The translations under genes and the position numbers were made by a program. A DNA stretch of 64,000 nt, taken from Roseomonas sp. (GTDB lineage: Bacteria > Pseudomonadota > Alphaproteobacteria > Acetobacterales > Acetobacteraceae). The first letter of the stretch is position 1. Every line of letters begins with the position of its first letter. The DNA is taken from contig JADCFQ010000023.1 in assembly GCA_020249435.1 (NCBI GenBank), forward strand, positions 1 through 64,000. The letters run 5' to 3'. Below the pieces are notes generated by a model. That model saw only the letters and a list, made by a program, of their open reading frames with translations. It was not told where the DNA came from and searched no databases. Below, in pieces: positions 1 to 64,000 of this stretch.

Positions 1-110
1 GCACCATTTACCAGGCCGCGAATAACCCGCAGCGGATGGTCAGAAAGCACACGCTTTTCAAGATCAACATAGCTGAACAGGGAACCAGCCACCGCGTCAT
101 TGCCACGCAT
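1..110 (-). CDS. IS5-family transposase, N-terminal fragment (runs off window)
   Basis: The minus strand from ATG at 110 reads MRGNDAVAGSLFSYVDLE, then a run of about 18 more codons with HPLRVIRGLV, before leaving the window. This is the characteristic N-terminus (GxLFSYVDLE.RV..xHPLR.IR) of IS5-type DDE transposases. Only 36 codons are visible, so whether the gene is intact cannot be judged. It lies divergent from the ABC transporter operon that begins at 320. Confidence 0.7.
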   Translation of the reverse strand, partial: MRGNDAVAGSLFSYVDLEKRVLSDHPLRVIRGLVNG

Positions 111-185
111 CGCAACCTCGACCAAATGCAACGACAGTGAATCATAAATACGCAAATCAGGCTACGAATTTCAGCAGCCTGCTAG
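1..185 (-). mobile_element. End of an IS5-type insertion sequence, cut by the window edge
   Basis: The first 110 bases encode the start of a transposase on the minus strand. The next ~75 bases look like the noncoding end of the element, finishing near 165-185 in a stretch (CAGCAGCCTGC core) that resembles the terminal inverted repeats of IS5-type elements. The opposite end lies outside the window, so the second repeat and the target duplication cannot be checked. The exact boundary is a judgement from pattern. Confidence 0.55.
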
Positions 186-319
186 GACGCCTTCATTTAT
201 GCGCCTTTCCAATCATTTATAGGTATCGCAGGGTTGAATTGTTTTCGATGGGTCCATCTTGCGGATGCTCCTGCAAAGCGCTTAGGCTTAGCCAACCTCG
301 GGTTAAGCAGGAGACGTAA

Positions 320-1141
320 ATGACAAAGACAGATCGCCGTTCCCTTTTCGCGCTGGCCGCCGCCATGGCCGCCGGGGCTTCCGTGTCGGCTCAGGCCCGG
401 CCGCTGGACCAGGTGCTTTCTTCGAAGCGGCTGCGTGCGGGCATCAACCCCACCCTGCCGCCCTTCGGCACCTTCAATGAACGCAACCAGATTGACGGGT
501 TTGATGCCGATATCGCCCGCGAAATCGCGCGGCGGATGAATGTGGAACTTGAAATCGTCCAGGTCGGCAGCCCGGATCGTATTCCCTTCCTGCAGTCGGA
601 CCGCATTGACATTGTGCTGGGCGCCATCACCCGCACCGTCGAACGCGCTTTGGTGATTGACTATACCCAGCCGCTGCATACGCAATCCATGGTGGTGTTG
701 ACAAAATCCTCTGGCACCGCGGTGCCCATCGCAAAACCGGCGGATTTGAATAATCGTCAGGTGCGGATGGTTCAGGTGCGCGGCACGGTTGGCGTGCCCT
801 GGCTGCAGGCGAATGCGGCGCAGGCGCAGGTGACGCTGCTGGACAATTACCCGGATTGCTTCCGAGCCCTGGCGCAGGGCCGCGCGGATGCCATGGTGGA
901 TGTTGCGGAATCGATCGTTATCCCGATGCGTAACTTCCAAGGCGTGCCTTGGAAAATCCTGGACGATGTGCTGGCAAGCTTCTGGGTTGGCATTGGCGTG
1001 CAAAAGGGCAATACCGCGCTCCGTGATGTGCTGAATGTCGTGCTGTTCGAAATGCACCGTTCCAACTTCGTCAATCAAACCTGGGAAAAGTGGTTCGGCG
1101 TGCCGATGACAACGCGCATCCCCTTCAACCCGATGTTCTGA
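320..1141 (+). CDS. Amino-acid ABC transporter substrate-binding protein (family 3)
   Basis: A periplasmic receptor of the polar-amino-acid (SBP family 3) class, 273 aa. The N-terminus carries a twin-arginine-like DRRSLF motif at residues 5-10, a hydrophobic stretch and an AQA cleavage site near residue 26. The mature part begins in family style with LRAGINPTLPPFG and contains the DGFDADIAREIARRM lobe. The start is supported by AGGAG at 309-313, six bases upstream of ATG. It is followed by two permease genes at 1- and 3-base spacing, so these three form an operon. Specificity is not readable; the adjacent oxidase genes suggest an imino acid, opine or similar amine. Confidence 0.9.
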   Translation: MTKTDRRSLFALAAAMAAGASVSAQARPLDQVLSSKRLRAGINPTLPPFGTFNERNQIDGFDADIAREIARRMNVELEIVQVGSPDRIPFLQSDRIDIVLGAITRTVERALVIDYTQPLHTQSMVVLTKSSGTAVPIAKPADLNNRQVRMVQVRGTVGVPWLQANAAQAQVTLLDNYPDCFRALAQGRADAMVDVAESIVIPMRNFQGVPWKILDDVLASFWVGIGVQKGNTALRDVLNVVLFEMHRSNFVNQTWEKWFGVPMTTRIPFNPMF

Positions 1142-1142
1142 C

Positions 1143-1811
1143 ATGTCCCTGCAATACGGGCAGGTTCTGCACTACCTGCCCGATTTTCTGCTGGGTGCCG
1201 GCATGGCGCTCTGGATCGCGGCGCTGGCCTTTGCGGGCGGGCTGCTGATTGGCCTGGTTGGGGCGGCCATGCTGACGCAGGGGCCGCGTTGGGTGCGCGT
1301 GCCGGTGATTGGTTACGTGCGCTTCTTCACCTATACGCCACAGCTTGTGCAGATATTCTTTCTGTTCTTCGCGCTACCGGAATTCGGCATCATCCTTTCA
1401 CCCATCACCGCCGTGCTGATCGGCATGACCCTGAATGCGGGCGCCTATTTGACCGAGATTGAACGCGCGGGCTTTGCCTCGGTCCCGCAGGCGGAATTGG
1501 ATGCGGCAGAAACGCTTGGGTTTTCCCGTGCGCAGACCGTCTGGTATGTGATTGCGCCGCATGTCGTGCGCACACTCTACCCCTCGCTTTCCAATCACTA
1601 CATCATCATGACCTTGGGCACCTCCATGGCGGCGATTTTCGGGGTGGAGGAACTCACGGGTCGAGCGCTGAATGCCAATGCGATTTCTTTTCGGTCCGTG
1701 GAGATATTCTCGATCACCGCAGGGATTTATATTCTGCTGACAATCATCGCGTCCGTGCTGCTTTGGTTGCTTGGGCGATGGTTATTCCGCGTGAAGGCGA
1801 GGGTTTTCTGA
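1143..1811 (+). CDS. Amino-acid ABC transporter permease (HisM/GlnP type)
   Basis: An inner-membrane permease of 222 aa with about five hydrophobic segments and the binding-protein-dependent transport signature in its second half (DAAETLGFSRAQTVWYVI). That loop contacts the ATPase. It starts one base after the stop of the binding protein and ends three bases before the second permease, so it is co-translated with both. Two unequal permeases are usual for this family, which works as a heterodimer. The matching ATPase is not next in line but lies at 6316-7056, beyond an oppositely oriented block. Confidence 0.9.
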   Translation: MSLQYGQVLHYLPDFLLGAGMALWIAALAFAGGLLIGLVGAAMLTQGPRWVRVPVIGYVRFFTYTPQLVQIFFLFFALPEFGIILSPITAVLIGMTLNAGAYLTEIERAGFASVPQAELDAAETLGFSRAQTVWYVIAPHVVRTLYPSLSNHYIIMTLGTSMAAIFGVEELTGRALNANAISFRSVEIFSITAGIYILLTIIASVLLWLLGRWLFRVKARVF

Positions 1812-1814
1812 GCG

Positions 1815-2525
1815 ATGTCCGCCTGGCAAATCCTGGCCAATGAGGCGCCGCGCTTTTTCACCTGGTGGAATATGCTGTTCCTGGGCCAGGCGGTGCTGAA
1901 TACGCTGATCGCTTCGATCTTTGGCTGTGCGCTTGGCTATGCGCTGGGCTTTCTGCTGGCGACGCTGCGTCTGCCACAAGTGATGCCCTTTGCGCCAATC
2001 CGCAGCCTGGCGATTCTGTGGGTGGAAATCTTTCGGCGTATTCCGTTTCTTGTTCTGCTGCTGCTGGTGTTTTTTCTGGGTCAGGTGTTGCGGTTGGAAG
2101 CGCCCTTATGGGCAGTAGCCATCACCGCCGTTGCCATCCGCATGAGTGCGCTGGCGGCCGAGAATGTGCGCGCCGGGTATGACAGCGTGCGCCCGCAGCA
2201 ATGGGAAGCGGCGCTGACCATGAACCTGCCGGCGCTGACCGCACTCAGGCGTGTGGTGCTGCCGCAATCCTGGCGGGTTATTCTGCCGCCTTCGATTGTG
2301 CATGTGCTCAGTATGGTTAAGGAAACCTCGCTGGTGTCACAAATCGGCTTCATTGAAATCACCTTTGCCGCGAAAATGCTGACCCAACGTGGCTTCAGCG
2401 CCATGATCACCTATGGCACGGCGCTGATTTTGTATTTCTGCGTGTCTTGGGCTTTGGCGTCCTTGGCGCGGGCCGCTGAACGTCGCCTGACGACACGGCC
2501 TTCGCTTACAATCCCGACGCCTTGA
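1815..2525 (+). CDS. Amino-acid ABC transporter permease, second subunit
   Basis: A 236-aa inner-membrane permease of the same family as the gene before it, with an EAA-type coupling loop (QQWEAALTMNLPALTALRRV) around residues 130-155. It probably pairs with the 222-aa permease. The last 20 bases overlap the 3' end of the DHDPS-family gene read from the other strand (2506-3429), so the two transcripts converge with no room for a separate terminator. No ATPase follows directly. Confidence 0.9.
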   Translation: MSAWQILANEAPRFFTWWNMLFLGQAVLNTLIASIFGCALGYALGFLLATLRLPQVMPFAPIRSLAILWVEIFRRIPFLVLLLLVFFLGQVLRLEAPLWAVAITAVAIRMSALAAENVRAGYDSVRPQQWEAALTMNLPALTALRRVVLPQSWRVILPPSIVHVLSMVKETSLVSQIGFIEITFAAKMLTQRGFSAMITYGTALILYFCVSWALASLARAAERRLTTRPSLTIPTP

Positions 2526-3429
2526 GTGCAGTGGTCAGCGCCGCCGCATCTGCCGCATCCACAGGCGGTTGCGGGGGGCGGATGGTCGCATCAGCGATGA
2601 TGCCCATCTCTCGCAGGCACCATTTCAAGCGCGCGGTGGCGCGGCCCCCGGGCGGGGCGCCGTAAATCGCCTCGGCCAGGGGTTCCAGTTTTTCATGCAG
2701 CGCGCGTGCTGCCGGCAGATCATTCGCCCGCACCGCCGCATCCAAGGCGACGATTTCATCGGGCATGATATCGGCGAGTGATACAAGGCTGCCATCACTG
2801 CCATGCACCATGCAGGCCAGCAGATGCTCATCGCCGCTGGCGCAGACAGCAACATCCGGGCGCAGCCGCTTCACCTGGCGGCGCAGCGCATCATAGCCAT
2901 CCACTTCCCAGCCGCCTTCCTTGATGCCGATAACGGTTTCAATCTTCAGTAATTCCGCCATGGTTTCCGGTGTGAAACCCATGCGCCCGGCAGCGTGATG
3001 CGCTTGGAACAGGAATAACGGCATGCCCGGAACGGCTTCAGCGATGGCGCGGTGATGCAGCACGGCCATGGCGGTGGTATGCGCCAAGGCGAAGGCATTG
3101 GGCAGAAAAACCATGATGGCATCAGCGCCCGCTGCCCGCGCTTCCCGCGCTTCTTCTGCCGCTTCCAGCGAGCTTTCGGCATTCACGCCAGCAACGATCA
3201 GGCGTGTTGCGTCAATAGTGGCGCGGGTCACTTCTACCGCACGGCGTTTTTCGGCGCGGGTGATGACGTAATTCTCGCCCGCGTGACCATTGATCAAAAC
3301 GCCGCGAATGCCAGGGCGCATCACGCAATGCGCGGTATGGGCAGCATAGGCATCCCAATCCGGCGCAAAATCCGCGCGCATCGGCAAGACGGTTGAAGGA
3401 TAGATGCCGTGAAAGCGCGTATCATTCAT
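2506..3429 (-). CDS. DHDPS/NAL-family aldolase or deaminase lacking the usual catalytic Tyr
   Basis: A 307-aa TIM-barrel protein of the dihydrodipicolinate synthase/N-acetylneuraminate lyase family. The Schiff-base lysine is present (K170 in GIKEGG). The usual GxTGE loop is changed to NGHAGE (residues 47-52), and the position normally held by the catalytic Tyr of the YNNP segment is Phe141 (FLFQ). It is the last gene of a minus-strand operon overlapping the DAO-type oxidase by four bases. In hydroxyproline catabolism a DHDPS-family enzyme deaminates 1-pyrroline-4-hydroxy-2-carboxylate made by such an oxidase. That role is a reasonable guess here, but the changed residues warn that the reaction may differ. 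Confidence 0.82.
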   Translation of the reverse strand: MNDTRFHGIYPSTVLPMRADFAPDWDAYAAHTAHCVMRPGIRGVLINGHAGENYVITRAEKRRAVEVTRATIDATRLIVAGVNAESSLEAAEEAREARAAGADAIMVFLPNAFALAHTTAMAVLHHRAIAEAVPGMPLFLFQAHHAAGRMGFTPETMAELLKIETVIGIKEGGWEVDGYDALRRQVKRLRPDVAVCASGDEHLLACMVHGSDGSLVSLADIMPDEIVALDAAVRANDLPAARALHEKLEPLAEAIYGAPPGGRATARLKWCLREMGIIADATIRPPQPPVDAADAAALTTALKASGL

Positions 3430-4538
3430 GCGGAATTGCTCCCTTGGTGGAGAAGCCGATCTATCGGAAATAGCGGCAGTTCTGGCGCCTCGCCCAATAT
3501 CGCTTGTGCCAGGATGCGGCCCATATAGGGGCCGCTGGTATAGCCCGAATGCACGCTGCCGATGATCCAGGCATCATCAATGCCGGGGATGGGGCCGATG
3601 GCGGGTAGCGCATCCGCTGTTTCCGCTTCCAGCCCCAGCCAAGAACGAACAACCCGCGCCTGCCGCAAAGCCGGCACGGTATGCGCCGCGAGCCGCACAT
3701 TGCCGAGGAAATTTTCTGGCCGTACCGCGACGCCACCGCGCGTGCGATCGCCAATGCCTTGCCAGCCGCCACCGATCAGCACCGTGCCATTGGCATATTG
3801 CTTGAGACTCAAAAGACCAGAGGCAACGCCAAGCACCGTGCGCATCACGGGTGGCATGCGTTCAGTCACCACCAGCTGATTGATCAGCACCTTGATCGGT
3901 AGCGTCACGCCAAGCCAGGCCGCCATATCCTGCAACCAAACACCACCCGCCAGCACCACGCGCTGCGCGGCAACCGGGCCTGCTTCCGTATCCAGCACAA
4001 AGCGTCCATTAATGCCGCGCACCGGCGTTGCTTCCATCAGCGTAACGCCCGCTTCCTGCAAGGCAGCGCGAAAGGCGCGCCCGGTCAGATAGGCCGAGGC
4101 AAAGCCATCAATCGGGCAATGCCCCGCGAGCTTAACGCCATCCGCCAGGCCAGGTTCAATCGCCTGCGCGGCGCTTCCATCAATCAATTCAATCGGTGCG
4201 CCGGCTGCGCGGCGAATGCGCGCGCGTTCTTCCAACATGGCGGCTTCCGCATCCGTGAAGGCAACCGAAAGACCAGGGCAGGAGGTCGCCAGCACATCGC
4301 CACCGGCGCACCATTTGGGCATGGCCATCCACATCTCATGCGCGCGGAGCGCATAGGGGATCAGCGCCGCGCGCGTCATTTGCATCGTCAGCGTGCCGGC
4401 ATTGACGCCCGAAGCCTCGCGACAAATCTCGCCACGATCAAGCAACACAACGCGCATACCGCCACGGGCGAGGAACAGCGCCGTCGCGCAACCCATGACA
4501 CCAGCGCCTATGACGGCAACGTCAAAGCGCGACATCAT
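3426..4538 (-). CDS. FAD-dependent oxidoreductase (DAO family), HcnC-like oxidase subunit
   Basis: A 370-aa DAO-family flavoenzyme. It begins with a Rossmann FAD motif (VAVIGAGVMGCATA, residues ~8-21) and a DRGEICREASGVNAG segment typical of glycine/D-amino-acid oxidases. The C-terminal SVHSGYTSGPYMGR motif is the second FAD contact of this family. It is the catalytic-type subunit of a heterotrimer encoded with the next two upstream genes, resembling HcnABC, opine oxidase and D-hydroxyproline dehydrogenase. The start overlaps the stop of the 469-aa subunit (ATGA at 4535-4538), implying translational coupling. The natural substrate is unknown. Confidence 0.87.
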   Translation of the reverse strand: MMSRFDVAVIGAGVMGCATALFLARGGMRVVLLDRGEICREASGVNAGTLTMQMTRAALIPYALRAHEMWMAMPKWCAGGDVLATSCPGLSVAFTDAEAAMLEERARIRRAAGAPIELIDGSAAQAIEPGLADGVKLAGHCPIDGFASAYLTGRAFRAALQEAGVTLMEATPVRGINGRFVLDTEAGPVAAQRVVLAGGVWLQDMAAWLGVTLPIKVLINQLVVTERMPPVMRTVLGVASGLLSLKQYANGTVLIGGGWQGIGDRTRGGVAVRPENFLGNVRLAAHTVPALRQARVVRSWLGLEAETADALPAIGPIPGIDDAWIIGSVHSGYTSGPYMGRILAQAILGEAPELPLFPIDRLLHQGSNSA

Positions 4539-5944
4539 ATTGGCGCCGGCGCCGGCACGGGAATATCGGCGTAATCGAAATCACCAAGGATCGCTTCCAT
4601 CGGCACTGGGCGGAGCGGAATGCGGCCCGTGGTGAAGCCGACATCGGCCACGCTGACGCCGCGCGCCGAGGAAAGCAGCGCGCCCGCGGCCTCACCGCAC
4701 ATGCGCCCCTGGCAAGGCCCCATGCCGCAGCGCGTGAAATGCTTCAGTTGATTGATCGTGCCAGCCCCCGCCGCCGCGGCGTCTTCAATGGCTGCGCGGG
4801 TCACACCTTCGCAACGGCAGATGATCGTCTCGGCAGGGATCGCTTGGATCATGGCAGGGCGCAGCGCCATCATGCGCGCCATGGCGGCGCCGGTGCGCCG
4901 AGCGCGTGCCAGTGCCGCGTCTTCCTCCGGTGCGTTTGCCGTGTTGAAACCAAGGTCCTGCAAGGCCGTGCGCGCGGCAAGGCGGCCGGCTGCCGGCGCG
5001 GCGGCGGCACCGCGCACGCCGGTACCATCTCCGGCAGCGTAAAGGAAAGGCACGCTGGTGCGTTGCGCGGCATCCAAGACCGGTACCCAACCGCCATCTT
5101 CCGGCCGATGCGCATGCCGGGCGCGATAGGTGCGGCTGGCTTCCGTGGCCGGCACCAGACCATGACCGACGCAAAGCGCATCGGCTGCAAAAATACGATC
5201 GCCCACGCGCACATGGGTGAGAACCTTATCACCCTCGGCCGCCGTCACCTGTGCGCCTGCCAATACAGGCACGCGCGATGCGAGAAGCTTGGCGCGCCAA
5301 GCGATACCCTGCGTCAGCAGATCAGGCCGCGCGGCAAGGGCGGGCAGCGCGCGGAGCCATTCGCCTTGCGTGGCCGCGTCAACCACCGCCGCAACCGAAC
5401 CGCCCCCCGCCAAAATCTTCGCGGCGACCGCGTAAAGCAGTGGCCCGGCACCTGCGACGACGACTCGCCGCCCCGGCAAGATGCCTTGCGCCTTCAGCAA
5501 AATGGTTGCGGCGGCCAGGCCGATCACGCCGGGCAAAGTCCAGCCTGGAAAAGGGATAATCCTTTCATGCGTGCCGCAGCATAAAATCAGCGCGCGCGCC
5601 TGAAGCGTGAAGGGCACACCATCCGCGCCGAGCGCCGAAAGGCTGAAGGGCGCATGGGCTTGGCCTTCCGGCACCAGCGGCCCGCCGCCCAGGCCCCAAA
5701 CGCGACAGCCGGTGCGAAGTTCGGCACCAGTTTTCGTGAGCGCGGCGCGCAGCGCATCGCCCGCACGCCGGTCAGGATCGGGCTTGGCATGAAAACCGGG
5801 TGGTGCCGCGCGATAGACCTGCCCGCCTGGCGCGGGCGATTCTTCCAATAATACAACGCGCGCTCCGCCGTGCGCGGCTTCGGTCGCTGCCGCCATGCCC
5901 GCCGGGCCACCGCCCAAAACGGCAATATCATGGATCATGCGCAC
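4535..5944 (-). CDS. FAD/NAD(P)-dependent oxidoreductase with BFD-type [2Fe-2S] domain, HcnB-like subunit
   Basis: A 469-aa pyridine-nucleotide-disulfide-type flavoprotein. The first dinucleotide motif is VLGGGPAGMAA near residues 9-19 and a second is near VVVAGAGPLLYAV. The C-terminal BFD-like cluster domain has ligands C376 and C378 (CRCE) and C411 and C416 (CQGRMC). This is the architecture of the alpha/B subunit of hydrogen cyanide synthase, opine oxidase and D-hydroxyproline dehydrogenase. It overlaps the small ferredoxin subunit upstream by about 10 bases and the DAO subunit downstream by four, so the three are one translational unit. A paralogous region lies inside the fused protein at 13026-15938. 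Confidence 0.87.
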   Translation of the reverse strand: MRMIHDIAVLGGGPAGMAAATEAAHGGARVVLLEESPAPGGQVYRAAPPGFHAKPDPDRRAGDALRAALTKTGAELRTGCRVWGLGGGPLVPEGQAHAPFSLSALGADGVPFTLQARALILCCGTHERIIPFPGWTLPGVIGLAAATILLKAQGILPGRRVVVAGAGPLLYAVAAKILAGGGSVAAVVDAATQGEWLRALPALAARPDLLTQGIAWRAKLLASRVPVLAGAQVTAAEGDKVLTHVRVGDRIFAADALCVGHGLVPATEASRTYRARHAHRPEDGGWVPVLDAAQRTSVPFLYAAGDGTGVRGAAAAPAAGRLAARTALQDLGFNTANAPEEDAALARARRTGAAMARMMALRPAMIQAIPAETIICRCEGVTRAAIEDAAAAGAGTINQLKHFTRCGMGPCQGRMCGEAAGALLSSARGVSVADVGFTTGRIPLRPVPMEAILGDFDYADIPVPAPAPI

Positions 5945-6207
5945 GTCACTTCCTGCCCCGCCGCAACGGGCGTGAGGCAGGCCTGCACTAAACGGCCATC
6001 AAGGCGCAGTAGGCATTGTTGGCAGACGCCCATCATGCAAAAGGCGGTGCGCGGGCGGGCAGGGTCCTCGCCTTCGCCAAAACGCCATAGGCCGGCTGCG
6101 ATCAGTGCGGCAGCCAGGCTTTCCCCAGGATGCGCGGCAACCGGCTGCCCTTCCACCGTGATGGTGACAGGTGCGGGGCACGCGATTTGGGGAATGCGGA
6201 GCGACAT
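5935..6207 (-). CDS. (2Fe-2S)-binding oxidase subunit, HcnA-like
   Basis: A 90-aa protein with plant-type ferredoxin ligands C57-x4-C62-x2-C65-x11-C77, matching the small gamma/A subunit of HcnABC-type and D-hydroxyproline dehydrogenase complexes. The reading frame stays open far upstream, but ATG at 6207 gives the family's normal length (MSLRIPQIA start) and leaves a short divergent gap before the ABC ATPase. It is the first gene of the operon 6207 -> 2506 (2Fe-2S, FAD/BFD, DAO, DHDPS-family). Confidence 0.85.
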   Translation of the reverse strand: MSLRIPQIACPAPVTITVEGQPVAAHPGESLAAALIAAGLWRFGEGEDPARPRTAFCMMGVCQQCLLRLDGRLVQACLTPVAAGQEVTCA

Positions 6208-6315
6208 GCGCGCGATAATAGGTGAGCGTGGGCCGCGCGCAACTGCGGTATTGGCTTGACGACCTGCGGAGAAAGCTTCGACTATGCGGCTCTGACAAGG
6301 CCGGGACGCGAAGAT

Positions 6316-7056
6316 TTGGCATTCCTTTCCATCAAAGGGTTGACGGTTTCTTATGGCGGCAAGGCCGATGTGCTGCGCGATGTCTCCTTGGATGTCGAAC
6401 GCGGCGAAGTCATTGGCCTGATCGGCCCATCCGGTTCGGGCAAATCCACTATCCTGCGCACGCTGGTAGGGCTGCTGAAGCCGCGCGCCGGGACGGTGAC
6501 GCTGGATGGCAGCATCGTGGATTACAGCAGCCGTGCCAGCCTGCGCGGGGCGAGGGACCGCTTCGCCATTGTCTTTCAGCAATATAATCTGTTCCAGAAC
6601 ATGACGGCGCTGCGCAATGTCGCAATTGCGCCGACACTTGTGAAAAGGCGCGCGAAGCATGAGGTGGAAGCCGAGGCACGCGCCCTACTCGCGCGTGTTG
6701 GCCTCGCTGAGAAGGTGAATGCCTATCCGGATGAGCTTTCCGGCGGCCAGCAACAACGCGTGGCCATCGCGCGCGCCTTGGCGCTGAAGCCCGATATTCT
6801 GCTGCTGGATGAAGTGACGGCCGCCCTGGACCCCGAATTGGTGGGGGAGGTGTTGGACAGTATTCGCGCGCTGCAACGTGACGGCATGACCATGTTGATT
6901 GTGAGCCATGAGATGGCCTTCATCCGAGAGGTCGCAAGCCGCGTTGTGTTCCTCGATCAGGGATCAATCATTGAAACCGGACCGCCGGCGGAAGTGTTTG
7001 ATCACCCACGGAGTCCACGCCTGAAGGAATTCACATCGCGCATCCTGCGGCATTGA
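6316..7056 (+). CDS. Amino-acid ABC transporter ATP-binding protein
   Basis: A GlnQ/HisP-type ATPase with Walker A GPSGSGKST, signature LSGGQQQR, Walker B ILLLDEV and the switch histidine in IVSHEMAF. TTG at 6316 (MAFLSIKGLTVSYG) fits the domain's first strand. An in-frame TTG at 6256 would add 20 residues without family resemblance; neither has a clear Shine-Dalgarno. It is the only ATPase of this class between 0.3 and 16 kb, so it probably powers the permeases at 1143-2525 and perhaps also the one at 10483-11172. It diverges from the oxidase operon starting at 6207. Confidence 0.88.
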   Translation: MAFLSIKGLTVSYGGKADVLRDVSLDVERGEVIGLIGPSGSGKSTILRTLVGLLKPRAGTVTLDGSIVDYSSRASLRGARDRFAIVFQQYNLFQNMTALRNVAIAPTLVKRRAKHEVEAEARALLARVGLAEKVNAYPDELSGGQQQRVAIARALALKPDILLLDEVTAALDPELVGEVLDSIRALQRDGMTMLIVSHEMAFIREVASRVVFLDQGSIIETGPPAEVFDHPRSPRLKEFTSRILRH

Positions 7057-7121
7057 CCGTCAATGCCGGAACACGGTGTGTCCGGCACCCGTTCATGGGT
7101 TGAATAGGAAGGAGGCTTATC

Positions 7122-8045
7122 ATGCCCTTCATCATGCCTGGGATGCATCTGCTGAAAGGTGCGATTGATTGCCATATCCATTGCGCGCCGCATCTTTCAG
7201 GGCGTTCAGTCAATGCCTTCGAAGCGGTGCGCCAAGCTGCGGCGGCAGGCATGCGTGGCATTGGCATCATGTGCAATTTCCAGAATACATCAGGCTTGGC
7301 CGCGCTAGTGAATGATGAACTTGGGCATTTGGGCGTTGAGGCCTTTGGTGGCCTGATCATGCAACCAACCGCCGGTGGCGTCTCGCTGGAAGCGGCGCGC
7401 GCGGCGATTGGCTATGGCTATGGCTATGGTCCAAGTACTGGTGCGCGCTTCATCAGCCTGCCAACGCATCACACGCGCCATGTTGCCATGCAGGAAGGCC
7501 GCAGCCCGACTTTTCTTGAGACCACTTTTTCGGTACCTGAAAATGGTGTTGTGCCAGACCCCGTGCCGGCCATCATGGAACTCTGCGCCGCCAAGGATGT
7601 TGTTTTCGATTGCGGCCATGTTTCCGGCCGGGAAGCGGTGGCGCTGGTGGAGGAAGCCAGGCGCCGCGGTGCTGCGCGTATCCGCACGCATTGTGCGGGT
7701 TATGCGCCTGAGGAAATCGCCGCCATCACAGCGCTTGGTGCCTATGCGGAGTTTTCCTTCTTTGTGCTGACGCATGCAACGCAGGTTGGTTTGACTCATG
7801 TGGATGAGGAAAAGCATAGGATCGCCGACAATAATGTCATTCAGGATTTCACGCCGCGCATCCGTGCTGCGGGCGCAAGGGCGATCCTGTCATCCGATGC
7901 CGGCGTTTACCTGCTGCCGCCGCCGGTTGAGGCGTTCCGTGAATACCTCATGCTTGTTGAGAGCGAGGGGTTCAGCGAGTTGGAAATTCATCGCATGATT
8001 GGTCACAACCCTGCCCATCTTTTCAAGGTCGATATCCAAGCATAG
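7122..8045 (+). CDS. DUF6282-family putative metal-dependent hydrolase
   Basis: A 307-aa protein with an amidohydrolase-like pattern: AIDCHIHCAPH near the N-terminus (an HxH metal pair), FDCGHVSGREA in the middle, IRTHCAGY, and a late LSSDAGVY Asp. I recognise this as a DUF6282-type protein; no reaction has been assigned in what I know of the family. The start is fixed by a strong AAGGAGG at 7109-7115. It follows the ABC ATPase by 65 bases and is probably co-transcribed, which places a likely ring-opening or deacylating hydrolase in the catabolic locus. The function is inferred only from fold-level motifs. Confidence 0.75.
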   Translation: MPFIMPGMHLLKGAIDCHIHCAPHLSGRSVNAFEAVRQAAAAGMRGIGIMCNFQNTSGLAALVNDELGHLGVEAFGGLIMQPTAGGVSLEAARAAIGYGYGYGPSTGARFISLPTHHTRHVAMQEGRSPTFLETTFSVPENGVVPDPVPAIMELCAAKDVVFDCGHVSGREAVALVEEARRRGAARIRTHCAGYAPEEIAAITALGAYAEFSFFVLTHATQVGLTHVDEEKHRIADNNVIQDFTPRIRAAGARAILSSDAGVYLLPPPVEAFREYLMLVESEGFSELEIHRMIGHNPAHLFKVDIQA

Positions 8046-8093
8046 TGTCTGCATACCAACGATTTCGCTATCAAGGTAATCCACCCGCAGACA
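8046..8093. terminator. Possible weak bidirectional terminator between converging genes
   Basis: A perfect 7-base inverted repeat (TGTCTGC at 8046-8052 and GCAGACA at 8087-8093) spans the whole gap between two converging genes. The loop is long (34 bases) and no T-run follows, so this is weak and may be chance. Confidence 0.2.
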
Positions 8094-8099
8094 GGATTA

Positions 8100-9404
8100 T
8101 CAGCCCGCTCCACACCACCTCAGCGCACCATCCGCCGCAACCTTGATGGCGCGGAGGTAATCTTCAACATCCACCCATTCATCATGCCCGCCATTCTGGG
8201 TCAGATCACCACAAAGCGGCCCAAAGCCAACGGTTGGGATATTCCGCTGCACCATGGGCACGCGAATATCGGATGAGGTATGCATCGCATTCACAAAGGG
8301 CGAGAGGCCGGTCACGCGTGAAACCGCGGCACTTACGGCGCCAAATAATGGTGAGTCTGCCGGCAGTTCCGCGCCTGTCACGCCAGAGAGCCATTCAAGC
8401 TTCGGCGCATATTGCTTGAGCCAAGCATCCTGTTGCGCAGAAGCCATGATGCAATCGGTGATTTCCTGCTGCACTTTTTCGATGGTCTCACCTGGCGGGA
8501 AGGAAACCGCGCCGCCCAGCACGCAGCTTATCGGGATCCGGCTGAAGCGCGCGGCATCACCGCAGGAAATATAGGACACCATGATATTCGTGGCGCGGCC
8601 AACAACGCTTTCAATCCCGGCGTGATGCACCCGCGCCCCGCGTGCCTGATCAAGCGCATCTAGCGCGCCCTTCACCAGCATCGCCTTATCCAAGGCATTT
8701 ACGGCCAAATGCGCAAAAGCCGTATGGCCGGGTTCCTTGGTATCCGGGCCACGGCCCGTCACCGTCACGCGAAAATAAAGTTGCCCGCTGCAAATCGCCT
8801 TGATTTCCTGCATGCCAACGCCGCTTTCCGCCGGGTGCACATAAATGGCGGCATCAGCGACATAGCCATGCTGCATCGCCGCCGCGACCCCGCGGGCATG
8901 GCGCTTGGATGGCGTGCTGGTCGCGATAATGTCACCGTTGGGCTGCAAGCCTGCCGCGCGAATAACTTTGATGGCTTCAGCCATAATGGCGATGCCGGCC
9001 AGATCATCAGCAACCCCCCAGCCATAGACGCGGCCATCCGTGATTGAACCCGCAAAGGGATCATGCCGCCAGGTTTCGGTATTCTTGAGCGGTTCACCAT
9101 CCGGGTGGCCAAAGAAAATCAGGCTGGGGCCGCCACCGCTGCCGGCCAGGCGCGCAATGATGCTCGCACGTTCCTCACGCGCCATGGCCTCACCTTCGGC
9201 GAATTCATGGCGCATCGCCACATCGGATGGCACATAGGAAAGCGACTCCACAAGGCAGCCCGCTTCGCGCAAATGATCAGCGAAGCATTGCTGCACTGCC
9301 GCTTCCCCTTCGCGTTGCAGGGCAATCAGCCTTTGCAGGAAGGCGATGCTGTCACTGCGGCGCGCCTCGGCGGCGGCGATGATTTGTTCTGATACTCCGC
9401 TCAT
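8100..9404 (-). CDS. M20-family metallopeptidase-like hydrolase lacking the Glu-Glu motif
   Basis: A 434-aa M20-like protein. It keeps the first metal pair (H100 and D102 in FGHPDGE), the bridging Asp in GWGVADDLAG (133/134) and a later VHPAESG, plus a dimerisation-type insert. Where M20 enzymes have the catalytic and ligand Glu-Glu pair, this protein reads PSKRHARG (residues 165-172). It may be a divergent hydrolase with an altered centre or a non-peptidase. GGGGAG just upstream of ATG at 9404 supports the start. It is the last gene of the run 12948 -> 8100 with the DHDPS-family gene, binding protein, permease and TctC receptor. Confidence 0.78.
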   Translation of the reverse strand: MSGVSEQIIAAAEARRSDSIAFLQRLIALQREGEAAVQQCFADHLREAGCLVESLSYVPSDVAMRHEFAEGEAMAREERASIIARLAGSGGGPSLIFFGHPDGEPLKNTETWRHDPFAGSITDGRVYGWGVADDLAGIAIMAEAIKVIRAAGLQPNGDIIATSTPSKRHARGVAAAMQHGYVADAAIYVHPAESGVGMQEIKAICSGQLYFRVTVTGRGPDTKEPGHTAFAHLAVNALDKAMLVKGALDALDQARGARVHHAGIESVVGRATNIMVSYISCGDAARFSRIPISCVLGGAVSFPPGETIEKVQQEITDCIMASAQQDAWLKQYAPKLEWLSGVTGAELPADSPLFGAVSAAVSRVTGLSPFVNAMHTSSDIRVPMVQRNIPTVGFGPLCGDLTQNGGHDEWVDVEDYLRAIKVAADGALRWCGAG

Positions 9405-9449
9405 GGATTGCTCCCCAAAACATACTGCCCAATCGTTGAAGCCATCGCG

Positions 9450-10436
9450 TTATTCCGGCTGCACGCCCGAAATCCGCACCAATTCCCGCCATTTGTCGCG
9501 TTGCGCGCGCATCAAGCTCTGGAATTCCTGCGGTGTGGACGGGAAGGGAATATTGCCATTGGCCGATAGGCGCTGCACCAGGGTTGCATCTCTCAGACCC
9601 TCATTGATTGCGGCATTCATGCGCTGCACGATCTCGGCAGGAATACCTGCCGGCCCCATAACGGCAGCGAAGGATGGCAGATCAAAATCCGGTACACCCT
9701 GTTCCTGCACGGTTGGCATTTCAGGCGCCAAGGGCCAGCGGGTTGGATTGGTGACGCCAAGCGCGCGCACCTGGCCTGCCCGCACCGCCGGAATGATGCC
9801 TGAAAAACTATCAAACACCAGCTGGATATTGCCCGCGATCAGATCAGCCAAAGCCGGCGCCGCACCGCGATAAGGCACATGGGTCAATTCCGTTCCGGTA
9901 CGCAGCATGAACAAAACGCCAAGCATATGATTGGCGCCGCCCGCCCCGGCGGAACCATAATTCAACCTGCCCGGATTGGCCTTCGCATAGGCGATCAATT
10001 CCTGGATATTGCGTATCGGTAGGGCCGGATGAACGCATACAATCGCAGTACCAATCGAGAATGTTGCGATATGGCTGAAATCATCCACGCCTTCATAGCC
10101 TGGAGTGCGGAACAGCAAGGGCGCACCCAAATGGGAAGACGGGCTCGCCATCATGATGGTATAGCCATCGGGGGCGGCTTGCGCGACATGGGCAGTGCCC
10201 ACCGTGCCACCTGCGCCGCCCCGATTATCCACGACAACAGGGCTGCCCAAAGCTTTCTGCAAAACCTCGGCCTGCAGCCGGCCTGCGATATCACTCGCGC
10301 CGCCGGGCGGGTAGGGCACCACCAGGCGTATCGGCCGATTGGGCCAGGCAGCGGCTTGCGCCGTAGCGCTACCTGCCTTGAGCAATCCAGGCAGCGCCAA
10401 GGCGCTGGCAGCGAATGCACGACGTCCCATACGCAT
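9450..10436 (-). CDS. Tripartite tricarboxylate transporter receptor-type binding protein (TctC/Bug)
   Basis: A 328-aa periplasmic binding protein with a twin-arginine-like GRRAFA leader, a signal sequence ending ATAQA near residue 28, and the family signature WPNRPIRLVVPYPPGG at the start of the mature protein. Later YGSAGAGGANHMLG and THVPYRGAAPALADL are also typical Bug motifs. No TctA or TctB membrane genes are near, the usual orphan state of Bug proteins in Acetobacteraceae and Burkholderiales. It sits between a polar-amino-acid permease and an M20-like gene in one orientation, so it may serve as a sensor or extra receptor for the locus. Confidence 0.9.
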   Translation of the reverse strand: MRMGRRAFAASALALPGLLKAGSATAQAAAWPNRPIRLVVPYPPGGASDIAGRLQAEVLQKALGSPVVVDNRGGAGGTVGTAHVAQAAPDGYTIMMASPSSHLGAPLLFRTPGYEGVDDFSHIATFSIGTAIVCVHPALPIRNIQELIAYAKANPGRLNYGSAGAGGANHMLGVLFMLRTGTELTHVPYRGAAPALADLIAGNIQLVFDSFSGIIPAVRAGQVRALGVTNPTRWPLAPEMPTVQEQGVPDFDLPSFAAVMGPAGIPAEIVQRMNAAINEGLRDATLVQRLSANGNIPFPSTPQEFQSLMRAQRDKWRELVRISGVQPE

Positions 10437-10482
10437 TGGTCAATCTCCTGTCAGAGTCATCCAATTTTGCAAGCGAGGGCCT

Positions 10483-11172
10483 TCAGCGCCGATCGGCTGC
10501 CTCCGTCCCGTAGCCACGACCATAGCGTTTTTCGAGTCGCCTTTGCACAAAATCCCAGGCGGTCGTCATCGCCAGATAATACAGCGCCGCCACCATGAAT
10601 AATTCCAGCACCAGAAAGCGTTCCTGGATCAGGATTTGCGTGCGGCGCAGCAATTCCTCCATGCTGATAACGCTCGCAACCGAGGTGGTTTTCAGCAAGC
10701 CATTCACGGAATTGCCAAGCGGTGGGATGATGATACGCAGCGCCTGCGGCCAGACCACCAGACGAAAAACCTGCAAGCGCCGAAGGCCGAGTGCCAATGC
10801 TGCTTCCCGCTGGCCGCGCGCCACCGCCAGGATGCCGGCGCGCACCGTCTCACTCAAATAGGCGGCTTCATTCAGGGCAAGGCCAAGCAGTGCGGCCTGC
10901 ACAACCGAAAAGCGCAAGCCAAATAGCGGCAGGCCGGTATAGATGATCAGCAATTGCACCAGCAGCGGCGTGCCGCGAAATATCCAACAGTAAAACCCAG
11001 CAGCGCCGGATAATATCGGGTTGCCGGAAAGCCGCATCACGGCCAGCCCAATGCCAAGCAGCAGACCCGCCGAAAGGGAAGCCGCCGTCAGCCACAGCGT
11101 GGTGATGGCGCCTTCCAGCAAAAAGGGATTCACAAGGTAGTCAAAGAATCCCGACCAGGACCAGATTTGCAC
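10483..11172 (-). CDS. Amino-acid ABC transporter permease
   Basis: A 229-aa HisM/GlnP-type inner-membrane permease with an ATPase-contact loop (REAALALGLRRLQVFRLVVW) around residues 125-145 and about five hydrophobic segments. It follows its probable receptor (11190-12017) by 17 bases. Unlike the set at 320-2525 only one permease is present, so it would act as a homodimer or share a partner. No ATPase is adjacent; the one at 6316-7056 is the nearest. Confidence 0.88.
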   Translation of the reverse strand: MQIWSWSGFFDYLVNPFLLEGAITTLWLTAASLSAGLLLGIGLAVMRLSGNPILSGAAGFYCWIFRGTPLLVQLLIIYTGLPLFGLRFSVVQAALLGLALNEAAYLSETVRAGILAVARGQREAALALGLRRLQVFRLVVWPQALRIIIPPLGNSVNGLLKTTSVASVISMEELLRRTQILIQERFLVLELFMVAALYYLAMTTAWDFVQRRLEKRYGRGYGTEAADRR

Positions 11173-11189
11173 GCGCTTCGATCAGGCGC

Positions 11190-12017
11190 TTATTGCGGGC
11201 CGACCACATCCAGCTTGTCAGCATACATGGCCGCGCCATAGCGATCGAACAGCGTCTTCAGGCTGCCATCGGCCTTCATGGCTTTCAGGGCACCAATAAC
11301 CGCATCGGCCAGCACGCGCGACCGTGTCGCAACCGCAACCGGGGTTGGGAAAAGCCCATTCAGCACGCGCGGAAACTCACCACGCTGATCATATTCCGCG
11401 GCGACACCATCAATGCTGGTCACGGCCTGCACCTGCCCCGCACGCAACGCCTGATAGGCGATGGCGAAATTGTCGAAGGTGCGGATATTCATCGGCTGCA
11501 AGCCCTTGGCCTGCAAGGATTGGCTCAGTTCCCGTGTACGACGTTCTTCAAAGCCGCCAAGCTCCACCCCCACCGTCTTGCCGGCCAGATCATCCGTGGT
11601 GCGGATATTCTGCGGATTGCCGCGCGGCGCGCTGAAGGAAATCGCCTGGTTTTCGTAGCGCACCATTTGCATCATGCGTGCGCGTTCTTCCGTGTAGAAG
11701 ATGCCCGTATTGATCAAATCCCAGCGCCGCGCTGCCAACCCAGGGATCATGGCGCTGAATTCAATGCGGATATATTCGGGCGTCAGGCAAAGCCGGCGCG
11801 CGATTTCATTGCCGAGTTCAATCCGCATGCCGCGCAATTGCCCCTGCGCATCCACGAATTGCAGCGGTGGCAGGGTGGGGTTGGTGGACATCACCAACGT
11901 GCGCGACTTCACCAATTCACTATCCGCCACCGCCGGCGTACAAGCCGGCGTTTGCGCCATCGCCGGGGTTGCCACCAGCACCGCCATGGCGGCGAGCATT
12001 CCATATCGCAGCATCAT
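11190..12017 (-). CDS. Amino-acid ABC transporter substrate-binding protein (family 3)
   Basis: A 275-aa family-3 receptor with a Sec-type signal (MMLRYGMLAAMAVLVATPAM followed by AQ). The mature domain shows LVMSTNPTLPPLQFVD and LGNEIARRL, resembling the receptor at 320-1141 only at family level. GGGAGA lies a few bases before the tandem ATG start. It lies 19 bases downstream of the DHDPS-family gene and 17 bases upstream of the permease, in one operon. It probably delivers the substrate of the fused oxidase encoded divergently at 13026. Confidence 0.88.
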   Translation of the reverse strand: MMLRYGMLAAMAVLVATPAMAQTPACTPAVADSELVKSRTLVMSTNPTLPPLQFVDAQGQLRGMRIELGNEIARRLCLTPEYIRIEFSAMIPGLAARRWDLINTGIFYTEERARMMQMVRYENQAISFSAPRGNPQNIRTTDDLAGKTVGVELGGFEERRTRELSQSLQAKGLQPMNIRTFDNFAIAYQALRAGQVQAVTSIDGVAAEYDQRGEFPRVLNGLFPTPVAVATRSRVLADAVIGALKAMKADGSLKTLFDRYGAAMYADKLDVVGPQ

Positions 12018-12036
12018 TCTTCTCCCTTTGAAAAAC

Positions 12037-12948
12037 TCATTCCGCGGCGCGCGCTTCGGCGCCGATCAGCCCAATGTCCTGCAACACTTGGGCCAAAGCC
12101 GGCACATCCTGCGCGGGCAAGGGCAGGCGCGGCGGGCGTGGTGGGCCCATATCCATGCCCATCAGCTTGAAGCCTGCCTTGGTGCCGGAAACATAGCGCG
12201 GGCCACCCACCCAAGGCAGCAGCGGCGCCAGCTTGCGATAAAGCGCGAGCGCCTTGGGCCGATCTGCCTCAAACGCGGCCGCATCGAACATTTCGGAAGA
12301 AAGCCGAGGTGCCAGATTGCTGCACACCGCGACCCAGCCAATGGCGCCAAGCCAGGCGCTTTCATAACCAAGCACGCCAGCGAAAACCTCCATCCTGTCA
12401 CCACATAGTGCCACAATATCGCGCACCCGTGTGACTTCCAGCGTGCTTTCCTTTACATAACGGCAATTCGGAATGGTCGAAATCCGCGCGAGGGTCGTGG
12501 GCAGCATATCCACATTGGATGTCGCGGGATTGTTATAGACCATGATCGGGATGCCGATCGCATCCGCAACTGTCTTGTAATGGTGAAACAGCTCATCTTC
12601 TGTCGGCACAGAATAAAAGGGCGGGATGATCATGACACCATCGGCGCCTTGCGCTTCGGCTTCGCGTGAAAGCGCTACGACTTCACGCGTATCCTCAGCA
12701 CCTGTGCCGATCAGCACCGGCACGCGGCCACGCGCGGCGCGGATCACGGTCTCGACAATGCCTTGGCGTTCTTCGCGTGACACCGAAAGGAACTCGCCCG
12801 TGGAACCGAGTGGGATCAGGCCCTTCACACCCTCGGTGATCTGGTATTCCACCAGGCGTTCCAAAGCCTTGTGATCCACCGCGGTACCATCGGCGGTAAA
12901 GGGCGTGACCAGCACCGTATAGGTGCCGCGAAAGGGCTCTCGGGCCAT
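12037..12948 (-). CDS. Dihydrodipicolinate synthase family protein (canonical active site)
   Basis: A 303-aa DHDPS-family TIM barrel with all standard active-site features: GSTGE at 48-52, Tyr138 in MVYNNP and the Schiff-base Lys166 in VKEST. ATG at 12948 gives MAREPFRGTYTVLVTPF, the normal family start; an upstream in-frame start would add 22 low-complexity residues. It is first in the minus-strand run to 8100 and diverges from the fused oxidase gene with 77 bases between starts. By analogy with hydroxyproline pathways it may process the cyclic imine made by that oxidase. A lysine-biosynthetic DapA is less likely in this setting. Confidence 0.87.
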   Translation of the reverse strand: MAREPFRGTYTVLVTPFTADGTAVDHKALERLVEYQITEGVKGLIPLGSTGEFLSVSREERQGIVETVIRAARGRVPVLIGTGAEDTREVVALSREAEAQGADGVMIIPPFYSVPTEDELFHHYKTVADAIGIPIMVYNNPATSNVDMLPTTLARISTIPNCRYVKESTLEVTRVRDIVALCGDRMEVFAGVLGYESAWLGAIGWVAVCSNLAPRLSSEMFDAAAFEADRPKALALYRKLAPLLPWVGGPRYVSGTKAGFKLMGMDMGPPRPPRLPLPAQDVPALAQVLQDIGLIGAEARAAE

Positions 12949-13025
12949 GGGGGAAGCTCCCGGGGGTGGACGCGGCCGCGCCGCATGCGATGATGGGAGC
13001 CGGTTTTCGCGCAAACGGCAAGAGC
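12949..13025. promoter_or_regulatory. Divergent promoter region between DHDPS-family and fused oxidase genes
   Basis: These 77 bases separate two oppositely oriented starts (12948 and 13026) and must hold control signals for both units. I see no convincing sigma-70 boxes or operator dyad by eye. In-frame GTG at 12966 and ATG at 12990 could extend the oxidase N-terminus and shrink the gap. Confidence 0.4.
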
Positions 13026-15938
13026 ATGCGGCTGCAACACCCCTATATTACCCAGGCGACGGCCCCGATCAGGATCAGCTTCAACGGCAGGTCGTTGGAA
13101 GCCCTGCCGGGTGAGAGCATCGCCGCCGCGCTTTCTGCTGCCGGGATTCTGGCGTTGCGTGAAACTGCGAAGGGCACAGAGCGCGGGCTTTGGTGCGGCA
13201 TGGGTGCCTGCTTTGATTGCGTGGTGACGGTCAATGGCAAGGCCGGCCAGCGCGCCTGCATGGTGAAGGTGGCCGATGGCATGGCGGTGGAAAGCGCCTT
13301 CCCGATGGAACCTGCACCGCTTGGCAATGCGCCTGTCGAGATTGCTGAACAGAACTGCGATATTCTAGTGGTCGGTGCCGGACCTGCCGGGCTTTCCGCT
13401 GCCATCGCCGCTGCCGAATCCGGGGCGGCAGTGATCGTTTTGGATGAACGCGAATCCCCCGGCGGGCAATATCTGAAACCACTCGCCGCCAGCCATGCTC
13501 ATGCCGCGCCGGATGCGCAATTTCGCCAGGGCAGCGCGCTGTTTGCGCGTGCGCAGCAGGCTGGCATTCGCTTTCATTACGGTGCCACGGTCTGGGGCGG
13601 TTTCGCGCCGGATGAAATCGCCGCTTTGGTTGAAGGCTCTGCCATCACCTTCCGCCCGCGCCGCCTGATACTGGCGCCCGGTGCGCATGAACGCCCGGTG
13701 CCGGTGCCGGGCTGGACCCTGCCGGGTGTCATGACCACAGGCGCCTTGCAAACCCTGGCGCGCGCACAGCGCGTCAGCCCGGCCGAGAGCGCAGTGATTG
13801 CCGGCAGCGGGCCACTCAATTTGCAACTTGCGTGCGAATTGCTGGCGGGCGGTGTGCGTGTGGCCGCGGTGGTGGAAGCGGCCCCCGCGCCTGGCCTTGG
13901 TGCCTGGCGCGATCTGCTGCGCCTGGCGCGTGCGGCACCTGATCTGGCTTGGGATGGCTTGCGTTACCTCGCGATTTTGAAACGCGCTGGTGTGCCGCTT
14001 TATTGGGGCAGTGAGATCATTGCCTGCGAAGGCAGCACGCGCTTTGAGGCGCTGCGCATCAGCACACCGCAAGGCGAAAGGCGCATCGCGGCCGGCGTTG
14101 CGGCACTCAATCTTGGCTTTCAATCGGAAACTGGGCTGGCGCGCGCCTTGGGTTGCACGCAGCGCTTTGTCACGGAAGGTCCCGGCGCTGGGTTGGGACG
14201 GTTGGAGAGCATCACCGATGCCGTTGGGCGCAGCAGCATCAATGAGGTGTTCGCAATCGGCGATGGCGCGGCCATTGGTGGCGCGCGCATCGCCTTGGCG
14301 CGTGGGCGCTTGGCGGGGCTGGCCGCCGCGCGTGATCTTGGCTTTGGAGCAGGCTATGATGCCGCGACACGCGATGCGCTGACGCAGGCGGAAACATTCC
14401 AGCGTGCCTTATGGCGCATCTATGCCGCACCCGCTTTTGATCCGGCGCGGATCACGGATGAAACCATCCTCTGCCGGTGTGAGGAAGTGCGCGCCGGCGA
14501 AATCCGTGCTGCCATAAAGGGTGGCGCGGCTTCGCTGCCTGCCATCAAGAAGGAAACGCGCGCCGGTATGGGGCGCTGCCAGGGGCGCATGTGCGGTGCG
14601 ACCTTGGCGCGCATGGCAGGCGTTGCGGCACAGGAAGCGGATTTCGCCGCGCCGCGCGCACCGATCAAGCCCATCCCCGCAGCGCTGCTCAGGCTTGAAG
14701 TGCCCGAATGGGGAGAAACGCCGGTGATTGCCGCGCCCGCGCCCATCACCTGGAAAACCGGCGCTGCTGCTGCGCCGCAAATCGCGCGCCAATGTGATGT
14801 GCTGGTGATTGGTGGTGGCGTGGTCGGGCTTTCCACCGCGCTTTATCTCGCGCGCGAAGGTGTGGATGTGCTGGTGGCAGACCGTGGCGAGCCCGGCCTT
14901 GCCGCCAGCACCGCGAACGCCGGCAGTTTGCATGTGCAATTGCTGTCCTATGATTTCGGCGACAAGGCGGAAGCACTTGGCACGGCCGGGCCTGCTGTTG
15001 CGACGCTACCGCTCGGCCCCCGTTCCATCGCGCTTTGGCGAGAGATTGCGCGTGATGCCGGTGAAGCCTGCGGCATTCGTACCGAAGGTGGTTTGATGCT
15101 GGCCGAAACGCCCGAGGAATTGGCCTGGCTGCGCGGCAAGGTTGCGGTGGAACGCAGCGCGGGTATTGAAAATCATGTAATTGGCGCGAATGAATTGCGC
15201 GATCTGGCGCCGTATTTGGCACATCGCTTTGCCGGCGCGGCCTTCTGCCCTGCTGAGGGCCAGATTGATCCTTTGCGCGGCACGGCCGCCTTACTGCAAT
15301 TGGCCAAGCATGCCGGCGCGCGGCTGGAAAGCGGGCTTGATGTGCAAGCGATTGCACGTGACGGCAGCGGTTATCTGATCAACACTGCGCAGGGGCCAAT
15401 CCGTGCCGGGCGCGTGGTGGTGGCTGCCGGCCCCTGGTCTGGCCATATCGCCGGGCTCGCAGGGGTGAAACTGCCTGTGGGTGGTCTGGTGCAGCAGGTG
15501 ATCGCGACCGAGGCGATGGCGCCGATCATCCCGCATCTGGTGGCCCATGCCAGGCGGCATCTTTCGCTGAAGCAGGGCCCGCATGGGCATTTGCTGATCG
15601 GCGGCGGCTGGCCCGGCGCGCATGACCCCACCACCGGCGCCACGCGCAATCTGCGCAAGAATATTCAGGGAAATCTCTGGATCGCCGGGCATGTTGTGCC
15701 GGCGGTGGAGGGCCTGCATGTGCTCCGCAGTTGGACCGGCATGAATGTGCATATTGATCGCGCGCCGATCCTGGGAGAGGTGCCGGGCATGCCGGGCTTT
15801 TTCGCTGCCGTGACTTCAAATGGCTATACGCTCGGTCCGGTTGCCGGGCGCATGACAGCGGATGCGGTGCTGGGTTTGCATCAACCGGGCCCGGCTTTTT
15901 CGGCGGCACGGTTTGGGGGGCGATGCCACGAGCCATAG
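13026..15938 (+). CDS. Three-domain fused oxidase: 2Fe-2S + FAD/BFD + DAO (HcnA-HcnB-HcnC fusion)
   Basis: A 970-aa fusion. Residues 1-100 are a 2Fe-2S domain (C57, C62, C65, C78). Residues ~108-585 are an HcnB-like flavoprotein with VVGAGPAG at 115-122 and BFD-type cluster cysteines from CRCEE (C483, C485) to CQGRMC. Residues ~590-970 are a DAO-type domain (VIGGGVVG just after C590, STANAGSL, SNGYTLGP near the end). The order equals three separate subunits of opine/D-hydroxyproline/cyanide-synthase-type oxidases, which this window also encodes unfused at 3426-6207. ATG at 13026 is preferred over GTG 12966 because the extra residues are unlike the family. The substrate is unknown; the divergent DHDPS-family gene suggests a cyclic imino acid or opine. 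Confidence 0.9.
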   Translation: MRLQHPYITQATAPIRISFNGRSLEALPGESIAAALSAAGILALRETAKGTERGLWCGMGACFDCVVTVNGKAGQRACMVKVADGMAVESAFPMEPAPLGNAPVEIAEQNCDILVVGAGPAGLSAAIAAAESGAAVIVLDERESPGGQYLKPLAASHAHAAPDAQFRQGSALFARAQQAGIRFHYGATVWGGFAPDEIAALVEGSAITFRPRRLILAPGAHERPVPVPGWTLPGVMTTGALQTLARAQRVSPAESAVIAGSGPLNLQLACELLAGGVRVAAVVEAAPAPGLGAWRDLLRLARAAPDLAWDGLRYLAILKRAGVPLYWGSEIIACEGSTRFEALRISTPQGERRIAAGVAALNLGFQSETGLARALGCTQRFVTEGPGAGLGRLESITDAVGRSSINEVFAIGDGAAIGGARIALARGRLAGLAAARDLGFGAGYDAATRDALTQAETFQRALWRIYAAPAFDPARITDETILCRCEEVRAGEIRAAIKGGAASLPAIKKETRAGMGRCQGRMCGATLARMAGVAAQEADFAAPRAPIKPIPAALLRLEVPEWGETPVIAAPAPITWKTGAAAAPQIARQCDVLVIGGGVVGLSTALYLAREGVDVLVADRGEPGLAASTANAGSLHVQLLSYDFGDKAEALGTAGPAVATLPLGPRSIALWREIARDAGEACGIRTEGGLMLAETPEELAWLRGKVAVERSAGIENHVIGANELRDLAPYLAHRFAGAAFCPAEGQIDPLRGTAALLQLAKHAGARLESGLDVQAIARDGSGYLINTAQGPIRAGRVVVAAGPWSGHIAGLAGVKLPVGGLVQQVIATEAMAPIIPHLVAHARRHLSLKQGPHGHLLIGGGWPGAHDPTTGATRNLRKNIQGNLWIAGHVVPAVEGLHVLRSWTGMNVHIDRAPILGEVPGMPGFFAAVTSNGYTLGPVAGRMTADAVLGLHQPGPAFSAARFGGRCHEP

Positions 15939-16326
15939 TCAGGGCGGGACACCAGACCTAATACGCTAACGTTTCCTCATTCTTGGCTCGCAGGACCATG
16001 CGCACCCGCCCTGCTAGCCTGGACGGCGAGGTCCAGCCTCTTGAGGAGGTTGCCGGCATCTGCGAGGGCCTGCTGCTGGCCTTCACGTGTCGCGTTTAGG
16101 CTCGATTACATCGGAACTGCATGGTGAAAGATGCAAACCCTGCGTGACCCTGACGATGGGCAAATCCGTCCAAGGGTCTTGCCTCGCCAACTGTGACACT
16201 GAAGCCGTTGTTGCAGATGCCAACTTTCAGGTTATTGCCAAATGTATTGACCTTAGGCTCATACTGAGTTCCATTTATCCTGCCTTGCTTTCTAGCCTGC
16301 CCTAAAGCCGATCCAAGGAGGTAGTC
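15939..16326. other. Intergenic region with a short unidentified open remnant
   Basis: No gene is supported in these 388 bases. On the minus strand, 42 codons between 15977 and 16105 stay open and end in a plausible C-terminus (ALADAGNLLKRLDLAVQ then a stop), but there is no start and I cannot name a family; it may be a gene relic. The downstream end carries AAGGAGG for the monooxygenase at 16327. Composition turns less GC-rich from about 16090 onward. Confidence 0.35.
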
Positions 16327-17706
16327 ATGCCCAAAGCGCGTCAGATTCATCTCGGCGTCTCGATGATTGGCATGGGTTACCATTTGGCGGCTTGGCGACA
16401 CCCGCATGCTTCCCCGGGCGGAAACATGGAATTGCAGCATGCTGTGAGCGTCGTTAAGGCTGCGGAACGCGGACTGCTTGACATGGCATTTCTCGCCGAT
16501 GGTGTAGGTATTCGCTTCAATGATGTGCCAAGCGGTACACTTTCTCATGTCTGCAAGAATGTGCAATTTGAACCGCTGACCTTACTCTCTGCCCTGGCGA
16601 TGGTGACAAACCATGTCGGTTTGGTTGCGACAGCCTCCACCACCTATAATGAGCCTTATCACGTAGCTCGGAAGTTCGCTTCGCTTGATCATATCAGTGG
16701 TGGACGTGCTGGCTGGAACGTCGTCACCAGCGCAACCGATATGGAAGCTCAAAATTTTGGCTTGGTGGGTGCGCCCCCCAAGACAGGGCGTTATGACCGC
16801 GCCGCTGAATTCGTCGAAGTCGTGCGCGGTCTTTGGGATTCATGGGAGGATGACGCTTTCGTAAGAAACCAGGCGAGCGGTCTCAACTATGATCCCGCCA
16901 AATTGCACATTCTGGATCATGAAGGTGAACACTTCAGGGTCAAGGGACCGCTCAATGTTCAGCGAACGCCCCAAGGCCGACCAATCATCGTCCAGGCAGG
17001 CGCTTCAGACCAGGGGAGGGAATTGGCAGCTGCGACTGCCGATGTTGTCTATGCAGCAGCCCAAACTCTTGAAGATGCGCGTAGCTACTATCAGGACGTC
17101 AAGCGGCGCATGGCACGTTATGGACGAAATATGGATGAGCTGAAAATCATGCCGGGCATCATGGCGGTACCAGGGCTTACCCGGCAGGAAGCGCATGATA
17201 AATACGGGGTATTGCAAGAATTGGTGCAACCAATTGTTGGCCTTGGGGCGCTTGCGAATTATCTCGGTGACCTTTCGCCCTATGATCTTGATGGTCCCGT
17301 TCCTGAATTGCCGAATAGGCGTGACCATAGCCGGGGACAGATTTTTCTTGAAATGGCGCGACGCGGCAATCTTTCCATCAGGCAGCTTTATCTGTCGATT
17401 GCTGGTGGCAATGGGCATCGGCTGGTTATCGGCACGCCTAATGACATTGTGGATGCGATGGAAGAATGGTTCCAAGGCGACGCCGCTGATGGCTTCAACC
17501 TATTGCCGACATGGCTTCCCGGCGGGCTTGATGAGGTGGTTGATCTGGTCATTCCTGAAATGCAGCGACGGGGTCTTTATCGAAGAGCCTATAGAGGAAA
17601 AACTCTTCGTGAGAATCTTGGTTTGGCTTGGCCTGAACATCCCGCCGCTGCAGCGCGACGCGCTGCACTTTCCCAGGTGGCGGTCGGCGCGGGGATCATG
17701 CCATGA
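16327..17706 (+). CDS. FMNH2-dependent monooxygenase (NtaA/SnaA/DszA family, LLM class)
   Basis: A 459-aa bacterial-luciferase-like flavin monooxygenase of the NtaA/SnaA/DszA branch. Marks include WRHPHASPGG near residue 25, STTYNEPYHVARKFASLDH, RAGWNVVTS and RTPQGRPIIVQAG. Such enzymes use FMNH2 supplied by a separate reductase to oxidise amines, sulfur compounds or aminopolycarboxylates. AAGGAGG at 16315-16321 fixes the start. The stop overlaps the next start (ATGA, 17703-17706), linking it to a peptide-type binding protein. A second member of the family follows at 19311. No flavin reductase gene is nearby. Confidence 0.9.
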   Translation: MPKARQIHLGVSMIGMGYHLAAWRHPHASPGGNMELQHAVSVVKAAERGLLDMAFLADGVGIRFNDVPSGTLSHVCKNVQFEPLTLLSALAMVTNHVGLVATASTTYNEPYHVARKFASLDHISGGRAGWNVVTSATDMEAQNFGLVGAPPKTGRYDRAAEFVEVVRGLWDSWEDDAFVRNQASGLNYDPAKLHILDHEGEHFRVKGPLNVQRTPQGRPIIVQAGASDQGRELAAATADVVYAAAQTLEDARSYYQDVKRRMARYGRNMDELKIMPGIMAVPGLTRQEAHDKYGVLQELVQPIVGLGALANYLGDLSPYDLDGPVPELPNRRDHSRGQIFLEMARRGNLSIRQLYLSIAGGNGHRLVIGTPNDIVDAMEEWFQGDAADGFNLLPTWLPGGLDEVVDLVIPEMQRRGLYRRAYRGKTLRENLGLAWPEHPAAAARRAALSQVAVGAGIMP

Positions 17707-19292
17707 GCGATCTTCCAATGCGTTTGTCCGCTTTGATTGCACTAATCTTAGCGTTGATCAGTACTGATGTTACGGCTCAGAATTTACGCATCGGTATGAA
17801 GGCTGCATCTGATGGATCTGATCCGCATCAATCTTACAGTCCCAACCGAAATATCCAGATGCATGTTTATGAATCACTGGTTTTTCAGGATCAAAATCTT
17901 TGGCCCATCCCGGGTCTCGCGGAAGCATGGCGTGCTATCGATGATGAAACCTGGGAGTTTCGCCTCAGGCAAGGCGTCAAGTTCCATGACGGGACTCCTG
18001 TCACTGCCGCTGACATCGCGTTTTCGCTGCGGCGCGCTGCAGCCGCCAAGGGATTGCGGACGTACAGTGCTCAGCTTCGTAGCGTGCTAGACGTTCAAGA
18101 AATTGATGGCCGAACCATCCGCATCAAAACACGTGGCCCTGCGCCCCTGCTGCCGAATAATCTCGCTTCAATCATGATTGTATCCGCTGCGGCGGTTGGT
18201 GCGGATGCAACCGAAGACGACTTCAACGGTGGTCGCGCAGCTATTGGTACCGGACCCTATCGTTGGGTTCGCTTTAATCGGGCGCAGGATGTCATTCTTG
18301 AAAAGGCTGCTCAGCATTGGGCGGCACCTGAGCCATGGCAACGTGTTGTCTTTCGCTTTATTCCCAATGACAGCGCGCGTGTTTCCGCTCTGCTTGCTGG
18401 CGATGTTGACGTGATTGATGCCGTGCCGCCGGCGCTTTATGGCCGCGTGCGCACCGATCAGCGATCGCGCCTTTTGACCGCCACGTCAGGTTTTAATTTC
18501 TACCTTTATGTTGATAGCTGGCGCGAAAGGTCACCCTTCGTCACAGCCACCGATGGTCAGGCATTGGATCGCAATCCCTTTAGGGATCGGCGGGTCAGAT
18601 TGGCTCTGTCCCACGCGTTGAACCGTTCAGCTTTGGCGGATCGAGCGATGGAAGGTGGTGCGGAAGCCGCCGGGCAGATCGCGCCCCAGGGGTTTATTGG
18701 CCATGTCGCCGATCTGGCGATACCTGCCTATGATCCGGCACGTGCCCGTAGTTTGCTCGCAGAAGCGGGTTTTCCGCAAGGTTTTGGCCTCACGCTTCAC
18801 TGTACCGGAGATCGCTTCGCTGGTGATGCGCGGAGTTGCCAAGCCATTGGACAGATGTTCACCGCCATTGGCATAAGGACAGAAGTCGAAGCGCTACCGA
18901 CAGCAGTATTTTTCCGCCGCGCCAATCGTGGCGTGAATGGAGAACCAGAATTTTCCGTCTCTGCTTCAATGTTTTTCACAACGACAGGCGCGGCACCTGA
19001 AGGAATGAGCACCATTCTTCGGACATATAATGCCGAACTGGGGCACGGGGCATCCAATAGGGGGCGATATTCTGACGCCGAACTCGATCGGCTGATCAGC
19101 CAGATCGAGTCCATGATGGATGACGCGAAGCGTGAGGAACTCACGCAACAAGCCGTGCGCCGCGTCATGGCGGAAGCCGCCATCATTCCGGTATTTTTCG
19201 TCAGATCAGCCTGGGGCATGACACGAAATCTTACGGTGACGCCGCGTGGTGACCAATACACCATGGCGACCGGCATTCGACAAATACGATGA
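17703..19292 (+). CDS. ABC transporter substrate-binding protein, family 5 (peptide/nickel/opine type)
   Basis: A 529-aa periplasmic receptor of the DppA/OppA/NikA class with a signal peptide (hydrophobic LSALIALILALIS, cleavage near VTAQ). Family marks include PGLAEAWRAIDDETWEFRLR, GVKFHDGTPVTAADIAFSL and YDPARARSLLAEAGFP. It lies between two DszA/NtaA-type monooxygenases and overlaps the first by four bases. No permeases or ATPases accompany it, so it must borrow a transporter or sense the monooxygenase substrate. The ligand cannot be read from sequence. Confidence 0.9.
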   Translation: MSDLPMRLSALIALILALISTDVTAQNLRIGMKAASDGSDPHQSYSPNRNIQMHVYESLVFQDQNLWPIPGLAEAWRAIDDETWEFRLRQGVKFHDGTPVTAADIAFSLRRAAAAKGLRTYSAQLRSVLDVQEIDGRTIRIKTRGPAPLLPNNLASIMIVSAAAVGADATEDDFNGGRAAIGTGPYRWVRFNRAQDVILEKAAQHWAAPEPWQRVVFRFIPNDSARVSALLAGDVDVIDAVPPALYGRVRTDQRSRLLTATSGFNFYLYVDSWRERSPFVTATDGQALDRNPFRDRRVRLALSHALNRSALADRAMEGGAEAAGQIAPQGFIGHVADLAIPAYDPARARSLLAEAGFPQGFGLTLHCTGDRFAGDARSCQAIGQMFTAIGIRTEVEALPTAVFFRRANRGVNGEPEFSVSASMFFTTTGAAPEGMSTILRTYNAELGHGASNRGRYSDAELDRLISQIESMMDDAKREELTQQAVRRVMAEAAIIPVFFVRSAWGMTRNLTVTPRGDQYTMATGIRQIR

Positions 19293-19310
19293 AGCAGGAG
19301 GGTTAAGTCC

Positions 19311-20678
19311 TTGGGCAAAAAGCAACTCAAGTTTGGGGCTTTTTTGAGCGTCCCTGGCAATCATCTGGCCGGCTGGCGGCATCCCGATGCGGATACCTCC
19401 TGCGATATGGATTTTGGTTGGTATATGCGCCTGACACAAATGGCGGAGGCTGCAAAGTATGATTGCATTTTTTTTCAGGATACGGTCGCGGTAGGGGGTA
19501 GCGATGCCCTTAAGGCGGGCGATATGACGCGCACCAGCCTGTCACGTATCGTAAAGCTCGAACCAACAGCATGCCTGGCGGCGCTGGCCATGGGTACCAG
19601 CCACATCGGCTTGGTGGCAACCGCAACAACAACCTTCAACGAACCATATAATATTGCGCGGCGCTTCGCGACCATTGACCATATCAGCAACGGGCGTTGC
19701 GGTTGGAATTTGGTGACTTCCCAGATTGAGGACGAGGCAGGGAACTTCAATCTGGATACGCATGTTGATCACGCGGCGCGTTATGAACGCGCCATTGAAT
19801 TTTACGAAGTGGTTTCCGGCTTATGGGATTCGTGGGAAGCGGATGCATTCCTGAAGGATAAGGAACGCGGTGTGTGGTTTGACTATGATCGCATGCATTT
19901 CCTTGATCATCATGGAAAGCATTTTCATGTGCGTGGTCCGCTTAATGTCTCACGTACACCGCAGGGTAGACCTATTGTGGCGCAGGCGGGGTCTTCTGAG
20001 CCAGGCCGGGAATTGGCCGCACGCACGGCGGATGTGGTCTTCACTGCCCAGACCGAATTGGCAGAGGCGCGTGAATTCTTTGCCGACGTGAAGGGACGCA
20101 CCGCGAAATATGGTCGTACCCCCGATGACATCAAGATCATGCCGGGTATCACGCCGGTCATTGGCAGAACCATGGAAGAAGCTCAGGAAAAATATGATCG
20201 GCTGCAGGCATTATTGCCTGATGATGTTGCCCTTGCCGCGCTTGCTCGCTTCACCCGCGGTATTGATATTTTCTCCTTTCCCCTCGATGGTCCTATGCCA
20301 GACCTGCCAGAGACGAATGCCGCAAAGTCGCGTCAGAAGCTGATCATGGATATGGCTCGGAAGTATAACATGACGCTCCGCCAAGTGGCGCGGTCGGTGT
20401 CAGCCGCGCAGGGGCATCGGGTATTGGTGGGCACACCAGAATATATCGCTGATGAGTTGCAGGAATGGCTAGAGAAGGATGCGGCAGATGGCTTCAACGT
20501 CATCTGCAATTACTATCCAAAGCCTTTTGAGGAATTTTCCAATCTTGTCATTCCGGAACTGCAGCGGCGCGGCATTTTTCGAACTGACTATGAAGGCACA
20601 ACGCTCAGGGAAAATCTTGGGCTCAAGGTGCCAGAAAATCGCTTCACGGCGGCACGAAAGGCGCGGGTGGCCGATTGA
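19311..20678 (+). CDS. FMNH2-dependent monooxygenase (NtaA/SnaA/DszA family), second copy
   Basis: A 455-aa paralogue of the enzyme at 16327-17706 with the same landmarks: WRHPDADTSCD near residue 24, TTTFNEPYNIARRFATIDH, RCGWNLVTSQ and RTPQGRPIVAQAG. The start is TTG at 19311, supported by AGGAGG at 19296-19301 with a nine-base gap. It is third in an operon with the first monooxygenase and the family-5 binding protein. The pair may oxidise related compounds or work at successive steps. It converges with the M28-like gene, whose stop is only six bases away. Confidence 0.88.
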   Translation: MGKKQLKFGAFLSVPGNHLAGWRHPDADTSCDMDFGWYMRLTQMAEAAKYDCIFFQDTVAVGGSDALKAGDMTRTSLSRIVKLEPTACLAALAMGTSHIGLVATATTTFNEPYNIARRFATIDHISNGRCGWNLVTSQIEDEAGNFNLDTHVDHAARYERAIEFYEVVSGLWDSWEADAFLKDKERGVWFDYDRMHFLDHHGKHFHVRGPLNVSRTPQGRPIVAQAGSSEPGRELAARTADVVFTAQTELAEAREFFADVKGRTAKYGRTPDDIKIMPGITPVIGRTMEEAQEKYDRLQALLPDDVALAALARFTRGIDIFSFPLDGPMPDLPETNAAKSRQKLIMDMARKYNMTLRQVARSVSAAQGHRVLVGTPEYIADELQEWLEKDAADGFNVICNYYPKPFEEFSNLVIPELQRRGIFRTDYEGTTLRENLGLKVPENRFTAARKARVAD

Positions 20679-20684
20679 CTAGTG

Positions 20685-22388
20685 CTAGGCCAAAGCAAAA
20701 ATAGCCTCATTCAGTGCCTCCTTTGCTTGTGTTATTGCAAAGGTGATGCGGTTCTGGGCACGTAGAGCATCCACCGCAGCGAATTTCGCTGCATCGGTAC
20801 CCGCAGTGGTTTCAGCCAGCCGTCTGATGGGTTCAAGTGTTGCCCAGGCCGGCATTGGAAGAGCGTGGGGATGCAGGAACCGATCGCCATCTGTATAATC
20901 CGCCGGCACCAGGGCGCGGGAAACCCTCATCAAAGCTGCGTTGCATTTCCTCGCCGCTTGCGTGCCCTTTGGGGCGCCGAGTTTACCCAGTCGCTCAGCG
21001 AGGTCGATGGCTTCAAGGAGTGACGTTTGCAATCGAGAGATGGGAATGGTGTCGTCAAGTCTCGTCGCCAGAACGTCAATCTCGGACTGCAATGACTCCA
21101 GCATGGCCAGGTGATTGAGCGGTAGGATGGGATTTGTCAGCAACCGCCAGACGACATGCAGCATGACGCGGGTGTCACGCACCAAATTTGTCTCATCAAC
21201 TTTATCAATAAGGTCGTCTGCCGTATGCCACCACCAGCCAAGGGCGTTGCGTGCCGCCTGATGTTTATGGGGTTGTTCGCTCAGCGTCCCGAACATTGAT
21301 GGGATGCCGATACCAACGAAGCTATCGTCACTGCTGCGATTTTTGCGCTTGCCCTTATAGGTTTCATTGGTGTGGATGCTAATCGCCTCATGCGCCAGAT
21401 CATGCAGTTCGGCCATGGCCGCGGCATTGGCAAGCACGGTGGCGCCCATGCCGCCAAGACTGTCCACGTTCACATGGGCGACACAAAACTGATCAAGTTC
21501 CTGCCAATGCGCGTCGGCATACCACGCTGATCCGGAATAGCGCCCATGTGAATGCCCAGACCAGAAGCAAATACGCAGGCCTCGCTGCCAGGCACTGTGG
21601 TTCTTTGCGCAAAGCCGGGCCACCTCCATCATGCCGGCATTTGCAGACCCATTATCCATGACACCATGATACCAGGTATCATGATGCCCGGAAAAAAGAA
21701 CGAAGGGGTTATCCTCCTCCGCGGGTCCTGGCAGTTCGGCGACCAGAATGGGCGTCTTGCGCCATCCGGTATCAACTTCGGCTTCCATGGTGATCAGTGT
21801 CTGGCGACCCGCCTGCAGTGCTTTGCGAAGTGCGCTTCCTTCAGCGTGGGAAATTGAACAAACAACGGTAGTCGGCAATTCCGCCAGCGAAGCTTCACCC
21901 GGACTGCCCCAGATCGGTGAAATGCACATTTCATGAATGTGTTCATGGTGGCTGATGTGCAATTCAGCGATGGCGCCCGCCAGTCGAGCGCGCCTTGCGG
22001 CAGCCGGGGTGGCCATGCCCTCCATAAGCAGGATGCGTCCGCGCAGGTCCTTGTCGGCGAAATCCTCCTCGGTGCCATGGCCAATATAAACGGGTATGCC
22101 CGAAATGCCGCCGGGCGGAGAGGGGCAGGAAAAGGATTGCGTGATTGCCTTTATTGGCTTTCCAGCCACCCGCACGGAAGCTGCACCCGGAAGGCTGATA
22201 TAGGCGTCATGCAACAGGATTTTCGTTGTATATCCATAATCACGCATTCTCTTTTCGATGAAGTTCAGGGCTTCACGTTCCTCATCAGTACCTGAAAGCT
22301 TGACCCAGTGCGCGATATGCCGAAGGTTATCCATCATCTCTGCGCCGCTTACGGCATTTGACGGTACCTTTGGCAGTAACTGGGACAT
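20685..22388 (-). CDS. M28-family peptidase-like protein with altered metal/catalytic site
   Basis: A 567-aa protein with a PA-like insert (~95-200) and an M28 zinc-peptidase core. Visible ligands are H235/D237 (SGHHD), D245 (MDNGSANAG), D309 (VNVDS) and a late His (WWWHTADD). The position of the usual Glu-Glu (GEE.GLLGS in aminopeptidases) instead reads GHSHGRYSGS (278-287), replacing the catalytic base and one ligand. It has no signal peptide and is probably cytoplasmic. With the M20 gene upstream in the same direction it could hydrolyse amide or peptide-like products of the nearby monooxygenases, which is inference. Confidence 0.82.
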   Translation of the reverse strand: MSQLLPKVPSNAVSGAEMMDNLRHIAHWVKLSGTDEEREALNFIEKRMRDYGYTTKILLHDAYISLPGAASVRVAGKPIKAITQSFSCPSPPGGISGIPVYIGHGTEEDFADKDLRGRILLMEGMATPAAARRARLAGAIAELHISHHEHIHEMCISPIWGSPGEASLAELPTTVVCSISHAEGSALRKALQAGRQTLITMEAEVDTGWRKTPILVAELPGPAEEDNPFVLFSGHHDTWYHGVMDNGSANAGMMEVARLCAKNHSAWQRGLRICFWSGHSHGRYSGSAWYADAHWQELDQFCVAHVNVDSLGGMGATVLANAAAMAELHDLAHEAISIHTNETYKGKRKNRSSDDSFVGIGIPSMFGTLSEQPHKHQAARNALGWWWHTADDLIDKVDETNLVRDTRVMLHVVWRLLTNPILPLNHLAMLESLQSEIDVLATRLDDTIPISRLQTSLLEAIDLAERLGKLGAPKGTQAARKCNAALMRVSRALVPADYTDGDRFLHPHALPMPAWATLEPIRRLAETTAGTDAAKFAAVDALRAQNRITFAITQAKEALNEAIFALA

Positions 22389-22430
22389 TGTCGCTTCCTT
22401 ATATTTCGATATGTTCTGGATGACCTTCGA

Positions 22431-23846
22431 TCATTTTTTGGCCAGGGACATCGCGGGCGCAGCACCGGCGCCGATATCCCACCAAAGGCCCGCCATCATT
22501 TGCAGGCCCTCCCGCAATAGTGGGGCCAAGGCATGCTCATCGGGGCCGTGTTGATTACATCCGGCATATGAATTCGGGATCCAGATGACTGGGATATTCA
22601 ACTCCTCAATGAACATGTCTGAGGGGTTCGAACCGGAAGAGTTTGGAATGATATTCGGATCCCGCCCAGTGGTATTCTTCAAGGAGCAAGCCGTGAAGCT
22701 CACCCAGGAATTATCCGGATCAGTTCTGGCTGCACCGAACATATCCCTATCCAATACGGGAATGATCGTGACATCAGTGAAACCTGTCGCATCCAGATGC
22801 TCCCGCAATGCGGGCACGATGCGCGAGCCCGGAATATCTACTGTGTGGCGAACCTGTAGCCTGGCTTTCGCCTCCCCCTGTACGGCATTTGTCGGTGCAT
22901 CCGGATGGCCAGTCTGTTGGGCAAGGACAATCACGCTCGTCCAACCGAAGATTTTCTCGCCCTTTGTCAATCCTGGCTCACCCCAGCCCGCATCAGGTTC
23001 TGGCAGACCCGGAATTTCCTCAAAGAAAATATCGCCAATCGCACGCCGGACGGAATTCGGCATGGCGTTTGGTAGCCAGTCTTTCACCAGGATGCGGCCG
23101 CTGGGCGAAACAATGGATGCCAGTGCATGCGCCAGCCGGAAGGCAGGGTCTTTGAGGACTCCGCCCCAATGTCCGGAGTGATGCGCATGGTCACGCAAAT
23201 GAACAACCAGATCAAAGGCAATGCCGCCACGTGCACCCAGTTTCAATTCAGGCATGAAGGTTGTCTGCCGTGGCCCATCCAATCCAATGAAGACATCCGC
23301 TGCAAGAAAATCCCGATGGGATTGTAGAATCTCCCTCAGGCCGGGCGAGCCTTGCTCCTCACCTGTTTCGATCAGGAGTTTGACATTAAAGCCAAGTCTG
23401 CCGTCCCGTTCCGCCAGCACAGCCCGCAGCGCTTCAATTGCAATCAGGTGTTGGCCCTTATTGTCGACTGTTCCGCGACCATACCATTTATCGCCCTGGA
23501 TCGTGATACGCCATGGTTCAAGGCCTTTGCTCCATTTATCAGGTAGCCCGCGCACAACATCGCCATGGCCATAGACAAGTACAGTAGGTAGGGATGAATC
23601 TTCCATCCTCACGCCAATAAAGATTGGGCCGCGTCCGGCACGCGGATTTTCAATAACGCGTGTATTAAAGCCCATGCCGTCAACCAATTGCGGCAGCGTC
23701 GCATCACAATAATGCTGCAAGGCAGGCAAGCTATCGGGCATCTGGCTTTCGGTGCGAACCGTGACCAGGCGCTGCAGGGCCTCAAAGAAAATGCCGTCAT
23801 CGAAGCATTGTTCCGCCCGCGAGATGGCAGAAGTTCTTGTGCTCAT
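22431..23846 (-). CDS. M20-family metallopeptidase (dipeptidase/deacylase type)
   Basis: A 471-aa M20 enzyme with a complete motif set: VLVYGHGDVV (metal ligand and Asp), GRGTVDNKGQ (bridging Asp), IETGEEQGS (catalytic Glu plus ligand Glu), a Gly-rich dimerisation domain with HHSGHWGG, and C-terminal GPDEH. It is cytoplasmic and likely cleaves a small amide or dipeptide with a two-zinc centre. ATG at 23846 is preferred over an in-frame TTG 18 bases upstream. It precedes the M28-like gene by 42 bases in the same direction, so both are probably one transcript. Confidence 0.88.
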   Translation of the reverse strand: MSTRTSAISRAEQCFDDGIFFEALQRLVTVRTESQMPDSLPALQHYCDATLPQLVDGMGFNTRVIENPRAGRGPIFIGVRMEDSSLPTVLVYGHGDVVRGLPDKWSKGLEPWRITIQGDKWYGRGTVDNKGQHLIAIEALRAVLAERDGRLGFNVKLLIETGEEQGSPGLREILQSHRDFLAADVFIGLDGPRQTTFMPELKLGARGGIAFDLVVHLRDHAHHSGHWGGVLKDPAFRLAHALASIVSPSGRILVKDWLPNAMPNSVRRAIGDIFFEEIPGLPEPDAGWGEPGLTKGEKIFGWTSVIVLAQQTGHPDAPTNAVQGEAKARLQVRHTVDIPGSRIVPALREHLDATGFTDVTIIPVLDRDMFGAARTDPDNSWVSFTACSLKNTTGRDPNIIPNSSGSNPSDMFIEELNIPVIWIPNSYAGCNQHGPDEHALAPLLREGLQMMAGLWWDIGAGAAPAMSLAKK

Positions 23847-24223
23847 GACACTATCTCTATCCAATCAGGCCAAATGAGGCGTGGGCAGTAAGCAACCCTG
23901 TCTCATCCGGCCATGGTCTCAAGGGTGTTTCAGAATGCTAAGCCTGTTTGGTAGAGCGAAGCAACAGCGCATCGGATTGACCTGATTGTGCCGCGATGGA
24001 CAGGCGTATTTTTCGGCTTTTGAATGCCCTCTGCTGGTGTGGCCGAAAGGCGTTGATGGCGACGCTCACCGAGGATCCGCTTGTTCATTTTCAGGTTGCG
24101 TCTACGCCCATTGTATGGTCCGCTTCAAATAAGGCGAAAGGGATGGCATTCTCTGAAGCGCATCCTCTGACGCTGCCACAAAAGGCGCTCAACACGCAGC
24201 GCCATCTCAGGGGAGGAACAACC
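23847..24223. other. Divergent intergenic region, no gene seen
   Basis: These 377 bases lie between the outward-facing M20 gene and the binding-protein gene at 24224 and should contain two promoters. The reading frame upstream of 24224 is open back to 23996, but that extension lacks a signal peptide and family likeness. GGGAGGA at 24211-24217 marks the true start at 24224. No operator or riboswitch was recognised. Confidence 0.5.
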
Positions 24224-25453
24224 ATGCTTGATCTTTCGCGCCGCCTTTTGCTTGGCTCCGCTGCGGCTGCGCCACTTATCGGCCCAGTTGGCGCACAGAC
24301 GCAGCCCACGATCAGGATCGGCGTTCTTTCCGATATGTCTGGCCCATACCGCGATATAAGCGGGCCGAATTGCGTTTCTGCCGCCCGGCAAGCCGCGCAG
24401 GATTTTGGTGCGGCCGCCGGCTTCAACGTGGAAATCCTACAGGCGGATCACCAGAACAAGGCCGATGTTGGGTTGAATATCGCGCGCCAATGGTTCGACC
24501 GTGAAGGTGTTGATGCCATCACCGATGTGAACAATAGCGGCATCGCCTTCGCGCTGAATGGCCTGGCCCGAGAGAAGAACAAGGCGCATATCAATTCTGG
24601 CGCTGCATCAGTGGATTTCACCGGCCCGCATTGCAGCCCGAATGCCGTACACTGGACCACCGATACCTGGGCCAATGCGCAATCAACCGGCGGCGCGCTC
24701 GCAAAGGCGGGCGCGAAACGCTGGTATTGCATCACTGCCGACTATGCTTTCGGCCACAGCGTACAACGCGAAGTCACGCGCGTTGTTGAAGCCCAAGGTG
24801 GGCAAATGGTTGGGTCTTCGGTCTATCCTTTTCCGCAGACAACAGATTTCTCTTCCTTCCTTGTTACCGCCGCCGCGGCACGGCCGGATGTGATTGCGCT
24901 CTGCAACGCGGGTACGGATATGATCAATTGCGTCAAGCAGGGTCAGGAATTCGGCCTTGGTCGTCGGCAGATCAGGGTGGCGGCAATGATCGCCTTTGTC
25001 GTTGATGTTCATACGATCGGTTTGTCGGCAGCGCAGGGCCTTACGTTTACTGAGAGTACCTATTGGGATTTGAATGACCGTACCCGTGCATTGACGGCGC
25101 GGCTCAGGCCAAAAATGGTGAATAACCACTTCCCCAATAGCGTTACCTTCCAGTGCTATTCTGTGGTGCTACATTATTTGAAGGCGGCCGCCGCCATCGG
25201 TGCGGCGCAAGCCAAATCCTCCGGCCTTGCAACGATTGAGGCGATGAAGCGCCTTCCCACGGATGATGACGCCTTCGGGCCGGGCATGGTGCGCGCCGAT
25301 GGGCGCAAGCTGCACCCAACCATTCTGCTGCAAGCCAAGTCGCCGGGTGAGAGCCGCGGTCCCTGGGATTATCTGACACCAATTGCGCAAACGCCGGCCG
25401 ATCAGGCCTTCCGCCCGATCGCTGAAGGCAATTGCGCCTTCTTGCGGAGTTGA
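24224..25453 (+). CDS. Branched-chain amino-acid-type ABC transporter substrate-binding protein
   Basis: A 409-aa periplasmic receptor of the LivJ/AmiC class. The leader has a twin-arginine-like SRRLLLGSAAAA and a cleavage site near VGAQT. The mature protein starts IRIGVLSDMSGPYRDISGPN, and GAKRWYCITADYAFGHS is the usual hinge region. The start is set by GGGAGGA at 24211-24217. Its stop shares a base with the next start (TGATG), coupling it to a TctC-type receptor. No LivHMGF genes are present, so it is another orphan receptor. Confidence 0.9.
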   Translation: MLDLSRRLLLGSAAAAPLIGPVGAQTQPTIRIGVLSDMSGPYRDISGPNCVSAARQAAQDFGAAAGFNVEILQADHQNKADVGLNIARQWFDREGVDAITDVNNSGIAFALNGLAREKNKAHINSGAASVDFTGPHCSPNAVHWTTDTWANAQSTGGALAKAGAKRWYCITADYAFGHSVQREVTRVVEAQGGQMVGSSVYPFPQTTDFSSFLVTAAAARPDVIALCNAGTDMINCVKQGQEFGLGRRQIRVAAMIAFVVDVHTIGLSAAQGLTFTESTYWDLNDRTRALTARLRPKMVNNHFPNSVTFQCYSVVLHYLKAAAAIGAAQAKSSGLATIEAMKRLPTDDDAFGPGMVRADGRKLHPTILLQAKSPGESRGPWDYLTPIAQTPADQAFRPIAEGNCAFLRS

Positions 25454-26439
25454 TGGCGATGCTTGGACGTCGGCATGTATTGGGGCTCGTCGGCTCATTG
25501 GCGCTTCCATCCGTCGCGCGCGCTCAGGGGCGCGGCCCGGATGGCTGGCCTCATGGGCGGACGGTTTCGGTTGTCATACCCTTCACGCCAGGCGGCGGCA
25601 CCGATGTTGTTGCACGTGTCGTGATGGATGGGTTTACTGAAAGCTTTGGCGGTAACTTCGTCATGGAACACCGGCCAGGTGCCACAACCACGGTAGGTGC
25701 CCGGCATGTTGCACGTGCGCGGCCTGACGGGCTGACGCTTTTGGTTGGCAGCAATAGCGCCTTTTCTCAGGCGCCCTTTGCTTATCGCAATCTTGGCTAT
25801 GATCCGCTGACAGATTTCACGCATCTCAGCCTGCTTTTTGCCTCTGCCTATTTGCTGGTTGCGAACCCAAAGTGGCAAAGCTTCGGCCAAATGATTGACG
25901 CAGCGAAGAAAGCGCCGGGGTCCATCAGCTATGGCACCTGGGGGGTTGGCAGTACGGCCCATCTGCTGATGCTGGACATGAATGCGCGCACGGGGACAGA
26001 GATGCTGCATGTTCCCTTTGGTGGTCCGGCGCCGGCATTGACCGAGATACTGGCGGGCCGCGTTGACATGATGTTCACTACCTTCGCCCCGGCGCGCGGG
26101 CATGTATTGGATGGGCGGCTCAAGGCGCTTGCCGCGCCGCATGAGGAACGCTTGGCGGCAGTGCCAAATGTGCCGACCACAGCAGAGCTTGGCCTCAAGG
26201 ATTTGCTGGTCAGCGCGTGGTGGTGCCTCGCTGCGCCACCCGGGTTATCGGCACCGCTGGCGGCGGCGCTCGATGATTCTGTGCGCCGCGCGGTCGTGAG
26301 GCCAGCGGCGCAGAAGCCAATTGAAGATTTCGGCCTGTTGCCCCTGCCGCTTGGGCCCGCGGCCTTTGTTGAGCGTATCAAAAAGGACCTTGCGCTGAAT
26401 GCCGATCTGATGCGGCGCGCAGGGATTGTGCCGGAATGA
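25453..26439 (+). CDS. TctC/Bug-type tripartite tricarboxylate transporter receptor
   Basis: A 328-aa Bug receptor with a twin-arginine-like GRRHVLGL leader, cleavage near ARAQ, then VSVVIPFTPGGGTDVVAR and HVPFGGPAPALTEILAGRVD, which are family signatures. ATG at 25453 overlaps the upstream stop by one base; ATG at 25459 is an alternative. Pairing a LivJ-type and a Bug-type receptor in one operon with no transporter genes is unusual and suggests ligand sensing or use of a transporter elsewhere. It is followed by ~120 bases and then an IS3 relic. Confidence 0.88.
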   Translation: MAMLGRRHVLGLVGSLALPSVARAQGRGPDGWPHGRTVSVVIPFTPGGGTDVVARVVMDGFTESFGGNFVMEHRPGATTTVGARHVARARPDGLTLLVGSNSAFSQAPFAYRNLGYDPLTDFTHLSLLFASAYLLVANPKWQSFGQMIDAAKKAPGSISYGTWGVGSTAHLLMLDMNARTGTEMLHVPFGGPAPALTEILAGRVDMMFTTFAPARGHVLDGRLKALAAPHEERLAAVPNVPTTAELGLKDLLVSAWWCLAAPPGLSAPLAAALDDSVRRAVVRPAAQKPIEDFGLLPLPLGPAAFVERIKKDLALNADLMRRAGIVPE

Positions 26440-26561
26440 TCAGGGAGCGTTGCGCTGGTTCGACTGCGGCGTGGGTACCGGCCAGAAAACTGGTTCATTA
26501 TACTCGCCGCGCGCAGTTCTAGTCCCACTCGTCGGTTACAGCATCTATAAGAGCATGCAAC

Positions 26562-26905
26562 TGACATGCCCCATGTATTGTCACCAATTTTCAGTAGCGT
26601 CTGTTTCTCAAGGGGACAGAAGAATGAAGCGCAGCCGGTTCAGCGATGAGCAGATGATCGGGATTTTGAACGAACAGAAAGCGTGCGCTGCAACACCGGC
26701 TGTTTGACGCCGTCACGGTGTAAGCGGGACGATGTTCTACAAATGCAACGCGAAGTTTGGTGGCCTGGAAGTGGCGGAGGCGAAGCAGCTTCGCACGCCC
26801 GAGGAATAGGACGCCAAGCTGAATGAGCAGTTGGCCGAGGCGATTTTGGGCATCGCGGTCTTGAGAGAGATTTCCACAAAAAATGGTGACGCCCGGCGCG
26901 AATCG
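26562..26905 (+). mobile_element. Decayed IS3-family insertion sequence relic
   Basis: TGACATGCCCC at 26562 resembles the left inverted repeat of IS3-family elements. It is followed by leader sequence and a degraded orfA (26624 onward). No intact orfB or right repeat is visible; the relic runs into the 3' end of the MFS gene near 26914. The right boundary is approximate. Confidence 0.6.
26624..26890 (+). pseudogene. IS3-family transposase orfA with two nonsense codons
   Basis: ATG at 26624 opens MKRSRFSDEQMIGILNEQ, the typical IS3-family helix-turn-helix orfA start. An in-frame TGA at 26705 replaces the usual Cys before RRHGVSG, and a TAG at 26807 replaces a Glu before DAKLNEQLAEA. The frame otherwise follows the family to about LREI, then trails into residues resembling the linker to orfB. 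With two stops and no orfB this element cannot make transposase. Confidence 0.8.
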
Positions 26906-26913
26906 TACTTCGC

Positions 26914-28563
26914 TCACTCATGCCGGGGCCTGTTACGGGTTGTGCGAGCGCCAGGCTGAGCCGGACGATCATTGGGAAGACCACTCGCTGGGATCAGCGC
27001 CAGAAGCGCAACGCCAGCCATGATGAGCAGGCCGATCTTCAGCGCATTCAACCGCGCCTCAGTATTCACCCGAACCGCTTCCTCGACCTGGGCGGGGGTC
27101 GCGGTGGTGCGCGCCATGATGCTCTCCAACCGGTCATTGCTGACGAAGTTGATGGCATCCAAATTCACCTGGCTCAGCACCTCGGGCGGTAATTGCGGGT
27201 TGGCGGCGACGCGATACAGCCCCCCCGTGCTCAGCAACCCTACCAGCAGCGCGCCCGCAATCGCCGTGCCGACGCCGGCCGCCAGATTCTGCGTTGTCCC
27301 CCGCAGCGAACCTACATCACTCGCAAGTTCTCTGGGCGCTGCAGTGACAAGCACGTTGAACAGCAGCGTAACCAGCGCCCCCTGGCCAATGCCGAAGGTA
27401 ATCAACCCAAACATCACCGGAATGGCTGACCAGTCATTGCGAACAACAAAGGCAAGCCAAAGAAGGCCGAGGACACAAAGACCAAAGCCGAATTGTGCGA
27501 TCCGCCGCGGTGTCAGCTTCGGATAAAGCCGCACCACCAGCATGGCAGTGAAGAACACTGTCAGGTTGAAGGGCATCATGGCGATGGCCGTTTCAATCGG
27601 TGTGCGACCCTGCACGATCTGGATATAGAGCGGCACGCTGAAATTCAGCATCGCCTCCAGCCCCACCACGACAAAAAGCGCATAGACCGCCGCGCGTTCC
27701 TCGGATGACGCGATAACCCGCAAATCAAGCAGCGGCGTACCGCCCCGGGCCTGCACGCGGCGGCACCAGACAACAAACACAAAAAGCAAGGTGATGCCGA
27801 TAACGATCATCGCCGGCGCCGGCGACATGCCAAGCAGATCGAAGGGCGCATTCGCAGTGGCGACACTCAGCCCCCAGCGATTGAGGTTGTTGAAGCCGAA
27901 GCTGATCAGGATGATGGCAATGGCTGCCAGCGCGACACCGACAAGATCAATTTTCATCTCCGGCCTGGCCGCCTGGGGCTTGAGCTTGAAGCTCAGAAAG
28001 AAAACCAAGGCCGAGACCACGATCAAGATGCCGAAAACCGGGCGCCAGCCGATAAAGGTGCCGAGCATGCCGCCGATCACAAAGGCCGTCACACCAGCCG
28101 CCGCACGCGCTGAGCCGAGCGCGCCAACGGCAGTAGCCTGCTGCGCCCCGCTATAGTGATGCGCGATCAGCGCCACAAGCGCGGGTACGATGACAGCCGC
28201 AGCCAATCCGGCCAGCAATTGCGCGACCAGCATGACGGTGACAACGGGGCTGATCACCATCAGCACTTGCGCCACGGCAAACAAACCAACGACGATGCGG
28301 AATACCTACGTTGAGCCAAAACGCTGTACCAGCTTTGCGCCGAGCATCACGAAGCCCGCAACCGCAAGCGAATACATCACAATGCCCGTCGCAATCGTGG
28401 TCGGCGGCACACCGAAACTTGCAACCATCCCCGCGAGCGAGACCGGCAGCGATGCCACATTGAAGGACATGATCGCCTGCCCCAGGGCGATGGCGATCAT
28501 CGGCACCCAGGATTCACGAGCCTCGGCTGGGGCTCCGGCGGCATCAGCGTTGGTGTTGCTCAT
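26914..28563 (-). pseudogene. MFS drug/proton antiporter gene interrupted by one in-frame TAG
   Basis: Read from ATG at 28563, the frame encodes a multi-pass MFS transporter (DHA2/EmrB-like, 549 codons including the stop site). After residue 85 (AKLVQRFGST) a TAG at 28308-28306 interrupts it, then the same frame continues with VFRIVVGLFAVAQ through to 26914 with many hydrophobic segments. No frameshift is needed: one base change in codon 86 (for example from AAG or CAG) would restore the gene. It may be a recent pseudogene, a sequencing error or readthrough; TTG at 28284 could start a truncated product. It lies 27 bases downstream of glutaminase in one direction. Confidence 0.8.
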
Positions 28564-28590
28564 GTTTCGGTTCCTGTCCTGTGTCGCGCT

Positions 28591-29604
28591 TCAGCCGGCA
28601 GGGGCAGAGATGAAAAGGTCGAGGCCCAGGCGTTGGGATAGAAAGCGTGCGACCAACTGCCCCCGCACGCTATTGCCCGCTTCGTCCAAGGGCGGTGCGA
28701 ATGTGCCAAGCGCCCCCTTGCCAGGAGAAACGGTAACGATGCCGCCGCCGATGCCGCTTTTGCCTGGCAGCCCGATTTCGTAAAGCCAATCGCCCGAGGT
28801 CTCATAAAGGCCCGAGGTCGCCATGACGGCCAGCGCGTAATGGCATGTTGCGGCGTCCACAACGCGTTCCTTCGTCAGCGGATTGACGCCGCCATCGGCA
28901 AGTGTCGCACCCATCACCGCCAAGTCGCGCGCTGTGACGTCAAGCGAACATTGCAAGGTGTAAAGGTCCACCGCTTCGAGAGGATCAATGTAGATCTGTC
29001 CGAGTGACTGCAATACATGCGCAAGACCGCGGTTACGATGGTTGGTCTCCCGCGCTGAGGCCAGCACCTCCTCATTCATCGAGAGCTTTCGCCCGGCGAA
29101 GCGCGACAGGCCATCATGGATATAACGCCAGCGCGCTTGCGCATCCGCACCCGGCACAAGGCTTGTGGTTGCGATGGCGCCAGCGTTTACCATCGGGTTG
29201 GTGCGCCCACCTGGCATGTGTTCAATGCCCGCTGCCGAATTGAAGGCATGCCCGGTCGCGTTGACGCCAATTTTCTGCCGCACCGCATCCGGCCCGATCT
29301 CCTGACAGACCAGCGCAAAGACAAAGGGTTTGGAGACGGACATGATGGTAAAGGGATGCTCGGCAGCACCGATGCTATAGGTATTGCCGCTCACGCCTGC
29401 CAGGCAGATTCCGAATAATGCCGGATCAACGCGGGCAAGTGCCGGATATACGCGCGATACCGCGCCTTCATTATGGGAAGCGAATTGATTATAGGCCGCG
29501 TCCAAAAGACCCTTGACCTGCGCCGGTGTGGGCAAGGTGCCTGTCGAGATGAAATCGTCAGCTTCTCCGAAGGTCACGCCATTTCTCCCTTTGCTGCGAG
29601 CCAA
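28591..29604 (-). CDS. glsA: Glutaminase A
   Basis: Converts L-glutamine to L-glutamate and ammonia in the cytoplasm. The 337-aa sequence has the serine-dependent glutaminase hallmarks: MSVSKPF (catalytic Ser-x-x-Lys) near residue 89, GRTNPMVNAGAIA, the Tyr in DLYTLQCSL and GKSGIGGGIV near the C-terminus. It is slightly longer than the common ~310 aa because of an N-terminal extension. AAAGGGAGA precedes ATG at 29604. The MFS pump gene (now interrupted) follows in the same direction, so they may have formed a glutamine/glutamate acid-resistance or export pair. Confidence 0.93.
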   Translation of the reverse strand: MARSKGRNGVTFGEADDFISTGTLPTPAQVKGLLDAAYNQFASHNEGAVSRVYPALARVDPALFGICLAGVSGNTYSIGAAEHPFTIMSVSKPFVFALVCQEIGPDAVRQKIGVNATGHAFNSAAGIEHMPGGRTNPMVNAGAIATTSLVPGADAQARWRYIHDGLSRFAGRKLSMNEEVLASARETNHRNRGLAHVLQSLGQIYIDPLEAVDLYTLQCSLDVTARDLAVMGATLADGGVNPLTKERVVDAATCHYALAVMATSGLYETSGDWLYEIGLPGKSGIGGGIVTVSPGKGALGTFAPPLDEAGNSVRGQLVARFLSQRLGLDLFISAPAG

Positions 29605-30300
29605 GCTGATGAAGCTTGCGGTGCGCCAATCACCAAGTTTCTAAAGCCGGAGGCGACCTGGAGAAATGCCAGGGTTGCACCGGCGCAAAATGACACTCTT
29701 CAAAGGACTATCAGTCCGGAAAAGTTTCGTGACCACAGGCGCCGGGTTCCAGAGATGTGCGAAGTATCCCAGCCCGCCTTGGGTTTGCCTTGGCCGACTT
29801 GCCAAAACAACCCGTATCAAGCGCGCCGGATCACTGGATTACTTGGATCATTCGATGAACCAAGACTTGTTGCATCTACAGTAAATGAAGATCAACGAGG
29901 GGCCTGTTAAACCTCTGATGAAGAACAGATTTCTTGTCGCGAGTTGCCGGCACCCGTGTCGCCTTGACCAGGGCGCCATGGCTGCCATTTATTGTAACAC
30001 TACCTTACCAAGACGCTAGCAATACAAGCTTCGGCAAGGCGCAGGACGCCAGAGCTGTCCTCTCGCCTGACCACCGCCCCAGTTGCGGCTGTGCTCCGGC
30101 TGGCGTAGTCCACCGAGACCGCCTCACTCGCCTACGCAAATTGCAGGCCCGCAAGGCAAAGCCGGCCCCGCCAGCTTCTTCCCTCTGTTGGTCAGCGCGC
30201 CGGTCATGCTACGAGCGTTAGGTAAGTTCGGCTGCGTGACGCTATTGCACGGCTGACAAGACAAACGCGGGCGCGATGCCTGCCGCCAAGGTTTCTGCCC
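29605..30300. other. Divergent intergenic region, no gene recognised
   Basis: Nearly 700 bases between the outward-facing glutaminase and SLC13 permease genes. Open frames here are short, lack ribosome sites and resemble nothing I know. A sigma-70-like pair (TTGACC at 29964-29969, 17 bases, ATTTAT at 29987-29992) could drive the permease with a ~300-base leader, but this is tentative. The stretch 30040-30230 is GC-rich and may be a gene relic, without identifiable family. Confidence 0.35.
29964..29992 (+). promoter_or_regulatory. Candidate sigma-70-like promoter for the SLC13 permease
   Basis: TTGACC (29964-29969) and ATTTAT (29987-29992) are separated by 17 bases, in the correct direction for the permease at 30301. 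The long leader and imperfect -10 make this uncertain. Confidence 0.25.
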
Positions 30301-32148
30301 ATGAATACTGATCTTCTTCTCGTCCTGCTTCTGCTCGCGGCCGCGATCGTGATGTTCGTGGCCAACCGTCCTCGCATGGATGTGGTCGGCTTGCTGATGA
30401 TCGTGCTGCTGCCCTTCACCGGCGTGCTGACCATGAGCGAGGCGCTTGCCGGCTTCGCTGATCCAAGCATCGTATTGATCGCCGCACTTTTCGTGATCGG
30501 GGAAGGTCTGGTCCGCACCGGTGTGGCGCGCCGTATCGGGGATTGGATCGGCGAAACAACAGGCGGCAGTGAGGCGCGTGCGCTGGTGATGTTGATGCTG
30601 GCAGCCGCCTGTCTCGGCGCTTTCATGAGCGGTACGGCAGTGGTGGCGATCTTCATCCCGATCGTGCTGCGGCTTTGCCAGGGTACCGGCGCCTCACCGC
30701 GCGCGCTGATGATGCCGCTCTCGGTCGCGGCACTCTTGAGCGGCAAGCTCACGCTGATCGCAACCGCGCCGAACCTGATGGTGAATGCTGAACTCGCACG
30801 GCGAGGTTTTGAAGGTTTTGGCTTCTTCGGCATTACACCCTTCGGGCTGCCGATCCTTGTGCTCGGCATCGCCTATATGTTGCTCGCAAGGCGTCTGCTT
30901 CGGAACGAAGGCGCAACGGCGGGCGGCGCGACGCCGGTTGCGCAACGCGCGCGGTTGCAGGACTGGATCGCACTTTATGACCTGCCAGATCGCGAGTATC
31001 GGCTGCGTGTTGGGGAAGACTCGCCACTCGCCGGACGTCCGCTGCAGGATCTCAAGCTGCGCGACAGGGGGCTCAATATTCTTGCCATCGAACGCGCGGG
31101 GCGCTTCGGCGTGGTGCAACTGGTGCGCCCACGTGGCCAGGAGGTTCTGGCAGCTGGCGATATTCTGCTGGCCGACATGCAAAGCACGAACGAGGATGCT
31201 GCCGCCCTTTTCGCACTCAATCGCCTGGAGGAATTGCCGCTCGCTGAAGGCAGCCGCTATTTCACTTCTCGCACGCAGCAGATTGGCATGGTCGAAGCGC
31301 TGGTGCCGGCGGAATCTCCGTTGATTGGCCAAACCATCCTGCAAGCGCGCCTTCGCTCGGATTTCGGTGTGACCGCCATTGGGCTGCGTCGCGGCCGGAA
31401 GCCTGCAGGGCCAGGCCTGCTCGAACAGAAGCTCGCGGTTGGCGACACGCTACTGCTATTCGGCTTCTGGTCGGACCTCCAGCAATTGCGGCGCGACGAT
31501 GCGGATCTTGTGCTGCTAAACCTGCCCGCAGAATTCGACGATGCGCTACCGGCGTCAGGTCGGGCCCTTCAAGCAGTGTTCAGCCTTGCGGTGACAGTTG
31601 GGCTTATGATCTCCGGCATTGTGCCGAATGTGCAAGCGGCGCTGATCGGCTGCCTGCTGATGGGTCTCTTCCGCTGCGTGGATATGACGAGCGCCTATCG
31701 GTCAATCAGCTGGAAAACCCTTGTGCTGATTGTTGGCATGCTGCCCTTCTCGATCGCGCTGCAGCGCACCGGCGGCGTCCAAATTGCCGCCGATGCGCTG
31801 GTCGCCTTGGCTGGCCAATACTCGTCCTATGTGGTGCTCGCGCTACTGTTCATGACAACGGCCATGCTCGGTCTGTTCATTTCGAATACGGCGACTGCTG
31901 TGCTGATGGCGCCTGTCGCCATTGCGGTTGCGGTCGAACTCGGCCTGTCGCCCTATCCCTTTGCCATGATCGTGGCGCTGGCTGCATCAGCCGCCTATAT
32001 GACACCGGTATCATCGCCGACGAATACGCTTGTCGTCTCGCCAGGCAATTACAGTTTCAGCGATTTCGTGAAGGTCGGCGTGCCCTTCGCGCTGGTGGTT
32101 ATGGTGGTAAGCGTGGTGATGGTGCCCTGGTTGCTGCCGTTGAAATGA
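30301..32148 (+). CDS. SLC13/DASS-family permease with two internal TrkA-C (RCK_C) domains
   Basis: A 615-aa inner-membrane transporter. The N-terminal membrane half (~1-200) has SLC13/CitT-type features such as GTAVVAIFIPIVL. A soluble middle (~215-415) contains two RCK_C-like modules (YRLRVGEDSPLAGRPLQDL; EALVPAESPLIGQTILQARL). The C-terminal membrane half has SNTATAVLMAPVA and TPVSSPTNTLV, matching the paired Asn/Thr ion-binding repeats of the family. Such proteins carry sulfate, dicarboxylates or other anions with Na+ or H+. The soluble domains suggest ligand or nucleotide control. It is transcribed alone. Confidence 0.9.
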   Translation: MNTDLLLVLLLLAAAIVMFVANRPRMDVVGLLMIVLLPFTGVLTMSEALAGFADPSIVLIAALFVIGEGLVRTGVARRIGDWIGETTGGSEARALVMLMLAAACLGAFMSGTAVVAIFIPIVLRLCQGTGASPRALMMPLSVAALLSGKLTLIATAPNLMVNAELARRGFEGFGFFGITPFGLPILVLGIAYMLLARRLLRNEGATAGGATPVAQRARLQDWIALYDLPDREYRLRVGEDSPLAGRPLQDLKLRDRGLNILAIERAGRFGVVQLVRPRGQEVLAAGDILLADMQSTNEDAAALFALNRLEELPLAEGSRYFTSRTQQIGMVEALVPAESPLIGQTILQARLRSDFGVTAIGLRRGRKPAGPGLLEQKLAVGDTLLLFGFWSDLQQLRRDDADLVLLNLPAEFDDALPASGRALQAVFSLAVTVGLMISGIVPNVQAALIGCLLMGLFRCVDMTSAYRSISWKTLVLIVGMLPFSIALQRTGGVQIAADALVALAGQYSSYVVLALLFMTTAMLGLFISNTATAVLMAPVAIAVAVELGLSPYPFAMIVALAASAAYMTPVSSPTNTLVVSPGNYSFSDFVKVGVPFALVVMVVSVVMVPWLLPLK

Positions 32149-32232
32149 TGCGGCGTAGAGCACAATGTCGGGACGTTCCATTGCCCAAGGGTTCGAGTTG
32201 ACTTATGTTGCGAATGTATAACGCAATCTCTT

Positions 32233-33930
32233 CTAGCGTGATTTGACCAGCCCGGAAAACGCTGCGACAGCAAGCAGGCTGAGAGCCCAACCGATCAGCG
32301 ACTGGAAATAGAAGAAGCCCATTACAAACATGCCGCCCGGCTCAGAGGAATTCAGGCGCCAGAAGGTCTTTTGACCGATTTCGAGAATCGGAAAAAGCGT
32401 CTCCAGGGAGAACATCCAGGGATTGAATGTTGGGTAGCCGATGGCTTCGAACTGTTGCCTGAAGCAGTCGAGTTGCGCCTGTCCCGGCGCCGCCAGCCCG
32501 TGCATCTCCTGCCTGGTTGTTATCAAAAAACGGGTCTCGCTGCGTTCCAATCCGCACAAGGTCCATTCCAATGAACGCAGGACGACAGGACTATTGGGCA
32601 TGATCGCATTGATCTGCTCTGCGTGATGAAACACCCCGGCGCCCAGCAGCCAGAAAAACAACAGCCACGCGAAAGCAAGCAAGGGCTGGCGCCCGTAGAG
32701 CAAGGTTACGGCCAATACCCCGTCAGAGGCGCCAAGCAGGAAGCGCCACATTCGGTTGGGCGCTCGCTTGCGCCGCGCGCTGCGCTGGAGGCGTTCCTTG
32801 GCGATGAGCACGCGACGCGCATCTTCATCATGGCCAAGGTCGCGGAATACCCGCGCCAAATGCTCATAGGGCTGCGGCCAAAAATCCTCTCCCCAACGAT
32901 GTGGCGCTTGCAGTGCAAGCCAGCCCAGCCTTGTGCTGGCATCAACGGGACCTTCGGCGATGGCCTCATATAGACAACGATTGAGCAGCAGATCGCCCTC
33001 TTCGGGCCAGGCTGTGATCGCGTCGTGAATTGTACCGATTGTGGCGCCGGTAAGGTCAAGGACACCGGACACCTTGGCGCGACCATTCAGCATCAATACG
33101 CCGACAATGCCCGCATTGTTGAGTTGCAGGGCAAACTCCCCAGGATTGCTCAGGATGGCATCTTGTAGAATCAGATCGCTGCTGATCCTGGAACTCACCA
33201 GGCGGAGCGTTCCTTCAACGCGCGCCGAGCGCAGCACCACACTGCCACGCGTTTCGATCGCGCCCGCATCAATCGCGGGCTTGGCCGCGCAGACCACCCG
33301 CAGATTGAAGCCATCCACATCCGCGGAAAGCCGGGCGCCAGACAGGCGGATACTGCCTTTGATGACCGCGCCGCGGAGTAGCACGCTACTGGCGACAAGG
33401 TCTTCCGCGTGGATCGCAAGTTCCTCTGCCTTGTTGATGGTAACGCCGGTGCAATCCAGATTGCCGCCGATGCGCCCGCCTTCAACCAATAGGCCGCCGC
33501 CAAGCACAGCGCCGCGCAGGGAAATGCTTCCGCGTGCCTCGATCCGGTCAGCGTCAAGACCTGGTAGGATGGAGCCATCAAGAACAAGGCTATCGATAAT
33601 CGAGGAACGCAGGATCGGCGCCGCATCGAAGCGACATTTCTTCAGGCCGATGTCACGCGGAATGCGGCATCCTTCTAGGTCAAGTACACCAGTGACCCAG
33701 GCGCCCTGGACGCGGACGCCTTTCTCATGTGGGCGCGCGCCTTCTTCGCCCCCAAGCAGCAGGAATCGCAAGAACTCAGCGCGAACAGCCCGTGTTTCAT
33801 CCTCAACCTCTGGCAAGGACCCCGCCGCTTCATGGCCCAGCCTATCGAAATCACCGCTGCGAAGCGTGGCGATCATCTCCTGCTCAGCCGGAAGTAGTGG
33901 TTGAAACTGGGCAAGACCGGCTTCCACCAT
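32233..33930 (-). CDS. Unrecognised protein: predicted beta-helix domain plus C-terminal membrane segments
   Basis: A 565-aa protein not tied to a known function. Residues ~70-330 have short repeating steps (ARGSISLRGAVLGGG; SVLLRGAVIKGSIRLSGARL; GSVVLRSARVEGTLRLVSSR) that look like a right-handed beta-helix related to pentapeptide-type folds. A linker with basic RSARRKRAPNRMWR follows, then hydrophobic segments at ~395-430 and at the extreme C-terminus (FYFQSLIGWALSLLAVAAF). The layout suggests a helix-like domain anchored to the inner membrane. It stands alone between the SLC13 permease (convergent) and a 272-base gap. Confidence 0.72.
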   Translation of the reverse strand: MVEAGLAQFQPLLPAEQEMIATLRSGDFDRLGHEAAGSLPEVEDETRAVRAEFLRFLLLGGEEGARPHEKGVRVQGAWVTGVLDLEGCRIPRDIGLKKCRFDAAPILRSSIIDSLVLDGSILPGLDADRIEARGSISLRGAVLGGGLLVEGGRIGGNLDCTGVTINKAEELAIHAEDLVASSVLLRGAVIKGSIRLSGARLSADVDGFNLRVVCAAKPAIDAGAIETRGSVVLRSARVEGTLRLVSSRISSDLILQDAILSNPGEFALQLNNAGIVGVLMLNGRAKVSGVLDLTGATIGTIHDAITAWPEEGDLLLNRCLYEAIAEGPVDASTRLGWLALQAPHRWGEDFWPQPYEHLARVFRDLGHDEDARRVLIAKERLQRSARRKRAPNRMWRFLLGASDGVLAVTLLYGRQPLLAFAWLLFFWLLGAGVFHHAEQINAIMPNSPVVLRSLEWTLCGLERSETRFLITTRQEMHGLAAPGQAQLDCFRQQFEAIGYPTFNPWMFSLETLFPILEIGQKTFWRLNSSEPGGMFVMGFFYFQSLIGWALSLLAVAAFSGLVKSR

Positions 33931-34202
33931 TCGAAAACTTTCTCCGATTCATCAGGGATAATGGTATGGCGGCATGTTGTGGCCATGTCCAGGGCGCTGA
34001 AGGTTGTTCTATACTGTCTTTGCGGATTAGCCTGTACCGGGCCAGCGAGGGCGCGTCTTCGAATGAGTCCTCGGCTGCGCACAGGCAGCTATTTTCTGTG
34101 TTCGCTTTCTGATGCTGTCCCTGGGCGATTCAAGTTAAGGCGGATCATGATAGTGTTCTCTGGAGAAGTTATGACGTTGTCTTGAATGGTGGCGGCGCGG
34201 CG

Positions 34203-35213
34203 TCACGGCCGCTCACTGTCCAGCATCGCCATCTGGTATTCTGGATACCGGCTACCCTGCGCAGCATCTCGTGGAATGGCGCGATCAATGCGGGCCTGGT
34301 CATCGGGGTCAAGGATGATGTTGACGGCGCCCAAGGCTTCAGAAAGCCGTGTCCGGTTGCGGGCGCCGATCAGCGGCACGATGGTTGCGCCAAGCGCAGC
34401 ACCTTTGGCCTTGACCCATGCAATGGCGATCTGTGCCGGTGTCGCGCCCTTCTCCGCGGCAACTATTCTCAGCGCTTCCACAAGCTGGAGGTTCGCCGTC
34501 AGGTTCTCACCCTGGAAGCGCGGCAGGATTGCTCTGAAATCACGCGTCTCGGCCTGTCGTGTCTGGCTCCAGTGACCGGAAATCAAGCCGCGTGAAAGAA
34601 CGCCATAGGCCGTTACCGCGATCCCCAGTTCCTTGGCGGTCGGAAGGATGTCCCGCTCTATGCCGCGCGAAATCAACGAGTATTCAATCTGAAGCGCCGC
34701 CACGGGATGAATAGCATGCGCGTGGCGGAGCGATGCGGCACCAGCCTCTGAAAGCCCGATATGCTTGATATGCCCGGCCTTGACCATTTCGGCCATCGCG
34801 CCGATCGTGTCCTCGAGCGGTATCTCCGGTGTGAGCCGAGCGGGCATGTAGAGATCGACATGATCAATGCCGAGCCGTTGCAGCGTGTAGGCGAGGAAAT
34901 TCTTGACCGCCTGCGGCCGCAAATCAACGCCGATGAACCCGCCTGCCGGATCACGCATCGCGCCGAACTTCACGGTTATGAAGACGTCATCACGCCGTTT
35001 GCCCTTGAGCGCCTCAGCGATCAGCATCTCGTTATGGCCCACGCCATAGAAATCACCCGTATCCAACATGGTGATCCCGGCATCGAGGGCCGCATGGATG
35101 GTCGCGACGCTCTCCGCGCGGTCTGCGGGGCCATAGAAATCACTCATGCCCATGCAGCCGAGGCCGAGGGTTGAAACAAGAGGGCCGTTCTTGCCGAGGC
35201 TGATACGCTGCAT
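34203..35213 (-). CDS. Aldo/keto reductase
   Basis: A 336-aa NADPH-dependent reductase with GLGCMGMSDFYGP near the N-terminus, catalytic Asp and Tyr in LDTGDFYGVG, and Lys in TVKFGAM. The usual active-site His is replaced in DLYMPARLTPEIP, a variant common in one subgroup (DLYQPARxDP). ATG at 35213 is chosen because AGAAGGATC lies just upstream; the in-frame extension to 35270 lacks family likeness. It is divergent from a LysR regulator at 35316, the classic arrangement for LysR control of its neighbour. The substrate is unknown. Confidence 0.9.
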   Translation of the reverse strand: MQRISLGKNGPLVSTLGLGCMGMSDFYGPADRAESVATIHAALDAGITMLDTGDFYGVGHNEMLIAEALKGKRRDDVFITVKFGAMRDPAGGFIGVDLRPQAVKNFLAYTLQRLGIDHVDLYMPARLTPEIPLEDTIGAMAEMVKAGHIKHIGLSEAGAASLRHAHAIHPVAALQIEYSLISRGIERDILPTAKELGIAVTAYGVLSRGLISGHWSQTRQAETRDFRAILPRFQGENLTANLQLVEALRIVAAEKGATPAQIAIAWVKAKGAALGATIVPLIGARNRTRLSEALGAVNIILDPDDQARIDRAIPRDAAQGSRYPEYQMAMLDSERP

Positions 35214-35280
35214 CTTTGATCCTTCTGGGGCTGCCTGACGGCAATCACCTTCTAGGTTTTCAACAATCAAAAAAACTGCG

Positions 35281-35304
35281 ATAGTTTAGTTGAATTCCAT
35301 CTAT
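35281..35304. promoter_or_regulatory. Candidate LysR operator dyad (ATAG-N16-CTAT)
   Basis: An AT-rich imperfect palindrome with outer arms ATAG and CTAT lies in the 102-base divergent region, 11 bases before the LysR start. LysR regulators commonly bind interrupted dyads in such places. Only the four outer pairs and a few inner ones match. Confidence 0.3.
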
Positions 35305-35315
35305 GAGATTGATGG

Positions 35316-36248
35316 ATGCTCGATGCTCTGACGCTGGACCAGCTCCGTGTACTGGCAGCAATTGCTGAAACCGGTAGCTTTACTGCGGCTGCGCGCCGGC
35401 TCAACCGGACCCAATCTGCGATCAGCCATGCGGTTGCGACGCTTGAAGGGGAATTGCGGCTGGTGCTGTTTGACCGCAGCGAGCGTAAGCCGCGCCTGAC
35501 CGAAGCCGGCCTGACGGTGCTGGCTGATGCCCGCCTGGCGATCGCCCGCATAGATCAGCTCAAGACCCGCGCTCGTGGTCTTGCCGGCGGAATTGAGAGC
35601 GAACTCCGCTTTGCTATAACTGTCTTGGCGCCGCTGCCGCCATTCGTTCAGCTTCTTGAGCGTTTCCACGCAGCCTTCCCGAGTGTTGGTGTGGAGCTTT
35701 TTGTGGAAGAAATTGGCGGCGCCGCTTTTCTGGTTCATGAGCGCGCCTGCCAAATTGGGCTCGTCGGCACGCCTAGCCTCCGGCTGGTCCCTGCAGCTGA
35801 TCTTGTCACCATCCCCGTTGGTTCCATCGAAATCGTCGCGGTCGCGCATCCAGATCACCCGCTGCTAGCCCTTGGCCGTCCGCTCACGCAAGAGGATCTC
35901 AATGAACACCTTCAGCTCGTCCCCATCAGCCGCGCGCGTTCAACCTATCCCAACGCCATAGCGCGCGAGGTATGGCGTGTGTCCGATCTTTCGGTTCGGC
36001 GCGACATGATGCTTCGTGGCATAGGCTGGGGCACAGTACCCCTGCATTTGGTGGCCGAGGATTTGGCGGCAGGCCGTTTTGCGGAACTCAAGCTTGTGAG
36101 CCGTCCGCCTGAGCTCATGCGGACGGATCTTTTCGCAATCTACAGGGTAGATTCTGTGCCTGGGCCTGCAGCGCGGTGGATTATGGAAGAGCTTCCCGGC
36201 GTGCTGCCACAACGAGATATCAAGCTTGTCCCCCGTCAGCACCTATGA
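35316..36248 (+). CDS. LysR-family transcriptional regulator
   Basis: A 310-aa regulator with an N-terminal winged helix-turn-helix (TGSFTAAARRLNRTQSAIS, ~residues 17-35, then ATLEGELRLVLFDRS) and a C-terminal ligand-binding domain of the LysR substrate type. It starts at ATG 35316, divergent from the aldo/keto reductase, and probably controls that gene and itself. The inducer is unknown. Downstream lies an IS3 fragment, so any former neighbour on that side has been lost. Confidence 0.9.
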   Translation: MLDALTLDQLRVLAAIAETGSFTAAARRLNRTQSAISHAVATLEGELRLVLFDRSERKPRLTEAGLTVLADARLAIARIDQLKTRARGLAGGIESELRFAITVLAPLPPFVQLLERFHAAFPSVGVELFVEEIGGAAFLVHERACQIGLVGTPSLRLVPAADLVTIPVGSIEIVAVAHPDHPLLALGRPLTQEDLNEHLQLVPISRARSTYPNAIAREVWRVSDLSVRRDMMLRGIGWGTVPLHLVAEDLAAGRFAELKLVSRPPELMRTDLFAIYRVDSVPGPAARWIMEELPGVLPQRDIKLVPRQHL

Positions 36249-36306
36249 GACCAAGCTGACGATTTGAGTAACGGAGGGTTTCTGGGTCATCGTAACCCCA
36301 AGGAAA

Positions 36307-36459
36307 GTGAAGATGAGCCGGAAATCCTCCGCTTTTCTCACGCAGGTGCCAGCCGAAAAACTGGTCCGTGATATTCGCCGCGCTACGTACAAACGCCAAT
36401 CCGCCGAGGACGGGATCCGCTTCGTCCTGGAAGGGCTCCGCGGCGAGGCAAGCATTGCC
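36307..36459 (+). pseudogene. Truncated IS3-family transposase orfA fragment
   Basis: From GTG at 36307 the frame reads a typical IS3-family orfA N-terminus: AEKLVRDIRRATYKRQSAED then IRFVLEGLRGEASIA. Family resemblance stops abruptly after codon 51, where ELCRREGI would be expected. No orfB or right end is present. It marks an old insertion next to the guaA-bounded island. It differs from the relic at 26562, which belongs to another IS3 subgroup. Confidence 0.72.
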
Positions 36460-36461
36460 GT

Positions 36462-36533
36462 GCGCCGGTTGCGGTTTTTGCGGAAGATGGGCTGGCCTGG
36501 TTGCTGGCGGAAGGGGCAGGGCGGATGCGGTAG
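36462..36533 (+). other. Possible C-terminal remnant of an interrupted gene
   Basis: Directly after the IS fragment a different frame reads 23 protein-like codons (APVAVFAEDGLAWLLAEGAG then RMR) ending in TAG at 36531. It may be the tail of the gene that once ended opposite guaA and lost its 5' part to the IS. No family assigned. Confidence 0.3.
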
Positions 36534-36565
36534 GCGCGCAGGATCAAAGCCCTATCCGCAACCTG

Positions 36566-36738
36566 TCACTCCCACTCAATCGTCCCCGGCGGCTTCGACG
36601 TAATGTCATAGGTCGCGCGATTGATCCCGCGCACCTCATTCACAATCCGCGCCGCAACGCGGTTGAGGAAGCCCATATCAAACGGATAGACATCCGCGGT
36701 CATGCCATCCGTGCTGGTCACGGCGCGTAGTGTGCGGG
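36566..36738 (-). repeat. Displaced duplicate of the guaA 3' end (distal island boundary)
   Basis: These ~173 bases repeat the last ~57 codons of guaA (38387-38559) in the same orientation, including the final IEWE and stop. By hand count the first 165 bases differ at 10 positions; most are synonymous, with one Val-to-Ala change near the end. The copy has no upstream guaA body, and the similarity ends exactly where the nucleotidyltransferase gene stops (36739). Duplicated 3' ends of guaA are a known outcome of genomic-island integration at this gene. I read this as one of the two junctions. Confidence 0.85.
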
Positions 36739-37044
36739 CTAACTATCACTCTGGGTAAATCCTGCAAACCACTTGCATTTTTCCGAGCGGACGAAATCAA
36801 ACTCAGCCTCCTCGTCCACGGTCATGATTGTAATGTCAATCGGGAATTCGAGGCAAATGGGCTCGAGTATTTGGCGGGCAGCCTGCCCATCGGCTATGGA
36901 TCCGCAGACAAGTAGGATATCCACGTCTGACCAAGCTGACTTCGAATTTATGGCCGAACCAAAAACGTAGGCGTTAATCTTGGATGCAGATTGCAATTGG
37001 TAGATGTCGTGAGCTACAGCCTCAAGGATTAGTGTGACTGTCAC
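36739..37044 (-). CDS. MNT-type minimal nucleotidyltransferase (antitoxin-like)
   Basis: A 101-aa protein with the polymerase-beta nucleotidyltransferase signature GS-x9-D-x-D: G29-S30, then D40 and D42 in SDVD, with D70 as the likely third acidic residue. Size and motif match MNT proteins, which often act as antitoxins (AMPylating HEPN toxins) or as parts of defence loci. No HEPN partner is recognisable here. The start overlaps the stop of the 214-aa gene (ATGA at 37041-37044), so it is translationally coupled. Base composition is clearly lower in GC than the flanks. It ends exactly at the guaA-repeat border. Confidence 0.8.
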
Positions 37045-37685
37045 GAAGCCAAACGCCCAAAGATCGACGACTGATCGCAGATTTCTACACCAAGTTGGTC
37101 GGCGACTTCCCTACCGAGCTGAGAAACACGGCCGTAGGGTGTATTCTTAAGGAGCACGTCAAATGGTGCAAGCGTATCATAAGCGGTGCGCACGGCGTCG
37201 GCGGTGACCTCGTAAGCGTCTGTTAATGCCACGACAATACTATCGCCAGTTTTGCGGTGTAGTCGAAAAACGTGATCGAACAACCTCTCAACTCTAACAA
37301 TATTATTGTGCTGATTAAACAGGCGTTCAATGAAGGTCAGACTGGGATTTCGGTAAAATGAAACGTTAGCCTCGTTGTTCAAAGCGCGATAAAGATCGTA
37401 CATCTTGCCCCACGCGACGCCCTTAAACTCCAAATCGTTTATCGCTCGTCCCGTCCACAGTGCCACGTTCGGAATACTTAGGATGAACTGTGTTCGAGGT
37501 TCGGTGGAAAGTAACTGCGTATAATCGGTGATCTCAACCCGTTTGGTTGAGATCACGCCAACGATGGCGGGTGGGGCTTCCTTTCGATCAATCTGGATAA
37601 CGTCACGTGCAAGGCGCACAACTCTAGCCACCTTTTCATGCTGTTGCAGGCTTCCGATGAGCCAAAATGAGTGATCCTTAGACAT
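37041..37685 (-). CDS. Unrecognised 214-aa protein, middle gene of the island cassette
   Basis: I cannot assign a family. The sequence is soluble and mixed alpha/beta, without signal or membrane segments. Notable stretches are PNVALWTGRAINDLEF, GVAWGKMYDLYRALN, VERLFDHVFRLHRKTGDS and a Gly/Asn-poor C-terminus with a polar SSIFGRL end. Conserved-looking charged residues in the second half (DHVFRLHRK, ALTDAYEVTADAVR) leave room for a catalytic role, but no known nuclease or nucleotidyltransferase motif is evident. It overlaps the HNH gene by eight bases and the MNT gene by four, so the three proteins are probably made together. AT-rich like both neighbours. Confidence 0.7.
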   Translation of the reverse strand: MSKDHSFWLIGSLQQHEKVARVVRLARDVIQIDRKEAPPAIVGVISTKRVEITDYTQLLSTEPRTQFILSIPNVALWTGRAINDLEFKGVAWGKMYDLYRALNNEANVSFYRNPSLTFIERLFNQHNNIVRVERLFDHVFRLHRKTGDSIVVALTDAYEVTADAVRTAYDTLAPFDVLLKNTPYGRVSQLGREVADQLGVEICDQSSIFGRLAS

Positions 37686-38379
37686 CTCCCACCATCATCC
37701 GGTCCATTGCTTCTGGGAATTTCATGCCTCCGTCCTTGTTAGCCACATGCCGGGCGATCAGATCATCATTATGCTGTCGAAACTCCTCCAGAGTTCTTGG
37801 TTCATGACCCACCATCAGCTTTCTATTTTGTTTTAGGATGGCGATAATGTGCTTGTTATTAGGTATAATGATACCAAGAATTTTACGATACCAGACCGAC
37901 AGGGTTTCACTCTCGAGATCGAAGCGCGCTTCGGAACTCGGCCCATATTGCTCAAATATCACTCTATTACCACACAAGAGTGGCTCAATTGCATTACGAA
38001 CTTCTTCGCGAGAAATATAAGTACAAATACCAAACAAATTGGCGAGTCGTTCGGCCCTTGTATGCTTCCACTGTCGTATTGTGTCGTCCGTAAACTCCCG
38101 TGGTGCCTTATCGATCATGGTATGGCAGTTGGCGCAGAGAAGAATTAGGTTTTCGTATGACCCTCGCTCTTTATTCGTCAATTCCAGACTTGATCGTGGG
38201 CCATTTTTGCTCGCGGCTATAATGTGGGCCATTTCGCCGAAATGAATTGTCTTGCCGTTAGACGTCTCTACGAACAAATGCTGAAGACAGTTAGGATTTT
38301 GACAATAACCGGCAGAGTCCGCGAAAAGCCTTATCTTTGTTCCGGCGTCAGGATTTGCATCTCCACGACAGCATTTCAT
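37678..38379 (-). CDS. HNH endonuclease family protein
   Basis: A 233-aa protein with an N-terminal HNH domain. Zinc-type cysteines C26/C31 (YCQNPNC) and C82/C85 (CANC) frame H52 (EMAHIIAAS), N77 (YENLILL) and H86. The C-terminal ~130 residues (SREEVRNAIEPLL to the end) are not recognised and may sense or bind a partner. ATG at 38379 lies seven bases beyond the guaA stop. The only Shine-Dalgarno-like sequence, GGGAG, sits in guaA's final codons. It is first in a three-gene overlapping cassette in a low-GC island. A DNA-cleaving role, for example against phage, is plausible but inferred. Confidence 0.85.
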   Translation of the reverse strand: MKCCRGDANPDAGTKIRLFADSAGYCQNPNCLQHLFVETSNGKTIHFGEMAHIIAASKNGPRSSLELTNKERGSYENLILLCANCHTMIDKAPREFTDDTIRQWKHTRAERLANLFGICTYISREEVRNAIEPLLCGNRVIFEQYGPSSEARFDLESETLSVWYRKILGIIIPNNKHIIAILKQNRKLMVGHEPRTLEEFRQHNDDLIARHVANKDGGMKFPEAMDRMMVGDV

Positions 38380-38386
38380 AATATTT

Positions 38387-38559
38387 TCACTCCCACTCAA
38401 TCGTCCCCGGCGGCTTCGACGTGATGTCATAAGTCACGCGATTGATCCCGCGCACCTCATTCACAATCCGCGCCGCAACACGATTAAGAAAACCCATATC
38501 AAACGGATAGACATCCGCCGTCATGCCATCCGTGCTGGTCACGGCACGTAGCGCGCAGG
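38387..38559 (-). repeat. guaA 3' end matching the displaced copy (proximal island boundary)
   Basis: This in-gene segment pairs with 36566-36738 as a diverged direct repeat. Between them lie only the three cassette genes. Similarity starts at the guaA stop codon and extends to about the ACALRAV codons. Because both copies encode a nearly identical protein end, either could be the original or the imported one. Confidence 0.85.
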
Positions 38560-39967
38560 CTTGGTCGTAACTCCGCCCATCGCCCATCACGCCCACGGTG
38601 CGCACCGGCAGCAGCACGGCAAAAGCCTGCCAGATCGCATCATACAAACCGGCATTGCGAATTTCTTCCAGGAACACGCTATCCACGCGGCGCAGCAGAT
38701 CGGCCTTTTCGCGCGTCACCTCACCGGGGATGCGAATGGCCAGGCCCGGCCCCGGGAAGGGATGGCGGCCCACAATTTCTTCCGGGATGCCAAGCTCCCG
38801 CCCCAGCGCGCGCACCTCATCCTTGAACAGGTCGCGCAAGGGCTCCACCAGCTGCATGCGCATATGCGCGGGCAGGCCGCCAACATTATGGTGCGATTTG
38901 ATCGTGACCGATGGCCCACCAGTGGCGGAGACACTCTCGATCACATCCGGATACAGCGTACCCTGCGCGAGGAAATCCGCACCGCCCAGCTTGTTCTGTT
39001 CATCCTCGAAAACTTCAATGAACAGCCGCCCAATGGTCTTGCGCTTCACCTCCGGGTCCGTCACGCCGGAAAGCTGGCCCAGAAACAAATGCGATGCATC
39101 GCGATGGATCAGCTTGATGTTGAAACGATCCCGAAAGGTGCTGACCACCTGTTCGCTCTCATTGGCGCGCATCAGGCCATGATCCACATAAATGCAGGTC
39201 AATTGATCGCCAATCGCCTCATGAATCAGCACCGCGGCGACCGAGCTATCAACGCCGCCGGAAAGCCCACAGACAACGCGCCCTTTGCCCACCTGGGCAC
39301 GAATGCGCGCCACCGCTTCCTGGCGGAAGCCGGCCATGGTCCAATCACCGGCGCAGCCGCAAACCCCATGGGTGAAATTCTTGAGCAACGCCGCGCCATG
39401 CGGGGTATGCACCACTTCCGGGTGGAACATGGTGCCGTAAAACTGCCGCGCATCATCGGCGATCACGGCGAAGGGCGCGCCCTCACTGCTTGCGACACTC
39501 CGAAACCCAGGCGGTAGCGCGGTGATGCGATCACCATGGCTCATCCAAACCTGTTCACGCGCCCCCTTGGCCCAAACCCCGCGCGTGATGGCGCATTCGC
39601 CAGTTACGTCCACAAAGGCGCGGCCGAATTCGCGGTGATCGGAAGGCTCCACCAGGCCGCCTAATTGCGCCGCCAAAGTTTGCTGTCCGTAACAAATCCC
39701 CAGTATCGGCACGCCAAGGGTGAATACGGCATCCGGCGCGCGCGGGCTTTCGCCCTCATTCACGCTGGCCGGCCCGCCGGATAGGATAATGCCGCGCGGC
39801 GCAAAGGCGCGGATGCGTGCCTCGGGCGCGTGGTGAAAGGGCCAAACCTCGCAATACACGCCGGATTCTCGCACGCGGCGCGCAATCAGCTGCGTCACCT
39901 GGCTACCGAAATCGAGGATCAGCACATGATCGTGCCGGGGGGCGGAGTCTTGCGGATGAGCGGCCAT
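38387..39967 (-). CDS. guaA: GMP synthase (glutamine-hydrolysing)
   Basis: Makes GMP from XMP, ATP and glutamine. The 526-aa protein has the class-I glutamine amidotransferase half ([15 protein letters not shown], catalytic Cys in GICYGQQ, His-Pro-Glu in FHPEV), the PP-loop ATPase half ([15 protein letters not shown]) and the dimerisation domain ending [12 protein letters not shown] at 39967 is preferred over a GTG five codons upstream. The gene is intact, but its last ~57 codons occur again at 36566-36738, showing that something integrated or recombined at its 3' end. Confidence 0.95.
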
Positions 39968-40002
39968 GCGGGCTTGCACCACAAGCCGCGCCTTGGGGCA
40001 AG

Positions 40003-40581
40003 TTACGCTTCAGGCGCCGCCGCGGTCGCAGCCAGCAACGTGTCAATCGGCTCCCATAGCATCGCCACCTGCTCCACGTGCTGGCCGCCGACACGGGTCT
40101 GGCCGCGCGCCACCACCCGCCCGCCCAGATGGCGGTAGAACCATTGGGTTGGGTTGTCGCGCAGCACCCAAACCATGGCCGAACGGCACCCCACCACCCG
40201 CAAATGCGCCGCCGCCGCGCGCATCAGGCGCCGCCCCGTGCCGCGGTCCCGGTAATCCTCATTCAAATAGAGCGTATTGATCTCCCCATCCGCCAGCCCC
40301 CCACGGCGGGACCGCCCGCCAGAGGCAAAGCCGATGATCGTCGCCTCATCCGGGGCGCTGCCTTCCGGCGCGTCATCACCGGATGCGACCGCGACAAACA
40401 CGGCATAGCCGCCGCGCCGATCGAACATGTCACGCTGATAGCCAGCGGCCAGGCGGGTCGCGGAAAGCCCGGCCAGATAGGCATCGGGCAGAATGCCGGC
40501 ATAGGCGCTGCGCCATACCGCGACATGCAGCGCGCCAATCGCGGCGGCATCGCTGGCACGGGCGCGGCGGATCGCGATCAT
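40003..40581 (-). CDS. GNAT-family N-acetyltransferase
   Basis: A 192-aa GNAT protein. [20 protein letters not shown] is the usual N-terminal strand and helix, and the acetyl-CoA loop is [20 protein letters not shown], followed by [16 protein letters not shown] at 40581 overlaps the stop of the rsmB-like gene upstream (ATGA), so it is translationally coupled. The acceptor substrate is unknown. It sits between rsmB and guaA, all on the minus strand, and could be co-transcribed with guaA. Confidence 0.88.
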
Positions 40582-41903
40582 GGCTTTCTTTCCAGTACAG
40601 CACAGAAGAATCCATCCGTACCTTGCGCGCCCGGGGAAAGGCGCAACCATGGCCCGGCGCAGGGCTGCGCGACATCAGGGCATAGCGCGGGCCATAGCGC
40701 TTCCAGCGCCACTGGCGCGAAATCCGGGTTGTTTGCCAGGAAGCTTTCCATCTGCTCCTCATTCTCTGCCGGCAATACGGAACAGGTAGCGTAGACCAAT
40801 CTGCCGCCCGGACGCACCAATTCTCTTGCCCTGTCGAGAATGTTATTTTGCACTGCAATAAGCTCGGCCAAATCGGCGGGGCGGGTGCGCAGCCGCGCAT
40901 CCGGGTTGCGCCGCCAGGTGCCGGTGCCGGTGCAGGGCGCATCCACCAAAACGCGATCAAAGCTGCCGGCGCGGCGCTTGGCCCAGCGGTCCCCGGACTC
41001 CAGCAAATGCCTCTCGGCATTATCCACCCCGGCACGCCGGAAGCGCAAAGCCGCCCCTTCCAGCCGGGGGGCCGAGGTATCGCAGGCGGTGATCTTGCCC
41101 CTATTACCCATGGTGGCCGCCATCGCCAGCGTCTTGCCTCCGGCGCCGGCACAGTAATCAGCCACCCGCATACCCGGGCGGGCATCAGCCAAAAGGGCAA
41201 TCAATTGGCTGCCTTCATCCTGCACTTCGATCAGGCCGGATTTGAAGGCCGCCGTGCCCGTGACCGGCCGGCGCGATGGCACCCGCAGCCCCCAGGGGGA
41301 AAATTGGGTGGGTTCCGTGGCAATGCCCTCGGCGGCCAGGGCGGCAGCGGCTTCCTCGCGCGAACCGCGCAGCAGATTGGCGCGCAGATCAAGCCCAGCC
41401 GGTTGTTCCATGGCGGCGGCTTCTGCGGCCAGATCCGCCCCGAAACGCGCCTTGAAATCGGGCAACAGCCAATCGGGCAGGTTGAAGCGCACCCCTTCCG
41501 GCATATCCGAGTGCAGCAATTCCCGCCCGGCCATGATCCGCACCGCACGCGCTTCGGCAGCATTCAGGGGCGCAGCGCCATAGCCTTCGCCGGAAAAGCC
41601 CCTGCCGATATCGGCCTCTGTCCAGCGAGCCACCAGCACCAGATAGGCCATGAGCAATAGGCGCGGCGAGGGTTCAGCCTGCAGCCGCGCCAGGTTCCAA
41701 TCCAGCCGTAGCCTTTGCCGCACCACACCCCAGACCCATTCGCTGACCGTGCGCCGATCCCCCCCGCCAATAAAGCGCCTGGCGCGGAAGAAATCACTCG
41801 CCACCGCATCGGCGGGGCGGCGACGGGCATCGGGGGCAAAGCATTGGGCTTCGAGCGCACTCAGCAGCTCAATCGCCGCGGCAAGTCTGGCGGAAGGGGT
41901 CAC
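40578..41903 (-). CDS. RsmB-type 16S rRNA (cytosine-C5) methyltransferase
   Basis: A ~441-aa NOL1/NOP2/Sun-family methyltransferase. The C-terminal catalytic domain shows CAGAGGKTLAMAA (SAM loop), VLVDAPCTGTGTW (motif IV with the Pro-Cys pair) and VYATCSVLPAENEEQ (motif VI Thr-Cys nucleophile). The N-terminal ~200 residues match the NusB-like/PUA-like leader of the family. It methylates 16S rRNA cytosine, probably C967, using SAM. GTG at 41903 is chosen; another GTG at 41954 would add 17 residues. It overlaps the GNAT start by four bases. Adjacency of rsmB and guaA is common in alphaproteobacteria. Confidence 0.88.
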   Translation of the reverse strand: MTPSARLAAAIELLSALEAQCFAPDARRRPADAVASDFFRARRFIGGGDRRTVSEWVWGVVRQRLRLDWNLARLQAEPSPRLLLMAYLVLVARWTEADIGRGFSGEGYGAAPLNAAEARAVRIMAGRELLHSDMPEGVRFNLPDWLLPDFKARFGADLAAEAAAMEQPAGLDLRANLLRGSREEAAAALAAEGIATEPTQFSPWGLRVPSRRPVTGTAAFKSGLIEVQDEGSQLIALLADARPGMRVADYCAGAGGKTLAMAATMGNRGKITACDTSAPRLEGAALRFRRAGVDNAERHLLESGDRWAKRRAGSFDRVLVDAPCTGTGTWRRNPDARLRTRPADLAELIAVQNNILDRARELVRPGGRLVYATCSVLPAENEEQMESFLANNPDFAPVALEALWPALCPDVAQPCAGPWLRLSPGAQGTDGFFCAVLERKP

Positions 41904-42031
41904 GGGGGGAGCATCACGGCAGAAGCGCCCCCTGGCAAGGCCCACCCCCTTCACCTTTTGCGCTGCCTTGTTTTAGGCTGCGATCAGGAACGGCGAGGCA
42001 CATCGCCCAAAACGACTTGAGGAAGCGCTGC

Positions 42032-43141
42032 ATGCATCTTGGCTTGTTCATGATGCCGCTCCATCCACCGGGGCGGCCCATGCATGAAACCCTGGCAGAG
42101 GATACGGAAAAATCCCTGCTCGCGGACCGCCTGGGCTTTCAGGAGGTCTGGGTGGGGGAACATTTCTCCGCCACCTCAGAACCCATAGCCTCGCCCTTGA
42201 TGTTCATGGCGGGGCTGGTGCATCGCACGAGCCTGACTTTCGGGACCGGCGTGATCAATCTGCCAAACCACCACCCGGCCATTGTGGCGGCAGAGGTCGC
42301 GCAATTCGACCATATGGCGCAGGGGCGCTTCATGATGGGGATTGGCGCGGGGGGCCTTTCTTCAGATTTTGAGCTGTTTGGCGATATCGAGCCCAAGGAA
42401 CGCGGCAAGCGCATGGTGGAATCGATTGAAACCATCCAGCGCATCTGGGCGGCTGAGCCACCTTATGATGTGGGTGGCGAGAACTGGCCGGTGAAGATTT
42501 CGCGCAATGTGCTGCCGGAATATGGTGTGGGTTTTATGCCGAAACCCTTCCAGCCGGGCGGGCCTTCCATTCATGTCTCGGCGCGGTCCAAGGATTCGCA
42601 GGGTGTGGCGCTGGCGGCCAAGCGCGGCTGGGGCGTGATCAGCGCCAATTTCGTGGCGCACCGGATTCTCGCTGGCCATTGGCAAAGCTTCGCCGCCGGC
42701 CAGCGCGAAGCGGGGCAGGCGCCGGATGGGGCGCGCTGGCGCATGGCGCGGAATTTCGTGATTGCCGCAACCGATGCCGAAGCCCGCGCCCGCGCCACCG
42801 CGCCGGAAGGCGCCACGCGTTATTACTTCGACTATCTGGGGAGTCTGGCGAAACGCGCCGGCCTTGCCGCCACCATGACGCCGCGTGACGACATGGACCA
42901 TAACTCGGCCACGGCCGAGGATATGATTGACGCTTGCGTGATCGCCGGCAGCCCGCGCACGGTTCTCGATAAGCTGATTGCGCTGCGCGAAGAAGCCGGC
43001 CCCTATGGCCATGTGTTGATGGCCGGCCTTGATTGGTCCGGCCCCAATGCCGCTTGGGAGGCTGAGAGCATGGCGCGGCTCGCGCAGGAAGTCATGCCAA
43101 GGCTGCGCCAGCATCTGGATCGGCGCGCGGCGGCGGAGTGA
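42032..43141 (+). CDS. LLM-class flavin-dependent oxidoreductase (luciferase-like)
   Basis: A 369-aa TIM-barrel monooxygenase of the luciferase family, starting MHLGLFMMPLHPPGRP, with WVGEHF, TGVINLPNHHPAIVAAEVAQFD and GRFMMGIGAGGL. It belongs to a different branch from the DszA-type pair at 16327 and 19311. ATG at 42032 is supported by TGAGGAAG about ten bases upstream. It needs reduced flavin from a partner reductase, none of which is nearby. It stands alone, divergent from the rsmB-like gene. The substrate is unknown. Confidence 0.9.
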   Translation: MHLGLFMMPLHPPGRPMHETLAEDTEKSLLADRLGFQEVWVGEHFSATSEPIASPLMFMAGLVHRTSLTFGTGVINLPNHHPAIVAAEVAQFDHMAQGRFMMGIGAGGLSSDFELFGDIEPKERGKRMVESIETIQRIWAAEPPYDVGGENWPVKISRNVLPEYGVGFMPKPFQPGGPSIHVSARSKDSQGVALAAKRGWGVISANFVAHRILAGHWQSFAAGQREAGQAPDGARWRMARNFVIAATDAEARARATAPEGATRYYFDYLGSLAKRAGLAATMTPRDDMDHNSATAEDMIDACVIAGSPRTVLDKLIALREEAGPYGHVLMAGLDWSGPNAAWEAESMARLAQEVMPRLRQHLDRRAAAE

Positions 43142-43230
43142 ACCAAAAAAACTGAGGGGTGGGCGTAAATTTCCACCAGAGGTGTCGAATCTTCAGAAGT
43201 TTATTTACGAATCTCGGCTAGATTAGCCTC

Positions 43231-43545
43231 ATGACGAAAACCATCCCCGGCGGCATCAATGCCGCGATGAATGCGACGCTGAGCGGCATGCAGCGAGCCG
43301 TGGAGCGTCTGGAAATGGCGGCAATACGCCTGGCCAATACTACCGCAGCGCCAGAACGGCCTGTTTATGTCCCGCCCCCACCACGAGAGGGCATCGGTTC
43401 CGGCATCGCCGCCATTCAAGGGCAGGAAGCCCTGGAGACGGCTTTTGTAGACGTCATGATCGCAAAACGCGCTTATGAAGCCAATGCCAAAGCGTTTCGT
43501 TTCATCTCAGCGACCGAGGATTGGCCCTTCAACCGAGGGTTCTAA
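43231..43545 (+). CDS. Orphan small protein resembling the FlgC/FlgG flagellar rod C-terminus
   Basis: A 104-aa protein. The N-terminal ~45 residues (GINAAMNATLSGMQRAVERL then a heptad-like helix) resemble the helical end of flagellar rod proteins. The C-terminal stretch QEALETAFVDVMIAKRAYEA then NAKAFRF matches the flagellar basal-body-rod C-terminal motif. The usual central domain is replaced by a Pro-rich linker (PPPPREGIGSG). No other flagellar gene is in the window. The 3' end overlaps the convergent prmA gene by 39 bases. It could be a miniaturised or repurposed rod-like protein. Confidence 0.7.
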   Translation: MTKTIPGGINAAMNATLSGMQRAVERLEMAAIRLANTTAAPERPVYVPPPPREGIGSGIAAIQGQEALETAFVDVMIAKRAYEANAKAFRFISATEDWPFNRGF

Positions 43546-44466
43546 GCTGCGCTTTCTAAGAACTAACGTAGTCCAAGGCCCAACTTCTATTCTGCGTTCA
43601 AGCACCAGGCCCTGACGGCGATGCGCCGCCAGCACCATGCGCGCCTGCGTGCCGAGAAGCCCGGCCAAAATGGCCGTTCCCTGCGGTGCAAGATGCGCCG
43701 CCAATTCTCGCGCCATGGCGCAAAGCGGGCGCGCCAGGATATTCGCGAAAATCAGATCATAGCGCTTGCCCTGCAAACGCCGATCCCGCCAGCCATCCGC
43801 CAATAGCGCGCGCATCTGCGCCGACAATCCATTCAGCCGCGCATTCTCTGCACAAATACGCACCGACCAGGGTTCAATATCCGTCGCCGTCACCGGCACA
43901 TGCAACAGCTTCGCTGCCGCCATGGCGAGAATGCCCGAACCACTGCCCAGATCCATGACGCGCTGAGGGCAGCGATGCGCGATTCCTTCAAACGCCATCA
44001 AGCAACCTTGCGTGGAGGCATGTTCGCCCGAACCGAAAGCAAGGCCCGCATCCAGCTTCAACACCAGCCGATCAAAACAGCGCCGATCCGCAACATGCGT
44101 CGGGCGTATCAGGAATCGCTGGCCGATGCGTTGTTCCGGAAAAGCCTGCACCGTGCGCGCAAGCCAACCATCCGCTTCCACCGGCGCAATCTGCACTACG
44201 GGCGGGGCGATGCCCGCCACCAACGCGGCCAAGGCCAAGGCGCTTTCCAAAGCTTCCTGCCCCGCGCCTGCTTCGCGCACACCTTCCACGCGCCAGGTAT
44301 CGCTCGGCTCATCGCGGAAATAGGCGACCGTGCTGCAAACCTGTTGCAGCGCGGCTTCGAAAAAGGGCAGCGCTTCCTCATGCAGCCCATCAATGCTGAG
44401 CGCTTCCAGCGGTTCAGCGCGGCGGCGGGAAAGCGCGCCCGCGCCATCAGGGCCGGCAGGGCGCAT
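43507..44466 (-). CDS. prmA: Ribosomal protein L11 methyltransferase
   Basis: Methylates L11 lysines and the N-terminus with SAM. The 319-aa protein has FGSGEHASTQ, the SAM loop VMDLGSGSGILAMAAAK, and DLIFANILARPLCAMA (motif IV), in the order expected of PrmA. The last 39 bases overlap the convergent flagellar-like gene. The ATG shares bases with the stop of the helicase upstream, so the two are coupled. Slightly longer than the E. coli enzyme, with an extended C-terminus. Confidence 0.9.
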   Translation of the reverse strand: MRPAGPDGAGALSRRRAEPLEALSIDGLHEEALPFFEAALQQVCSTVAYFRDEPSDTWRVEGVREAGAGQEALESALALAALVAGIAPPVVQIAPVEADGWLARTVQAFPEQRIGQRFLIRPTHVADRRCFDRLVLKLDAGLAFGSGEHASTQGCLMAFEGIAHRCPQRVMDLGSGSGILAMAAAKLLHVPVTATDIEPWSVRICAENARLNGLSAQMRALLADGWRDRRLQGKRYDLIFANILARPLCAMARELAAHLAPQGTAILAGLLGTQARMVLAAHRRQGLVLERRIEVGPWTTLVLRKRSLEPSVEGPILGR

Positions 44467-46655
44467 CAGGCTTTCTCCACAAAACGATCAATCAGGCGCT
44501 TGTCACCGGCCTTGTCGAAACGGATATCCAGCCGATCATCATCCACGCCCGTCACCTCGCCATAGCCGAATTTCTGGTGAAACACGCGATCACCCGGCGC
44601 ATACCGCGCCGCACTCGCGGGCCGTTCCTTCACTTCCCAAGCGCCAGCCTCAATCACGCGCGGGCGCTGGCCATAGAGCCCGCCCGAGGCCGGGAAGACA
44701 CTCGCACCCCGCATCTCTCGCGCGGCATTGCCTTCCAGCTTGATCTCAGATGCCGGCAATTCATCGAGGAAACGCGATGGGATGCAAGCCTGCCAATTGC
44801 CGTAAATCCGCCGATTGGCGGCGTGGCTGATGACCGCAAAGCGCCGCGCGCGTGTGATACCGACGTAAGCGAGGCGCCGTTCTTCTTCCAAGGCGCGCTC
44901 ACCACCTTCGTCCAGGCTGCGCTGCGATGGAAAGACGCCTTCTTCCCAGCCCGGCAGAAACACCCGGTCAAATTCCAAGCCCTTGGCGCCATGCAGTGTC
45001 ATGATCGAAACGCGCTGGCCTTCCGCCGCTTCGTCATTTTCCATCACGAGCGAGACATGTTCCAGGAACCCGGCCAGGGTTTCGTAATCCGCCATGGCGC
45101 GCAGCAATTCCTTGAGGTTATCAAGCCGCCCCGGCGCTTCCGGGCTGCGATCCTGCTTCCACATATCGGTATAGCCGCTTTCTTCCAGGAGCGTGGCCGC
45201 CATCACCACATGGCCTTCATTGGGCAACATGGCGCGCCAGCGGGCGAAGGCTTCCAGCAATTCACCCAAGGCAGCGCGCGCCTTGGCCTGCTTGATCACG
45301 CCCTTTTCCAAGGCAAGCCCAGCGGCGATCGCAAGCGGCACGGCTTCGGCGCGCGCCAGCGCATGCATTTCCCGCATCGCGGTATCGCCAAGCCCGCGCT
45401 TTGGCAGATTCACAATCCGTTCAAAGGCCAGATCATCCGCGGGCTGCGCCACCACGCGGAAATAGGCCATGGCATCACGGATTTCCTGACGCTCATAAAA
45501 CCGCGCGCCACCCACCACGCGATAGGGCAGGCCAAGCGTGATCAACCGTTCCTCAAAAGCGCGAGTCTGAAAACCGGCGCGGATCAGAATGGCAATCTCG
45601 CCCAGGCTCTCACCCGAACGCCGCGCGGCTTCAATGCGGTCCCCCACCATGCGGGCTTCTTCTTCGCTGTCCCAGACTGAGACAAGGCTGACCTTCTCCC
45701 CATCCGCATCATGGCGCCCGGGACGCAAGGTTTTGCCGAGCCGCCCGGTATTATGCGCAATCAGTCCGGATGCGGCGGCAAGAATGGGCCGCGTTGACCG
45801 GTAATTCGATTCCAGCCGCACCACCTGCGCACCGGGAAAATCCTTCTCGAACCGCAGGATGTTTTCAATCTCCGCCCCGCGCCAGGAATAGATGGATTGG
45901 TCATCATCCCCAACGCAGCAGATATTGCGATGCGCCTGGGCCAACAAGCGCAGCCAGTAATACTGCACCAAATTGGTGTCCTGATATTCATCCACCAGAA
46001 TATAGCGAAAGCGCCGCTGATAATCCGCCAGGACTTCCGGATGCCCGCGCAGGATGGTCACCACATGCAGCAGCAAATCGCCGAAATCCGCGGCATTGAG
46101 TGCCTTCAATCGCGCCTGATAAGCCTCATAAATGCTGCGCGCGCGGCCTCCGGTGTAATCCGTATCCTCAGCTGGCGTGATGGCATCCGGCGTCAGGCCG
46201 CGATCCTTCCAACGCTGAATGATCGCCATCATGCCAGGTGCGGGCCAGCGCTTCAGGTCAATATGTTCGGCTTCCATCACCTGCTTCAGCAGGCGAAGCT
46301 GATCATCCGTATCCAGGATGGTGAAATTCGAATTCAGCCCGACAAGTTCCGCATTGCGGCGGAGCATGCGCGCGGTGAGCGCATGGAAGGTGCCAAGCCA
46401 TAGCCCTTCCACAGCCTCACCCATCATCGCACCAACGCGTTCGCGCATTTCCCGCGCGGCCTTATTGGTGAAGGTCACGGCCAGCACCTGGGAAGGGAAA
46501 GCCTTGCGGCTCCTCAGCAGATGCGCAAACCGCGTGGTCAGCACGCGCGTCTTGCCAGTGCCCGCACCTGCCAGCACCAAAAGCGGCCCATCCAGCGCCT
46601 CCACCGCCGCGCGCTGTTCGGCATTGAGCCGCGCGAGGTAATCCGCCTCAGTCAC
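44466..46655 (-). CDS. UvrD/PcrA-type superfamily 1 DNA helicase
   Basis: A ~729-aa 3'-5' DNA helicase with motif I VLAGAGTGKTRVL, Ia VTFTNKAAREM, II DEYQDTN, III VGDDDQSIYSWRGA, IV RLESNYRST, V VSIMTLHGAKGLEFDRVF and VI YVGITRAR, and a C-terminal Tudor-like segment (YAPGDRVFHQKFGYGEVTGV). It acts in nucleotide excision and mismatch repair. GTG at 46655, overlapping the stop of the pentapeptide gene (GTGA), gives the standard start before LNAEQRAAVEALDGPLL. Genes 47149 -> 43507 form one run. Confidence 0.92.
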   Translation of the reverse strand: MTEADYLARLNAEQRAAVEALDGPLLVLAGAGTGKTRVLTTRFAHLLRSRKAFPSQVLAVTFTNKAAREMRERVGAMMGEAVEGLWLGTFHALTARMLRRNAELVGLNSNFTILDTDDQLRLLKQVMEAEHIDLKRWPAPGMMAIIQRWKDRGLTPDAITPAEDTDYTGGRARSIYEAYQARLKALNAADFGDLLLHVVTILRGHPEVLADYQRRFRYILVDEYQDTNLVQYYWLRLLAQAHRNICCVGDDDQSIYSWRGAEIENILRFEKDFPGAQVVRLESNYRSTRPILAAASGLIAHNTGRLGKTLRPGRHDADGEKVSLVSVWDSEEEARMVGDRIEAARRSGESLGEIAILIRAGFQTRAFEERLITLGLPYRVVGGARFYERQEIRDAMAYFRVVAQPADDLAFERIVNLPKRGLGDTAMREMHALARAEAVPLAIAAGLALEKGVIKQAKARAALGELLEAFARWRAMLPNEGHVVMAATLLEESGYTDMWKQDRSPEAPGRLDNLKELLRAMADYETLAGFLEHVSLVMENDEAAEGQRVSIMTLHGAKGLEFDRVFLPGWEEGVFPSQRSLDEGGERALEEERRLAYVGITRARRFAVISHAANRRIYGNWQACIPSRFLDELPASEIKLEGNAAREMRGASVFPASGGLYGQRPRVIEAGAWEVKERPASAARYAPGDRVFHQKFGYGEVTGVDDDRLDIRFDKAGDKRLIDRFVEKA

Positions 46656-47149
46656 TGGCAGGAACCGATGGAGTTGGTGCCGCAAATCTTCTCGCCATCC
46701 AACCAGCGCGCGCCGCTGAGATCGGCGCCGGAAAGATTGGCGCCGGTCAGCTCCGCCCCGGTCAGATCGGCGCCGCGCAAATCGGCGCGGAATAGCGTGG
46801 CGCGGCGCAAATCAACGCCCTTGAGATTGGCGCCGGCCAGCACGGCGCGGGTCAGATCGGTGCTGCGCAGCGTCGCACCAGTCAGATCAGCGCGCGTCAT
46901 ATCGGCAAAGCTGAACCGCGCATCCGAAGCATCAACGCCATTCAGCTTGGCGTCCACAAAGCGTGCCCGGGCGAAGGAGGTATCGCGGAGCGTCGCCCCC
47001 GTCAGGTCCCGGCCCGAGAAATCCGCATTATCCAGCAGGCACCGCCGCCAGACCACGCCAGGCGCGGGAGAATCGGCGCAGGCGCCAAAGGCAGGGCCAG
47101 CCAGCAGCAGCAGGCCGAGCAGGAGGGGAATCTGTCGGGATGTGATCAC
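46652..47149 (-). CDS. Secreted pentapeptide-repeat protein
   Basis: A ~165-aa protein with a signal peptide (SRQIPLLLGLLLLAGPAFGA) and about twenty tandem pentapeptide repeats of A(D/N)LxG type (ANLKGVDLRR, ADLRGADLTG, ANLSGADLSG). These should fold into a right-handed quadrilateral beta-helix in the periplasm. GTG at 47149 gives a clean signal peptide; the frame is open to 47224, but that would bury it. Two Cys flank the repeats (WRRC, KICG), possibly a disulfide. It overlaps the helicase start, so it is in that operon. The function is unknown. Confidence 0.82.
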   Translation of the reverse strand: MITSRQIPLLLGLLLLAGPAFGACADSPAPGVVWRRCLLDNADFSGRDLTGATLRDTSFARARFVDAKLNGVDASDARFSFADMTRADLTGATLRSTDLTRAVLAGANLKGVDLRRATLFRADLRGADLTGAELTGANLSGADLSGARWLDGEKICGTNSIGSCQ

Positions 47150-47252
47150 GGGGGGGATATAGAGGCTCCGCCCCGCCGGTCCAACCGCGCGCCGCTTGCA
47201 TCGCGGCCCCGAAGCGGCAAGCATGCGGAGGGATTAACGCCGAGAGGTCACG

Positions 47253-47858
47253 ATGCGTCGCCAAATTTCTGTCCTGAGCCTTGTGGCCCTGCTGCCCCTG
47301 CCGGCGGCGGCGCATCACCCAATGGGCGGCGCCATGCCGGAGTCACTCTGGCAGGGTTTTGCCTCGGGCATCGGCCATCCGGTGATTGGGCTCGATCATT
47401 TGGCCTTTCTGCTGGCTGCCGGCGTGCTGGCGGCAGCGCTGCCGCGCAGTCAGGCCTTGCGCGCGGTGGCGGGCTTCCTGGTGGCCGGTATGGCGGGCCT
47501 GGCGCTGCATATGGCCGGTTTTGGCCTTGGCATGACCGAGGCTTTGGTCGCGGCATCGGTGCTGTTGGCGGGGCTGGCGCTGCTGGTGACGAAGCGCGTT
47601 CCCGCCCCGGCGCTGCTGGCGGGCTTCGCCCTGGCCGGGCTGTTCCACGGCCATGCCTTTGCCGAGGCCGTGATCGGCGCCGAGGCAACACCGATCATCG
47701 CCTATCTGGCCGGGCTTGCCGTGATCCAGGGCGCGCTGATGCTGGGCGCCATGGCGCTGGCGCGGGAAGCGGCGCGCGCGCGCTGGCTGCGCCCCGCGAT
47801 GGGCGCGGCGGCGAGTTTTGCGGGGCTTGGGTTTTTGGTGGTGGCGTTGGTGGCTTGA
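47253..47858 (+). CDS. HupE/UreJ-family membrane protein (nickel/cobalt permease-like)
   Basis: A 201-aa inner-membrane protein with a cleavable signal (to AAA) followed by HHPMGG, then about six membrane segments including IGLDHLAFLLAAGV and AGLFHGHAFAEA, the histidine motifs typical of HupE/UreJ. Relatives import nickel or cobalt for hydrogenase or urease, but no such enzyme is encoded nearby. It is divergent from the pentapeptide gene and overlaps the frame of the TPR gene that follows. Confidence 0.88.
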   Translation: MRRQISVLSLVALLPLPAAAHHPMGGAMPESLWQGFASGIGHPVIGLDHLAFLLAAGVLAAALPRSQALRAVAGFLVAGMAGLALHMAGFGLGMTEALVAASVLLAGLALLVTKRVPAPALLAGFALAGLFHGHAFAEAVIGAEATPIIAYLAGLAVIQGALMLGAMALAREAARARWLRPAMGAAASFAGLGFLVVALVA

Positions 47859-47908
47859 GCCGCCTTTCCCCGGGCGCATTTCGCTTCCATTCCGCATCGG
47901 CTTTCGGC

Positions 47909-49129
47909 ATGCTTTGTCGGAGGATGCGCGACACTCTGATAAAATCTTGGATCATTGCCTTGGCGCTGCTGCCCGGCATAGCGGGGGCGCAGTCGTCGCG
48001 TGACGAAGCCTGGCGCTGGTGCGCAAGGCAGGATGCGAGCATTTCTCGGGAACCGCAGATCGTTGCATGTACCTGGCTGATCGACGCGAGTCGGGAGACA
48101 CAAGAGAATTTAGCGGCCACCTACAATAGCCGCGGTGTTGCTCGTGCGGCGCAGGGTGACCGTCGCAGCGCCATCGCTGACTATACCGAAGCCATAAGGA
48201 TCAATCCGCAATACGCCCAGGCTTTCAACAATCGCGGTGCCGCGCGTGCCGCGCAGGGTGATCGCGTGGGTGCCATTACTGACTATAACGAAGCCATAAG
48301 GATCAATCCGCAATACGCCCAGGCTTTCAACAATCGTGGCGCCGCGCGTGCCGGGCAGGGTGATCGCGTGGGTGCCATTACTGACTATACCGAAGCCATA
48401 AGGATCAATCCGGAGTACGCCCATCCCTTCAACAATCGCGGCTCCGCGCGTGCCGGGCAGGGTGACCGCGAAGGCGCGATTGTTGACTATAACGAAGCCA
48501 TTCGCCTTAATCCGCGAAACGCGAATACCTTCAATAATCGCGGCCTCGCGCGTGCGGGTCAGGGTGTCCGTGCCGGCGCTATCGCCGATTATACTGAGGC
48601 GATCAGGCTAAACCCGCAGTTCTTCAACGCCTTCTACAACCGCGCCAGGGTTCGCGACGCCCAGGGTGACCGGGTCAGCTCTATCGCTGATTACACTGAA
48701 GCGATCCGACTAAATCCGCAATTCGCACTGGCCTATAATAATCGCGGTGCCGCCCGTTCCTGGCAGGGCGACAGCGCAGGTGCCATCGCGGACTACAGCG
48801 AAGCCATCCGGCTTAATTCGCAAGACGCGAACACCTTCAACAATCGTGGATTGGCGCGGGCCGGATTGGGCGACCGCGCCGGCGCCATCGCTGACTATAC
48901 CGAAGCAATCCGGCTCAATCCGCAATACGCGCAAGCTTTCAATAATCGCGGCTTCTCACGCGCTGCGCTCAAGGATTTCACAGGTGCCATCGCCGACTAC
49001 AATGAGGCCATCCGCCTTGATCCAAAAAACGCCGATGCTTTCAATAACCGCGCAGATGCGCGTTCCGCCTTGGGTGACCACGCCGGCGCCACGGCCGATT
49101 TCCGTGAGGCGCTGCGCATTGATCGGTAA
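47909..49129 (+). CDS. Secreted tetratricopeptide-repeat protein (ten TPRs)
   Basis: A ~406-aa protein with a signal peptide (LIKSWIIALALLPGIAGA) and ten consecutive 34-residue TPR units of the form NNRG.AR..QGD..GAI.DY.EAIRLNP, from about residue 72 to the end. Such arrays form a superhelix that binds partner proteins. Units 2-4 are almost identical at DNA level (102-base period), a sign of recent internal duplication. ATG at 47909 is chosen; ATG at 47924 is possible but has GGAGG directly abutting. No enzymatic domain is present. The location is probably periplasmic. Confidence 0.88.
   Translation: MLCRRMRDTLIKSWIIALALLPGIAGAQSSRDEAWRWCARQDASISREPQIVACTWLIDASRETQENLAATYNSRGVARAAQGDRRSAIADYTEAIRINPQYAQAFNNRGAARAAQGDRVGAITDYNEAIRINPQYAQAFNNRGAARAGQGDRVGAITDYTEAIRINPEYAHPFNNRGSARAGQGDREGAIVDYNEAIRLNPRNANTFNNRGLARAGQGVRAGAIADYTEAIRLNPQFFNAFYNRARVRDAQGDRVSSIADYTEAIRLNPQFALAYNNRGAARSWQGDSAGAIADYSEAIRLNSQDANTFNNRGLARAGLGDRAGAIADYTEAIRLNPQYAQAFNNRGFSRAALKDFTGAIADYNEAIRLDPKNADAFNNRADARSALGDHAGATADFREALRIDR
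48122..49129 (+). repeat. 102-bp tandem repeat array encoding TPRs
   Basis: About ten imperfect 102-base units lie end to end inside the TPR gene. The units starting near 48220 and 48322 share long identical stretches, including GGATCAATCCGCAATACGCC. Unequal exchange could change the copy number. Confidence 0.8.
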
Positions 49130-49650
49130 CGCCCTATCGCTTCCCTAACCCTAAGCCGCCCGCCAAACCACCGGAAACACCTCACTATCCATCGCGGCAC
49201 CATGTGCCGGTGTATGCGCCGGCGCGGCGGTGGCGATGGTACCCGTGCCACCCACAAAAAAACCCTCCGCGTTTTTCGCCCGCTTTTTTTGTTACAGAAA
49301 GCCTTGGACGAAAGGCTACATTTGTCTGCAGCGTTACGCAAGCGTTTGGTCATCAAGCAGCCTGACTGGCAATACCCCGCCGATCCGACGCCAAATGCGT
49401 CGAGGCTGAATGGCAGGCCGGCTTTCGGATTACTTGGCCCATCTGTAGGCAAGGTTGTGCCGCGTTCCTGTGATGCAGCCGGCGGCAATGCTGTCGAACC
49501 CCACCCCGTTATCCGCCAGTTTTACGGCATTTGTCATGAGTGTTGACAACCGCGCCATTTGTCAGCGAAGCTTCCTGAAAGCGCTTTCTTTTAGGCGCAA
49601 GCTTAAGCGATAATGCGCAAAGCACATCGCTATTGAAGGAGGAAACAGGA
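49130..49650. other. Intergenic region with a truncated coding remnant
   Basis: No complete gene is seen. On the minus strand, 49151-49290 stays open for ~46 codons and reads protein-like (GTIATAAPAHTPAHGAA, then SEVFPVVWRAA and stop), as if the C-terminus of a lost gene; no start or family is evident. Runs of A and T at 49254-49293 break it. Toward the right, GAAGGAGGAAACAGGA at 49635-49650 is a strong ribosome site for the leader ORF at 49651. The promoter of the long operon should also lie here. Confidence 0.4.
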
Positions 49651-49722
49651 ATGGGCGCACAGCCCCTTACCCTGCGCGGGGCTTTGCGGCCTGGTGCATG
49701 CACGCGGAACTGCGGCTCGTGA
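49651..49722 (+). CDS. 23-codon leader ORF coupled to the thiolase gene
   Basis: ATG at 49651 has the best Shine-Dalgarno of the operon (AAGGAGG about eight bases upstream) yet opens only 23 codons (MGAQPLTLRGALRPGACT, then five more). Its TGA at 49720-49722 overlaps GTG at 49719, in frame with the thiolase. This is the geometry of translational coupling or a leader peptide. A frameshift that separated an original start from the thiolase frame is the main alternative. No regulatory codon runs are evident. Confidence 0.5.
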   Translation: MGAQPLTLRGALRPGACTRNCGS

Positions 49723-50849
49723 ACGCGCTGCATCGCCTCAAGGACCGTATCGCCATTGTCGGTGTTGGCAACACTGCCTATGGCAACTTCCCTGACATAG
49801 ATGATTACGGTCTCGGCGCCCGCGCCTTCCGCAGCGCGATCGAAGATTGTGGCCTGGACAAGAACAAAATTGACGGCCTGCTCACCTGTCGCGTGCCGTA
49901 TTACGCGCGCATGGGTGAGATTCTTGGCCTCAATCCACGCTGGACAATCCAACTGCCGCCGCATGGCAGAATGTCTGGCATGGCAATCATTGAAGCGGCA
50001 GCGGCACTTGATGCAGGGCTTTGTGATTATGCGGCCCTGATCTACGCAAATATCGGCCGATCCCGCCGCGTGAATTACGGTGGCGATGAAAGCCCCGGCA
50101 TTTGGGACCCTTGGGGTTTCACCTCCCCCGGTGCAGCACATGCGCTGATGTTCCAGCGGCATCGCGCGCTTTATGGCACAACAACGCGCCAATTGGCCGA
50201 GGTCTCGGTGGCTTTCCGCCATCACGCCTGCCTCAACCCTTCGGCAGTGATGAAGCAGCCCATCACCATTGATGACCACGAATCCGCCCGTTTCATCACC
50301 GAACCGCTCCGCCTGCTCGATTACTGCCTGATCAATGATGGCGCCGTCTGCATCATCATGACCACGAAGGATCGCGCGCGTGATCTCAAGAAGCGCCCCG
50401 TGATGATTTCCGGTATCGGCGCGCGGGAAGCCTTCACCACGGCCTCCATCTCCAATTTCGACCTCAATTTTTGGTACGATGAAATGCAGGATGTTGCCGC
50501 CCAGGCCTATGGCATGGCGGGTGTTGGGCCTTCCGATGTTGATGCGCTGATGTGCTACGACAATTTCAGCCCAACGGTGTTGTTCAGCCTTGAGGGCCTT
50601 GGCTTCTGCAAACAAGGCGAAGCGGGTTCCTTCGTGGAAGGTGGTGCGCTGAAACTTGGTGGCCGCTTGCCCACCAATACCGATGGCGGACACTTATCAA
50701 ACTCCTACATGCAGGGCTGGGCGCTCAACATCGAAGCGGTGCGCCAAATCCGCGGCGAATGCGGCGCGCGCCAGGTACAGGACGCGGAGGTCGTGCAGTA
50801 TTGCGGCGCCACGCCGTGCTCACGTTCCATCATCTACACACCGGGCTGA
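49719..50849 (+). CDS. Thiolase-family protein (SCP-x/lipid-transfer type)
   Basis: A ~376-aa thiolase-fold protein beginning KDRIAIVGVGNTAYGNF, with IEDCGLDKNKIDGLL and a C-terminal GGRLPTNTDGGHLSNSYMQG, the His-Gly loop of SCP-x-type thiolases. The N-terminal catalytic Cys of degradative thiolases is not obvious, as in partners of aldolase or retro-Claisen complexes. It pairs with the Zn-ribbon/OB protein downstream, a combination known from steroid and acyl-CoA side-chain degradation. GTG at 49719 overlaps the leader ORF stop; ATG at 49698 in the same frame is the alternative. It probably acts on a CoA thioester in the operon's pathway. Confidence 0.85.
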   Translation: MNALHRLKDRIAIVGVGNTAYGNFPDIDDYGLGARAFRSAIEDCGLDKNKIDGLLTCRVPYYARMGEILGLNPRWTIQLPPHGRMSGMAIIEAAAALDAGLCDYAALIYANIGRSRRVNYGGDESPGIWDPWGFTSPGAAHALMFQRHRALYGTTTRQLAEVSVAFRHHACLNPSAVMKQPITIDDHESARFITEPLRLLDYCLINDGAVCIIMTTKDRARDLKKRPVMISGIGAREAFTTASISNFDLNFWYDEMQDVAAQAYGMAGVGPSDVDALMCYDNFSPTVLFSLEGLGFCKQGEAGSFVEGGALKLGGRLPTNTDGGHLSNSYMQGWALNIEAVRQIRGECGARQVQDAEVVQYCGATPCSRSIIYTPG

Positions 50850-50860
50850 GGGAGGATTCC

Positions 50861-51277
50861 ATGCAGCCAGCAATACCCGCCAAGCCCCGTCCGCGGATTG
50901 ATACCGTCAGCCGCGGTTTTTGGGACAATGCCCGCGAAGGCCGCCTTTCCATGCAACGCTGTGACGATTGCTCGGACATTCATTTTCCTGGATCGCCGGT
51001 CTGCCCGAAATGCCTATCGGAAAAGCAATCCTGGGTGGCGGTCTCCGGCCGCGGCACGGTGCTCTCCTGGGTGCGTTTCCACCGCGCCTATTGGGACGGT
51101 TTCCGCGCCGATATTCCCTATCTGGTCGCCCTCGTAGGGCTTGAGGAGGGACCGATGTTGATGACCAGCATCGTTGATGCCCCTGCTGATGGACCGAAGA
51201 TCGGCGCATCCGTGACAGCGGTTTTCGAAGAGGTGGATGACCAGCTGACGCTACCAAAATTCCGCGTCGGCGTCTGA
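50861..51277 (+). CDS. Zn-ribbon / OB-fold protein (DUF35 family), thiolase partner
   Basis: A 138-aa protein with a rubredoxin-like Zn ribbon (CDDC at ~33-36 and CPKC at ~48-51) followed by an OB-fold (SGRGTVLSWVRFHRAYWDG). DUF35 proteins typically bind acyl-CoA and associate with thiolase-like or dehydratase partners, here the gene just upstream. ATG at 50861 has GGGAGGA seven bases before it. The gap to the upstream stop is 11 bases, so they are co-transcribed. The binding protein gene follows after a short hairpin. Confidence 0.88.
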   Translation: MQPAIPAKPRPRIDTVSRGFWDNAREGRLSMQRCDDCSDIHFPGSPVCPKCLSEKQSWVAVSGRGTVLSWVRFHRAYWDGFRADIPYLVALVGLEEGPMLMTSIVDAPADGPKIGASVTAVFEEVDDQLTLPKFRVGV

Positions 51278-51283
51278 ATAAAA

Positions 51284-51305
51284 CCTCGGCCGGGACCGAG
51301 GCTTT
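51284..51305 (+). terminator. GC-rich hairpin between DUF35 and binding-protein genes (attenuator-like)
   Basis: CCTCGG and CCGAGG form a six-base stem with a six-base loop, followed by CTTT. It lies in the 46-base gap before the binding-protein gene. It may partly terminate or protect an mRNA end, which would set different levels of receptor and enzymes. The T-run is too short for a strong terminator. Confidence 0.4.
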
Positions 51306-51323
51306 CCATGGGAGAAAAACAAG

Positions 51324-52922
51324 ATGATGCGTATCTTGAGGGTAGCAGCCCTGGCGCTGGCGATGATGGGACCGCTGGTCGCGTCGGCCCAGGCGCAGAC
51401 GCAGCCGCCGGCTGCGACGCGCGCCAATACCTTGCGCGTGGTTGTGCATGCCAACCTGCAAATCCTCGATCCGGTCTGGACCACTTCCTTTATCTCTGGG
51501 CGCCATGCCTATCTGATCTATGACACGCTTTACGCGATGAATTCGCGCTTCGAGCCCCTGCCGCAGATGGCTGAGGGGCACGAAATTCTTGAAGGTGGTC
51601 TGGTCTATCGCATCCGGCTGCGCGATGGCCTGCGCTTCCATGACGGCAGCCCCGTCCGGTCGCAGGATGTTGTCGTATCATTACAGCGCTGGATGAGCCG
51701 CGATGTCATGGGCCAGCAAATGGCCGCCGTGACCGAAAGGGTCACCGCGCTGGACGACCGAGCCTTCGAAATCCGCCTCAAGGAACGCTGGGGCCTGGTG
51801 CTGGATGCGCTAGCGAAGCCTTCCAACCCGCCCTTCATCATGCCGGAACGCATTGCGCAGACGCCCGCCACCACGCAGGTGACTGAAACGATCGGTTCGG
51901 GCCCCTTCATCTTTGTGCGTGAAGAATGGCGCCCCGGTAACCGCGTTGTCTATCGCCGCAACCCGGATTATGTGCCGCGCGCCGAACCGGCGGATTACCT
52001 TGCCGGTGGCAAGCGTGCCCTGGTCGAGCGTGTCGAATGGCTCTACATGCCGGATCACAATACGGCGCTTGCCGCGCTGAACGCGGGTGAGATTGATTAT
52101 TTTGAGGCGCCGCCTCTCGACTTCATCAACGTCCTTGCGCGCAACCGCAACATTCGCCTCGTCAATATTGATGCCATCGGTACGTCGGGGGTGATCCGTC
52201 CGAACCATATCTATCCGCCGTTCAACGACCCCCGCGCACGCCAGGCACTCGCGCATCTTGTGCGCCAGGAAGATTATATGCGCGTGGTGGTGGGTAATCC
52301 GCAGCTTTACAGGCCTTTCTGCGGTTCCTTCTTCATGTGTGGTTCCGGGAACGGCACTGAGGTAGGCAGCGAACCCTTCCGTGAGCCCAATGTCGAACGG
52401 GCGCGTCAGCTATTGCGCGAAGCCGGCTATAATGGCGAACCCATCGTCGTGCTGCAGCCCACCGACCGTGCGCAGTACAATGCTGCGACCATGGTGCTGA
52501 TCCAGGCGCTGCGCCGCGCGGGTGTCAATGTGGATGTGCAGGCGATGGATTGGAGCACGCTGCTGTCACGCCGCGCCAATCGCAATGATCCCTATCAGGG
52601 CGGCTACCACCTGTTCGTGACCACGCATGGCGGCCCCACCACGGCGCTGCCACCATCCAACACCTGGTTCAATACGCGTTGTGAACGTGCCAATCCCGGC
52701 TGGGCCTGCGACCAGGAACTGGTCCAGATGGTCGCCGAATGGTCGCGGGAAGCGGATCCGGCGGCCCGCAAACCGATCCTGGAGCGAATCAACCGCCGCG
52801 CCTGGGAAGTGATCCCGTATGTTCCATATGGCCAGTACAGCCAGCCAGTGGCCGTCCGGGCGAATATTCACGGCGTTCTGGAAGCCGGCATCCCGGTCTA
52901 CTGGAACATCGAGAAACGATGA
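51324..52922 (+). CDS. Peptide-type ABC transporter substrate-binding protein (family 5)
   Basis: A 532-aa DppA-like periplasmic receptor with a signal (RVAALALAMMGPLVASAQA). The mature domain has VHANLQILDPVWTTSFI, RDGLRFHDGSPVRSQDV and VERARQLLREAGYNGEP, all family 5 landmarks. It is followed by both permeases and both ATPases, so unlike the receptor at 17703 it has a full transporter. The ligand is probably the CoA-activated compound of this operon; family 5 members also carry opines, glycosides and small amides. Confidence 0.92.
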   Translation: MMRILRVAALALAMMGPLVASAQAQTQPPAATRANTLRVVVHANLQILDPVWTTSFISGRHAYLIYDTLYAMNSRFEPLPQMAEGHEILEGGLVYRIRLRDGLRFHDGSPVRSQDVVVSLQRWMSRDVMGQQMAAVTERVTALDDRAFEIRLKERWGLVLDALAKPSNPPFIMPERIAQTPATTQVTETIGSGPFIFVREEWRPGNRVVYRRNPDYVPRAEPADYLAGGKRALVERVEWLYMPDHNTALAALNAGEIDYFEAPPLDFINVLARNRNIRLVNIDAIGTSGVIRPNHIYPPFNDPRARQALAHLVRQEDYMRVVVGNPQLYRPFCGSFFMCGSGNGTEVGSEPFREPNVERARQLLREAGYNGEPIVVLQPTDRAQYNAATMVLIQALRRAGVNVDVQAMDWSTLLSRRANRNDPYQGGYHLFVTTHGGPTTALPPSNTWFNTRCERANPGWACDQELVQMVAEWSREADPAARKPILERINRRAWEVIPYVPYGQYSQPVAVRANIHGVLEAGIPVYWNIEKR

Positions 52923-52939
52923 CCTGACGGAAGCCTTTC

Positions 52940-53881
52940 ATGTGGTACTACGTCACCAAGCGCATCCTCGCGACCCTGCCCGTGATGGGCGTGGTCGCGG
53001 TCATTGTGTTCCTTCTGCTCAGATTAAGCCCCGGGGACCCGGCGGCGATCATCGCCGGGGATGACGCTACCAGTGAAGACATCGCGAAGATACGGGAGCA
53101 TCTCGGCCTGGATCGGCCTTTGCTGACGCAATTCGTACGGTGGATCGGGCAGCTCGCGACCGGCGATTTCGGCAATTCCATCTACCTGGAACGGCCCGTG
53201 CTTGGCCTGATCATGGAAAGGGTGGAGCCAACCCTGGCGCTCTCGGTGACGACCATCATCTTCGCTGTCGTGCTGGCGGTACCCATCGGTGTCCTGGCCG
53301 CCTGGCGCGCCGGCACCTGGATTGACCAGGCCATCATGGCGCTGTCGGTCCTGGCCTTCTCCGTGCCGGTTTTTTTGATCGGCTACGGGCTGGTGATCGG
53401 CTTTTCCCTGACGCTGGAACTGCTGCCGGTGCAGGGCTTCGTCAGTTTCTCCGAAGACCCCGTCGCCTTTCTTCGCCACCTCGTGCTGCCGACCGTGGCG
53501 CTTGGCCTGGTCTATACCGCGCTGATTGCCCGCATCACGCGCGCCACCATGCTTGAAACCCTCAATGAGGATTTCATCCGTACCGCCCGCGCCAAGGGCC
53601 TTGGTGAGCCGCGGGTGCTGATCCTGCACTCGCTCAAGAACGCCTCGGTGCCGATCGTCACCACCATCGGTACCGGGATTGCGCTGCTGATCGGCGGTGT
53701 CGTCGTCACGGAAAGCGTCTTTGCCGTGCCCGGGATCGGCCGCCTCACCATCGATGCCGTGATGCAGCGGGATTATCCGGTGATCCAGGGCGTGATCCTG
53801 GTTGTCGCCGGTGTTTACGTACTCGTGAATCTTCTGATTGACCTGACCTATTCCTTGCTTGACCCGAGGATACGCTACTGA
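52940..53881 (+). CDS. ABC transporter permease (DppB type)
   Basis: A 313-aa inner-membrane permease with the N-terminal YYVTKRILATLPVMGVVAVI segment, six predicted helices and the coupling loop DFIRTARAKGLGEPRVLILH around residues 205-225. It forms the first half of the pore with the DppC-type partner, whose start overlaps its stop (TGATG at 53879-53883). It starts 17 bases after the receptor gene. Confidence 0.92.
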   Translation: MWYYVTKRILATLPVMGVVAVIVFLLLRLSPGDPAAIIAGDDATSEDIAKIREHLGLDRPLLTQFVRWIGQLATGDFGNSIYLERPVLGLIMERVEPTLALSVTTIIFAVVLAVPIGVLAAWRAGTWIDQAIMALSVLAFSVPVFLIGYGLVIGFSLTLELLPVQGFVSFSEDPVAFLRHLVLPTVALGLVYTALIARITRATMLETLNEDFIRTARAKGLGEPRVLILHSLKNASVPIVTTIGTGIALLIGGVVVTESVFAVPGIGRLTIDAVMQRDYPVIQGVILVVAGVYVLVNLLIDLTYSLLDPRIRY

Positions 53882-54768
53882 TGGCTGCCACCGACATCAC
53901 TGCCGCAGCCGCCATCATCCCAAGGTCGCGCAGCGCGACAGGGCTGCTGCGCCGCGCGGCCCGGCGCCCGCTGCCCGTGCTGGGCAGCGCCCTCCTGATT
54001 GTCCTGATACTCTCTGCGCTGTTCGCGCCCTGGCTCACGCCATATGACCCGTTTGAGATGAATGTGGTGGACCGGCTGCTGCCACCGAATGAGACCTATT
54101 GGTTCGGCACAGACGCCTTTGGCCGTGATATCTTCACCCGTACGCTCTATGGCGGGCGCGTTTCCTTGGTGATTGGCGCGGCGGTCGCGGTTGCGGCCAC
54201 GCTGGTCGGTCTTCTGATCGGCGTGGTCGCTGGTTATTTCCGCACGGCTGATGCCATCCTGATGCGCATCATGGATGGGTTGATGGCGATTCCGGGCATT
54301 CTTCTCGCCATCGCGCTCATGTCACTCACGCGGGCCAGTATCTGGGTCGTTATCCTGGCCATCACCATCCCTGAAGTGCCGCGCGTGGCGCGCCTCGTGC
54401 GCTCGGTGGTCCTCTCGGTGCGCGAACAAGTCTATATCCAGGCAGCGAGTGCCGTGGGCACGCGGTTTCCGCGGCTGATGCTGCGCCATATACTGCCCAA
54501 TACCTTCGCGCCGCTGATCGTGCAGGCGACGTATATCGCCGCTTCTGCCGTACTGGTCGAAAGTTACCTCAGCTTCCTCGGCGTCGGAACCCCGCCGGAG
54601 ATTCCGTCCTGGGGCAATATCATCGCGGAAGGCCGGCTTTATGTGCAGATCGCCTTCTGGAATATTCTTTTCCCGAGCGTCTTCCTTGCGGTCATGGTGC
54701 TTTCCATCAACATTCTTGGCGACGGGCTACGCGACATGCTCGACCCCCGCCTGGCGCGGAGGATCTGA
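53881..54768 (+). CDS. ABC transporter permease (DppC type)
   Basis: A 295-aa permease with the OppC-type N-terminus (LLIVLILSALFAPWLTPYDP then FEMN), FGTDAFGRDIFTRTLYGGR, and the coupling loop EQVYIQAASAVGTRFPRLML. It pairs with the DppB-type subunit. The stop overlaps the ATPase start by one base. The N-terminal ~20 residues include an unusual Ala/Ile stretch before the first helix. Confidence 0.92.
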   Translation: MAATDITAAAAIIPRSRSATGLLRRAARRPLPVLGSALLIVLILSALFAPWLTPYDPFEMNVVDRLLPPNETYWFGTDAFGRDIFTRTLYGGRVSLVIGAAVAVAATLVGLLIGVVAGYFRTADAILMRIMDGLMAIPGILLAIALMSLTRASIWVVILAITIPEVPRVARLVRSVVLSVREQVYIQAASAVGTRFPRLMLRHILPNTFAPLIVQATYIAASAVLVESYLSFLGVGTPPEIPSWGNIIAEGRLYVQIAFWNILFPSVFLAVMVLSINILGDGLRDMLDPRLARRI

Positions 54769-55760
54769 TGGCCGCCGAGCCTGTCCTGCGGGTCGAGGGG
54801 CTGCGCACGGAATTCGCGACCGGCGATGGGCCGCCGGCGGTCGCGGTCAATGACCTTTCTTTTGAGGTGAATCGCGGTGAGACTCTCTGCATTGTGGGCG
54901 AATCCGGTTGCGGCAAAAGCCTGACGGCGCTGTCCGTTTTGCGCCTGCTGCCGCGGCCCTATGGGCGGGTCGGTGCCGGGCGCGTGCTGCTCGAAGGCCG
55001 GGACCTTGTGCAGGTGTCGGAACCCGAAATCCGCGAAGTCCGGGGCCGCGCTGTCTCGATGATTTTTCAGGAACCGATGACGAGCCTCAATCCAGTGCTG
55101 AACATCGGTCGCCAGATTGCCGAGACGGTGATGGTGCATGAAGGCCTGCCCTGGCAAGCCTGTATGGACCGCGCACTTGAAATGCTGCGCCAGGTGCGCA
55201 TTCCCGAACCGGAACGCCGCCTGCATGAATATCCGCATCAATTATCCGGCGGCATGCGTCAGCGCGTCATGATCGCCATGGCGCTGGCCTGCCGCCCACG
55301 CGTGCTATTGGCCGATGAACCCACCACGGCGCTTGATGTCACCATCCAGGCGCAGATCCTTGATCTGATCCGTGATTTGCAGCGGGAGACTGGTACAGCC
55401 GTTCTGCTGATCACCCATGACCTTGGCGTGGTTGCGGAAATGGCCGACCGCGTGCTGGTGATGTATGCGGGCAGCAAGGTTGAGGAAGGAACTGCCGAGG
55501 AAATCTTCGACGCGCCCACCCACCCCTATACGCGCGGCCTGATGGGCGCGATGCCGCATTTGGGGGGTGCCCATGGTGGGCGGCTGGCCGAAATTCCTGG
55601 TGTGGTGCCGGCGCTGAAGGCACGGCCCCCCGGTTGTCCTTTCGCGCCCCGCTGCAGCATCGCGACATCGCGCTGCCATGTTGAAGCGCCGCCTCTCCGC
55701 AATTTTGCAGGTAGCCACAACGTCGCCTGCTGGGAAGTCGGTCAAGGAGCTGTGGCATGA
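54768..55760 (+). CDS. ABC transporter ATP-binding protein (DppD type)
   Basis: A 330-aa ATPase with Walker A GESGCGKS, signature LSGGMRQR, Walker B VLLADEP and the oligopeptide-transporter C-terminal extension with a Cys-rich motif ([15 protein letters not shown]). It couples with the DppF-type subunit encoded next, overlapping by four bases. It energises import through the permeases at 52940-54768. Confidence 0.93.
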
Positions 55761-56740
55761 ATGCGGAGCCTCCAGTTCTGCAGGTCCGCGACCTTGTCAA
55801 GCACTATAGCGTGGGCGGCGGTTTTTTCGGACGCGGGCGCAAGCAACTTCGCGCCGTGGATGGCGTTTCCTTCAGTATAGGGCAGGGGGAAACGCTCGGC
55901 CTGGTAGGGGAGAGCGGCTGCGGCAAGTCCACGGTTGGCAAGGCAGTTTTGCGCCTGGTTGAACCAACCTCCGGCCATGTTTCATTGGAAGGTGAGGAGA
56001 TCACCGGCCTTGGCAGCGCTGCCCTGCTCGAACGGCGCAAGCGGATGCAGGTCATTTTCCAGGATCCCTATTCGTCATTGAACCCGCGCATGACGGCGGG
56101 TGAAATCGTGCAGGAACCGCTGATCAATTTCGGTATCGGCTCGCGCGCTGAACAGCGTGATCGCGTCGCCATGCTCTTTGCCCGCGTGGGGCTGCGTCCG
56201 GACCAGCGCGCCAATTATCCGCATGAATTTTCCGGCGGGCAGCGGCAAAGGCTCGGCATTGCGCGGGCCTTGGCGCTCGGCCCCAGCGTGATTATCGGGG
56301 ATGAGCCGGTCTCAGCACTTGATGTCTCGGTGCAGGCACAGGTCATCAATCTGATGATGGACCTGCAGCAGGAATTTGGCTTGAGCTATCTTTTCGTCGC
56401 GCATGATCTTGGGGTTGTGGAGCATATCAGCCACCGCGTCGCGGTGATGTACCTTGGCAAGATCGTCGAAATTGCCGCGCGCGCTGCCTTGTTCGAAACG
56501 CCACGGCATCCCTACACGGAAGCGCTGCTGGCCGCCGTGCCGGTCTCTCACCCCCGGGCGAGGCGGGCGCGTACCGTTCTGACGGGTGACGTGCCAAGCC
56601 CGATCAACCCGCCCCCAGGGTGCCGCTTCCATACGCGCTGCCCGATCGCGGTCGCGCGCTGCCGGCAGGAGGAACCGGCGCTGGTGTTGGACGCGTCAGG
56701 CCATGGTGTCGCCTGTCACCTTCGCGCTGCAACCGCGTAG
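55757..56740 (+). CDS. ABC transporter ATP-binding protein (DppF type)
   Basis: A 327-aa ATPase with Walker [26 protein letters not shown], signature FSGGQRQR, Walker B VIIGDEP and the C-terminal [15 protein letters not shown] cluster motif. It completes a canonical Dpp/Opp transporter. The start overlaps the stop of the DppD-type gene (ATGA). The LacI-family regulator begins 16 bases after its stop. Confidence 0.93.
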
Positions 56741-56756
56741 GACCTTTGCTGCGCAG

Positions 56757-57848
56757 ATGAAGACAAAGGCAAGCACGCCGCAGCCAGGGAGCAAAAGGCG
56801 CAGAAAAGCCAGCGCCCCAAAGGTGCGGCTGGAAGAAGTGGCGCAGGAAGCCGGCGTTTCTGCTGCCACCGTGTCACGCGTGCTCAACAATGCCTCATTG
56901 GTCACGCAGGATCTGCGCGACAAGGTGCTGAAGGCGACATCGAAGCTGGGTTATGTTGCGCATGGCGCGGCAAGGGCGCTTGCGTCGCGCCGATCGCGCG
57001 TGCTGGGCGCGGTGGTGCCCAATCTTTCGAACACGATTTTTTCTGACATGATTGAAGGCTTCCAGCAGCGGCTGGAACCGCAGGGCTACACCATGCTGCT
57101 GGCCACCTTCAATTATGATGAGGCGGCGGAATTTCGCAGCGTCCGCACCATGATCGAACGTGGCGTGGATGGGCTGGTGCTGGTTGGTGTGACCCACAGC
57201 AAGGAACTCGAAGTACTGCTGAATAGCTCTGGCATTCCCTTCATACAGACCTGGGCGCCGGCACGGGCCAGCGCGCACCCAACTATCGGCTATGACAACG
57301 CGACTGCTGCTCGGTTGCTGGTGGATCATCTTGTCGGGCTGGGGCATCGCGACATCGGGGTTGTGGCCGGGCTTACCCAGCACAATGATCGCGTGCGGGC
57401 GCGCATCGCGGGCCTGCGCGCGGCGATGCGCCGCCACCGCATTCCCTTGCCCGCGGATCGTATTGTCCAGACGGAGTATCGCATCGCCAAGGTACGCGAG
57501 GCCTTTCGCGTGCTTCAGCGAAAGGGCGAGTTGCCTACAGCCTTGATTGCCAATAACGACATCGTGGCGCTTGGCCTGCTGCTGGAAGCGCAGGCGCAGG
57601 GTATCCGCGTGCCGGCGCAGCTTTCGATTATAGGCGTCGGCGATCTTGAGATCGTGACGCATATGCGGCCACCGCTGACAACGGTGCGTTCACCCAAACA
57701 TACAATCGGCGCCATGGCTGCCGATTACCTTCTCGCCCGCATCAGCGGGCATGACTTCGCCTTACCCGAAGAACTCCCGCTTGAACTCGTGGTCCGGGGT
57801 TCTACCGCCCCGCCGCGCACGACCCGCCGCAAGGATATTTCAGCATGA
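56757..57848 (+). CDS. LacI-family transcriptional regulator
   Basis: A 363-aa regulator. A Lys/Arg-rich leader of about 22 residues precedes the LacI helix-turn-helix (RLEEVAQEAGVSAATVSRVL) and hinge helix (AARALASRRSRVLGAVVPNL), then a periplasmic-binding-protein-like sensor domain. ATG at 56757 is chosen; the frame extends upstream into the ATPase gene without likeness. It lies inside the operon between the transporter and CoA transferase, overlapping the latter by four bases. It probably represses the operon in response to the transported compound or its CoA ester. Confidence 0.9.
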   Translation: MKTKASTPQPGSKRRRKASAPKVRLEEVAQEAGVSAATVSRVLNNASLVTQDLRDKVLKATSKLGYVAHGAARALASRRSRVLGAVVPNLSNTIFSDMIEGFQQRLEPQGYTMLLATFNYDEAAEFRSVRTMIERGVDGLVLVGVTHSKELEVLLNSSGIPFIQTWAPARASAHPTIGYDNATAARLLVDHLVGLGHRDIGVVAGLTQHNDRVRARIAGLRAAMRRHRIPLPADRIVQTEYRIAKVREAFRVLQRKGELPTALIANNDIVALGLLLEAQAQGIRVPAQLSIIGVGDLEIVTHMRPPLTTVRSPKHTIGAMAADYLLARISGHDFALPEELPLELVVRGSTAPPRTTRRKDISA

Positions 57849-60457
57849 CGACTGCGCCGAGCACCCTGCCACTCACGCGCGACAAGGCCGGGCATCTGCC
57901 AGGCATGCTTGAAGGTTTGCGTGTTATCGAATTGGCCGATGAGACAGCCGAATATGTCGGCATGGCACTCGCCGGCCTGGGTGCCGAGGTCATCAAGGTG
58001 GAACCCCCGCAGGGTTCTTCCACCCGTGCCATTGGCCCCTTCCTGGATGATGATCCCGGCCCCGAGCGGTCGCTGCATTTCTGGGGCTATAATCGCGGCA
58101 AGCGTTCCGTCGTGCTTGACCTTGACACGCCGGACGGCCAGCAGAAATTCCGACAGCTTCTCGCCTCCGCCGATATCTACCTTGATGCGAGCGAGGGCAG
58201 GGCGGCATCTGCGCTGGGCGTTGCCGCGCGTGACATCGCGGCGGAGTTTCCCGGCCTGATCGCCGCGCGCATGTCGCCCTTTGGCGATGAAGGGCCCTGG
58301 AAGGATCACAAGGCATCAGACCTGATCCATCTGGCGCTGGGCGGGATCATGATGAATTGCGGCTATGATCCGGATCCGTCCAAGCATTACGACCTGCCGC
58401 CGATCGCGCCGCAGCTTTGGCACGCCTACCATATCGCGGGCGACCAGATGGTTGTGGGCATCCTGGCCGCGCTGATCCATCGCCTGCATACGGGTGAAGG
58501 CCAGGATCTGTGTGTGGCGATTCACGAAGCGGTGTCGAAGAATACCGAGCTTGATGTCATGTCCTGGGTGATGCGGCGCGCGCCGCTATTCCGCCAGACC
58601 TGCCGGCACGCGATCGAAAAACCCACACATGTGCCAAGCATTGGCCATACCAAGGATGGGCGCTGGTACATCGCCGCCGGCGTCTCTGTGCGCGATCAGA
58701 CAAGCCTTGTGCCCTTTCTGACCGGCTATGGCATGGCGGCGGACCTGCAGGCGCCGGGCGGCAATGCCGATACCAAGGCGCGCAATGTTCCGGGCTCGGG
58801 CGCGGATGACGAGGCAAAGTCCCATGTGCTTGAGATTGTGCAGCGCTTCATCCGATCCTTCCGCTACGAAACCATGCCCTGGCGGGAAGCGCAGGCGGCT
58901 GGGCTGCTGTGGTCGCCGCTGCGCAAGCCGCACGAAAACGTGCTTGATGCGCATTGGCAGACGCGCGGTACCTTTGCTGAGGTGGAACATCCAGAACATG
59001 GGCGCGCCTTCCATTATCCGGTCAGCCGATGGCTCTCCTCCGAAACAGTGTGGAAATCCGGTCGCCGCGCCCCGCTCTTGGGTGAGGATACGGAAGCCGT
59101 GCTTGGTGCGCTGGCGCCGAGGAAGCCGCTGACGCAGCCGGCAAGGCCGCGCAGTGATGCGCCGCCGCGGCTTTCCCCGCATGAAAAGCCGTTTCCGTTG
59201 CAGGGCGTACGGATCTTCGATTTTTCCTGGTTCCTTGCCTCGGCGGGCGGCACCCGCTTCGCCGCGGCGCTGGGCGCTGATGTGATCAAGGTCGAGTGGA
59301 AGGACAATCCCGATACGCGCCTTGCGGCCATGTCGCCCGTTGGCGGGCGTGCAGCGCGCGATGCTGCGACGGCGCCGCTCAAGGGTGTGACTGATTCCGA
59401 TATGGGCGGGCAGTTCAACAACAAGAACTCAGGCAAAAGCGGCATCTCGCTCAATATCCGCCATCCCAAGGGCATGGAGATTGCGCGCCGCCTGATCGGC
59501 ATGTCTGACGTGGTGGCGGAGGGCTTCTCGCCGGGTGTGCTGCAGCGGCTTGGCCTTGGCTATGATGTGCTATGCTCATTGCGGCCTGACATCATCTATG
59601 TGCAGCAATCGGGCATGGGCGGCATTGGTACCTATGGGCGCTTCCGCACCATTGGCCCTGTCGCTGCGGCCTTTGCCGGCACTTCGGAGATGTCCGGCCT
59701 GCCCGAACCGGCCATGCCCGCGGGCTGGGGTTATTCCTTCCTTGACTGGATCGGTGCCTATAGCTTCGCGACAGCGATCATCGGCGCGCTTTATCACCGC
59801 GACCGCACCGGCAAGGGGCAGTGGATTGATAGTTCGCAATGCGAATCAGGCATTTTCCTGAAGCCGGTGCCGATCCTTGATTGGTCCGCGAATGGGCGGA
59901 GCTGGAGCCGCATCGGCAACCGTTCCCCCTATAAGCCGGCCGCGCCGCATGGCGCCTATCGCTGCGCCGGGCAGGATCGCTGGATTGCCATCGCCGCCTT
60001 CGACGAAGCCCAATGGCAGGCACTTGTTCGCGTGGCGGGTCGCACGGCCTGGCTGGCGGACCCGCGCTTCGCGACGCTGGAAAGCCGCCTGCTGCACCAG
60101 GACGCGCTGGATATTGCGATAACGGAATGGACGCAGGATCAGGATGCCTATGTCTGCATGGCGGCGCTGCAGGCGGCGGGCGTGCCGGCGGGCGTCTGCC
60201 AGACGGCGGAAGACCGATGCGACAATGACCCGCAGCTTCCGGCACTCTCCTGGCTCACGGAAGTCACGGGCACCAAGATCGGCCGTTGGCCAGTGACCGA
60301 AATTCCAACAAAGCTTTCCGCCACGCCGCCCTATAGCGGTGGCATCATCAATCGCGGCGCGCCTGGCTATGGTGAAGATAATGCCCGCATCCTGGGTGAG
60401 CTGCTCGGTTATTCTTCCGCGCAGGTCGCGGCGCTGGCCGAAGAAGGGGTGATTTGA
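57845..60457 (+). CDS. Double-domain family III CoA transferase (CaiB/BaiF type)
   Basis: An 870-aa protein with two CoA-transferase family III domains in tandem (~20-430 and ~450-870); most relatives are single ~400-aa chains. The first half has GLRVIELADETAEYVGMALA, AEVIKVEPPQGS and D159 in the SDLIHLALGG segment, where the catalytic Asp is expected. The second half has GVRIFDFSWFLASAGGTRFA and NKNSGKSGISLNI, but its matching segment (RTIGPVAAAFAGTS) lacks that Asp. It probably moves CoA between acids to activate the imported substrate. It overlaps the LacI gene (ATGA) and is five to eight bases from the phosphoesterase. Confidence 0.88.
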   Translation: MTTAPSTLPLTRDKAGHLPGMLEGLRVIELADETAEYVGMALAGLGAEVIKVEPPQGSSTRAIGPFLDDDPGPERSLHFWGYNRGKRSVVLDLDTPDGQQKFRQLLASADIYLDASEGRAASALGVAARDIAAEFPGLIAARMSPFGDEGPWKDHKASDLIHLALGGIMMNCGYDPDPSKHYDLPPIAPQLWHAYHIAGDQMVVGILAALIHRLHTGEGQDLCVAIHEAVSKNTELDVMSWVMRRAPLFRQTCRHAIEKPTHVPSIGHTKDGRWYIAAGVSVRDQTSLVPFLTGYGMAADLQAPGGNADTKARNVPGSGADDEAKSHVLEIVQRFIRSFRYETMPWREAQAAGLLWSPLRKPHENVLDAHWQTRGTFAEVEHPEHGRAFHYPVSRWLSSETVWKSGRRAPLLGEDTEAVLGALAPRKPLTQPARPRSDAPPRLSPHEKPFPLQGVRIFDFSWFLASAGGTRFAAALGADVIKVEWKDNPDTRLAAMSPVGGRAARDAATAPLKGVTDSDMGGQFNNKNSGKSGISLNIRHPKGMEIARRLIGMSDVVAEGFSPGVLQRLGLGYDVLCSLRPDIIYVQQSGMGGIGTYGRFRTIGPVAAAFAGTSEMSGLPEPAMPAGWGYSFLDWIGAYSFATAIIGALYHRDRTGKGQWIDSSQCESGIFLKPVPILDWSANGRSWSRIGNRSPYKPAAPHGAYRCAGQDRWIAIAAFDEAQWQALVRVAGRTAWLADPRFATLESRLLHQDALDIAITEWTQDQDAYVCMAALQAAGVPAGVCQTAEDRCDNDPQLPALSWLTEVTGTKIGRWPVTEIPTKLSATPPYSGGIINRGAPGYGEDNARILGELLGYSSAQVAALAEEGVI

Positions 60458-60464
60458 GGCCGTG

Positions 60465-61247
60465 ATGCAGGGCCCGGCATGGGAACAGGACATCGTCTTC
60501 ATCGGCGATATCCATCGTCAGTGGCGGCATATTACGCAGGGCCTTGCCAAGGCCGCGCGGCGGCCACGTGTGGCGGTACTTCTTGGCGATATGGAATGCG
60601 ATCAGCCGCTGGATGTTGCGGCTGCACCGCTGCTCGATGCCGGGATCAAGGTGCATTGGATCTGGGGCAACCATGATTATGATGGCGGGCCCGAGATGTG
60701 GACCAACCTAGTGGATGCGGGCCGCAATCCGCGCACTCGCCCGGGTGAGCTTAATGCGCGCGTCGCCGATATCGGTGGGCTGCGCATTGCGGGGCTGGGC
60801 GGCACTTTTCGGCGCCGTGTCTGGGAACCGCCGGGGCCGCCGCAGCTACGCTCGCGCAATGAACTGCCGGCCGACATGACCAGCCTTGGCCCTGACTGGA
60901 CCGAGGCGCAGCGCCGTTCCATGGCCGATGCACTCGCCGCCATGGCGATTTGGCCTGAGGATGTCGATGCGCTATCGGCGCTACGCGCCGATGTGCTGGT
61001 GACGCATGAGGCGCCATCAAGCCATCCGCAGGGCGTTGCAGCGCTCGATGCGCTGGCGCGACGGATGGGCGCGCGCCTTGTCATCCATGGGCACCACCAT
61101 GTCTGTTACCGCGCGCGCGCTGAAGACGGGCTGGAAGTGCAGGGCGTTGGTGCCGGTTGGGGAATAGGGCTTGATGGCCGGCCATGGTGGCCAGGCGAAG
61201 CTGATCGCTGGTTGGGCAATCCGCCCGCCGGCTGGTCGCATCTTTAA
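60465..61247 (+). CDS. Metallophosphoesterase
   Basis: A ~260-aa calcineurin-like phosphoesterase with the five metal motifs in order: GDIHRQW, GDMECDQ, GNHDYDG, THEAPSSH and HGHHH. It is cytoplasmic. The position after the CoA transferase suggests a housekeeping or regulatory phosphatase for a pathway intermediate or nucleotide, but no substrate can be read. GTG at 60462 or ATG at 60465 starts it; the spacing is typical of operon genes. Confidence 0.87.
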   Translation: MQGPAWEQDIVFIGDIHRQWRHITQGLAKAARRPRVAVLLGDMECDQPLDVAAAPLLDAGIKVHWIWGNHDYDGGPEMWTNLVDAGRNPRTRPGELNARVADIGGLRIAGLGGTFRRRVWEPPGPPQLRSRNELPADMTSLGPDWTEAQRRSMADALAAMAIWPEDVDALSALRADVLVTHEAPSSHPQGVAALDALARRMGARLVIHGHHHVCYRARAEDGLEVQGVGAGWGIGLDGRPWWPGEADRWLGNPPAGWSHL

Positions 61248-61258
61248 GGATTCTGCCC

Positions 61259-62026
61259 ATGCGAATCACCGACCTTGCCGGCAAGGCGGTTCTCATCACC
61301 GGTGCGTCCACCGGCATTGGGGCTGCCGTGGCCAAGGGCTTCGCCGCGCAAGGCGCGCGCGTTGCGGTTCATTACAATTCCAGTGAAGCCCAGGCGCAGC
61401 AAGTGCTTGAGGAAATCCGCGCCGCGGGCGGGGAGGCCATTGCGCTCAGGGCCGATGTGCGTTCGCTTGATGCATGTCGGCGCCTGGTGGCTGAGGCAGA
61501 GCAACGCCTTGGCGCGCTTGATGTGCTGGTGAACAATGCTGGTGGTGTGGTGAAGCGCCATCCGCTGCACGAGATTGATGACGCGCTTTATGACGATATC
61601 GTCAATCTGAATGCGCGTTCGGTCTTCGCTTGTTCGCGCGCTGCGGTGCCAATCATGCAGGCGCAGGGCGGCGGCGCGATCATTTCCACCACATCCATCG
61701 CAGCGCGTACCGGTGGCGGCAGCAAATCCACGCTCTATGCCGCTTCAAAGGCATTCGTATCCACCTTCAGCCGCGGATTGGCGAAGGAGGTTGCGCGCTA
61801 CGGCATTCGCGTGAACGCCATAGCCCCAGGCGTGATCGGCAAAGCAGACAAGGCGAAGACAACGCCAAGCCATCAGCTTGAGGCTTCGATCAAGCTTACA
61901 CCCATGCGGCGGATCGGCACCGTTGAGGAATGCGTTGGTGCCTATCTTTTCCTGGCATCATCAGAGATGGCCGGGTTCATTACCGGGCAAGTGATTGAGG
62001 TGAATGGCGGGCTTCACATGCCCTGA
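61259..62026 (+). CDS. SDR-family oxidoreductase
   Basis: A 255-aa classical short-chain dehydrogenase with the cofactor motif GASTGIGAAVAKG, NNAGG, catalytic Ser in ISTTSIAA, Tyr-x3-Lys in YAASKAF and the C-terminal AGFITGQVIEVNGGLHMP. It probably oxidises or reduces a hydroxyl in the pathway with NAD(P)H. It is the last gene of the operon, 11 bases after the phosphoesterase; the convergent MFS gene ends 10 bases beyond. Confidence 0.92.
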   Translation: MRITDLAGKAVLITGASTGIGAAVAKGFAAQGARVAVHYNSSEAQAQQVLEEIRAAGGEAIALRADVRSLDACRRLVAEAEQRLGALDVLVNNAGGVVKRHPLHEIDDALYDDIVNLNARSVFACSRAAVPIMQAQGGGAIISTTSIAARTGGGSKSTLYAASKAFVSTFSRGLAKEVARYGIRVNAIAPGVIGKADKAKTTPSHQLEASIKLTPMRRIGTVEECVGAYLFLASSEMAGFITGQVIEVNGGLHMP

Positions 62027-62036
62027 ATGTGGCGGG

Positions 62037-63206
62037 TCAACGCCGCGCCAAATCCCGCCTGAACCAACCATAAAGCGCCAGCGCCGCACCAAGCGCCACG
62101 ACCGCAAAAAATACCGGCGCCGTCGCGCTACCGGTGACATCGCGCAGCCAACCGGCAAAGGCCGGGCATCCTGTGCAGCCGGCATAGAACCAGACGAAAT
62201 AAACCCCCAAGCCCCGCGCGCGGCGTTCCGGCGCCACAGCCTCGGCGGCCAGTGCGGAAAACACGGTGATGGGCAGCGCGTAGCAGAAGCCATGCAGCAG
62301 GCCGAAAAGCGGCGCCCAGGCCACATCTGCCAGCGGCAAGGCAAGCGCGGCCAGCATGGCAAGCAGGCTCGCGCTGATGGTCATTGGGCCGGCAACACCG
62401 GCACGACGCGCGAGCCAGGCACCCGCCGGCACCGCCAACAGATTGGACCACGAAATCAACGAAACCGCGAAGCTCGCCTCCGCCAGGCCAAGCCCGCGCG
62501 CCATCAGCATCGGCGGCGCGAAGCTCACCAGCACCATATAGGCGCCATTCACCAGCGCCCAGCAGGCGCCGGCCAGGCACATGCGGCGAAACTCCGCCCG
62601 CGTCAGTGCGCTGCTGGTGCTGGTGCTTGCCGGCAGCGCGCGCGGTTCCGGCCCGCGGGCGAGGGCGACCGCGATGAAGGCGATGCCCGCCGCAAAAGCC
62701 GCGACCTGATAGGGAAGTTGCCAGCCATGATCAGGCACAAAGCCGGGGAGCGCCGCTTGCGTTGCGGCAATCCCCAGCGGCCAGCCGAGCACATAAACCG
62801 CCATGGCGGGGAAAAGATCTCGGCCCAGGAAGCGGTCCTGCACCATTTTCGTGAGCAACAAAATCACCAGCAGCGTGCCGAGGCCCATCAGCAGCCGCCC
62901 CGCAATCAGCCGCGCAACCTCCTCAGCACTGGCGGAGACCACTGCACCCAGGATCAGCAGCACAAGCCCTAGCAGAACGCCGCGCCTGTCGCCCAAGCGT
63001 CGCGCGACCAGGCCCAAGGGATAGGCGAGGAAAAGCCCCGGCAACCAGAACAAACCAACCAGCGTGCCAAAGCCTGCCCAATCCAAGGCGAAGGCATCCA
63101 CCAAAGCGGGGCCAGCCGCGCCGGGTGCCTGGAACATCGCGCCCAAGGCCGCGCGCAGGATGAAGACTGCCAGCAAAAACGCAGCGGCTGACGTCAAAAA
63201 ACCCAT
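62037..63206 (-). CDS. MFS transporter
   Basis: A 389-aa, twelve-segment major facilitator. Landmarks are GAMFQAPGAAGPALVDAF, PLGLVARRLGDRRGVLLG (the A-loop motif between TM2 and TM3) and PAGAWLARRAGVAG. The class resembles NimT/CynX or sugar-acid carriers. ATG at 63206 gives the normal start (MGFLTSAAAFLLAVFILR); the open frame to 63323 is the overlapping gene read in another phase. It overlaps the DUF3293-like gene by 13 bases. The substrate is unknown. Confidence 0.88.
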   Translation of the reverse strand: MGFLTSAAAFLLAVFILRAALGAMFQAPGAAGPALVDAFALDWAGFGTLVGLFWLPGLFLAYPLGLVARRLGDRRGVLLGLVLLILGAVVSASAEEVARLIAGRLLMGLGTLLVILLLTKMVQDRFLGRDLFPAMAVYVLGWPLGIAATQAALPGFVPDHGWQLPYQVAAFAAGIAFIAVALARGPEPRALPASTSTSSALTRAEFRRMCLAGACWALVNGAYMVLVSFAPPMLMARGLGLAEASFAVSLISWSNLLAVPAGAWLARRAGVAGPMTISASLLAMLAALALPLADVAWAPLFGLLHGFCYALPITVFSALAAEAVAPERRARGLGVYFVWFYAGCTGCPAFAGWLRDVTGSATAPVFFAVVALGAALALYGWFRRDLARR

Positions 63207-63583
63207 ATCAGCCGCGCCTTCGCCCCGCGCCGCAGCGCGACCATCGCGTATTGTCGGAACAACCGCGCAAGGCGCTTGCCGCGCGCAGCACAGATGCCGA
63301 TGAAGCAATGCACTTCCCACCAAGACTTGGCGCCGCCCTTGCCTTCCACATGGGGCAAGGCACGCAGGCGTTCGCGCAACGCTGGATGGCGCCGCGCATT
63401 CCAGCCTGCCGCCATGCGTCGGCTGAAAGGATTACTTGCGGCGATGAATACGCCTTCCGGCACGCGCCAGCATTGCAGCAGCGCATCCAAAGCCGGTGCG
63501 CGTTGCCCGATGCGCGCGGCATGCTCGCCCGCAAAATAGCAGGAAGCGCGATAGGCGCGTGTAAGCCCGGCAGAGTGCTTCAT
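63194..63583 (-). CDS. DUF3293-like protein
   Basis: A 129-aa protein with IAASNPFSRRMAAGWNARRH, a pattern like the DUF3293 core (ASNPxSxxLs.xEN), and a Trp-Glu near SWWEVHC. The function of the family is unknown. It starts at ATG 63583, overlapping the stop of the rRNA methyltransferase gene upstream (TCAT on the plus strand), and runs 13 bases into the MFS gene, so three genes are translationally linked. Confidence 0.7.
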   Translation of the reverse strand: MKHSAGLTRAYRASCYFAGEHAARIGQRAPALDALLQCWRVPEGVFIAASNPFSRRMAAGWNARRHPALRERLRALPHVEGKGGAKSWWEVHCFIGICAARGKRLARLFRQYAMVALRRGAKARLIWVF

Positions 63584-64000
63584 CTGAACTGCATCAATAT
63601 GCCCTTGAGGTAGGCGCTTTCGGGCAGCATCGGATGCAGCGGATGATCCGGCCCAGCGCTGCCCATATGCAGGATGCGCGCTTCCCGCCCGGCACGCTGC
63701 ACGCCCCAGGCGACGGCATCGGCGAATTCTCCCGGAGCGACATGATGGCTGCAGGACGCGATGAAGAAAAACCCTGCCTTTTCAACAAGACTCGCGCCGA
63801 GCCGCGCCAATTTGCCATAGGCGCGCAAAGCTGCCGGTTGGTCCTTGCGCGCCTTGGCGAAGGCGGGCGGGTCCGTGATCACGACGCCGAAACGCTTGCC
63901 TGCGCCGACCATGCGTTCCAGGGCCTCCAGCGCTTCGGCCTTTTGGGTTTCGACCCGATCTGCAACCCCATTGCGCTGTGCCGCTTCCAGCGCCAAAGCC
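63580..64000 (-). CDS. Class I SAM-dependent rRNA methyltransferase (RlmI-like), C-terminal part
   Basis: Only the last ~139 codons lie in the window; the gene continues past 64000. Visible are VITDPPAFAKARKDQ (motif IV, with the family's DPPxF), FFFIASCSHHV (motif VI Cys) and a C-terminal AGPDHPLHPMLPESAYLKG, characteristic of RlmI/RlmL-type 23S rRNA cytosine methyltransferases with an N-terminal PUA domain. It is coupled to the DUF3293-like gene by a four-base overlap. Confidence 0.87.
   Translation of the reverse strand, partial: ALALEAAQRNGVADRVETQKAEALEALERMVGAGKRFGVVITDPPAFAKARKDQPAALRAYGKLARLGASLVEKAGFFFIASCSHHVAPGEFADAVAWGVQRAGREARILHMGSAGPDHPLHPMLPESAYLKGILMQFR

What the first reader, a model, noticed from the sequence alone, without database searches (positions are those of the whole stretch)
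36739..38379. Three-gene overlapping cassette (HNH nuclease, unknown protein, MNT nucleotidyltransferase) in a guaA-bounded island: candidate new defence or toxin-antitoxin system
Seen: three minus-strand genes overlap by 8 and 4 bases, have much lower GC than the flanks, and fill the space between two copies of the guaA 3' end. The first has a complete HNH centre, the third a GS-x9-D-x-D nucleotidyltransferase centre; the second matches no family I know. Known: HNH effectors and MNT proteins recur in anti-phage and toxin-antitoxin loci, and islands at housekeeping 3' ends often carry them. Inferred: HNH is the effector and MNT the regulator or antitoxin, with the 214-aa protein as sensor or linker. 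I know no described system with this gene trio.
Basis: partly seen in the sequence, partly recalled or inferred. Interest (0 to 1): 0.85.

Follow-up and report, generated by a model that had tools for sequence, protein, structure and literature searches.

The report
Undescribed three-gene mobile bacterial immunity operon
Three overlapping genes inserted behind a housekeeping gene form a conserved, mobile unit, seen in many groups of bacteria, that pairs a DNA-cutting enzyme with a tiny nucleotide-transferring enzyme and a protein of unknown family, and is probably an undescribed defence or toxin-antitoxin system.

Summary
The HNH, 214-aa and MNT genes overlap by 8 and 4 nt; they start 7 nt after the guaA stop and end at a second guaA 3' end (175 nt, 93%). 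The trio is a real conserved operon: in the 80 best genome loci found with the HNH alone, the middle gene follows in 79 and the MNT in 77 (78 with a larger profile); both remaining misses are contig ends. All 5 foreign genomes found with the middle protein have the same order; 3 of these loci are new. The HNH domain is of CBASS Cap5 type, without SAVED. The middle protein has no significant family match; its model (pLDDT 96) is a tandem duplication, probably of a restriction-endonuclease-like fold without (D/E/Q)xK; Tyr158 is invariant (96 of 96). The MNT keeps GS...DxD in 96 of 96. Neighbours are rich in defence genes against a control. Trios lie behind guaA in 8 of 80 loci and in one E. coli ssrA/intA island. 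Best reading: a mobile, probably anti-phage DNase module restrained by a nucleotidyltransferase, like HepT/MntA with a DNase as toxin. Defence is inferred from anatomy and context; the MNT mechanism is untested.

The parts
37678..38379 (-). HNH protein, 233 aa: Cap5-type HNH domain (about residues 1-115) plus a C-terminal helical domain; proposed DNase effector
   Evidence: Pfam HNH and HNH_2 above cut-off; PADLOC CBASS endonuclease effectors and PDC-M68A, mostly over residues 11-118; AF2 pLDDT 91.6; Foldseek to Cap5 8fmf E 1.9e-6; over all 98 rows at hand H52, N77, C82 98, H86 97, C26 and C31 96 (missing in L006 and the cut L075), C85 90 and His in 8
37041..37685 (-). Middle protein, 214 aa: tandem duplication of a probably non-catalytic restriction-endonuclease-like domain; Tyr158 invariant
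   Evidence: No significant family match (best Pfam 0.44, NCBIfam 0.09, PADLOC 0.034, PHROGs none); AF2 pLDDT 96.4; N half against C half hhalign E 2.1e-15; weak Foldseek matches to EndoMS, RPB5, SfsA, tRNA endonuclease, viral Mrr; [DEQ]xK in 0 of 79 second and 1 of 73 first domains at the expected strand; Y158 in 96 of 96 rows that reach it
36739..37044 (-). Minimal nucleotidyltransferase (MNT), 101 aa, GTG start
   Evidence: G29, S30, D40, D42 in 96 of 96 rows, E78 in 91; profile hits to MNT structures 1ylq, 5yep (MntA), 2rff; Pfam only below cut-off for the window protein (Polbeta 17 bits against 26.9) but above it for the homologue L042; position 70 is D in 48, H in 45, S in 3 of 96
38380..38386 (-). 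7-nt junction between guaA stop and HNH ATG; a Shine-Dalgarno-like GGAG lies in the last guaA codons
   Evidence: Sequence; no terminator-like site in 36300-40300 (0 found, 4.3 expected) and no promoter-like site just upstream of the HNH on its strand
38387..39982 (-). guaA (GMP synthase), intact host gene and insertion target
   Evidence: Pfam GMP_synt_C 1.2e-42, GATase 1.5e-37; start codon uncertain
38387..38561 (-). Proximal copy of the guaA 3' end (attachment-like repeat)
   Evidence: 162/175 identical to the distal copy
36566..36740 (-). Distal copy of the guaA 3' end, a gene fragment bounding the island

Best explanation
The cassette is a complete, mobile three-gene conflict module, most likely anti-phage (about 0.75), placed as cargo behind guaA by a site-specific element whose integrase is not in the island. 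HNH is the effector, a Cap5-type DNase whose cyclic-nucleotide sensor is replaced by a helical domain. The 214-aa protein is a non-catalytic, duplicated restriction-endonuclease-like protein that binds nucleic acid or the HNH and holds the complex. The MNT is the regulator: as MntA does to HepT, it transfers nucleotide to a partner and keeps the DNase off until infection disturbs it (about 0.4 for this step). The trio starts 7 nt after the guaA stop and probably uses guaA transcription. Shown here: gene order, conservation, intact active sites, defence-rich and mobile context. Inferred: DNase activity, complex, direction of regulation, trigger, expression from guaA.
For: HNH-seeded scan: middle gene in 79 and MNT in 77 of the best 80 of 171 relatives (78 with a larger profile), the other two cut by contig ends. 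Middle-protein-seeded scans: 5 of 5 foreign hits are trios, 3 of these loci not among the 80. Distances of the three proteins co-vary, r 0.85-0.93 over 62 loci, 0 of 2000 permutations as high. Ten phylum-level groups by record title in the HNH tree. Neighbour proteins: 174 PADLOC families in 140 proteins against 15 in 133 control proteins, including Lamassu, Gabija, PDC-M68. E. coli copy in an ssrA/intA island with a SAVED/ThiF/Mov34/nucleotidyltransferase gene set. guaA in the fetched flank of 8 of 80, a tyrosine integrase in between in four. Cap5 fold. MntA precedent, passages of PMC7641770.
Against: No phenotype data. MNT comes last, whereas in MNT-HEPN pairs MNT is almost always first (passages of PMC3710099). 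Position 70, matched by eye to the MntA ligand D71, is His in 45 of 96 MNTs. PADLOC counts are of models, several per protein, so 174 against 15 overstates the contrast; mad3, mad8 and AriA appear in both sets. No match in 50,697 phage records with one homologue's HNH and middle protein. The restriction-like fold rests on weak Foldseek matches (none with E <= 0.001). Co-variation of distances is expected of any operon that travels as a unit. Rare: 5 of 398 genomes of the phylum sample, own included.
Confidence: 0.55

Rival explanations
1. MNT makes a small nucleotide or oligonucleotide signal that activates or restrains the HNH through the middle protein (logic like CBASS or, recalled, Panoptes and Hailong).
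For: The HNH domain is that of Cap5, which is nucleotide-gated (8fmf title); the MNT active site is intact; HalB is a very weak profile hit (E 0.16).
Against: No SAVED domain is seen in the model or hits; the MNT is about 100 aa, well below CD-NTase size (size recalled).
Confidence: 0.2
2. A toxin-antitoxin or addiction module that stabilises mobile elements, with no selected anti-phage role.
For: Found on plasmids and integrative elements; beside a Phd/PIN pair in L029; HNH is the damaged gene in two decayed copies (L006, L080).
Against: Strong mix with defence systems; a fixed three-gene composition is unusual for a toxin-antitoxin (recalled).
Confidence: 0.2
3. A modification- or structure-dependent restriction system: the middle protein reads DNA, HNH cuts it, MNT is accessory.
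For: Foldseek to EndoMS and viral Mrr; McrA is a weak hit for the HNH model (E 6e-3).
Against: Does not explain why the MNT is kept in 78 of 80 loci and its active site in 96 of 96 rows.
Confidence: 0.15
4. Unrelated hitchhiking genes that happen to overlap in one island.
For: None beyond low GC.
Against: Two seeds recover the same order.
Confidence: 0.01

Closest known systems
CBASS Cap5 (HNH-SAVED) effector
   Same: HNH domain, 30% identity over 104 columns, Foldseek E 1.9e-6; profile hits to 7rwm, 8ysq, 8fm1
   Different: SAVED domain replaced by a helical domain; no CD-NTase; partners differ
HepT/MntA (type VII toxin-antitoxin)
   Same: Small MNT with GS-x(7-10)-DxD (60 of 62 rows) overlapping a nuclease operon; conserved Tyr in a partner
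   Different: No HEPN RNase; HNH instead; third protein; MNT last; NCBIfam MntA model 12.8 bits against cut-off 60
PADLOC PDC-M68
   Same: HNH matches PDC-M68A (3.1e-29 over residues 14-115; a second model 2.2e-7 over 68-209)
   Different: PDC-M68B is a 581-aa LmuB-like protein absent from the trio; seen only as a separate neighbour in L049, L051, L053
Mrr / EndoMS / RPB5 fold
   Same: Element order and weak structural matches of the middle protein
   Different: Duplicated domain; no (D/E/Q)xK
Integrative elements at guaA
   Same: guaA 3' end repeated at both ends; trios with a tyrosine integrase behind guaA in L045, L048, L054, L060
   Different: No integrase in the 1.8-kb island of the window

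Membership tests
CBASS | CD-NTase gene | tested here: not met
   None among the three genes by PADLOC and Pfam; the MNT is 101 aa
CBASS | SAVED or other cyclic-nucleotide receptor domain on the HNH | tested here: not met
   Model C-terminus is helical; the best Foldseek matches align about 104 columns of Cap5
HEPN/MNT (type VII TA) | HEPN RNase partner | tested here: not met
   No HEPN family in the Pfam scan of the trio
HEPN/MNT (type VII TA) | MntA-type MNT with GSX10DXD | tested here: inconclusive
   GS and DxD in 96 of 96, spacing 7-9 in 58 of 62; MntA model far below cut-off
HEPN/MNT (type VII TA) | Neutralisation by nucleotidylation of a Tyr | not testable with these tools
   Needs biochemistry; Y158 of the middle protein is invariant
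PDC-M68 | M68B partner | tested here: not met
   Middle protein and MNT do not match M68B; M68B in 4 of 50 host genomes, 3 of them beside the trio on the other strand
PD-(D/E)xK nuclease | (D/E/Q)xK catalytic motif | tested here: not met
   0 of 79 second domains, 1 of 73 first domains
PD-(D/E)xK-like fold | Core topology | tested here: inconclusive
   Element order fits; Foldseek matches weak
guaA genomic island | Direct repeat of guaA 3' end at both ends | tested here: met
guaA genomic island | Integrase in the element | tested here: not met
   The trio fills the space between the repeats; present in kin islands
Anti-phage defence system | Demonstrated protection against phage | not testable with these tools
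   Needs plaque assays

The most novel reading that the evidence does not exclude
A new class of innate immunity in which a Cap5-type DNase is gated not by a cyclic nucleotide but by protein nucleotidylation: the MNT modifies the invariant Tyr158 of a duplicated pseudo-restriction-enzyme, which in turn locks the HNH; infection reverses or blocks the mark.
Probability: 0.25. Interest if true: 0.88.

Novelty: new variant of a known kind. Interest (0 to 1): 0.72.

Why it matters
It is a compact, fixed three-gene module spread over several phyla that no library searched here names, with a middle protein family without annotation. It links two studied themes, CBASS-type HNH effectors and MNT regulators, in a combination not met in the papers searched, and a natural copy in E. 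coli makes it directly testable.

Tried and rejected
PDC-M68 membership was considered because the HNH matches PDC-M68A; rejected, since M68B is a separate LmuB-like neighbour. Homology of the HNH helical domain to the PDC-M68A-like neighbours was tested and not found (at E <= 5 the helical profile hit only trio HNHs); against this, one PDC-M68A model aligns over residues 68-209 at 2.2e-7, so a distant tie is not excluded. CBASS and HEPN/MNT membership rejected (table). Which guaA 3' copy is native was tested on the 13 differing sites against 24 relatives and stays undecided. Synteny downstream of guaA in ten same-genus stretches gave no clear empty site. The solved-structure search for the middle protein gave only a chance hit (E 0.67). 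Phage records: no match with the HNH (E <= 1e-10) or middle protein (E <= 1e-3) of L091 as queries; the window's own proteins were not run there. E. coli: the Klebsiella short form gave no match. tRNA sites: 12 of 60 loci have a tRNA or tmRNA anywhere in the stretch, so no common tRNA target was seen. Literature: sought the trio and found no description of it in the listings (passages of two papers were read); some searches sought related matters. The library lacks most subscription papers and bioRxiv preprints, so absence is weak evidence.

Full report
Observation. The three genes, overlaps, motifs and the two guaA 3' ends are as described. The cassette's GC is 0.480 against a minimum of 0.532 in 591 other windows of the same length. 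The island holds nothing but the trio: 7 nt separate the guaA stop from the HNH ATG, and the MNT stop codon overlaps the distal guaA copy by 2 nt. No terminator-like site was found in 36300-40300, and no promoter-like site just before the HNH on its strand; a GGAG lies in the last guaA codons about 10 nt before the ATG. That the trio is expressed from guaA is an inference.

Conservation. A scan of the genome collection (84,980 species) with an HNH alignment of five sequences found 171 relatives, of which the best 80 were kept. Profiles of the middle protein and MNT built from seven loci outside these 80 were then applied: the middle protein follows in 79 and MNT in 77 at E <= 0.01, on the same strand. 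Of the three exceptions, L083 and L021 end at contig ends, and L084 has an MNT by the larger profile (3.5e-8). The commonest spacings are 4-nt overlaps (44 of 79 for the first pair, 31 of 77 for the second). Apart from L080 (203 nt, because its HNH is broken) and L084 (-92, start misplaced by the script) the first gap runs from -14 to +16, the second from -37 to +32; start codons were chosen by script. From the other side, the middle-protein profile hit 5 of 398 genomes of the phylum, own included; the 4 others have HNH before and MNT after, but two of them (L126 = L045, L129 = L086) are loci already in the set of 80. With the single protein, 2 of 385 genomes of the class matched, own included; the other, L002, is a trio. 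So 5 of 5 foreign hits are trios and 3 are new loci. In plasmids, 9 records of five genera match the middle protein; one record of each genus was opened and all five (Vibrio, Polymorphobacter, Phaeobacter, Rhizobium, Ensifer) have the three genes, the MNT unannotated in Polymorphobacter and the HNH damaged at its start in Rhizobium. A Klebsiella plasmid has a short form. In viral contigs, 5 of 12 loci are trios (L089-L093); L092 has the contig length and coordinates of the Proteus locus L074. Distance matrices of the three proteins over 62 loci correlate at 0.93 (HNH-middle), 0.85 (HNH-MNT) and 0.89 (middle-MNT), 0 of 2000 permutations as high, as expected of a unit that travels together. The HNH tree of 65 rows covers ten phylum-level groups by record title, seven of them by one row each, and several of these are metagenome bins that may hold stray contigs.

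The proteins. HNH: the first 115 residues are a Cap5-type HNH domain (PADLOC; PDB profile; Foldseek). Over all 98 rows at hand H52, N77 and C82 are invariant and H86 is kept in 97. The rest is helical, with P147, W163, N174 and H203 invariant in the 65-row alignment, and shows no SAVED domain. The best profile hit in the PDB is 9om4_A, 'HNH endonuclease' (3.7e-26); a search for its code found no paper. Middle protein: no significant family match for the window protein in four libraries, nor for five homologues in Pfam and PADLOC or the E. coli one in Pfam. The AF2 model is very confident (pLDDT 96.4). Its halves are homologous (hhalign E 2.1e-15). Short forms of 119-136 aa in L079, L082 and L085-L088 leave the first half empty in the alignment (73 of 79 rows fill it). 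Element order and a run of weak structural matches (EndoMS, RPB5, SfsA, tRNA endonuclease, viral Mrr) point to a restriction-endonuclease-like fold, although metallo-beta-lactamases and retroviral integrases also appear at similar E-values with lower probability. The (D/E/Q)xK motif is absent in 79 of 79 second domains and 72 of 73 first domains, so a nuclease role is unlikely. Tyr158 is the only residue invariant in all 79 rows and stays so in 96 of 96. MNT: G29, S30, D40, D42 in 96 of 96, E78 in 91. MntA's metal ligands are D39, D41 and D71 (passages of PMC7641770); the place that I match by eye to D71 is D in 48, H in 45 and S in 3.

Context. For 81 loci (85 less 3 near-copies and 1 cut) the nearest open frame of at least 150 aa on each side was taken, those over 800 aa left out: 140 proteins. 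They hit 174 PADLOC families at 1e-5; the listed top 25 include mad3, Lamassu LmuA and LmuB, AriA, PDC-M68B and Gabija GajA; 9 had a phage integrase domain and 4 a GMP synthase domain. A control of 133 proteins from 14 stretches of host genomes hit 15 families. Models are redundant, so the ratio overstates the contrast, and mad3, mad8 and AriA occur in both sets. guaA lies in the fetched flank (up to 6 kb) of 8 of 80 loci: L012, L027, L029, L045, L047, L048, L054, L060. In L012 and L027 the HNH starts 4 and 10 nt after the guaA stop, with GTG starts chosen by script. In L045 and L060 a tyrosine integrase lies between guaA and trio by Pfam; L048 and L054 have the same stretch at 95% DNA identity. 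L045, L048 and L054 come from Gilvimarinus, Thalassospira and Halomonas, so this is recent transfer across classes (class assignment recalled). L047 matches L060 at 81-89% but lacks about 1 kb covering most of the integrase. L029 has trio, a Phd/PIN pair and a second guaA 3' end (88.6% over 166 nt). So integrase-less islands at guaA have precedents. In E. coli I4, the only one of 5,426 genomes with a match to the Proteus trio (the Klebsiella short form matched none), it sits in an ssrA/intA island that also holds a nucleotidyltransferase, ThiF, Mov34 and SAVED gene set; identities to the window are 38, 27 and 25%.

Interpretation. The conserved order, the MNT with intact active site, the immune-type HNH and the mobile, defence-rich setting support an effector-regulator module. 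The HepT/MntA precedent (AMPs transferred to a Tyr next to the RNase site; PMC7641770, abstract and passages) and the invariant Tyr158 suggest that the MNT marks the middle protein. This step is untested, and signal production, plain addiction and DNA-reading restriction stay open. Neither CBASS nor HEPN/MNT membership holds, because defining parts are missing.

Novelty. Pfam, PADLOC, NCBIfam and PHROGs and five literature searches aimed at it gave no name for the trio. The PADLOC copy dates from 2023 and most subscription papers are not held, so a later description cannot be excluded.

Noticed in passing
L145 19989-21615 (NZ_CP195978.1): E. coli I4 carries the trio in an ssrA/intA island near a SAVED/ThiF/Mov34/nucleotidyltransferase gene set; annotated only as HNH endonuclease and two hypothetical proteins.
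   Followed up: partly
L045, L048, L054 4401-7594: Integrase plus trio behind guaA, 95% identical DNA in Gilvimarinus, Thalassospira and Halomonas: recent transfer across classes.
   Followed up: yes
L029 3631-7657: Island of trio plus Phd/PIN toxin-antitoxin pair between guaA and a second guaA 3' end, no integrase seen.
   Followed up: partly
L006 4249-4971; L080 355-1068: HNH gene damaged (start out of frame; internal stop) while the middle gene and MNT are open: the effector may decay first, but these are two cases only.
   Followed up: no
L049, L051, L053 downstream of the trio: A PDC-M68 (LmuB-like) pair on the opposite strand beside the trio in Sphingomonadales.
   Followed up: partly
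L079, L082, L085-L088, L008, L093: Short form of the middle protein with about one domain; the HNHs of those in the tree lie outside the main group or on long branches.
   Followed up: partly
window 16001-24500: Long GC dip to 0.53-0.57 in a window of mean 0.605.
   Followed up: no
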